Source: Thermoplasma sp.
GTDB lineage: Archaea > Thermoplasmatota > Thermoplasmata > Thermoplasmatales > Thermoplasmataceae
DNA length: 33,781 nucleotides
Assembly (NCBI RefSeq): GCF_023256435.1
Contig: NZ_JAGDXM010000039.1
Location: 1 to 33,781, forward strand
Reading direction: 5' to 3'
The notes beneath the pieces are model-generated. The model was given only the letters and a program-made list of their open reading frames with translations, did no database searches and was not told where the DNA came from. Positions 1 through 33,781 of this stretch are shown piece by piece. Position numbers and translations under genes: made by a program. Each line of letters starts with the position of its first letter. The stretch's first letter is position 1.

Positions 1-100
1 TTCGTCATATGATTGGTTGTGTAATATTTTTAGACATTATAGAGACCACTATCCAGATGAGATTTTTAAATATTAGTGAGAATATTATATTTAGACAATG

Positions 101-110
101 CTTAAATATA
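101..110 (+). promoter_or_regulatory. TATA-like box of the APC permease gene
   Basis: The A/T-rich stretch cttaaatata lies about 25 nt upstream of the ATG at 130, the spacing expected for an archaeal TATA box driving a leaderless transcript. No Shine-Dalgarno sequence precedes the ATG, which supports a leaderless mRNA. The call rests on spacing and composition only. Confidence 0.5.
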
Positions 111-129
111 GCGAACCAATATTATAATC

Positions 130-153
130 ATGACTAATGATATCATTAGTCAT
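130..153. promoter_or_regulatory. Perfect 24-bp palindrome covering the start codon
   Basis: From the A of the ATG, the sequence ATGACTAATGAT is followed directly by its exact reverse complement, giving an uninterrupted 24-bp palindrome that encodes the first eight residues (MTNDIISH). As DNA it could bind a dimeric repressor at the transcription start. As the 5' end of a leaderless mRNA it could fold into a 10-bp stem with an AUAU loop and bury the start codon. Neither role is proven by sequence alone. Confidence 0.6.
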
Positions 154-1575
154 CAGACCTTAAAAACAAACACGGCTGGTTTTGCTTCTCTGCTGGGACA
201 GTCTGTGGCCATGATCGCTCCCCTGGGTGCAGTCGCAGCAACCCTTACCGGTGCAGCTGAGTTTGCGGTAGGATCTTTGCCCCTTGCGTATATAATCTCC
301 ATTTTCGGCGTACTAGTATGGATCAATACTCCCTATCAGTTTTCGAAGAAAATTAACGGTGCTGGTGGATTCTATACATTCAATGCCATAGGTGTTGGGC
401 CTAGGTACGGACTGATAATCGGATATATGATGTGGTTCAGTTACTTCAATGTTATAACGAATGCTATATTGTTCACCTCCGGTGTATTCATACCCGGGAC
501 GATATCTTACTTTCTACATGTGAATATAGGAACCTATACATGGATACCCATAATGACTGCATTTATAGCGATAATAACGTTTATTGCATATATAGGTATA
601 AAACCCTCACTGGAGTACAGCTTTACCGCATCGGTCATAGAAATTATACTGTTGATCGCTTCATCAATCATTATAATAATTAAGGCTGGCCCGGCAAATT
701 CCATACTACCATTCACGCCTATACCCGCTCATGGTTGGTCTCCAATATTCGTAGGGATGGTTCTTGCGATCTTTTCTATGTCAGGATCATCTGCAGTAGT
801 GGTTCTAGGTGAGGAGGCCAAGCAACCGACAAAGAATATAAAGAAGGCGCTTTTGATAAGCTTTCTGATAACCGGTGTGGTATTTGTGTTAACTTCGTAT
901 GCTCTCACAATAGGATGGGGGATAAGTAATATGCCTTCATTCTTCCAGTCAAGCGTTCCTGGTCTTATAGTTACCGACAAGTATATAGGACTGCCGTTTA
1001 CAATTCTCCTCTTTGCCTTCATAATAAACAGTCTGTTCGCCGGATCTCTGGCACCATTGAATACAAGTTCAAGAATGATCTTTTCAATAAGCAGAGATGG
1101 TCTAGGCCCAAGATTTCTCTCAAAGGTGCATCCTAAATATAAGACGCCATATACATCGATACTATTCGTGGCGGGACTATCTTATCTAATATCTCTATTG
1201 GCTGGAATATTCCTGACGCCAGCGATTGGTTTCCTCTATCTAATTTCAGCTTCGTCTGCTGCTTTGTTTATAGGTCATATACTTAGCAATTTTGGAGTGG
1301 GAATATCCTATCATAAGATGAAGAGCTTCAATCCATTTTTACATGCATTTGCCCCTGCAGTTGCTACTATAATATTGGCTATTGCGATATTCTATAGTTT
1401 CGTGCCTCCCGCATATCCAATTGATTATTCAATAATTACGGCTGCGATTTTCATAATAGCTACAGCGATTGGTGTTTTGATATATAATAGAAAGCATCCA
1501 GAGGCAATTAGAAAAGCGGGTAAAACTGATATAGAAATTCAGAGGGCTATCTCTTCGGATGAAGCATTGCCGTAG
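130..1575 (+). CDS. APC superfamily amino-acid permease
   Basis: Predicted cytoplasmic-membrane amino-acid importer of the amino acid-polyamine-organocation superfamily. The 481-residue length matches the family (about 450-500), and about 12 hydrophobic segments run through the protein. The first segment carries the small-residue stretch LGAVAATLTGAAEF typical of the substrate-binding unwound helix TM1, and a loop motif YQFSK follows. The second APC permease in this window (31634-33061) has the same YQFSK motif in the same place, so the two are distant paralogues. The charged C-terminal tail (IRKAGKTDIEIQRAISSDEALP) is probably cytoplasmic. The gene is monocistronic, convergent with the TPP-enzyme operon, and apparently leaderless. 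Substrate cannot be assigned. The ATG at 130 is favoured by its TATA spacing; the palindrome at the start suggests dedicated regulation. Confidence 0.88.
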   Translation: MTNDIISHQTLKTNTAGFASLLGQSVAMIAPLGAVAATLTGAAEFAVGSLPLAYIISIFGVLVWINTPYQFSKKINGAGGFYTFNAIGVGPRYGLIIGYMMWFSYFNVITNAILFTSGVFIPGTISYFLHVNIGTYTWIPIMTAFIAIITFIAYIGIKPSLEYSFTASVIEIILLIASSIIIIIKAGPANSILPFTPIPAHGWSPIFVGMVLAIFSMSGSSAVVVLGEEAKQPTKNIKKALLISFLITGVVFVLTSYALTIGWGISNMPSFFQSSVPGLIVTDKYIGLPFTILLFAFIINSLFAGSLAPLNTSSRMIFSISRDGLGPRFLSKVHPKYKTPYTSILFVAGLSYLISLLAGIFLTPAIGFLYLISASSAALFIGHILSNFGVGISYHKMKSFNPFLHAFAPAVATIILAIAIFYSFVPPAYPIDYSIITAAIFIIATAIGVLIYNRKHPEAIRKAGKTDIEIQRAISSDEALP

Positions 1576-1595
1576 CTAATTGAATGAATTTATTA

Positions 1596-1632
1596 TTAAC
1601 ATTTTCAATTTTTTATTGTTCTAATTTTTAAG
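1596..1632 (+). terminator. T-rich terminator after the APC permease
   Basis: Starting about 20 nt after the permease stop codon there are several T-runs (attttcaattttttattg, then ctaattttt) without a strong hairpin, the usual form of archaeal termination signals. It lies in the 136-bp gap between two convergent genes. Confidence 0.5.
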
Positions 1633-1711
1633 ATTCGAAAAACATCAACTGAACTTTTACGATGATTTTTAATATAAATGAAGGGAGTGTTTGTCGCTTA
1701 TAAAGTTGCAA

Positions 1712-3460
1712 TCACTGAATGATTTGTGTTGTTTCCTGTTTAATCTCCTTGGGTGGAGGCTCGCATCCTTCGAGCCAGATTTCAGCGAGAGTCTGAAAAT
1801 CTGGTGGTGTCAGTCCCTTCTCTATTTTCACATCCAGAACTGCTGGAAGATTGCTTTTCTCTGCCCTTCGCAAGCCCTCTTTCAGCTCGCTTGGGGTTCT
1901 AACAGTCTCGCCGAAACAGCCCATGCCCTTGGCAATTTCCGCATAGTCCATAGACCCGAAATCCACACCAACATATCTTTTATCGTAATAGAGTGTCTGT
2001 CCTGATTTGATCATACCCCATGAATCGTCGTTAAGTACTACGCAAGTAAAGTGAATGCCCAGTCTTCTGGCAGTCTCAAGTTCGGAAACATTGTAGCCAA
2101 ATGAGCCATCTCCTGTAATACAGTAAACCTTATTCCTTGGCCTGGCAAGTTTTGCGGCTATTGCATAGGCGATGCCCGTTCCTATGTAGCCTGAATCACC
2201 AGCTGAGCTGCTCAGGAAGGTGTTTGGAAGGAAGACTCTATTTGCATAATGACTCCATACTGTGGTGTTTCCGCCATCGATAACAGCTATAGAATCCCTT
2301 GGATAGAAGGATCTAACCTCAGCTATTACTCTCAAGGGGTGCATAGGAACAGCATCGGATGTCATATATTCCTCAAATTGTCCAGTCCACTGTTTCTCAA
2401 GATCCTTATATATTGCAATATATTCCCGTTCCTCGGGCATAGCAGATTCTGCCTTAAGTCTCTCTATAATTGATCTCAATGTAGCCTTGATATCGCCTAC
2501 AGCACCAATAGTTACTGGCCTGTTCATTCCAATCTGTTCACCAGATATGTCTATCTGGATGAATCGCTGTTTGTCCAGATCCCCCCATATGGGTGGCCTA
2601 CCGAAAAAATCAAGGTCGCCCAGTTTGGATCCAAGCACAATTACAAGATCGGCTTCTGATTGAGCGTTTATCGCGCCGTAGCTCTGTGGTATGAGCGCCA
2701 GGCGATGATCCTCAGGTATTGATCCTCTGCCAGAGATGGAAGTCGTCACAGGTATATTCATAAGTTCTGCCAATTCCAGAAGCTCTTCTGAGGCACCTGA
2801 TCTAAGGACGCCTCCGCCTGCATGTATCAATGGTCGTTTTGCCCTTCTGATCTCCTCGCAGATCATCTTTACTGTTTCGTCGTCAGGACGTATCCTGCCA
2901 GTAGCCCTGTACTCATTCGGGTTCTTTATTTTCACGTCATTTTCTTCGCCGGTTTGATGCAGTATGTCTGATGGTATATCTATATGAACGGGTCCAGGAG
3001 ATCCATAAAATGCCATCCTTATGGCCCTCTCCGTGATCTCCGTTATTCTATTCCAGGAGTTTATCACGGCGTTCCATTTGGTGACTGCATGTAAAAGAGA
3101 GTATTGATCAAGTGCCTGCATTGAACCATGATCAGGATAAGAACGAAAGGTCTGATTCTGTGCGGTTATAACCAGCATTGGTATATTTTCCGATGATGCG
3201 GGATATATTCCCCCCACCAGATTAGCCACACCAGGGCCAACAGTAGCTGTAACCACTCCTATTTCTCCAGTTGTCCTCGCCCAGGCATCTGCTGCATGAG
3301 CCGCTGCAGCTTCATCATGAAATGTTATGAATTTTATGTCGGAGTCGTATATAGCATTGAGAAAAGGATAAAGCTGATCGCCTGGAACTCCAAATACGTA
3401 CCGAACATTTTCCTTTTCAAGTATTCTTTTTAAAATTTCTCCTCCCGTTATGCGAGACAT
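1712..3460 (-). CDS. TPP-dependent enzyme, acetolactate synthase / pyruvate oxidase-like
   Basis: Predicted cytosolic thiamine-diphosphate enzyme acting on pyruvate or another 2-oxo acid. Three domains can be followed in order: the N-terminal Pyr domain with the glutamate that activates TPP (FHDEAAAAHA, E53 of the track ORF); a central domain around residues 190-340; and the C-terminal PP domain with the GDGSFGYN motif (453-460) and its Asn-Asp partner (ND, 480-481), which bind Mg and diphosphate. The length, about 582 residues, fits acetolactate synthase large subunits, pyruvate oxidases and related lyases. No regulatory small subunit lies nearby, so a catabolic role is more likely than branched-chain synthesis. 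The start was moved to the ATG at 3460 because GAGGTGAT sits just upstream; the track's GTG at 3469 would lie inside that ribosome-binding site. It is the last gene of the operon, 10 nt after the SCP2-like gene. The exact reaction is not resolved. Confidence 0.85.
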   Translation of the reverse strand: MSRITGGEILKRILEKENVRYVFGVPGDQLYPFLNAIYDSDIKFITFHDEAAAAHAADAWARTTGEIGVVTATVGPGVANLVGGIYPASSENIPMLVITAQNQTFRSYPDHGSMQALDQYSLLHAVTKWNAVINSWNRITEITERAIRMAFYGSPGPVHIDIPSDILHQTGEENDVKIKNPNEYRATGRIRPDDETVKMICEEIRRAKRPLIHAGGGVLRSGASEELLELAELMNIPVTTSISGRGSIPEDHRLALIPQSYGAINAQSEADLVIVLGSKLGDLDFFGRPPIWGDLDKQRFIQIDISGEQIGMNRPVTIGAVGDIKATLRSIIERLKAESAMPEEREYIAIYKDLEKQWTGQFEEYMTSDAVPMHPLRVIAEVRSFYPRDSIAVIDGGNTTVWSHYANRVFLPNTFLSSSAGDSGYIGTGIAYAIAAKLARPRNKVYCITGDGSFGYNVSELETARRLGIHFTCVVLNDDSWGMIKSGQTLYYDKRYVGVDFGSMDYAEIAKGMGCFGETVRTPSELKEGLRRAEKSNLPAVLDVKIEKGLTPPDFQTLAEIWLEGCEPPPKEIKQETTQIIQ

Positions 3461-3470
3461 GATCATCACC

Positions 3471-3899
3471 TCAATTACCCTTTATATTATAGCTGGAGTA
3501 CTTTCCTTGAAATTCGGTCGGAATCTTTCTGAGGAGAGTAAGCCAGTATTCAGTGGATCCAGCCATTTTTAATATCCTTGAAAATTCGCCCCTTATGTTA
3601 AGTTTGCGAGAGATGAAGGCACTGGTTACGCTCTGCTTTCCGGTCAAAAGATCGACCCATATCTGATACTTTCCGGAGATGACAAAATCTGTTGCTCTTT
3701 CTCCTTTCCAGATGTCAGACATCTCCCCATTCTTGAGCCGATATCCTATGATTATGTCTTCGCCAACTCCATTGGCAGGATCTGCCTGTATGATAAAGGT
3801 ATAGCTGGCATCCTCGTTCTTTATCATGTCCCTATATTTCTTATCGCCATTGGTCACCTCTTTAACTTTCTCCAAATATTCATTACTACCAAATTCCAT
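3471..3899 (-). CDS. SCP2-like (sterol carrier protein 2 fold) protein
   Basis: This small 142-residue soluble protein resembles SCP2/alkyl-sulfatase C-terminal type domains. It has a central beta-rich stretch (YTFIIQADP to GERATDFVISG), then the characteristic segment with a gate-like helix and the 'surface the ligand enters' pattern (WVDLLTGKQSVTSAFISRKLNIRGEFSRILKM), where SCP2 domains typically have 'GKLKIKGD'. SCP2 domains bind acyl chains or other hydrophobic ligands; here the ligand is unknown. The gene is translationally linked to its neighbours. Its ATG is just after the dehydrogenase stop, with a clear GGAGGCGAT ribosome-binding site inside the end of the dehydrogenase gene. A role in presenting or binding a hydrophobic substrate for the flanking dehydrogenase and TPP enzyme is inference. 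An unrelated small alpha/beta protein remains possible. Confidence 0.62.
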   Translation of the reverse strand: MEFGSNEYLEKVKEVTNGDKKYRDMIKNEDASYTFIIQADPANGVGEDIIIGYRLKNGEMSDIWKGERATDFVISGKYQIWVDLLTGKQSVTSAFISRKLNIRGEFSRILKMAGSTEYWLTLLRKIPTEFQGKYSSYNIKGN

Positions 3900-4928
3900 T
3901 CATATATCGCCTCCTAACGATACCGAAACCTTGCCCTCAGCAGGCTCTCTTAAAAGTTTCATAAATCCATCTCTTACGGCCGAATCGATCGTAAGAACCG
4001 ATGTTATGATTTTACGCCACGGAATTTCAGGATTTGACAGAAGTGTCAATGCGGTTGGCATTTCATTATATCCTTCATAAGATCCATAGATTGATATTTC
4101 ATTGAGAACAGTGGTGAAGAAGTCGGCTCCTGAAATTTCCTCTGGAATGCCAACGATTATAATTTTCCCGCCTCTTTTGACCAGTGTAAAATCGGATTCA
4201 ATCGCTTTTGATGACCCTGTGGTATCAAATATCAGATCCACTCCATTTCCGTTGGTGATTCTTTCTATGTAGGAAAATACATTATCTGAAATTGGATTGA
4301 CAATATCAACTGAAGGCAATAGATCTTTTGCAAGGCTGAGTCTACGTGATGAGATATCCGTAATCATTATTTTAGAAGCACCTGCATGATTCAATGCAAG
4401 CTCCTCAAGCAGGCCTATGGGCCCAGCACCCTGAACCAGAACGGTCTTTCCAAGCGGTGATGATGCTATATTGATCGAATGTAGCACTATAGCCAATGGC
4501 TCGGCAAGGGATGCAGTCAGAAGATCCAAGCCTTCTGGAATCGTGAAAATAGCCTTCTCTGGAACTTTCACGAGATCGGCCATTCCACCATCCACTGATA
4601 TGCCTATCATCATGGCATTCTCACACAATTCAGGTCTTCCGTTTAGACAATATGAACATGATCCGCATGGAACGATGCTTGAGCAAACTACGCGATCTCC
4701 AAGACGGACCTTTGTTACTTTATTTCCTACCCTGACCACTCTTCCAGAGCATTCATGCCCAATCACTGTGTTAGGCACATAATTCCCGGTCCTCAATGCC
4801 GTAAGATCGGATCCGCATATGCCACAATAGGCGGTACGTACGATGACTTCAGTTTCTTTGGGATCATCTGGCTCATCACGATCTTCCAGATCTATTTGAT
4901 TGATCCCGTGAAAAACCAAAGCCTTCAT
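3900..4928 (-). CDS. Zinc-dependent alcohol/polyol dehydrogenase (MDR family)
   Basis: Medium-chain dehydrogenase/reductase expected to oxidise an alcohol or polyol with NAD(P)+ in the cytosol. The catalytic zinc site is seen as CGICGSD and GHE, and the structural zinc site as the four-cysteine lobe PCGSCSYCLNGRPELC. The Rossmann nucleotide-binding loop is GAGPIG, followed by an acidic residue at the end of the second strand (ITDISSRR). The Asp suggests NAD+, but an adjacent SRR could admit NADP+. The length (342 residues) fits threonine, sorbitol and similar dehydrogenases. I favour ATG 4928 (MKALVF) over the track's 4952 because MKA begins many family members and a GTGATGATC ribosome-binding-like sequence lies just upstream; a TATA-like attttaaat-type element is near 4970. 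It is the first gene of a three-gene operon with the SCP2-like and TPP enzymes. Substrate unknown. Confidence 0.85.
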   Translation of the reverse strand: MKALVFHGINQIDLEDRDEPDDPKETEVIVRTAYCGICGSDLTALRTGNYVPNTVIGHECSGRVVRVGNKVTKVRLGDRVVCSSIVPCGSCSYCLNGRPELCENAMMIGISVDGGMADLVKVPEKAIFTIPEGLDLLTASLAEPLAIVLHSINIASSPLGKTVLVQGAGPIGLLEELALNHAGASKIMITDISSRRLSLAKDLLPSVDIVNPISDNVFSYIERITNGNGVDLIFDTTGSSKAIESDFTLVKRGGKIIIVGIPEEISGADFFTTVLNEISIYGSYEGYNEMPTALTLLSNPEIPWRKIITSVLTIDSAVRDGFMKLLREPAEGKVSVSLGGDI

Positions 4929-4976
4929 ATAGAATATGATCATCACAAGCATATATTAATATTATCATTTAAATAA

Positions 4977-5471
4977 TTATTATTTAATACCTACATCTTG
5001 ACAATAATTCATATAATGCAGCGAGATTGGATGTATTTTTACGCGTATTACTCTAAAATTGATTTTTTTGGGATCTTTACTGAGAAAGATGAAAAATTTC
5101 AGGCTCTTCAACTTTGGCGTTCTCTCATTTCATTGTTTTTGTTATTTCTGAATATCATCATTGAACAAGTAGGTTCTTTGATTTACCTTGATATTTTAAA
5201 TGTCTGCACTGCAAAATATCTTTCCTATAAACTCAGAATGCTCAAAACCCTTCGATGCAGTTAATATCGTCTACATTGTTGTTCAGAGATTCAGCAATTG
5301 GTCTTATACGTTGTATATTATGTTCATGTCAGCTTGATCATAGGGTGGCGTACAAAATCGAATATTCATACTCTTGATCTCATGATGATTCAAGGTAATC
5401 TTCGCCTCCATTAAGTGAAATATTATGAAAGAGTGCATATCCTTGGCAGGATCTTTAAAATTATCATAAGG
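4977..5471. other. 495-bp gap without a convincing gene
   Basis: This A/T-rich stretch separates the dehydrogenase promoter from the end of the GPH-transporter gene. The 88-codon track ORF at 4998-5264 has the low-complexity, aromatic-rich look of untranslated A/T-rich DNA, and I do not accept it. A 44-codon reading frame at 5304-5438 on the minus strand (MHSFIIFHLM...) ends in a stretch with TPPYDQADMN, faintly like the PPYSPDLNP region of DDE transposases; it may be a tiny relic or chance. No RNA gene was recognised. Confidence 0.4.
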
Positions 5472-6809
5472 TCAGGGCATTTTGTGGGCTATTTTAATAT
5501 CCTGCTTTAGAGGTACGAAGATGAATAGGATTGCATTTATAATTATGGGGATACCGCCTATGAGGCTGAGATCTCTTATGAACAGCGAGTTGTGCGTTGG
5601 TAGATACATATAAGTGATCCACAATCCGAGGACAAATCCAGAAAGGCCTGAAGGAATCCTCTCAAGTAATCCCTGCACCCCGAAGTACATTCCTTCTCTC
5701 CTGTATCCAGTAAGCATCTCGTCTTCGTCGATTATTTCAGAAACTATAGCATTAGGAAGTATGAAATATGATGCTAGACCAAGGCCAGCGAGAATCATTA
5801 TTATGAACATCTGTACAACATTGCTTATGATGTGGATTAATCCAACCGTATATGCCAGCAGAACAACTGAACCGAGAAATGACATAAAAACTATGAAGGC
5901 ACGTTTTTCACCGTATTTCTTTGTGAATTTCACCAGTACTGGTGAGAAAATTATGGCTGAAATGACGGCCACAAGGGTGTAAAGTCCTATGAAGGATGCA
6001 TAGGAAGCGTTCCCAGGCATTACAATGTCTTCTACATAATAACCCAGAGATGCCTCGAAGAAATAGAAGCCGAATTGGAAAAATAGATAGGCGATAATAT
6101 ATCGATCGAACGTTCTGTTCTTAAATGTCTGAACAAACGCCTTTGCCACTGAATAATCTCGCGGTACTGGATTGTCGATCCTGTTCTCCTTGATCGTGAT
6201 TCCGACTATTAGATAGGTGATGGCGGTTATAACGGAAATTATGGCGCCAATTGTTGAAAAGGAGAAATGGAGGTAGAGCAAGATAGACGGAATAATAGAT
6301 GCCAGGATGATACCGGTTATGGTGAAATATGAGGCAATTGTCGTGAGCACAACTCGATCTCCAGATGAAATGGCTATCTCAGGTATCAGCGCCTGGTAAG
6401 GCAGAACGACATAAGCGAAGAACAGATTGAAGAGCATCAGGTACAGCGCCAAAAGGATCGCCATAGACATTCCGCTAAGAAACGGAAACCATATGAGTGC
6501 AAAAAATACCGTAAGTGGAATAAATCCGGTGAGTATGAAAAATCTCCTTCTTCCGACTTTGAACATCATTTTATCGCTGAAATTCCCAATAAATGGATTG
6601 GAAAAGGCCTGGATTAAAGTTCCAGCAAATACGGCCGATCCCACAAGTGAAGATGCAACGATCTTTTCGCCTTGCAGGGGAGCATAGAATATGAATATAT
6701 ACGTGGAGAGGAAAAACGCAGGCATCTCCACTCCAAGTTGCCCCAGAGAATAGAGTACTTTCTTTGACAGCGGTAGTTTGGCGATCTGTGGCATCTTCGA
6801 ATCTATCAT
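5472..6809 (-). CDS. GPH-family sugar:cation symporter (MFS fold)
   Basis: Predicted 12-helix transporter of the glycoside-pentoside-hexuronide:cation symporter group, likely importing a glycoside or oligosaccharide with H+ or Na+. Visible features are the N-terminal LGQLGVEMPAFFLSTYIF helix, the helix 2-3 loop with SDKMMFKVGRRRFF (the GPH/MFS loop signature), and the C-terminal-half loop EIIDEDEMLTGYRREGMYFG, which is diagnostic of the family. The protein is about 445 residues. The track ORF begins at 6914, inside the upstream deacetylase gene; the ATG at 6809 (MIDSKMPQIAKLP), 4 nt after that gene's stop, is a better start. It is the last gene of the C69-GH1-deacetylase operon and therefore the probable importer for its glycoside. 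A close paralogue lies at 27226-28536. Confidence 0.88.
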   Translation of the reverse strand: MIDSKMPQIAKLPLSKKVLYSLGQLGVEMPAFFLSTYIFIFYAPLQGEKIVASSLVGSAVFAGTLIQAFSNPFIGNFSDKMMFKVGRRRFFILTGFIPLTVFFALIWFPFLSGMSMAILLALYLMLFNLFFAYVVLPYQALIPEIAISSGDRVVLTTIASYFTITGIILASIIPSILLYLHFSFSTIGAIISVITAITYLIVGITIKENRIDNPVPRDYSVAKAFVQTFKNRTFDRYIIAYLFFQFGFYFFEASLGYYVEDIVMPGNASYASFIGLYTLVAVISAIIFSPVLVKFTKKYGEKRAFIVFMSFLGSVVLLAYTVGLIHIISNVVQMFIIMILAGLGLASYFILPNAIVSEIIDEDEMLTGYRREGMYFGVQGLLERIPSGLSGFVLGLWITYMYLPTHNSLFIRDLSLIGGIPIIINAILFIFVPLKQDIKIAHKMP

Positions 6810-6813
6810 TTTA

Positions 6814-7533
6814 CTACACCATCTTAAAGTATTCCTCAGAAAGGTGAATATGCAGATCCGTTCGTCTAAGGACCCTGAAAGCCTCACCGAATCTGTAACC
6901 GTTGATCGATCCAACTAAACTGCTGATCCTTCTGATTTCTTCCAGATCAAGCGATTGTGAGGCGTGGGCTTTCAGGGCATCGATCTTTTTCTCGAAAGAC
7001 GTTTCAATATCCACTATAACGTTGAATCTGTTTGTTGGGGATACCGCAGCATATATCTCATTGTTCCCTGCCTTCCCACCTCCTATGTTTGGAAGCGGAT
7101 AGAAGAGAACCGACTGGAGCGTTGCAAGACCCACATTCACATGATCCGGATGCACCTCGTATTCCAGAAAAGGATCTACTGTTATTACAATATCTGGGAT
7201 GAATTCACGCATCGCTGGTAACAGCGATTCCCTGAGCACACGAGGATCTGGAGATTCGGTATCCTTGAAACCAAGGAACACAACCTTCTTTATTCCAAGG
7301 ATGGCAGCTGCATTCATCTGTTCTTTTTTCCTTGTTTCAGTCATATCTAGGCCTTCAGTCCTCGTTCCCTTACTGCCATCGGTTGCTACGATAAGTAAGA
7401 TATCGGCACCTCTTTGAGCCATCAATGAGAGGTATCCACCAGCTATCAGTTCCGTATCATCTGGATGAGGTGATACGGCAACTATCCTGTTTGCCTTCAT
7501 CATGATATTGCGAAGCTCTTCACTCTGTATCAT
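6814..7533 (-). CDS. PIG-L / LmbE-family metal-dependent deacetylase
   Basis: Zinc-dependent N-deacetylase fold (PIG-L/LmbE), acting on N-acetyl sugars or related amides. The metal site and catalytic Asp are seen in SPHPDDTE near the N-terminus, and the later ligand motif in EVHPDHVNVG. The length of about 240 residues is typical. The track start at 7563 overlaps the GH1 gene by 44 nt. I prefer ATG 7533 (MIQSEELRN) because AAGGAG lies about 10 nt upstream; ATG 7503 (MMKANRIVAV) is a shorter alternative and keeps the whole domain. It overlaps the upstream GH1 gene by 14 nt and precedes the GPH symporter by 4 nt, so the three are surely co-translated. Established comparison: Thermococcales use an LmbE-fold deacetylase with a glycosidase to degrade chitobiose. 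By analogy the substrate here may be an N-acetylated beta-glycoside, but this is inference. Confidence 0.85.
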   Translation of the reverse strand: MIQSEELRNIMMKANRIVAVSPHPDDTELIAGGYLSLMAQRGADILLIVATDGSKGTRTEGLDMTETRKKEQMNAAAILGIKKVVFLGFKDTESPDPRVLRESLLPAMREFIPDIVITVDPFLEYEVHPDHVNVGLATLQSVLFYPLPNIGGGKAGNNEIYAAVSPTNRFNVIVDIETSFEKKIDALKAHASQSLDLEEIRRISSLVGSINGYRFGEAFRVLRRTDLHIHLSEEYFKMV

Positions 7534-8980
7534 CGAGACCATTCTCCTTGCATATTCGTGCATACACGTCCGCAGATCTTCTTTTGATGCGTTTCTTCGT
7601 ATTGTAATCTACCTCATACAGACCGAACCTCATGGAAAACCCGCGTGCCCATTCGTAGTTATCCATCAAGGTCCAGTGAAAATAGCCCTTCACAGGCAGT
7701 TTATCTTCATTAATGGAAGCCCACAGCTCTTTTAGATGGTCAATGATAAATGACGATCTTTTCGCGTCGTTTGCATCTGCTATACCATTTTCGAGTATAT
7801 ATATGGGTTTATGGTATGTGCCGTAGTTGTCTCTGAGGACATGCCTCATACCTGAGGGATAGATGTCCCACATGAAATCGGTACAGTTATGGCATGGCAT
7901 GAATTCGAGATTCGACAGGGAAAAGTTTTCGCCGTTGCCGTTATATTTAACTATCAGTCTCTGGTAGTAGTCTATGCCTATGTAGTCGGGTGGCGTTATT
8001 GCATTTATGTGCACATCTTCATTACCATCCATGTCAGTATCAAAGCTACCGAGTACAGCTGCGTTCAAAAACCAATGGTTATTAAGGTATTTCATGTATC
8101 CGGCCAGCATTTTACTGGCAGGATCTTCAGAGTATGCCTCATAATATGCCGGGTTTATACCTACACCAACTTGTTTTCCTGGATCATTTCGTTTTAGTAT
8201 CTTCGTGGCTATGCTGTTGGCAAGCGCAAGGTTCTTTAAGGCGGTAAATCCCAATCCCATATCGGAAAGGCCAGGAGGGAAGCCTGCTGTGTTCCCAAAC
8301 ACATATCCCTGCGATGATATTATCTCAGGTTCATTTATCGTCTCCCAGATATCAACGTACTCCGAGAATTGCTTTGATACATATTCCACGTATTTGGCAA
8401 ATTCAACGATGATCCTGGAATCGATCCAGCCTTTTCTTACGCAGTTATTTATGTCCTTATGGCAGTTGACCGGATCATGAAGCCATATGGGGAGCGGCCA
8501 ATGGTAAACGGTAAGTAATACCTTAAGTCCCCTCTTCCTTGCATATTCGAATATATCCTTATAGTGATCGATGGCTCTATGATCCGACAGCTTATCAAGA
8601 AGAGTCAGGCCAGATCCGGGGATTTGAACGTCAACTATTTCGCCCGCCTCTGTTTCTATATTGGAAGGAACATCGAAGGTTTGTTTTCTGAATATTCTGG
8701 CCCAGTCAAGGCTTAATCGAATTGAGTTGTTGTTGAGAGATACGGCGTTATCTATGTCGGTCCTGTAGAGATCCCAGAAACCGTCTCCGTTTTCTGGTAG
8801 GTCGCCGCTGACGAGGCCTTTCCTAATTATATCCTTATCATGCGTCCAGACATACCAGTCCGAGGCGTTTGATATTGAGTCTTCCGAAGTGCCCATCTCC
8901 GTCTGAAATGCCGAAATAGCTGTACCCCATAGAAAATTATCTGGAAATTTATATTTCATGTCGATCTTATACTTTTTCAT
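7520..8980 (-). CDS. Glycoside hydrolase family 1 beta-glycosidase
   Basis: Retaining beta-glycosidase (beta-galactosidase/beta-glucosidase type) of the archaeal GH1 group, cytosolic because no signal peptide is seen. The catalytic acid/base is E217 in TINEPEI and the nucleophile is E397 in YILENGI. The family N-terminus FPDNFLWGTAISAFQTE and the aglycone/glycone-site motif WTLMDNYEWARGFSMRFGL near the C-terminus are both present. The 486-residue length matches Sulfolobus-type enzymes (about 490). The track ATG at 8980 (MKKYKID) is kept; ATG at 8959 (MKYKFPDNF) is also possible. It lies 33 nt downstream of the C69 hydrolase gene and overlaps the deacetylase gene, within a four-gene operon ending in a GPH symporter. 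This supports hydrolysis of an imported disaccharide or glycoside. Exact sugar specificity is not readable. Confidence 0.93.
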   Translation of the reverse strand: MKKYKIDMKYKFPDNFLWGTAISAFQTEMGTSEDSISNASDWYVWTHDKDIIRKGLVSGDLPENGDGFWDLYRTDIDNAVSLNNNSIRLSLDWARIFRKQTFDVPSNIETEAGEIVDVQIPGSGLTLLDKLSDHRAIDHYKDIFEYARKRGLKVLLTVYHWPLPIWLHDPVNCHKDINNCVRKGWIDSRIIVEFAKYVEYVSKQFSEYVDIWETINEPEIISSQGYVFGNTAGFPPGLSDMGLGFTALKNLALANSIATKILKRNDPGKQVGVGINPAYYEAYSEDPASKMLAGYMKYLNNHWFLNAAVLGSFDTDMDGNEDVHINAITPPDYIGIDYYQRLIVKYNGNGENFSLSNLEFMPCHNCTDFMWDIYPSGMRHVLRDNYGTYHKPIYILENGIADANDAKRSSFIIDHLKELWASINEDKLPVKGYFHWTLMDNYEWARGFSMRFGLYEVDYNTKKRIKRRSADVYARICKENGLDDTE

Positions 8981-9013
8981 GCAGATAAATTTTCCTTTTT
9001 TGTGAAATTATAT

Positions 9014-10174
9014 TCAGATAGAACAGAATCTAGAAAGATCGCTAATATGATCTTCATCGATTGACCTTATTTTAGCAAAGAGTTCGTTGAGTCCCCGATC
9101 GTTTCCCTGAAAGTTTTTCTTCCAGAGATCTACTAAATTCAGTATTTCTTCCTGACGATGGTTCGTCAGATCCATGCATTTTTGATATCTTGCCGGATTC
9201 AGAAATTCCAATTTCCGGTGAATTTCCTCAGCTTTGATCCAGTATTTTTCATCGTACGATAATCCGATTTGATATGGCTGGATTAACAGCGGTTTGTAGA
9301 GTGAAATGCACGGATTCGGTGAAAACGTTGACCAGGCCATGACGGACTTCTTTCTGATTTCAACGATCATGGAATTTGCAGTTTGAAATCTTCTGGTAAG
9401 GCGTCCTGCATGCATGCAAATATCAAAATTGGTGCCTCTATGCGGTGAGAAGTTGTTTTCTCTATGAGACCGTAGGATTTTCATCATATATTCGGGATTG
9501 ACTTTTTCAGAGAAATCGCTGAGCAGTTTGTTTGTCTGTGATGCGCGTTCTTTACCATGCCCGAACATTGTATAGATCATATTCAATTTGTGCGCTTTCC
9601 TATTCTGGACGCTAACATCTGAGCTATCGACGGGATAATTGGAGATCGAACCAAGGCGATCTATCTTGGATATGAATATCTCTCTGTCGATGGTTTCTAC
9701 GGTATATGCATTCTCATAATCCGCGATCAAGAATAGATTATCGTAATATTCATTCCGCGTATGGCTGTTAGATCCTCCCTGACCATACCTCTCCAGATAG
9801 TCCCTTATCGATTCGATCGCATCTTTTGCTGTTTTCCCCTGCTCAAGAGCTAATCTTAGTAGATCCATGCCAAGCAGTCCTGTTCTACCGAATTTCCTCT
9901 TCGTGAATATGGCCTCATTTCCGATAGCAACTCCAAATTCATTGAACCCCATCTCTGCTCCCCACATCCAGATCGGCCTTGATATAACCACGGCATTTAC
10001 ATCACCATTGTACTCGACCTCAGTATATGTGGCCCTGATCGATCCTTTCCGTTCATCATGAGGATAATATTCTACAACCTGAATTTCTCCTGGTTCCCTA
10101 TCGCTGTTCTTTCCAAAATACGCTACATCCTTCTCTTCATTATTCTCTGGCATAGAAATAATGGTATCACACAT
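9014..10174 (-). CDS. C69-family (secernin/dipeptidase-like) Ntn hydrolase
   Basis: This 386-residue protein begins MCDT, so Met removal would expose Cys2 as the N-terminal nucleophile of an Ntn hydrolase. The following GKNSDREPGE and later EMGFNEFGVAIGNEAIF match the secernin/peptidase C69 pattern (NSDR...; NE.GV.IGNEAI). Members cleave amide bonds in dipeptides or related small molecules; the substrate here is unknown. No signal peptide. A TATA-like atttaaat near 10200 is about 26 nt before the ATG, so transcription is probably leaderless and starts here for the whole operon. It heads the GH1-deacetylase-symporter set. An amide hydrolase in that company hints at an acylated amino-sugar or glycopeptide substrate, which is only inference. 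Confidence 0.82.
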   Translation of the reverse strand: MCDTIISMPENNEEKDVAYFGKNSDREPGEIQVVEYYPHDERKGSIRATYTEVEYNGDVNAVVISRPIWMWGAEMGFNEFGVAIGNEAIFTKRKFGRTGLLGMDLLRLALEQGKTAKDAIESIRDYLERYGQGGSNSHTRNEYYDNLFLIADYENAYTVETIDREIFISKIDRLGSISNYPVDSSDVSVQNRKAHKLNMIYTMFGHGKERASQTNKLLSDFSEKVNPEYMMKILRSHRENNFSPHRGTNFDICMHAGRLTRRFQTANSMIVEIRKKSVMAWSTFSPNPCISLYKPLLIQPYQIGLSYDEKYWIKAEEIHRKLEFLNPARYQKCMDLTNHRQEEILNLVDLWKKNFQGNDRGLNELFAKIRSIDEDHISDLSRFCSI

Positions 10175-10223
10175 GATGCTGTATACAAAGACTATCTGTA
10201 TTTAAATTACTCCCTGTTTCATC

Positions 10224-10242
10224 GCTTCGGCATGTTCGAAGC
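10224..10242. repeat. Inverted repeat upstream of the C69-GH1 operon
   Basis: GCTTCG and CGAAGC are exact inverted copies separated by 7 nt, placed about 25-40 nt upstream of the presumed TATA box of the minus-strand operon. It could be a regulator site or a chance short hairpin. Confidence 0.3.
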
Positions 10243-10409
10243 TGCGTGAAAATGAAAATCCATAATGCAATTTGATCCCCATAGTGAAAAAGATCCCATT
10301 ATAACGATTCAAGGGCTAAAATCCGAGGTTGAACTTGGAAGGGATCATTCGAAATTAACGCATTTCGACCCAATGATGAAAATTTTTTATGTATTCTGAT
10401 GATGCCAGT

Positions 10410-10814
10410 ATGTTGAGCTACGAAGTTGTGGATCATGAGAGCGATATCGGCGTGATTGTTTACGGAAAGAGTTATGAGGAATTATTCTCGAATGCAGTGT
10501 ATGCAATGGCCGATCTAATACTTGATGTTTCCAGATTGAAGGAAAATAAGAAGATGCATGAGGTAATATCTGGTAAAACCCCAGAGGACATAATGGTGAA
10601 TCTTCTATCGCGCATACTCTTCTATCTGGATACCTATTACATTCTGTATTATCGTATAACCTCGAAATACAGTGATGGGGAGCTTGATGCGTATTTCTAT
10701 GGATCTGAGGTACCAGAAGGCATTGAATACAGGAATGTGATAAAGGCTGTAACATACAGTGATCTCGCCGTCAAGCCAGAAGAAGGCTATGCAAAAATAA
10801 TATTTGATCTCTGA
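10410..10814 (+). CDS. Archease
   Basis: Archease is the small activator of the RNA ligase RtcB (tRNA splicing and RNA repair); it promotes formation of the RtcB-guanylate intermediate and binds metal. The N-terminus YEVVDHESDIGVIVYGKSYEELFSNAVYAMADLI fits the family signature 'DH.aDIgi.v.G.tleElF.naa.am..l', and the C-terminal KAVTYSDLAVKPEEGYAKIIFDL matches the conserved 'KAvTyh.l.v.....w.a.vi.Dv' end. The track start is 10389; I prefer the ATG at 10410 (MLSYEVVDH) because the TATA-like ttttttatg (about 10383-10391) then sits about 25 nt upstream, giving a leaderless mRNA and a 134-residue protein of normal family length. No rtcB is in the window. Confidence 0.92.
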   Translation: MLSYEVVDHESDIGVIVYGKSYEELFSNAVYAMADLILDVSRLKENKKMHEVISGKTPEDIMVNLLSRILFYLDTYYILYYRITSKYSDGELDAYFYGSEVPEGIEYRNVIKAVTYSDLAVKPEEGYAKIIFDL

Positions 10815-10971
10815 CATGCTCTCCTCGCTGAAGCTTCGGAGGTTCTACTTTTGCTTCCCGTTACTCCATCATCCCTCACGGTCTGGGAGCGTTTTGCAGA
10901 TCCTCCATCCTTGAGTTTCATGGTCGTTCCTGTCCTGAACGCTGCCCCTTTGAGTGGTATCAGTGCTTCGC

Positions 10972-10997
10972 TTGCATGCATCCCTGTCTGCATGCAA
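10972..10997. repeat. Perfect 9-bp stem-loop inside the relic
   Basis: TTGCATGCA and TGCATGCAA are exact inverted copies separated by 8 nt (tccctgtc). This is one of several hairpins packed into the IS-like relic. Confidence 0.6.
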
Positions 10998-11049
10998 TTT
11001 GGATGTGCTTTTTGCCCACAATGCTTGGGAAAGATTGTGGAGGCATTCC

Positions 11050-11075
11050 AAACCAGTACTCTACTGGTTTTTGTA
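11050..11075 (+). terminator. Stem-loop followed by a T-run
   Basis: AAACCAGTA-ctc-TACTGGTTT is a perfect 9-bp stem with a 3-nt loop, and the plus strand continues with more T residues, the form of an intrinsic terminator. It lies about 235 nt after the archease stop, inside the transposon relic. It may be an element-derived hairpin and not the archease terminator. Confidence 0.45.
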
Positions 11076-11246
11076 TGGAAGTATCCTGCATGCCTTCTTC
11101 GAAGGACTTATCCACAGGACTCTCCATGCATACTATTAGCCCTGCATTTATGTACTTTCCGCAATTCATCTCCTCACTGAAGGTCGGAGCTTTCTTGCTA
11201 ATTTTCCCGTAAGTACGGTAAAAGGATGCTTATGGGTATATTCAGA

Positions 11247-12368
11247 TTATGATTCTGTAATCCTGAGATTGATCTTGTTTCTGATCAGATTCTTTATTAG
11301 TTGATCGAAGTAGCCCTGTGTTCTTGAAAGCACCTCCGGAAAGATCACTCCTGACATGGATACGTTTCTGTTCATGAGGTATTCTCCAGTTATGCTGGCC
11401 GGCAAAGAGGTGGCAAGATCCATGGCTGTTCTCTTCAATTCGTCGGAATAGTGCAGCTCCATCTCCGCAGTTCGTTTCAGTTTTCGTCCGGATCGCTCAC
11501 CGTCCACCTCAACGCGCATCAGCGCTACGTCGTGTACATCTGGTCTGAATAAGGTTTTTAACAAAAGACGTTCAGAGATCTCAAACATGCTGAGATTGCA
11601 TCCAGGTATTCTATCGCTGGAGAAGTAGCCAAGGTCTCTGATGGCAGCCATCTTTTCTGCGTGGCCCTTATATCTGACGGTCTTTTCAAACATTTCTCCG
11701 GTGCATGCAATGTTCCTGATCAGGCTTCTGAGTCCATCAGTATAAAATGATTCGAGATTGTCGTACGTTCCTATACTCAACATATCGATGCCGGAGAGAG
11801 GTGGTACCTGTGTTTTCTTACCGTCCTTAACTATATTCACAGGCCGGGTATATTCATCGATAAGTCCCTCTATCGACCATGTAATGGTGTAATCTATCGG
11901 TGGAACCTGATGATCTGGTATTCCGCCTACATATATGCGTACATTTTCAACGATATCCAGATCTCTCACGAAGTAACCAACTATGGCATTTGTCAGACCT
12001 GGAGCAAATCCCATATCCGGTATTATGATAGAACCAGAGTTTTCCGCAATACTGTTCAGCTGATATGGATCCTCTGGCGTGTATGAAACGTCCACAATCT
12101 TATTGCCGGTTTTCACGGCATTCTTCAGAAATGTCATGCCGATGCTGCCAGGCAGCGCACTCATTGTGATATCGTAATTCCCCAGAATGCTATATGAAGC
12201 ATGATCCAGGGCATCGAATTCCATTGTCCTAATTTTAGGTATTCTGTCCCTTATCTTGTTCAGAGAATCTCTGCTTCTATCCGCGATATCAACTTCATAT
12301 CCATCGCCAATCAGATTCAGAGCTATTCCTGCACCTATATTTCCTGCGCCAACCACAAGTGCGTTCAT
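11247..12368 (-). CDS. Saccharopine dehydrogenase-like oxidoreductase
   Basis: NAD(P)-dependent oxidoreductase of the saccharopine-dehydrogenase/lysine-6-dehydrogenase group. The N-terminal Rossmann fold starts immediately with VVGAGNIGAGIALNL, and an acidic residue follows the second strand (DIADRS), suggesting NAD+. The central part has the family's PDMGFAPGLTNAIVGYF segment (compare 'd.G..PG..n'), followed by the substrate-domain stretch VPPIDYTITWSIEGLIDEY. The length of 373 residues is close to lysine 6-dehydrogenases (about 385) and shorter than yeast-type saccharopine reductase. No other lysine-pathway gene is adjacent, so the amine substrate is uncertain. The gene appears monocistronic; a TATA-like element lies about 26 nt upstream of the ATG with no SD, so leaderless. 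Confidence 0.8.
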   Translation of the reverse strand: MNALVVGAGNIGAGIALNLIGDGYEVDIADRSRDSLNKIRDRIPKIRTMEFDALDHASYSILGNYDITMSALPGSIGMTFLKNAVKTGNKIVDVSYTPEDPYQLNSIAENSGSIIIPDMGFAPGLTNAIVGYFVRDLDIVENVRIYVGGIPDHQVPPIDYTITWSIEGLIDEYTRPVNIVKDGKKTQVPPLSGIDMLSIGTYDNLESFYTDGLRSLIRNIACTGEMFEKTVRYKGHAEKMAAIRDLGYFSSDRIPGCNLSMFEISERLLLKTLFRPDVHDVALMRVEVDGERSGRKLKRTAEMELHYSDELKRTAMDLATSLPASITGEYLMNRNVSMSGVIFPEVLSRTQGYFDQLIKNLIRNKINLRITES

Positions 12369-12427
12369 AATGATATATGACTATGGCATTACATATTACT
12401 TTTGAAATAGTCATTTCAGCGTAAGTA

Positions 12428-13087
12428 TCAAGCCTTAACCGAAGCCTTTCTGAACACAGCGCTCCTGTCGAAGAACCCTATCCAGAGGAGGACGATGCCG
12501 ATGAACTCTGCATAATACAAAAAGGCAGGAAATTTCGCTATGTATAGAGTGCCGGCGATGCTGACTATTATGACGCCCAGAATTATGGAGAACAATCTGA
12601 AATCCCTCTTTCTTCTGTAACTTAGAACAGCTATGGCTATTATGACCACAGCTGCAGGAAATGTTATCAGGGAAGAGGCGATGGTATCATCCAATGGAAG
12701 CGGGCCAAATACCACATAATGGAGGATTATTCTCTCCACAGGAAACAGTATCAGCGATATTATGAGATAAATTGATACAATCATGGAATAAGCGTAATAA
12801 TAGCTCAACCATTTTCCGCCGGAAATGTTTGCCGAACCAAACGATAAAAAGAGGACAAGTTCCGCAACCGCAAAAAGATAAATCTTTATCAGGGACTGAT
12901 TGAATATACCATAGGCAAAAACTGTTTCCAGCAGAACGGAGAAGGCAAAGAGCCACATTCCTATAGACCAGAAGAGCGAAGATCTTCTGTGATTTCTGAC
13001 ATAGTTGAGTGTGAGAAAGATGGATAGCACGGCTGAAAGTATGAATATCAATATCGTGGAAGCTATGACCACCGCCTGAGCATTCAT
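12428..13087 (-). CDS. Unrecognised polytopic membrane protein
   Basis: I do not recognise this 219-residue protein. About seven hydrophobic segments can be counted, starting with VVIASTILIFILSAVLSIFL; short basic loops (NHRRSS, SYRRKRDFR) suggest the cytoplasmic side by the positive-inside rule. No lysine in a retinal-type last helix and no transporter motif is seen, so a rhodopsin or known permease is not supported. The ATG at 13087 has an ATATTATA box about 22-27 nt upstream, and the transcript is probably leaderless. It is divergent from the MFS-deoC operon with a 151-bp shared promoter region, and lies 59 bp upstream of the saccharopine-dehydrogenase-like gene on the same strand. Function unknown. 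Confidence 0.7.
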   Translation of the reverse strand: MNAQAVVIASTILIFILSAVLSIFLTLNYVRNHRRSSLFWSIGMWLFAFSVLLETVFAYGIFNQSLIKIYLFAVAELVLFLSFGSANISGGKWLSYYYAYSMIVSIYLIISLILFPVERIILHYVVFGPLPLDDTIASSLITFPAAVVIIAIAVLSYRRKRDFRLFSIILGVIIVSIAGTLYIAKFPAFLYYAEFIGIVLLWIGFFDRSAVFRKASVKA

Positions 13088-13208
13088 AGATATCGCATTT
13101 CAAAGAGGCGTATAATATTTCTCATTTTTCAGAGGCTCCTGAGAATTCTTACATCCGTTCCATTCTTATATACCATGTTAATAATAAATATAGGGATGAC
13201 ATCGAAAA

Positions 13209-13234
13209 TATTTCATACGAAATAAATAAATATA
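13209..13234 (+). promoter_or_regulatory. Promoter region with 6-4-6 inverted repeat, MFS-deoC operon
   Basis: TATTTC-atac-GAAATA is an exact inverted repeat that runs directly into the A/T-rich TATA-like aaataaataaatata. This box is about 25 nt before the GTG at 13254 and only about 12 nt before the TTG at 13239. The repeat is placed where a repressor would occlude TBP/TFB, but its partner is unknown. Confidence 0.4.
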
Positions 13235-13238
13235 TCCA

Positions 13239-14666
13239 TTGAGTTTATCTACTGTGGACGAAGAAAAAGTTTCTGTTGTTCATAAAACCGAAGTTAGGAA
13301 AAGTCAGGTGAGATGGGTCATAGTTTCTCTGCTGTTCACGGCCATTCTGTTCAACTACGCGGACAGGGAGATATGGATCGTGTCAGAACCTGCCTTTGCC
13401 TATGCATTTGGATGGTCTCATTCAGCAACGGCTCTCACTGCCACTGCAATACACAATATTTCCTTGATACTGTTTTTCTGGTCTCTTTCATACGCAATAT
13501 TCAATTTTCCTGGCGGCTGGATAGTGGATAAGCTTGGTCTGAGAAAGTCTATGACGACCATGTTTGCAATCTGGTCAGTTTTCACGGCTCTAACAGCTGC
13601 GACATTCAATTTCATCAGCATGGCCATCGTCAGAGTCATAATGGGTGCTGGTGAGGGGCCTGTCTGGCCCATAAACTCAAAAGTGGTGAAGGGCTGGGCA
13701 AACAGATACGACGAATCAAAGTCGTTTACGCTGGCCGGTGCTGGACAGGCGGTTGGGCCAGTCATCGGCCTTGTTGCCGGAGGCATACTCGTTACGCTCT
13801 TTGGATGGCAGGCAGCTTTCATACTGTTCGGTGTTCTTGGGCTTATATTTGCCGGCATATGGTATTTCTATGTCAGAGATAGACCTGCAGAGGACTCGAA
13901 GGTCAATAGCGAAGAATTAGCGTACATCAGGGAGGGCAAGAGCGATGAGGAGAAGGAAGAAAAGGTTCTTCCGTCCAGGATCAGCTGGAAGATCTCAGCC
14001 AAGATGATATTCGGAACGCAGGCAGGTTGGGGCACATTCCTTGTTTTTCTCTCATTTGGTTATGTCCTTTTCACCTTCCTGTACTGGCTTCCACCGCTGA
14101 TGTTCTCTACCTTCGCGCATACAGTTGAAAAAAGCGGACTTTATTCCGCAGCCATAGATGTGGCTCTAATCGCAGGATTCCTTGGTTCGGGCCCGTTCAA
14201 CGACGGTCTTCTGAAGAGATTTCCTGATAACAAGCCGCTGGCGAGAAGGCTCGGCGCTATAATACCCATGGTTCTCATGATCATAATGGTAGGCATGTCC
14301 TACTTCACCGGAAAAGCGCATAACCTTATCGGAACGGCAATATTCCTTGGCATCGGAAGCGGTCTCATGAATCTCACGGTAGGATCCTGGGCCGTGAATG
14401 CGGTGGATCTGGCGCCAGCTGGAACCTCTGCTACCGTATACGGAATATACAACGGTTCGCTCAACTTCATAGGTGCTTTCAACTCCATAATCGAAGGTGC
14501 ACTGTTCATCAAGTATGGACCTGTCCTTGCTTTCACCAGCTCTATCATATTCATGCTGATGTTCCTTGGGGGTTATCTTGGTCTCATAAGAAAGAAGACG
14601 TGGGAAAGGGCGATGGAGTACAAGGAGCAACTTTCAAAAGAGGCTTACTCATACCTCAAGGGGTGA
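13239..14666 (+). CDS. MFS transporter, anion:cation symporter (ACS)-like
   Basis: Twelve-helix major facilitator carrier of about 475 residues. The N-terminal helix contains [14 protein letters not shown], matching the 'NYlDR..ls' hallmark of the ACS family (hexuronate, glucarate, galactonate and phthalate-type carriers). The helix 2-3 loop reads [14 protein letters not shown], the MFS 'G...D..GrR' signature, and [16 protein letters not shown] corresponds to the ACS motif 'G..eg..fP'. A sugar acid or other organic anion is the likely cargo. The track start is TTG 13239; GTG 13254 (VDEEKVSVV) would suit the TATA spacing and a leaderless transcript better. It is co-transcribed with deoC, whose ribosome-binding site overlaps this gene's stop. 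GC content and codon choice look somewhat higher/cleaner than in the flanking A/T-rich genes. Confidence 0.87.
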
Positions 14667-14670
14667 ATCT

Positions 14671-15414
14671 TTGAAATACACTGTAGAACAGATCATGCGG
14701 CTGGTTGATCACAGCGGGCTTAAGCCGTATCTGACCGAGGACGACATAAGAAATCTCGTGGAGGAGGCCCATATGATGGGCAATTATGCAGTCTGCATCG
14801 AGCCCATATACGGCAAGTTAGCTCTTGATCTCATAAAGTCCAAGAAATACCATATAAAGCTTGACGTCACGCTAGATTTTCCATTCGGATCGCTTTCCAC
14901 AACTTCAAGGAAGAAGATCATAGAAGATTCGGATTATGCGGATGAAGTAGACATCGTCGTTCCAATGGGGTATGTGAAATCCCACCGCTGGGATCTTGTC
15001 GATCAGGATCTTAAGGATATCGTTAAAGCTGCAAAGGATATGGGTCTTGTTATAAAGATCATAACTGAGGACGGTTATCTGACTCGTGAGGAGAAGAACA
15101 GGATCTACGATTCGGTGATAAGATCGAACCCGGATTTCATAAAAACAAGCACCGGCTTTGCAGATAAGGAGTACTGTAAATCTCTAGGAAATGTCTCTGG
15201 TGCAGATCCAGAAAACGTGAGGCTGATGGCCAGCAAGGCCAGCGAGCTTGGATCAGATATTGGCATAAAGGCCGCGGGAGGCATACACACGTACAGTGAG
15301 GTGGAGAGGATAATAGACGCCAGTGGCAGACCGATCGATCCCGAGAGGCTGAGGATAGGCATGAGCGGAACAAAGAAGCTTTTTGAGGAGATGCTCGCAA
15401 TAGAGAAGGCCTGA
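14671..15414 (+). CDS. deoC: Deoxyribose-phosphate aldolase
   Basis: Class I aldolase cleaving 2-deoxyribose-5-phosphate to glyceraldehyde-3-phosphate and acetaldehyde. The catalytic residues are visible: Schiff-base lysine K158 in FIKTSTGF, the second lysine K200 in [11 protein letters not shown], and the proton-relay aspartate D94 in [10 protein letters not shown]. The 247-residue length matches the family (220-260). The TTG start at 14671 is well supported by GGGGTGA four nt upstream, formed by the end of the MFS gene, so the two genes are translationally coupled. Coupling to an ACS-like carrier, and not a nucleoside transporter, is unusual. The aldol substrate could differ from deoxyribose-phosphate, since relatives of this fold act on other short-chain sugars. 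A T-rich terminator follows. Confidence 0.88.
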
Positions 15415-15436
15415 TACTCTACAGCTTCGTTCCCAA

Positions 15437-15449
15437 TTTTTTTCTTCTT
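15437..15449 (+). terminator. T-rich terminator after deoC
   Basis: A run of seven T followed by cttctt begins 22 nt after the deoC stop, the usual archaeal termination pattern. It separates the MFS-deoC operon from the TrmB-family gene. Confidence 0.6.
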
Positions 15450-15470
15450 ACCTCATTCTGTAGTATCTGC

Positions 15471-15492
15471 TATACAATCTGCTATTAGTATA
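15471..15492. promoter_or_regulatory. Operator-like site in the TrmB-family gene promoter
   Basis: The 22-bp site begins TATAC, ends TAGTATA, and matches the site at 24401-24422 at 19 of 22 positions by eye, while the DNA around the two sites differs. Its right arm merges with the TATA-like stretch tataaaattatat (15490-15502), so a bound protein would block promoter access. The half-sites TAC...GTA recall the TACT-N-AGTA type sites bound by characterised TrmB proteins. Autoregulation by the gene product is inferred. Confidence 0.6.
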
Positions 15493-15526
15493 AAATTATA
15501 TCAAAACTTGTCATATCTGGAACGTC

Positions 15527-16597
15527 ATGACGGACAACGAACTCGGAAGCAACCCAGATCATGCCAACATAATATCGATATTACAGGATCTGGGGCTCAC
15601 AGAGAATGAATCGAGGGTCTATATACTGTTGCTGGAGTATGGTAGCATGGCCGCTCAGGATATACTCAGATATCTCCCGCTCAGACAGCCTCAACTGTAC
15701 GATATCACGTCGAGTCTGGAGAGGAAAGGTTTCATAAACATACTGCTGGGCCGTCCGAAAAAATACGAAGCTGTCGATCCAGAGGCTGTCGTTGAAGCAA
15801 GGGAACAGATAATAAGCAGGAACAGAAGATATTTCCTCAACTGGGCCAACCGTGCAATGGAGACAAGGAGGGAGACCACAGCGCTGATCAATGCAAAGAA
15901 CATCAGGAGTGTGATAAACAACTCCATAGAACTTATCAATGAGGCAAGCAAGACTCTGGAGATAGAGACGACATGGGAACTCTATGGATACCTAGGCAGC
16001 TCAATAGCAAGAAAAGTGAGGGAGGGATGTCGCGTTGAACTTCTCTTCTTCGGTGCAGATATCGATGAATCTGATCTTGAGAATGAATTCATGGATCTGG
16101 ATATAGACATAAAATATGTTGCGCCTGGCCAGTTTTACACCGTAATATCAGATGAGAAGAACTCTGTTTTCATGCCGAGAAGCGTCGCAATGAACACGGA
16201 GATCGAAAGGTATGGATACGTGATAAGGGACAAGGACATGTCGTGGTTCATCACGCATAATTTCTTCGTGGGATGGTACCGCGGAGAGGAGATAAGGAAT
16301 CACCCTGTTAAGCCTTCCTATACATATTATTCCCAGAGGGTGCTTGTGAATGATCTGAAGAGGCTGTTCAGGAGTGGTCAAAGGATGAAAGGCGTGCTTG
16401 ATGGAACGTTCAGATCAACCGGTGATCATTTCAGGTCGGAGGGAGAGGTGATAGAGATAGATTCTGACACGGAGATCATCAACTTCACGTTTAAAACAGA
16501 GAAAGGGCAGTATAAGGTGGGCGGCTATGATTCACAGATAGAGGACATAGTGATGAAGTCGTTCACGGTTATGTCCATAGAGGACGCGAAACGATGA
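15527..16597 (+). CDS. TrmB-family sugar-responsive transcriptional regulator
   Basis: Archaeal transcription regulator of 356 residues with the two-domain TrmB plan. The N-terminal winged helix (about residues 15-85) includes LGLTENESRVYILLLEYG, the recognition-helix region PLRQPQLYDITSSLERKGFI and the wing LLGRPKKYEAVDP. A coiled-coil-like linker (EAREQIISRNRRYFLNWANRAMETRRE) follows, then the C-terminal sugar-binding/dimerisation region from about residue 120. TrmB proteins repress or activate sugar ABC-transporter operons and release DNA on binding the imported sugar. Here the promoter carries the same operator-like sequence as the ABC operon promoter at 24.4 kb, so control of that operon and of itself is likely. 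The gene is convergent with the end of the ABC operon. ATG 15527 lies about 25-30 nt from the TATA-like element and has no clear SD, so leaderless. Confidence 0.9.
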   Translation: MTDNELGSNPDHANIISILQDLGLTENESRVYILLLEYGSMAAQDILRYLPLRQPQLYDITSSLERKGFINILLGRPKKYEAVDPEAVVEAREQIISRNRRYFLNWANRAMETRRETTALINAKNIRSVINNSIELINEASKTLEIETTWELYGYLGSSIARKVREGCRVELLFFGADIDESDLENEFMDLDIDIKYVAPGQFYTVISDEKNSVFMPRSVAMNTEIERYGYVIRDKDMSWFITHNFFVGWYRGEEIRNHPVKPSYTYYSQRVLVNDLKRLFRSGQRMKGVLDGTFRSTGDHFRSEGEVIEIDSDTEIINFTFKTEKGQYKVGGYDSQIEDIVMKSFTVMSIEDAKR

Positions 16598-16663
16598 ATT
16601 CGGCATTCGGATCATGGATACCTTCACTTGCTTGCTAGCCCCGTTTATGCTGGAAGCGGGCCT

Positions 16664-18393
16664 TTAGAATTTGAACAAGTACTCTCTTCCTTTGAACCTG
16701 AGATTCCTCAATTCTCCCGTTCCGATCAAGGCGTCAAACGATCGCCCCTCAGAGACGAGTTCATCGTTAGCTGCGTGTATTCCCAAAAGGCCTTCCACTA
16801 TAGATTCAACGTATATTGCTGCTGACCAGGCCTGAAGATAGCAGCCCTGTGAATTGTTTGCGATCTCCGGGAAGGAGCATGGGGAGAAGGCACCGAAACT
16901 CGCATTCAGCTTCCTGAAGTATTCTGCTGCGTTCTCAACGTCCTTGTATTTGGCTGCCGCTATGGCAAACATTCCCGTATTTATTGGCATGGAGTTTCCG
17001 TGTTCGTCTACCGTTATACCCTATTCCCCTGAAAGCCGTTTGAGCCCCCTTCTTCAGATGTGAATTTTCTGTAAGTTTCGGCATCAGATAATCCGGCATA
17101 GAATGGTACGATCGATGTCCAGAAACCCATATCCATGGGTACACCATCCGCAATCCTGTTTGCATATGTATTTCGTTCTGGTAGCCAGAATGAATCAAGC
17201 ATATTCTTAAGATCTTTTATCTTAGCATCGAGTTCGATATCGTCTGCGAACTCAGCTGCCGTTTCAGAGCCCTTATCTCTGAATTCTTTGAGTTTGGAGA
17301 GCGATAATAAGGCGAAGGTTATCGTATCAATATCTATACCCTGTCCAGCATTGGCATCTTCCATTATGCCTCTTCCACGATATCCAGATTCAAGAAGATA
17401 TCTGATCGATAGATACGACGTTTCTATGAGATGGGTCGAACCTGCAAGATTACCCGACCATTCCACATATCTTAGGACAGAATATGGGAAAAGTGCGGTT
17501 TCTTCAAGATCCCCCTCGTTGTAAACCTTTCCGCTGGTTATGATCTCATGCGGTATACGACCAGACCTGCTGAATCTGGCGAGTACGTTGAGGGAACCAT
17601 AAGCCAGATCGAAGAAACCCGCATCGATCATTCCATTCATTGATAGCAGTGTGTCTATACCGAAATACCATGGAAAATCAGGATGCCCACCGGTGATGCC
17701 GTATCCGATTCCAGGCACTATTAGCGAAAGTCTGATCATGTTTTCCTTGGCCATACAGAAATTTCTGGTTATATCTTCCTTGCTGGATCTGAGTTTAGAA
17801 TATCTGTATATGTCAGCATATGAATTTATCTTAATGAAAGGTTTCTTTCCATGTACGGTACTACTGTATATTCTCAAAAGTGCATGTCTTCCTGTCCTGA
17901 CGATCAATGTATTTCCGTTCAGCGTGAAGTCGTTCCGCGTGGATACTATGATTGAGCTTTCTGGAAACATGTGGCTATGCACAGACACTGATCGTTTTCT
18001 GACATCGATGGTTGTATCGTTGATACTGAACCAGATGGTCTCGGGGAGGAGATCTATGACAAGGTCGCGATCGGATCCGTCGTGGTTTTCAAGTGCAATG
18101 ATGAAATCATGATCCCTGTTGAATCCTAGGGTCAGTGTCGATCCTTCATAGAAGAATTTTGCCGATCCGCTGTCTATCACGGTTTTTGATGGCGCAGAGA
18201 TACCATCTGGCCCCCTGACATGAATATTCTTCAGCAATCGGACAGGCGGATACCAAAGCCCATTCATCTCACCCTTCTTGTGATATCCCATACTGTCTGG
18301 TATGAGATCGAGGTAGCTGATGAAGTATCCATAGGGACATGATATGGTGAATGGCCGATGATCAGCCTTCTCGACTCTGATCAGATCCTTCAT
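16664..18393 (-). pseudogene. Glycogen-debranching-like (alpha/alpha)6 glycosidase, broken by one frameshift
   Basis: Two track ORFs (459 aa at 18393-17014 and 108 aa at 16990-16664) form one protein interrupted near 17014-17022. The first ends ...GSNGFQGNRV-stop; the next frame resumes at once with TVDEHGNSMPINTG and continues through the expected C-terminal helices (QGCYLQAWSAAIYVESIVEG). Adding one G to the GGG run on the minus strand (17019-17021) restores a continuous 576-residue frame, close to the 570 residues of the upstream paralogue. Shared motifs are the active-site loop FPWYFGIDTLLSM and GRIPHEI. The start codon overlaps the upstream gene (ATGA). It is the last gene of the ABC operon, predicted to be cytosolic. 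A recent inactivation, a sequencing error or slippage-restored translation cannot be distinguished here. Confidence 0.82.
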
Positions 18394-20102
18394 CTGCTGG
18401 CACCCTCTGAGGTGGTCTGCGTTATCTCTGATGACCAGCCCTGCGCAAACTGTCCAGTGGGGGTTGGTGACATGGCGTCGTAGGTCTCATTTATTCTACC
18501 TGGATCTGCGGCTGAAAATGCCAGATCCACGAACGATCTCAGTTGTTCGAATGCCAGATCAGGAGCGCCATTGTTGTATGCGGCCATGACGAACCATCCG
18601 GTCATCAGGGGCCAGACGGTACCTGTATGGTATCCGCCATCATACATGGGATCGTAGACGGACATTGATCTGATGCCCCATGGCGTCATGACGCCGCGCG
18701 AAATGTCCAGTATCCTCTGCTTGACGGACTCATCCTTCATGAATATGCCTGGTACAAATTGCATGGCACTCCTTATTATATGCGATCTTTCGTCGACAAA
18801 ATCCACAGGCTGTGCATCTGAGAAGAAGGTGGACATGTATCTGTCTCTGGCCTTTACATACTCTGTACCGCCGAATTTTTTTCCATACAGCCTGAGTACC
18901 TCCAGCCAGAGTGCGTTCACATCAACCGTTTTACCATTTCTGATGTTGGCCCACGTCTCAGGCCATCCTATCAGCCCACTCTTGAAGTCGTTCTCCAGCA
19001 GGCCGTCATTATCCACATCGCATGTCTTACAGAAGTCAAAAACTACTTTCGCGTCCTGCGATGAAAAGAACCTTCGGCTCCAGTTCTCAAGCGATGCGTT
19101 GACCATTAGCCAGAGCGGACTGCTGTCTATGGACATGTACATGGTGTTGAATCGAACATCACCTATGCTGTAGCCTTGATCGCCGCCATCTCCAAGCCCT
19201 ATTTCGTGCGGAATCCTTCCATGATCGGAATATCTGAAGAGCGTGGACATGTGATTGGTCGTCAGATCCGATAGGCCAACCATATTCGCAGCTAGCGCCA
19301 TCCAGAGGCCATCCCTGCCGAAGAACCATGAATACACCGGAAACCCTGCAAACCAACCGCTTCCCTTCTCGGTAATGGAATAGAACTCAAGGAGATCGTG
19401 CTTTGCCCAAAGGAAAAGTTTGTTGAATTTGGGATCCGGTGTTTCCAGCACAGCTATATCTGCAACTTGTTCATGGTACTTCAGCGTTTCATCCATATCT
19501 CCGCTGCCATCACTATCTGTGTCTGATATGATTATCTCAGCCTCAGTTAGGTCATGAAACGATACAAACACGGTATCATCTGACGCCGTTATTTCGATGC
19601 GATCAGGAGAATTTATTATGATCGATGTATGAGCGATATCGGACGAAACGGAAACTCGCTTATCATCAATGACAAAATCAAAGGTCTCCGCCGTCGATCT
19701 GGAAGGCCACGCTGCAGAGTGCCCTATCTGGAAGGAGAGCGATAGATCTTGTCTGTCGGAAGATAGCATCTGTATGTGCAGTGATCCATCCGCCTCGGAT
19801 ATGTAATCTATCCTTTCCATCCCATGATACTGCCTGTATATGTATCCGAGCCCTCTCACATATTTAGAAAAGATTGATGACAGCGGTTTCCCGTTCAGAT
19901 ACCCATCCATTGAAGCAATGTGGTTTAGACTCCCCTTCCAGTAACCTACCCTGGATCTGTGCATATCCGATCGAACGATGGTGCCGTTCAGATATGCTAT
20001 GAAATGCGCCTTAGTTCCCTTGACCATGCTGTAATTATAGGACTGCAAGTATTCATGCGGGGGTAAAGACCCAGTGCCGCATGTCCCTGTAGTTATCTTC
20101 AA
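18390..20102 (-). CDS. Amylo-alpha-1,6-glucosidase / glucoamylase-like glycosidase
   Basis: Inverting-type (alpha/alpha)6-barrel glycosidase resembling the C-terminal catalytic domain of glycogen-debranching enzymes. The N-terminal half (1-220) is a beta-rich domain. The catalytic half carries YSWFFGRDGLWM (259-268), GRIPHEIG (295-302), SIDSSPLWL where family members have 'DAsLWf', GWPETWANIRNGKTVDVNALW (379-399; compare 'TWMD...GK.VEINALW'), and YDGGYHTGTVWPLMTGWF near residue 500. Putative acid and base residues are the Asp of SIDSS and the Glu of PETW. The TTG start at 20102 is kept because it begins the conserved N-terminus and has GAGG about 8 nt upstream. It follows the MalK-like gene by 20 nt and overlaps the next gene by 4 nt, so it acts on the sugar imported by this ABC system, probably an alpha-glucoside. 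No signal peptide. Confidence 0.83.
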   Translation of the reverse strand: MKITTGTCGTGSLPPHEYLQSYNYSMVKGTKAHFIAYLNGTIVRSDMHRSRVGYWKGSLNHIASMDGYLNGKPLSSIFSKYVRGLGYIYRQYHGMERIDYISEADGSLHIQMLSSDRQDLSLSFQIGHSAAWPSRSTAETFDFVIDDKRVSVSSDIAHTSIIINSPDRIEITASDDTVFVSFHDLTEAEIIISDTDSDGSGDMDETLKYHEQVADIAVLETPDPKFNKLFLWAKHDLLEFYSITEKGSGWFAGFPVYSWFFGRDGLWMALAANMVGLSDLTTNHMSTLFRYSDHGRIPHEIGLGDGGDQGYSIGDVRFNTMYMSIDSSPLWLMVNASLENWSRRFFSSQDAKVVFDFCKTCDVDNDGLLENDFKSGLIGWPETWANIRNGKTVDVNALWLEVLRLYGKKFGGTEYVKARDRYMSTFFSDAQPVDFVDERSHIIRSAMQFVPGIFMKDESVKQRILDISRGVMTPWGIRSMSVYDPMYDGGYHTGTVWPLMTGWFVMAAYNNGAPDLAFEQLRSFVDLAFSAADPGRINETYDAMSPTPTGQFAQGWSSEITQTTSEGASR

Positions 20103-20122
20103 TATTCAGGCCTCTGGCCTCC

Positions 20123-21241
20123 TCAATCAGCTTCCTTGATCTTTCTGGAAGTACCATAGTCAACCTCCCTTATCAGCGAACCGCTCATGCGATCGAACAG
20201 ATACACTCTGCCTGGCTTTACTTCAATGTGAAACATTTCACCGTTCTTTAGATCTCTAAGCTCCGAAGATACCTCATCCTTTGGAATAACCGCTCTGATG
20301 GGCGTCTCTCCCATCTTAGCATGCACCTCGACGTTGAGTCCAGAATTTATGGAATAATCGAAAATTGCAGACAATCCGTCCTTTTCAGACATACCCAGTA
20401 TCTCAGGTCTGAGGCCAATATACGCCTTGCCCTCAGGGACTATCTCATCAATATCGATGTATCCCGCATTGGAGATGCCTATCCTTGTCCCCTCGTCTTT
20501 ATGCTCCAGATCACATTCCAATATATTCATAGGTGGGTTTCCGATGAATCCTGCGACGAATACGTTTGCAGGATGATCATAGAGATCGTCAGGAGTGCCC
20601 ATCTGCATGATCCTTCCCTGGTTCAGGACCAGTATTCTGTCCGCAAGGGCCATGGCCTCATCCTGATCATGGCACACATAGATGATCGTCTTCTTGACCT
20701 TCTCGTGAAACGAACGAAGTTCACCCAGCATCTCGCGGCGTAGTTTTGCATCGAGGTTGGACAGCGGTTCGTCCATCAAAAATACTGATGGGTCTCTGAC
20801 CATCGCTCTGGCTATCCCAACCCTCTGCTGTTCACCGCCGGAGAGCTGCCTTGGATATTTGTCAAGATGCTGACTTATGTGCAGGATCTTCGCAACTTCC
20901 TCCACCTTCTTCCTTATCTCTTCCTTTGGTACATGCTTTATCTTCAGATTGAGGGATATATTATCGAATACCTTCATGTGTGGATAGAGCGCGAAGTTCT
21001 GAAAGACCATGGCTATGTTGCGATCCGAAGGATACAGATCCGTTACGTCGCTGTCATCGATGTATATTCGCCCAGAATCCACAGGTATCAGACCGGCTAT
21101 GCTCCTCAGTAGAGTGGTCTTTCCGCTTCCGGACGATCCAAGGATAACGAAGAATTCGCCGTCATCAACTTTGAGATTGAAATTGCTCAATATCTCTTTA
21201 TCCCCATATCTTACGCTTAGATTCTGAATTATGACGCTCAT
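20123..21241 (-). CDS. Carbohydrate ABC transporter ATPase (MalK/UgpC-like)
   Basis: Cytoplasmic ATP-hydrolysing subunit of a CUT1-type sugar importer. In order: Walker A GSSGSGKT (about 35-42), Q-loop VFQNFALYPH, the ABC signature LSGGEQQRVG, Walker B VFLMDEPLSNLDA and the switch histidine YVCHDQDEA. A C-terminal MalK-type TOBE/regulatory region follows from about residue 235 (PPMNILECD, YIGLRPEILG, VYLFDR). The length of 372 residues is standard. The ATG at 21241 is 4 nt after the permease stop with an AGGTGA ribosome-binding site. It probably forms the importer with the two permeases immediately upstream. The TOBE domain in bacterial MalK can bind regulators; here regulation more likely runs through the TrmB-family protein. 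Confidence 0.93.
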   Translation of the reverse strand: MSVIIQNLSVRYGDKEILSNFNLKVDDGEFFVILGSSGSGKTTLLRSIAGLIPVDSGRIYIDDSDVTDLYPSDRNIAMVFQNFALYPHMKVFDNISLNLKIKHVPKEEIRKKVEEVAKILHISQHLDKYPRQLSGGEQQRVGIARAMVRDPSVFLMDEPLSNLDAKLRREMLGELRSFHEKVKKTIIYVCHDQDEAMALADRILVLNQGRIMQMGTPDDLYDHPANVFVAGFIGNPPMNILECDLEHKDEGTRIGISNAGYIDIDEIVPEGKAYIGLRPEILGMSEKDGLSAIFDYSINSGLNVEVHAKMGETPIRAVIPKDEVSSELRDLKNGEMFHIEVKPGRVYLFDRMSGSLIREVDYGTSRKIKEAD

Positions 21242-21245
21242 AAAT

Positions 21246-22118
21246 TCACCTGTAATAATTCATAGATATGCCACTTATGAAGTACTTCTCGAATACGATG
21301 AATATTACTATGGTAGGTATCATCGTCAGAATGTTTACGGTCATCATCTGGTTCCAGTATATCTGCGTTCCATTGGCACCTTTGAAAAAGTTGAGAACCA
21401 GAGGTAGCGTGAACATGTTGAGGCTGTGAACCTCCATGAGAGGCCACAGGAAATTATTCCATGATCCTATGAACGAGAATATGGTTGCTGCCGCTATTGC
21501 CGGTTTTGCCATTGGCGCGCTCACCCTGAAGAATATCTGCCATGGCCTCATGCCGTCGATCTTAGCAGCCAGCTCCACCTCCTCCGGTATGGTGAGGAAG
21601 TACTGCCTCATTATGAAGACATCCAGAGCAGAGGCAATCTGCGGAAGTATCAGGCCCTGATACGTGCTGAGCCAGTTCAGGTCAAGCATGAACACGTAGG
21701 ACGCAATGGATATAACTGGGAACGGAATCATCAGTGTAGCCAAGACTGCATAGAATAGATAATCCCTCCCAGGAAATCTTAGCCTCGCAAAGGCATATCC
21801 GGCAAGCATTCCCACGAATACGCTTCCGGCAACAACGCATATGGAAACGAAGACGCTGTTGAAATACCACAGCGGGAAGTCGCCGAATCCCCACACTGTT
21901 CTGAGATTTGTTATGAAATACGATATGCTCGTCTGGCTGAGTGGATCCATATTGGGTGGGAAATTGGCGAAAATGCTGTTTCTGAATGCCTTTATCACTG
22001 TCCAGTAAAAGGGAACAAGGTAGACAATGGCAAGAATTATGGAAATAGCGTATATAAGATAGGTCTTTGCAGCTTCACCAACGTTAATATTCTTTTTTAT
22101 TCGTCCGCTTTTGAACAC
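21246..22118 (-). CDS. Sugar ABC transporter permease (MalG-like)
   Basis: Inner permease subunit of a CUT1 importer with six predicted membrane segments, beginning at AKTYLIYAISIILAIVYLVPFYW. The EAA loop that docks on the ATPase is seen as EEVELAAKIDGMRPWQIFFRVSAPMAKPAI, which is the MalG-type consensus 'EAA.iDGa....f..i.lPl'. The protein ends MNYYR, close to the 'G..KG' tail region of MalG proteins (SGISMNYYR). The GTG start at 22118 sits 7 nt after a strong GGAGG, itself inside the last codons of the preceding permease gene. Length 290 is typical. Confidence 0.92.
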   Translation of the reverse strand: MFKSGRIKKNINVGEAAKTYLIYAISIILAIVYLVPFYWTVIKAFRNSIFANFPPNMDPLSQTSISYFITNLRTVWGFGDFPLWYFNSVFVSICVVAGSVFVGMLAGYAFARLRFPGRDYLFYAVLATLMIPFPVISIASYVFMLDLNWLSTYQGLILPQIASALDVFIMRQYFLTIPEEVELAAKIDGMRPWQIFFRVSAPMAKPAIAAATIFSFIGSWNNFLWPLMEVHSLNMFTLPLVLNFFKGANGTQIYWNQMMTVNILTMIPTIVIFIVFEKYFISGISMNYYR

Positions 22119-22119
22119 A

Positions 22120-23052
22120 TCACCACCTCCTCTCAGTTATTACTTTTCTCTGCGTGATCGTCAGCACAAGTATGATCACGAAAAGGACAAACGACGCGGC
22201 AGCTGCGAGCCCTATGTCGCCTATGTAAACGAAGGTTCTGTTGTATATGTACATGAGCGGCACGTAGGTTGCCCTGGCGGGTCCGCCATCCGTTATAACG
22301 TATATCTGATCGAAGAGCTGCATCGCCCCGGTCAGCCCAAGGATCACCACAAGTATGGTGGAAAATCTCATCAATGGGAAGTATATGTATCTGAACCTCC
22401 TGAGTCCTGACTTGAGGCCGTCTATCTTGGCCGCGTCCATGACCTCCTGCGGTATGGACTGCAGTCCTGCAGAGTATACGATCATGAAATAGGGTGCGGT
22501 TGTGAATATATTCATGGCCATTATAGCCGGAAATGCATATCTAGTGCTGAAGAGCCAGTTATGCGGAGGGATTCCAAAGAACGATAATATGTAATTGACA
22601 AGCCCAGTGTTGGAGAATACCCATATGAATATGATCGACATTGATACCGGCGAAACGACGGCCGGTATGAACACTATGGCTCTTGCGATTCTGCTTATCC
22701 TCGAAGCCGTATTGAACAGGAGGGCATAACCGAAGGCCAAGAAGGTCTGAATCGTTACGACCACTGCGGTGTATATCAGGACATTTATCAATGCGATCAA
22801 AAAGGCTGGATCTTTTACTACGTTAACGTAATTGCTGATGCCAACAAAATATATGCTGTGGAAGAACGGATCATAATGAAACAGGCTTATGACAAAAGAA
22901 TATATCGCCGGAAAAAAGGTGAAGACCGTTATGAAGATCATGAGCGGGATCACGAATATGATCCCGGTGACCTTCTCCGGATCCTTACGTTTTTTCCCCT
23001 CTCTCACTTTTATGTTTTCCTTATTGTATATATTTGATTCCACAGACCTCAC
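22120..23052 (-). CDS. Sugar ABC transporter permease (MalF-like)
   Basis: Partner permease of the CUT1 importer, 310 residues with about six membrane segments; the first is GIIFVIPLMIFITVFTFFPAIYSF. The ATPase-docking EAA loop reads PQEVMDAAKIDGLKSGLRRFRYIYFPLM. Unlike E. coli MalF there is no large periplasmic insertion; it matches the short UgpA/LacF-like forms. The track GTG start at 23052 is 5 nt after the binding-protein stop. A second GTG at 23043 follows GGTGAGG and is an alternative that shortens the protein by three residues. The basic N-terminus (KKRKDPEKV) should face the cytoplasm. Confidence 0.92.
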   Translation of the reverse strand: MRSVESNIYNKENIKVREGKKRKDPEKVTGIIFVIPLMIFITVFTFFPAIYSFVISLFHYDPFFHSIYFVGISNYVNVVKDPAFLIALINVLIYTAVVVTIQTFLAFGYALLFNTASRISRIARAIVFIPAVVSPVSMSIIFIWVFSNTGLVNYILSFFGIPPHNWLFSTRYAFPAIMAMNIFTTAPYFMIVYSAGLQSIPQEVMDAAKIDGLKSGLRRFRYIYFPLMRFSTILVVILGLTGAMQLFDQIYVITDGGPARATYVPLMYIYNRTFVYIGDIGLAAAASFVLFVIILVLTITQRKVITERRW

Positions 23053-23057
23053 CGGGG

Positions 23058-24380
23058 TCAGAGTGTGGAAGTACCTTTAAGGTTTGTGTTCGTTTCATTT
23101 ATGATCTCATCGTATGCCTGGTCCGGTGTGATCTTCCCTGCAAATAGATCCACTATTATGCTGTGTGCAGCACTCTCAGTGGCCTGGAAATTGGTTGTGT
23201 TGTAGTTCCATCCGTACGCATGCGGGAACTGTTCTCCGGCGAAGCTCTGTATTGGGAAGTTCGTCTTGTACCAGCTGCTCTCGAGTATCGCGGTTCTTGA
23301 AGGCAGAGCCAGGCCCTTGGATACCCACTGCTTCTCTCCAGATGGTCCTGTGAAGAACATGACGAACTGCTCAGCAGCCCATGTCTGAGCTGGTGTCAGA
23401 TGGCTGTTGATCGCTAGGCCCACGTTGAACATCATGGTTGCATTCTGGACATCGTAAGGCATGAAGGCGTATCCGATCGCCGAGGTATCGTTCTTGAAAT
23501 AGGAGCCGTTTGCAAACAGTACAGGTACAGTCCATGTGCCTGTTACGACCATACCTACCTTTCCTGACGCGAAATCACCACCGTTCCATCCAGCGCTCAG
23601 GTTAGAGTTGAGACCGGCCAGTCCACTGGAGTACAGTCCATACCAGAAGTTGATCGCTGTCTTCAGGCCGGCGCTGTTGGGCGAAGCTCCGGTGCCTGTC
23701 TGGTTTATCCATTGCCCACCGGCCTCATGCATGAACGCCAGTATCCTTGCGAACTGTGGGCCGACAACCATTGGGTAGTACCCGCTTCCACCATTAGGTA
23801 GCTTGCTCTCGTTCTGCTTAAGCATGACCAGCGTGTGCTGTAAAGCTGTCCAGTTCCATGCACTGTAATTGGTGGGATACGGGACATGTTCCGCATTGAA
23901 TATGTTCTTGTTAAACAGGACGAAGAGTGGGCTCCAGTCCTTCGGTGCAGCGTAGAGCTGGTTATGCTGCATGAATGTATCTAGTATCTGTGGGGCGAAG
24001 CCGGTCAGATTGTAGGTAGTGTTGGAGGTCAGTACGGGCGTGAGATTCAGCAGATAGCCTCCCTTGACGAATTCAGGCAGAACATCATTCTCCATATAGA
24101 ACACTGCAGGTCCGGAATTGGATGCGAGTTCAGTCTCCAGTGTTCCATAATAATTGCTCGTTATCGGCACGAATTTGACGGAGATATTCGAATGCATGGC
24201 ATTGAATTCATTCACCATTTGCACATCGAATGTGTACTCCTCACCGCTAGAGACCCAGCCAGAAAAGACAATGGACGTTTTCGCCGGTCCAGAAGTAAGA
24301 TTATGATACTCTATGCCTCCAGCTATAGCAGCTATTGCGACCACAACAACAATGATTGCTATTATTGCTTTCTTCTCCAT
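23058..24380 (-). CDS. Sugar ABC transporter substrate-binding protein
   Basis: Extracytoplasmic binding protein (family 1, maltose/multi-sugar type) of 440 residues. It starts MEKKAIIAIIVVVVAIAAIAGG, a short basic end plus a single hydrophobic helix with no lipobox cysteine, so it is probably anchored to the membrane by an uncleaved N-terminal helix. Family motifs include FSGWVSSGEEYTFDVQMVNEFNAMHSNISV (compare 'W......e...l.....eFek.hp.ikV') and the central KVGMVVTGTWTVPVL, equivalent to the 'G.aAM...G.W' motif of sugar-binding proteins. Many N-x-S/T sequons suggest heavy surface glycosylation. It is the first gene of the operon; the ATG is about 20-25 nt from a TATA box embedded in the operator-like repeats, so the transcript is leaderless or nearly so. 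The sugar bound cannot be read from sequence. Confidence 0.92.
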   Translation of the reverse strand: MEKKAIIAIIVVVVAIAAIAGGIEYHNLTSGPAKTSIVFSGWVSSGEEYTFDVQMVNEFNAMHSNISVKFVPITSNYYGTLETELASNSGPAVFYMENDVLPEFVKGGYLLNLTPVLTSNTTYNLTGFAPQILDTFMQHNQLYAAPKDWSPLFVLFNKNIFNAEHVPYPTNYSAWNWTALQHTLVMLKQNESKLPNGGSGYYPMVVGPQFARILAFMHEAGGQWINQTGTGASPNSAGLKTAINFWYGLYSSGLAGLNSNLSAGWNGGDFASGKVGMVVTGTWTVPVLFANGSYFKNDTSAIGYAFMPYDVQNATMMFNVGLAINSHLTPAQTWAAEQFVMFFTGPSGEKQWVSKGLALPSRTAILESSWYKTNFPIQSFAGEQFPHAYGWNYNTTNFQATESAAHSIIVDLFAGKITPDQAYDEIINETNTNLKGTSTL

Positions 24381-24392
24381 TTTACAGTCTCC

Positions 24393-24422
24393 AACAGTTA
24401 TATACTAACTGTTATTAGTATA
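24393..24422. promoter_or_regulatory. Two interlocked operator-like palindromes at the ABC operon promoter
   Basis: Two perfect inverted repeats overlap: AACAGTTA-5 nt-TAACTGTT (24393-24413) and TATACTAA-6 nt-TTAGTATA (24401-24422). They cover the minus-strand TATA-like element tatataac just upstream of the binding-protein ATG at 24380. The second repeat matches the site before the TrmB-family gene (15471-15492) at 19 of 22 positions. Binding of the TrmB-family protein here is the obvious prediction. Confidence 0.68.
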
Positions 24423-24553
24423 TCATAAATCACATACTTAAACCTTGTCAATTATATATATCAATACAGATCATATATAACGAATCTTAAAATCTGATGT
24501 CTATGCTTGGAAAAGCAAGAATAAAATTAAGCTAGGTATTTCAATATATTATC

Positions 24554-25501
24554 ATGCGTATTCTTGCAGTACAGCTCAAGATAGGATCAAGAGACCTGAA
24601 TCTGAACACATACAGGTACCATATTGAGGATATTTTCAGGCGTTCTCAACCGGGCGATTTCCTGATCTTTCCTGAAGAGACAGGGCTACCCATGTCACTG
24701 GGGCATGTAATTGATAAGTTTGGAATAGAGATCGATGAAACTGCTGATGGTGGAGAATTTCCGAAGTCATCGGATGCAGGAACATTCAGATCCATATTTC
24801 TATCAGTCGGTGAGGAAACAAGGAATAGCTTTCTATCTTTCTTCTCCGAGATGTCAAGAAAGTATCAGGTCTATGCTTTGGCCTGCGGGAATATTCCTGA
24901 GGAAACAGAAACACCGCGTATATACAACACGGCATACGTCTTCGATACGATGGGAAACGTCGTATTTAAACAGAGGAAGGTCTATCTTACCGATCTGGAA
25001 AGGAATATAGGCATAGATTCCGGATCGATGGACGATGTCAGGCCGTTCCAGCTTGAGGGGATAAAATTCGGAATTGCCATAAGCCTGGACGCTTTCATGC
25101 CAGATTATATTTCAAGACTATATGAGAGCAGGGTTATACTGCAGCCGGACGCTAATGATGTAAAATGGAACTCATTCCTTGAAAATGGCAGATGGCAGCC
25201 AGAGGAATGGATGGATTCTTCATACTATATTGCACAGAGGATCCCGGGAGTGGATTATGCAGTCAATCCCATGATGATCGGAGGCTTCATGGGAATAAAC
25301 TTCGAGGGAGAATCGGCCATAATCAAGAAGGCTATGGGAACAGATGAACGCCTCTCCTATGTGGGGAATGTACCGACCACCGGTTTCCAGGATATGATAG
25401 CTCCAGAAGGCTTTGATCCGCATGAATTTCAAAGAAGAGAGGATCTGGTTGGTCTCGATCTAAAATTACCAGAGGGTGTAATCAGCGTGGATATCAGGTG
25501 A
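24554..25501 (+). CDS. Nitrilase-superfamily protein lacking the catalytic cysteine
   Basis: The 315-residue protein has the carbon-nitrogen hydrolase fold. The Glu of the triad is in LIFPEETG (E41) and the Lys in FKQRKVYL (K142), but the position of the nucleophilic Cys is Ser177: KFGIAISLDAFMPD where active members read 'G..ICyD..fPe'. The codon is AGC, one base from TGC. As the canonical hydrolysis needs a thiol, the protein is either a pseudoenzyme or uses altered chemistry. It is divergently transcribed from the sugar ABC operon across a 173-bp gap containing the operator-like palindromes, and overlaps the downstream glycosidase-like gene by 4 nt (GTGA). A TATA-like ataaaatta about 25 nt before the ATG suggests a leaderless message. 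A partner or regulatory role for the glycosidase is speculation. Confidence 0.78.
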   Translation: MRILAVQLKIGSRDLNLNTYRYHIEDIFRRSQPGDFLIFPEETGLPMSLGHVIDKFGIEIDETADGGEFPKSSDAGTFRSIFLSVGEETRNSFLSFFSEMSRKYQVYALACGNIPEETETPRIYNTAYVFDTMGNVVFKQRKVYLTDLERNIGIDSGSMDDVRPFQLEGIKFGIAISLDAFMPDYISRLYESRVILQPDANDVKWNSFLENGRWQPEEWMDSSYYIAQRIPGVDYAVNPMMIGGFMGINFEGESAIIKKAMGTDERLSYVGNVPTTGFQDMIAPEGFDPHEFQRREDLVGLDLKLPEGVISVDIR

Positions 25502-27078
25502 TACGATTGGAAGAAAAGCATTCCCAGCCCATCATAACGTCTCCGCAGATATCTCAAAGGAAGGATCTTTCAGTTGGTGGAAATTATTATTTTTCATTGA
25601 TCTTCGACGGAGGTAAGCTGAAAATATGTTTTCCGATCTGCACGGCTTCTATCCTGCACTGTTTCGTTATATCAGGGATATTCAGTGAGACGGAGGGTAT
25701 TGAGCCGGGCTGGATAAGCAATCATCACTTCTCGAATGGTATCGAGATCGTGATACCACCTGATAGACCAGGACTCTTCATATCAAGGAAGGGGAGGTTT
25801 GAAGTTACTTCATCAGACTCAACGATATTCTGGCCCATATCGCATGCTGTCAGATCAATGAGATCACCCTGGAGCAGCAATCCAGTATACTTTTCGGAGG
25901 TTTCTGGAAAATTGCCAGCTATCGCATTTAGTGAGGTTGATGATGGTACAATAATTACGGTGGGAGATACGCCAGACAGAGCGATTCTCTCCGGCATTTC
26001 CTTAAGGAGGATTGGTATGGTCACACTTAGGTCGGAGGCCGATAATTTCCTCCTTAAATTTGATTCGCTTCATGGAAATAGCAGACTAATCTCGAATGCA
26101 ATGCTCTCCATCTTTCTCTCGAATTCTCGGTGTATCGATGCGCAAGAGAACTGTATAATGGCGTCCAAAAGTCCATATTATTATGTTTCCGCGGGATACT
26201 GGGCCCGTGACTTCATATTCTGGGTTCTTCCGGTGATCGAGCGATTCGATGAGGATCGGGCGAGAGAGCTTATCGATGATCTGTTGAAGAAATATTGGAG
26301 AAACAGAGGTATCCATGCTTTATATCTCGATGGTCGTATACTGTATGATGGATTCGAGCTGGATCAGCTTGCTTATCATTTTTTGCTTCTGGCGCACGCC
26401 ATAAAATATGGAGTTCTATCGGATTCTAGAGCTGCTTCCCTTTCTAAGGAACTGCTTGCCGACCTGAGTCATTTCAAAAACGACAAATTCAATCTCTACT
26501 CGACCGTCTTAAACAGCTCTGACGATCCGGTTGAATACCCATATGTGACCTACAACAATGTTGCGCTATGGTATTCCATGAGATATTTAGCTGGCTATCT
26601 GAAGGGTGCTATTTCTGAACGCCTTATAGATCTCGCTGAATATATAAGGAGAGACATAATGATCAATATGATAAAGGAAGGTCAGTTTGTGTATTCGACA
26701 GATCTGGCTGGAAAATATAATTTTTATGATGATCCAACCGGTTCAATACTGCTGTTCCCGTATTTTGGTTTTTCCGAGTCTCATGATCCTGTATTCAGGA
26801 AAACAGCGAACTGGATAATGTCTGAGAAGAATCCTTATTACATCCAGGGAAGATATGGTGGTTTGGGAAATATGCACGTCGATCATCCATGGCTTCATCA
26901 TCATTATTCCATGATACTGTCTTCGCTCTCTGATGCCAGGATCCTTGAAAGCCTTCCCATGGATCATGGACTTGCCTGTGAAACCATTGATGAAAATGAC
27001 GGTGGATGTCTCACAGGCATTCATTTTCCTGGCAGTTCAGGAATGTATGTTCAGGCCTCGCTTAAGGCTAAGACCTGA
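25498..27078 (+). CDS. Putative six-hairpin (alpha/alpha)6 glycosidase
   Basis: I cannot place this 526-residue protein in a named family with certainty. The N-terminal part (about 1-190) is beta-rich. The second part looks like an (alpha/alpha)6 toroid, with AGYWARDFIFWVLPVIERFD equivalent to the 'FGRD' active-site loop of the debranching-like enzymes in this window, then GFELDQLAYHFLLLAHAIKYG, YVTYNNVALWYSMRYLAGY and HVDHPWLHHHYSMILSSL, a pattern of paired helices with acidic and aromatic residues lining a sugar pocket. No signal peptide. It starts at GTG 25498, overlapping the stop of the nitrilase-fold gene; TTG 25507 is an alternative. The stop codon lies inside an 8-bp stem-loop. Glycoside hydrolase or disaccharide-lyase/epimerase of the same fold are both possible. 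Confidence 0.62.
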   Translation: MIRLEEKHSQPIITSPQISQRKDLSVGGNYYFSLIFDGGKLKICFPICTASILHCFVISGIFSETEGIEPGWISNHHFSNGIEIVIPPDRPGLFISRKGRFEVTSSDSTIFWPISHAVRSMRSPWSSNPVYFSEVSGKLPAIAFSEVDDGTIITVGDTPDRAILSGISLRRIGMVTLRSEADNFLLKFDSLHGNSRLISNAMLSIFLSNSRCIDAQENCIMASKSPYYYVSAGYWARDFIFWVLPVIERFDEDRARELIDDLLKKYWRNRGIHALYLDGRILYDGFELDQLAYHFLLLAHAIKYGVLSDSRAASLSKELLADLSHFKNDKFNLYSTVLNSSDDPVEYPYVTYNNVALWYSMRYLAGYLKGAISERLIDLAEYIRRDIMINMIKEGQFVYSTDLAGKYNFYDDPTGSILLFPYFGFSESHDPVFRKTANWIMSEKNPYYIQGRYGGLGNMHVDHPWLHHHYSMILSSLSDARILESLPMDHGLACETIDENDGGCLTGIHFPGSSGMYVQASLKAKT

Positions 27079-27096
27079 TCTATGCGGAAGATCAGG
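27074..27096 (+). terminator. Stem-loop spanning the stop codon of the six-hairpin protein gene
   Basis: CCTGATCT-atgcgga-AGATCAGG is a perfect 8-bp stem with a 7-nt loop, and the TGA stop lies in its left arm. No T-run follows, so it may act as a 3'-end stabiliser and not as a terminator. Confidence 0.4.
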
Positions 27097-27225
27097 ATAT
27101 CTAACCGATCCGAATCCACCGTCCTAGGCTATCTATCGGATGCGTATTTGTATATCTTTAATGGACATGCATTTCCACGCGGATCTATTTTATAAAGGTA
27201 TACAGTGCCTGTGGAACGGTGATAT

Positions 27226-28536
27226 TCATGAGCGCTGCATCTTCTTTATGTTCTCCTTTAATGGCACCCTTATGAATAACAGTGATGTTAATATAATGGT
27301 GAGGCCTCCAATGAGCGCCAGAGATCTTATGTAAACTTCGTTGTTGGTTGGTAGGTAGAGATATGATATCCATGCGCCAAGCACATACCCAGACAAACCG
27401 GATGGTATTCTCTCGAGAAGACCCTGGATACCAAAGTACATACCCTCCCTTCTGTATCCCGTCGTTAGTTCGTCTTCATCGATTATTTCAGATACGATTG
27501 CATTTGGCAATATGAAATATGACGTCAATCCAATGCCGGCTAAAATCATTATCGCTATCATCTGAATGATGCGTGTGCCAAACGGAATTATCCCGACGAA
27601 AAACGCGGAGACGAGAACTATACCTAGGATGGCGGTGAACAGGATGAAGGCAGATTTTTCACCATGTTTTCTGGAATAAAAGACAAGCAATGGAGAAAAC
27701 GCAATGGTTGAAAGAACAGCAATTAGGGTGAGTAGGCCGATGTATGCTTCATAATGCACGTTACCTGGGAGTACGACGTTCTCTATGAAATAGCCTAGAG
27801 AGGAGAGAAAGAAGTAGAAGCCAAACTGAAAGAAAAGGTATGATAGGATATATCTGTCGAACGTTCTATTTTTGAAAGTCTGGATTATTGCCTCCTTTAT
27901 GGTGTACTCCTCAGGGATTCTTTTCACTTCTGGATTTTCCTTGATGGATAGAAATACGATCAGAAATGATAACATTGTCAGAATGGCTACGATGAGTCCT
28001 ATGTATGAAAAGGGCACGTTCAGCGTGAGCAATATTGATGGAAGCAGAGAAGCCAAAATTATCCCCACTATGGAAAAATATGAAGCAATTGTTGTGAGAA
28101 TGACCCTATCTTTTGACGTCACGGATATCTCTGGAATAAGGGAAAGATAAGGCAATACGACATATGCATAAAGGAAATTGAAGCCGATCAGGTATAATGC
28201 CAGGAGTATACCCATCGTGACGCCGCTCAAAAACGGAAACCATATGAGCCCATAAAAAAGAGCTATAGGGAAAAGTCCGGTCAGGAGAAAGAATCTTCGC
28301 CTTCCGAGTCTGCTTGTGCTCTTATCGCTCCATTGACCTATGAACGGGTTCGCAAAGGCCTGCACGAGTGTACCTACAAGGACGGCTACGCCTATAATAT
28401 ACGAATCGACGATCACTCTACCGTGCAGAGGTGCATAAAAAACAAATATGTACGTTGAAAGGAAGAATGCGGGCATCGTGACTCCGATCTGCCCAAAGCC
28501 ATAAAGTATCTTCTTGTTTATGGGTAGCCCGTCCAT
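27226..28536 (-). CDS. GPH-family sugar:cation symporter (second paralogue)
   Basis: Twelve-helix importer of 436 residues, clearly a paralogue of the 5472-6809 transporter: they share long identical blocks such as MPAFFLSTYIF, TFKNRTFDRYI, SEIIDEDE, GYRREGMYFG and LLERIPSGLSG. The helix 2-3 loop SDKSTSRLGRRRFF and the family-diagnostic loop are intact, so both copies look functional. The cargo is expected to be a glycoside or oligosaccharide. The ATG at 28536 (MDGLPINKK) aligns with the other copy's N-terminus. A TATA-like atatttaaag near 28580 suggests its own promoter with a short leader of about 20 nt. It lies downstream of the PHP and M20 genes on the same strand, 107 nt away, and converges on the six-hairpin protein gene. 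Confidence 0.88.
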   Translation of the reverse strand: MDGLPINKKILYGFGQIGVTMPAFFLSTYIFVFYAPLHGRVIVDSYIIGVAVLVGTLVQAFANPFIGQWSDKSTSRLGRRRFFLLTGLFPIALFYGLIWFPFLSGVTMGILLALYLIGFNFLYAYVVLPYLSLIPEISVTSKDRVILTTIASYFSIVGIILASLLPSILLTLNVPFSYIGLIVAILTMLSFLIVFLSIKENPEVKRIPEEYTIKEAIIQTFKNRTFDRYILSYLFFQFGFYFFLSSLGYFIENVVLPGNVHYEAYIGLLTLIAVLSTIAFSPLLVFYSRKHGEKSAFILFTAILGIVLVSAFFVGIIPFGTRIIQMIAIMILAGIGLTSYFILPNAIVSEIIDEDELTTGYRREGMYFGIQGLLERIPSGLSGYVLGAWISYLYLPTNNEVYIRSLALIGGLTIILTSLLFIRVPLKENIKKMQRS

Positions 28537-28603
28537 GCAATTAATAGGATTACCATGGCTAAAATCTTTGCTTTAAATATGAGGGTGTTATTGATAAGAT
28601 CTG

Positions 28604-28618
28604 ATAGTGCATCACTAT
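28604..28618. repeat. Short inverted repeat upstream of the second GPH gene
   Basis: ATAGTG-cat-CACTAT is an exact 6-bp inverted repeat with a 3-nt centre, about 20-30 nt upstream of the presumed TATA box of the minus-strand transporter gene. It is a candidate operator or activator site, but short enough to be chance. Confidence 0.3.
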
Positions 28619-28643
28619 GGTGCCGAACTTCATGATGGATAAT

Positions 28644-29570
28644 TTAGAGAAATACCGCATTGGTAAAGCTGGTAGGTAAATTTCCATCCCAGAGCTCCAT
28701 CCTCACGAATGCATCCTTATAATTTTCGATTTTTCCTTCGGGCTCTGGGTTAATCATCTCCTCGGCTGAATCGCCATGAATGATCCTGAGACGAAGACCG
28801 GATCTGTAATTTATTATGTGATATTCCAGTTCCTTCGAAAGGAAAACTGTCGGCGAATCTCTTGACCAAGCAAGCGAATACTGACCTTCATCAAGTTTGC
28901 CTATTAGTTCAGTTGTCTTCACTTTTTCCCTAAAGACTATAAGGTTTCTATCTATTCTGAAAAGTCCTTTAACATGAAAGTCCGATCCGGCCATGGCGCG
29001 AATATGAAGCCCAGCGATCAGAAGATCCTGCCAGGCTTTCAATGCCCGATCATTTTCTTCATTCCACGGGCCATTCCAGATTTCAACTGCGTCTGCATTT
29101 TCATATGACTCTGACCCCCACATCCAACAATCGCTCTTGAATGGATGATTAATCGTTACAAACGCGCCCTCACCATGGGCTATCCTCACAGCCTCGAAGA
29201 AGGTTCTGGGTTCTTTTAGAGTATATCTCTTGAAATATCCTGCTTCCGGAGCTATGGGTTCGTGTATGCCTATTATATTCGCATGCCCCCTGAAATTTCC
29301 CCATTCTTCGCCAGGTATTACGTGTTCCAAAAGATCTTCCGATAGCTCTGGGACTGTATTGTGATCCGTTATAGCAACTATATCTATACCAGCCCTCATT
29401 GCCAGATGTGCGATCTGTTTCGGTGTCAGCATTGCCCTCTTCATTACCAGTCTTTCCAATGGCCATATGAAAGGATGAAATGCTCCTTCCCCGCTAAGGG
29501 GATTGATGGAAAATTTGGAATGCGCATGCATCTGCACATAGGTCAATGCAGATGCATTCGGTTCTTTCAT
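28644..29570 (-). CDS. PHP-domain metal-dependent phosphoesterase-like protein
   Basis: The protein has the metal-ligand series of the polymerase-and-histidinol-phosphatase (PHP) domain: HAH in QMHAHSKFS (residues 15-17), AITDHNTV, the Glu in GEEWGNFRGHANIIG, NHPFKSDCW, and the C-terminal GSDFHV. These bind two or three metal ions that hydrolyse phosphate esters, and the set appears complete. The length of 308 residues fits stand-alone PHP proteins of archaea and bacteria. Substrate unknown; the family includes nucleotide and phosphosugar phosphatases and some proteins of unknown activity. Its ATG overlaps the stop of the M20 gene by 4 nt, so the two are translationally coupled. The function may be a step after or before amide hydrolysis, which is inference. 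Confidence 0.82.
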   Translation of the reverse strand: MKEPNASALTYVQMHAHSKFSINPLSGEGAFHPFIWPLERLVMKRAMLTPKQIAHLAMRAGIDIVAITDHNTVPELSEDLLEHVIPGEEWGNFRGHANIIGIHEPIAPEAGYFKRYTLKEPRTFFEAVRIAHGEGAFVTINHPFKSDCWMWGSESYENADAVEIWNGPWNEENDRALKAWQDLLIAGLHIRAMAGSDFHVKGLFRIDRNLIVFREKVKTTELIGKLDEGQYSLAWSRDSPTVFLSKELEYHIINYRSGLRLRIIHGDSAEEMINPEPEGKIENYKDAFVRMELWDGNLPTSFTNAVFL

Positions 29571-30757
29571 TTCTTTCCCGCAAAATGCATGGCCACTAGG
29601 ACATGGGACAGTGCTCCATATTTCAGATAGTCCTCATCCACAGTGAATCTTGGGCTGTGATTCGGGTAAATTATGCCCTTCTTCTCATTCCTTGTTCCAA
29701 GGAAGTAATAGGTGCCAGGCGCCTTCTGCAGGAATCTTGAAACATCCTCGCCTCCCATGAGCGGTTCAGTTTCTATGACCTTCATTCCCTTTATACTTTC
29801 AAGGACGCTCCTGACCTCTTCTGTTATCTTTGGATCGTTATAAGTCACCGGATAGGCGTTTTCTATAAATTCTGTTTCGGCTCTGGCACCGAATGCTTCT
29901 GCCACGCCAGCGGCAGTATCTCCTATCTTCTTCTTTATGAAGGCGCGAAGATCCTCATCAAGGGTGCGCAGAGTACCGAGCATCTCCAGATTATCCGGTA
30001 TGATGTTGTCCTTTGTTCCTGAATGGACTGAACAGACCGATATCGTGACTGGTTTTCTCTGGTCTATGAATCTGGATCTTACGCCGTAGAGTGCATTGAT
30101 TATGTTGGATCCGATGTATATGGGATCGATAGCGTCTGCAGGCGCGGATCCATGGCCGCCCTTTCCGCGCACCGTTATCTTGAATCCATCTGGTGCTGCC
30201 ATTATTGCACCGCCCCTGATGGCAAAGGTACCTGCTGGAAAATCTCCTAGGACATGAAGACCGAATACATGATCGACATGGGGGTTTTCGAGTGCGCCGT
30301 CCTCGATCATAGGCAGCGCTCCACCTCTTCCACCATCCTCTTCGGCTGGCTGAAACAGGAATTTTACGTTTCCATCAAGTTCGTCCCTGTGCTTGGAAAG
30401 AATGTAGGCAGCGGCCAACAGCATTGCCGTATGAGAATCATGGCCGCAGGCGTGCATGACGCCCTTATTCTTGGAGGCAAATGGCAGGCCAGTCTGCTCT
30501 TCTACAGGCAGGGCATCCATATCCGCTCTCAGCCCTATGGTCATTCTACCAGTCTTTCCTCTTATAAGACCAACAACACCAGTACCTCCAACATGCTCTC
30601 TGACCTCCAATCCAAAGGATCTAAGCTTGTCAGCCACATACTTGGCCGTGTTGACCTCCTGATATGATAGTTCTGGATTCTCGTGCAGATAGCGTCTCAT
30701 CTTTATGAGTTCTTCATTGTATTCTTCCATCTCCTTTCTGAGAACTTCTATGTTCAT
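29567..30757 (-). CDS. M20-family amidohydrolase / aminoacylase-carboxypeptidase
   Basis: Zinc amidohydrolase of the M20D type (aminoacylase, hippurate hydrolase, CpsA-like carboxypeptidase), 396 residues. The family opening MRRYLHENPELSYQE is at 20-34; metal ligands are seen in MHACGHDSHTAM (C104, H106), the catalytic/metal glutamates in QPAEEDGG (E139-E140) and the ligand in GLHV (H168). The dimerisation 'lid' domain follows (KITVRGKGGHGSAPADAIDPI, about 190-210), and a final His is in YPNHSPRF. Expected reaction: removal of an acyl group or C-terminal amino acid from N-acyl amino acids or peptides in the cytosol. ATG 30757 has an A/T-rich promoter upstream. It is first in an operon with the PHP gene, and possibly the GPH symporter. 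Confidence 0.9.
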   Translation of the reverse strand: MNIEVLRKEMEEYNEELIKMRRYLHENPELSYQEVNTAKYVADKLRSFGLEVREHVGGTGVVGLIRGKTGRMTIGLRADMDALPVEEQTGLPFASKNKGVMHACGHDSHTAMLLAAAYILSKHRDELDGNVKFLFQPAEEDGGRGGALPMIEDGALENPHVDHVFGLHVLGDFPAGTFAIRGGAIMAAPDGFKITVRGKGGHGSAPADAIDPIYIGSNIINALYGVRSRFIDQRKPVTISVCSVHSGTKDNIIPDNLEMLGTLRTLDEDLRAFIKKKIGDTAAGVAEAFGARAETEFIENAYPVTYNDPKITEEVRSVLESIKGMKVIETEPLMGGEDVSRFLQKAPGTYYFLGTRNEKKGIIYPNHSPRFTVDEDYLKYGALSHVLVAMHFAGKK

Positions 30758-30966
30758 AGATATATTATACGTATGGAGTTTTTAAATTATTTGAATGTCC
30801 ATCGTACGTTATGTCAATCTGTAAAGTCAAAATATAAGACGACGCTGCGTCGATATGCTATTATGCATAGAACCACCTAGAATTTTCATAATCATAAATA
30901 TGAGCTTATGTCATTTTGAATCTTTATGAAGAGATAATGTTTTATTCATGATAGTTATTCTTATCT

Positions 30967-31596
30967 ATGGCAAATGAAATGGCTTCATCCAGAGCGTCTC
31001 TGGAGCAGGAAGTGTATCTGCGGTCATTGACGGGAAGGCTCGTGGGGATCTATGAGTTTCAGGGATTCAGGAAGGTGGCGATAATAAGCTATCCAGACAG
31101 AATATGCGAATCGATATCTACGGCTGCGGCTGTAGCTTTCTTCGATAAATATGGATACGAGGAAGGCAAGATCTCAATATTTGACTATGGCGATGATATC
31201 GAGAAGACTGCCAGATCCATCGTAGATAAAGGATTCGACGCAGTTTATACCGCGTTCGGCGGTGAGCAGAAGATGAGCGATGTTAGCAGCATGTTCAACA
31301 AGACTATCGCTGCACTAAAATCCGCTGGATACAAAAAGGCGCTGCTCATCCATGTGCGGGCTTGGCTTGCAACGAAACAGCTGTCAGCGCTGATATCAGA
31401 CAGATCAATGAAGGAATATCTGAGATCTCTTTCCGAGATAAGGCTATTCACAGCGGATCCTGCCAGTAGAAAATTCTTTTTCCATAAGGTCAGGATAAAC
31501 GAAGATGGTTCCATAAAACTGGAAAAATATGCAGAGGAAGAAATAACACAGGAGCATGCGAATCTTCTAAAGATCTCATTACCGCCACCGGAATGA
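30967..31596 (+). CDS. Unrecognised soluble protein
   Basis: I do not recognise this 209-residue protein. It has no signal peptide or membrane segment. The alternation of hydrophobic strands (KVAIISYP, AVYTAFG, KALLIHVRAWLA) with helices suggests an alpha/beta fold, and it ends in a charged segment and SLPPPE. Codon choice matches its neighbours and the frame is clean, so it is probably a real gene. It stands alone between the M20 operon (divergent) and the APC permease (convergent); an AT-rich box about 25 nt upstream of the ATG suggests a leaderless message. No function is proposed. Confidence 0.68.
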   Translation: MANEMASSRASLEQEVYLRSLTGRLVGIYEFQGFRKVAIISYPDRICESISTAAAVAFFDKYGYEEGKISIFDYGDDIEKTARSIVDKGFDAVYTAFGGEQKMSDVSSMFNKTIAALKSAGYKKALLIHVRAWLATKQLSALISDRSMKEYLRSLSEIRLFTADPASRKFFFHKVRINEDGSIKLEKYAEEEITQEHANLLKISLPPPE

Positions 31597-31610
31597 ATTA
31601 ATATTGATTG

Positions 31611-31622
31611 AAAAAATTTTTT
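31611..31622. terminator. Symmetrical A6T6 terminator between convergent genes
   Basis: AAAAAATTTTTT lies in the 37-bp gap between the convergent unknown-protein gene and the APC permease, giving a T-run to each transcript, followed on the plus strand by another T-run (tattatttttc). A compact bidirectional terminator is the simplest reading. Confidence 0.55.
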
Positions 31623-31633
31623 GATATTATTTT

Positions 31634-33061
31634 TCAAGCTTCGGTCGCATGAGGCGATACATCTTGCATATACATTGCGATTTTGTCAGGGTGTATTTTC
31701 ATCTCCACAAATGTCATAACTGCTGAAATGGGTATCCAGGCTATGCCAACATAGGCAGCGATATTGAATGGATAAGAGGGCGGTGCAGGATACATCGTGA
31801 AGAACATGACCGCAATCAGCACACCTATGGCTATCGCTGGAAATATCAGGTGCTGGAACAGGTGAAAATCTTTCATCTTCTTTGCATAGAATGGAAGCCC
31901 TATGGACGCCACTATGTGCTCAGTATAAGCCGAATAGCCATTAGCGAACAGCATCACCAAGCCTCCGATTACAGGCCCGAAAAGCGCGCCGAAAATTATG
32001 GCAAGGACAAGCGATAAGCCGAATACGAACATGGCCGAAACCGACGGAGATCCGTATTTGCTGTGTACCTTTGACATGGATTTAGGCAGAAAGAGGAGTC
32101 CGGATTTCGCAAAGCTGTAATATATCCTCGAGTTTGCGTTGCTTACTGAGACGTTGTATCCCATAAAACTGTTAATGGTTACGATTATGAGCAGTATGTA
32201 AAGGATGTAGCTTGCCTTTTTGAAGAGCATTATCCCCGGATCTGGAGCGGATGCGAAGTTTGCCATGTTTGCAGGCCCATATCCGATTGTGAACGCGTAT
32301 GAAACCAATATGAGCGTTATGCCCGCGACTATGACCGTAGAAATTAGGGCTTTCCTGACAGCAACATGTGAATTTTTAGTTTCCTCAGCAAGGGACGTAA
32401 TTGAAAGCGTAGTTCCAAAGAATAGAACGACGGAATATATCATTGAATAGAATAGCTGTGAGAGGCCTCCAGGAAGATACTTGGTCGTGAAAACTGCCAA
32501 GGTGTTAGCATGACCGGCAGATACTATGATGGCTATAGATCCAGCTATTAGCACGGATATCTCGATTAATCCACCTAAGATTTGGTAATCCGTTGCTACC
32601 TTGATGCCAAAGTATGTAAATAGGAACGCGATCAGAGCAGCGACAACTGAAATGCTTATCCATACCCATGCACCGCTAAGCGATGGATTGATGAGACTGA
32701 TAAAGGAAGCGAGGCCGAGAAATCCAAAGCTAGCATATCCAAGTATTGAATAGAAGAACATGTTCCATGCCTGAAACACACCCGCAGTCTTTCCAAGAGA
32801 TTTATATGTAAAGGTAAAATATGATCCGGCGGATGAAATATACTTCGAGAACTGATACCCTGTGTTCATTATGAAGAGGTAGAAGATAATGCCCAGCAGG
32901 ATCGAGAGCGGAGTTGCACCAAGAGCAAACAGAGCGACACCGGTGAGCAAATATGCGGCATCTGCGGCGATCGATAGAGTTCCCATGGCCTGCCATATCA
33001 GTCTGAACTCGCCTATTACATTCTTTTTTAGAGTTGTGCTCGAATTGTCAGATATTTGCAT
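31634..33061 (-). CDS. APC superfamily amino-acid permease
   Basis: Predicted amino-acid importer of 475 residues with about 12 membrane segments. TM1 region: MGTLSIAADAAYLLTGVALFALG; the NTGYQFSKYISSAGSYFTFTYKSLG segment corresponds to the YQFSK loop of the permease at 130-1575, so the two are distant paralogues. The mid-protein SNANSRIYYSFAKSGLLFLPKSMSKVHSKYGSP is the conserved cytoplasmic loop of the superfamily ('s..R.....ardg..p..l.kv....tP'). The ATG at 33061 has no SD; A/T-rich DNA upstream would allow a leaderless transcript. It converges on the unrecognised gene with a shared terminator, and is divergent from a third permease at 33550. Substrate not assignable. Confidence 0.88.
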   Translation of the reverse strand: MQISDNSSTTLKKNVIGEFRLIWQAMGTLSIAADAAYLLTGVALFALGATPLSILLGIIFYLFIMNTGYQFSKYISSAGSYFTFTYKSLGKTAGVFQAWNMFFYSILGYASFGFLGLASFISLINPSLSGAWVWISISVVAALIAFLFTYFGIKVATDYQILGGLIEISVLIAGSIAIIVSAGHANTLAVFTTKYLPGGLSQLFYSMIYSVVLFFGTTLSITSLAEETKNSHVAVRKALISTVIVAGITLILVSYAFTIGYGPANMANFASAPDPGIMLFKKASYILYILLIIVTINSFMGYNVSVSNANSRIYYSFAKSGLLFLPKSMSKVHSKYGSPSVSAMFVFGLSLVLAIIFGALFGPVIGGLVMLFANGYSAYTEHIVASIGLPFYAKKMKDFHLFQHLIFPAIAIGVLIAVMFFTMYPAPPSYPFNIAAYVGIAWIPISAVMTFVEMKIHPDKIAMYMQDVSPHATEA

Positions 33062-33549
33062 GCGGGAGAAACAATTATTTTATTAATTAAGATTTTCATT
33101 AATTATTGTAGATTAATATGCAAATATTTGATATCTTTCGTCTTAACATAATATTATATGAACAAACATCAGAAATGAGTCTTAACCACATGTGACTTCA
33201 ATATTAAAAAATATTTATGATGCACCAATATGCCCGAACGTCGATCGAGTGGATAAAGGTCAATTGAAGATGGCTGGAAACTGATCCAGATCCATGAATA
33301 TTTTCGTTTCCGATTTTTTGTAATATTGATCTTGAGTAAATCGATATTCTCAAAGATTCCTGCCGATGCAATAAATGCTAATGATGATGAGACTTCTCTT
33401 CATTTTGTGTAATGTTCGAAACAAATTTTACGGGACATATGACGTTATGGATTGATCTATCTGAGTAATTATTGTTTCGAAATATATTTAAAAGGTTAGG
33501 AAAGGAATTTAAATAATTCTGATTTCATATTCATGAGGATGGTGATCGG
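33062..33549. other. 488-bp divergent promoter region between two APC permeases
   Basis: No gene is seen here. It is A/T-rich and holds a perfect 10-bp inverted repeat, TTCGAAACAA (33415-33424) and TTGTTTCGAA (33472-33481), followed by two TATA-like boxes (aatatatttaaaa and aatttaaataatt) before the plus-strand permease. Near the other end, the minus-strand start region ATATTTGCAT (33052-33061) is repeated inverted at 33118-33127. These are candidate regulatory sites. Confidence 0.45.
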
Positions 33550-33781
33550 ATGCATAATAATTCGGAGAATGAGAATCAACTGAGCAAGGGAAGCATAGGT
33601 TTACTTGGGCTAGTGATGATATCTATGGCCGGCGTTTTGGCTATAATAGGCCCAATGGAGGTGTCATCGTTCATTGGCAGTGCAGGACCTGCTGCTATGT
33701 GGCCTGTTATTCTTGGCTTTATCCTATTCCTAATTGTCTCATTGCCCATTCTTGAATATACAAAGATTGTTGGATTTGCTG
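33550..33781 (+). CDS. APC superfamily amino-acid permease, 5' part
   Basis: The frame from ATG 33550 reads MHNNSENENQLSKGSIGLLG and continues open to the window end (77 codons). The first helix region SKGSIGLLGLVMISMAGVLAIIGPMEVSS is typical of APC permease TM1, followed by a second helix MWPVILGFILFLIVSLPIL. It was not in the ORF track because it is cut off. The ATG is preceded by GGTGATC, a good match to the archaeal ribosome-binding consensus, and by a TATA-like atttaaata about 40 nt upstream, so this gene, unlike most here, has a short leader. It is divergent from the permease at 31634-33061. Confidence 0.78.
   Translation, partial: MHNNSENENQLSKGSIGLLGLVMISMAGVLAIIGPMEVSSFIGSAGPAAMWPVILGFILFLIVSLPILEYTKIVGFA

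Follow-up and report, generated by a model that had tools for sequence, protein, structure and literature searches.

The window analysed here (the 33,781-nucleotide stretch formed by bases 1-33781 of contig C35, which has 34063 bases in a Thermoplasma genome of 1.55 Mb) carries near its beginning a perfect 24-bp palindrome that coincides with the start codon of an amino-acid permease gene (Table 1), and the question raised by this locus is whether the palindrome serves as a regulatory switch or is an accident of the sequence. The arm ATGACTAATGAT abuts ATCATTAGTCAT at 130-153 with zero spacer and zero mismatch, in agreement with the description given by the first-pass annotation of this DNA, and the first base of the palindrome (130) is the A of the permease ATG. 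The placing of the palindrome exactly at the start of an APC permease, claimed in the same annotation, also held: the ORF has Pfam hits and this start is its sole plausible one, with no alternative in-frame start ahead of the conserved part of the protein.

Table 1. Positions of the palindrome, the promoter element and the permease gene within the window
Feature	Position	Strand	Remarks
Perfect 24-bp palindrome ATGACTAATGAT/ATCATTAGTCAT	130..153	.	As RNA: 10-bp stem, AUAU loop
TATA-like box TTAAAT(A)	102..107	+	-28 from ATG; predicts a leaderless transcript from base 130 or adjacent
APC-superfamily amino-acid permease, 481 aa	130..1575	+	Pfam PF00324, PF13520

The number of such palindromes expected per window of like size is 0.0024, and the earlier statement that one is very unlikely by chance in a 34-kb window is correct in that the palindrome is unusual for one window. 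For the whole genome, 0.10 perfect palindromes with arms of at least 12 are expected under independent bases, and Markov simulations of order 2, 3 and 5 (8 runs each) produced 0, 0 and 0.25 palindromes of exactly 24 bp per genome, respectively; an arm of 12 is within chance reach for one genome (0.10-0.25 expected). The palindrome at 130-153 is the longest perfect one in the genome and the sole zero-spacer one with arms of at least 11 (1.52 Mb, 98.5% of the genome, searched), and the longest perfect palindrome in 800 kb (half) of the genome of a congener (G001) measures 22 bp. With about 1500 genes or starts assumed, ~1e-4 palindromes of 24 bp per genome should be anchored exactly at a start codon by chance, and ~3e-3 should overlap a start in any register; both figures were calculated after the fact. 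The palindrome is rare, yet its description was picked post hoc, and very large scans should be expected to yield some such cases.

A TATA-like box had been placed about 25 nt upstream of the ATG; the element found there is TTAAAT, at -28. Across 975 ORFs of the genome, the positions of TATA-like hexamers relative to the ATG show a sharp maximum at -28/-29. The permease box sits on this peak, no SD-like motif is present at -15 to -4 of the permease start, and TATA-like boxes also lie upstream of the permease orthologues. The gene has the two marks of a leaderless mRNA, a promoter element ~25-30 nt upstream and no Shine-Dalgarno sequence, and the predicted start of the transcript at or beside the ATG, as proposed before, is well supported by this layout. 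Leaderless mRNAs are in wide use in Thermoplasma according to a review, and leaderless archaeal mRNAs (Thermoplasma, Halobacteria, Saccharolobus) likewise have a TATA-like box ~28 nt before the ATG and no Shine-Dalgarno sequence (PMC7531240); the permease differs from these in that its start codon is predicted to lie inside a stable hairpin, as happens only rarely in the putative leaderless genes of its genome.

Among four congeners, a close copy of the permease was found in Thermoplasma sp. FL only, the remaining three holding only paralogues (about 55-57% identity or less), and the permease is therefore an accessory gene in the genus. The palindrome is absent from all nine orthologues compared (62-88% protein identity), namely those of Thermoplasma sp. 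FL, Ferroplasma, Acidiplasma, Thermogymnomonas and five MAGs; the own species is represented in this comparison by one strain, and all other sequences come from different species. The nearest orthologue, that of FL (88% identity), begins with MMTDTTSVQTLK and its promoter DNA aligns poorly with that of the permease, and the other eight orthologues are 62-74% identical. The N-terminal tails, which precede a conserved (Q/R/K)xLK motif, differ in length and sequence (MMTDTTSVQTLK, MERISEGRTLK, MEKVSESKTLK, MDGISEAQTLK and others), and the promoter layout is common to the orthologues despite these variable tails. As the tail varies in both respects, constraint on it is weak and its base patterns are free to drift. 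The comparison of the first eight codons that had been suggested for the palindrome thus revealed no conservation in any of the nine; the narrower comparison of identical peptides with a broken palindrome is not strictly applicable, as the orthologue peptides also differ over the first codons.

The temperature optimum of T. acidophilum is 59 °C. For the 24-nt hairpin, the predicted stabilities are -10.7 (37 °C) and -5.5 kcal/mol (59 °C). When 60 nt are folded at 59 °C, the AUG is predicted to have its G ~1% unpaired and, through fraying, its A and U 69% and 33% unpaired. Among 199 putative leaderless ORFs (those with a box at leaderless spacing), the start region of the permease ranks second in stability; the starts of this set average -0.87 kcal/mol (SD 1.16) against -1.49 kcal/mol for internal coding sequence, and are accordingly less structured. 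The first rank is held by another putative leaderless gene, G000:C49:31016 (L157 11040-11981); in its FL and G001 relatives the first residues are identical or almost so, but base changes abolish the hairpin (from -5.65 to -0.2 and -0.45 kcal/mol, respectively). The loss of this hairpin with the peptide start largely kept suggests that start hairpins of such strength appear and vanish in the genus with no evident constraint. As a yardstick, start hairpins so strong are rare in this genome, and the two strongest are both unconserved in relatives.

Sister sites were sought in the genome and beyond. When up to 3 mismatches were allowed, the full site matched itself only, both in its own genome and across 117 genomes from the order. 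Relaxing the limit to 6 mismatches added two matches in the own genome (shuffled palindromes give 0-2), every second site in 1.52 Mb differing at 6 or more positions. The half-site with 1 mismatch gave 10 further matches, with ~7 expected from a simple count and 2 for a backward control. One of these lies upstream of another permease (C18:4491) and was rejected as a sister site, being placed inside the 3' end of an apparent metG gene without a partner arm. Inverted pairs of 7-8-mer half-sites were confined to the permease locus except for one 7-mer pair at 12377-12414, and the genome-wide half-site search that had been recommended thus gave no recurrence of the tested half-sites as pairs. The two arms of this exception, ATGACTAT...ATAGTCAT, form a spaced inverted repeat that immediately precedes a saccharopine-dehydrogenase-like gene. 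In the nearest species (G002), where the saccharopine-dehydrogenase-like protein is 94% identical, the promoter is almost identical and one ATGACTAT...ATAGTCAT arm is broken, which speaks against selection on the repeat as a dyad, and it was not retained as a sister of the palindrome. The window also encodes a TrmB-family regulator (15527-16597), with genes for an MFS transporter and a DeoC/LacD-family aldolase next to it; this protein was considered as a binder of the palindrome and dismissed, as it is encoded 15 kb away beside those genes and nothing links the two.

Comparison of sequences lends no support to either of the functions proposed for the palindrome, an operator at +1 or a hairpin that hides the AUG. 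As an operator, the palindrome would be bound as DNA from +1 to +24 by a dimeric repressor, blocking initiation or early elongation. Palindromic operators can overlap archaeal transcription starts, and the permease site likewise has perfect dyad symmetry immediately downstream of its promoter; a repressor of a single gene would require no other genomic site. In contrast to such operators, the permease palindrome comes without a regulon, a conserved site or a candidate protein: it is neither conserved in orthologous promoters nor recurring at other promoters, its tested half-sites do not recur as pairs, the nearest species has a broken version of the similar spaced repeat at 12377-12414, and the upstream contig sequence, at 129 bp, is too short to show an adjacent regulator gene. 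An operator is, on this evidence, quite improbable. Control at the level of translation, in which the 5' hairpin of a leaderless mRNA would hide the AUG and restrain permease synthesis, possibly being released by temperature or another signal, is rather unlikely. The predicted stability of the hairpin and the nearly complete pairing of the G of the AUG favour it, as does a precedent in haloarchaea, where a 5'-UTR stem-loop (-7.4 kcal/mol) tunes translation and its stabilisation abolishes translation (PMC2636863). The haloarchaeal stem-loop, likewise near the start and of similar predicted stability, sits within a 5'-UTR and has been probed by mutation, whereas the permease hairpin, a predicted one, has no UTR and is not conserved. 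A conserved cis-regulatory hairpin would have its pairing kept or covarying in orthologues, and here it is missing from all nine; neither an alternative pairing partner nor a sensor was found, the comparable hairpin of G000:C49:31016 is not conserved, and the transcript start itself is placed from the promoter layout. Of the earlier proposal, the RNA fold over the AUG stands as a possible predicted structure, and the switch function is unsupported. A species-specific translational switch, with a hairpin at the extreme 5' end of a leaderless mRNA that would sequester its own AUG and be opened by heat or another signal, is a very slim prospect; if functional, it would mean that structure on the start codon itself can control a leaderless mRNA, a mechanism little documented in archaea.

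The palindrome is absent in all relatives compared and has no sister sites, and it therefore has the look of an oddity due to chance or mutation, not of a regulatory switch. It is probably a lineage-specific accident, due to chance or a template switch, in the unconstrained N-terminal tail of a putatively leaderless permease gene with no dedicated regulator. Counting against an accident are the exact anchoring at the ATG (~1e-4 per genome, a post hoc figure) and the stability rank of 2/199, in a set where starts average less structure than internal coding sequence. Such an accident, presumably neutral in origin, would have arisen in tail codons 1-8, by chance base changes or by a one-step template-switch (quasipalindrome-type) mutation, and would not have originated as a switch. 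Given a leaderless mRNA, the 10-bp hairpin would be likely to form at the 5' end in vivo and passively lower translation; a hairpin over the start, if formed, should reduce translation, and the effect of the palindrome would be passive damping at most. Template switching can make perfect spacer-less palindromes in one step, and quasipalindrome mutation is known to create perfect adjacent inverted repeats in a single event (PMC8794818; also PMC8604942). Unlike those cases, the permease site has no ancestral sequence near enough to reveal switch points, the nearest orthologue (FL) having diverged in the tail and the upstream region where they would show, and for want of such an ancestor chance and template switching are inseparable as its origin. 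An artefact of sequencing or assembly close to the end of the contig, which would fit the position of the palindrome about 130 bp into C35, has next to no probability, as the inverted repeat ends cleanly at 24 bp, neither flank recurs in the genome, the reading frame runs unbroken across the start, and fold-back artefacts normally run to the contig end. The palindrome itself is real, and what falls short is a supported function; even so striking a perfect palindrome, placed at a start codon, can find no support at all from comparison.

The 129 bp upstream have no further copy in the own genome or in the congeners, and their origin from a mobile element or repeat was rejected. For an acetolactate-synthase-like TPP enzyme (1712-3469, - strand), none of the four other Thermoplasma genomes gives a match at E <= 1e-60, which suggests that this end of the contig carries an accessory segment. 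Near the other contig end, at 31634-33061 (- strand), lies a second APC permease, diverged from the first (33% identity).
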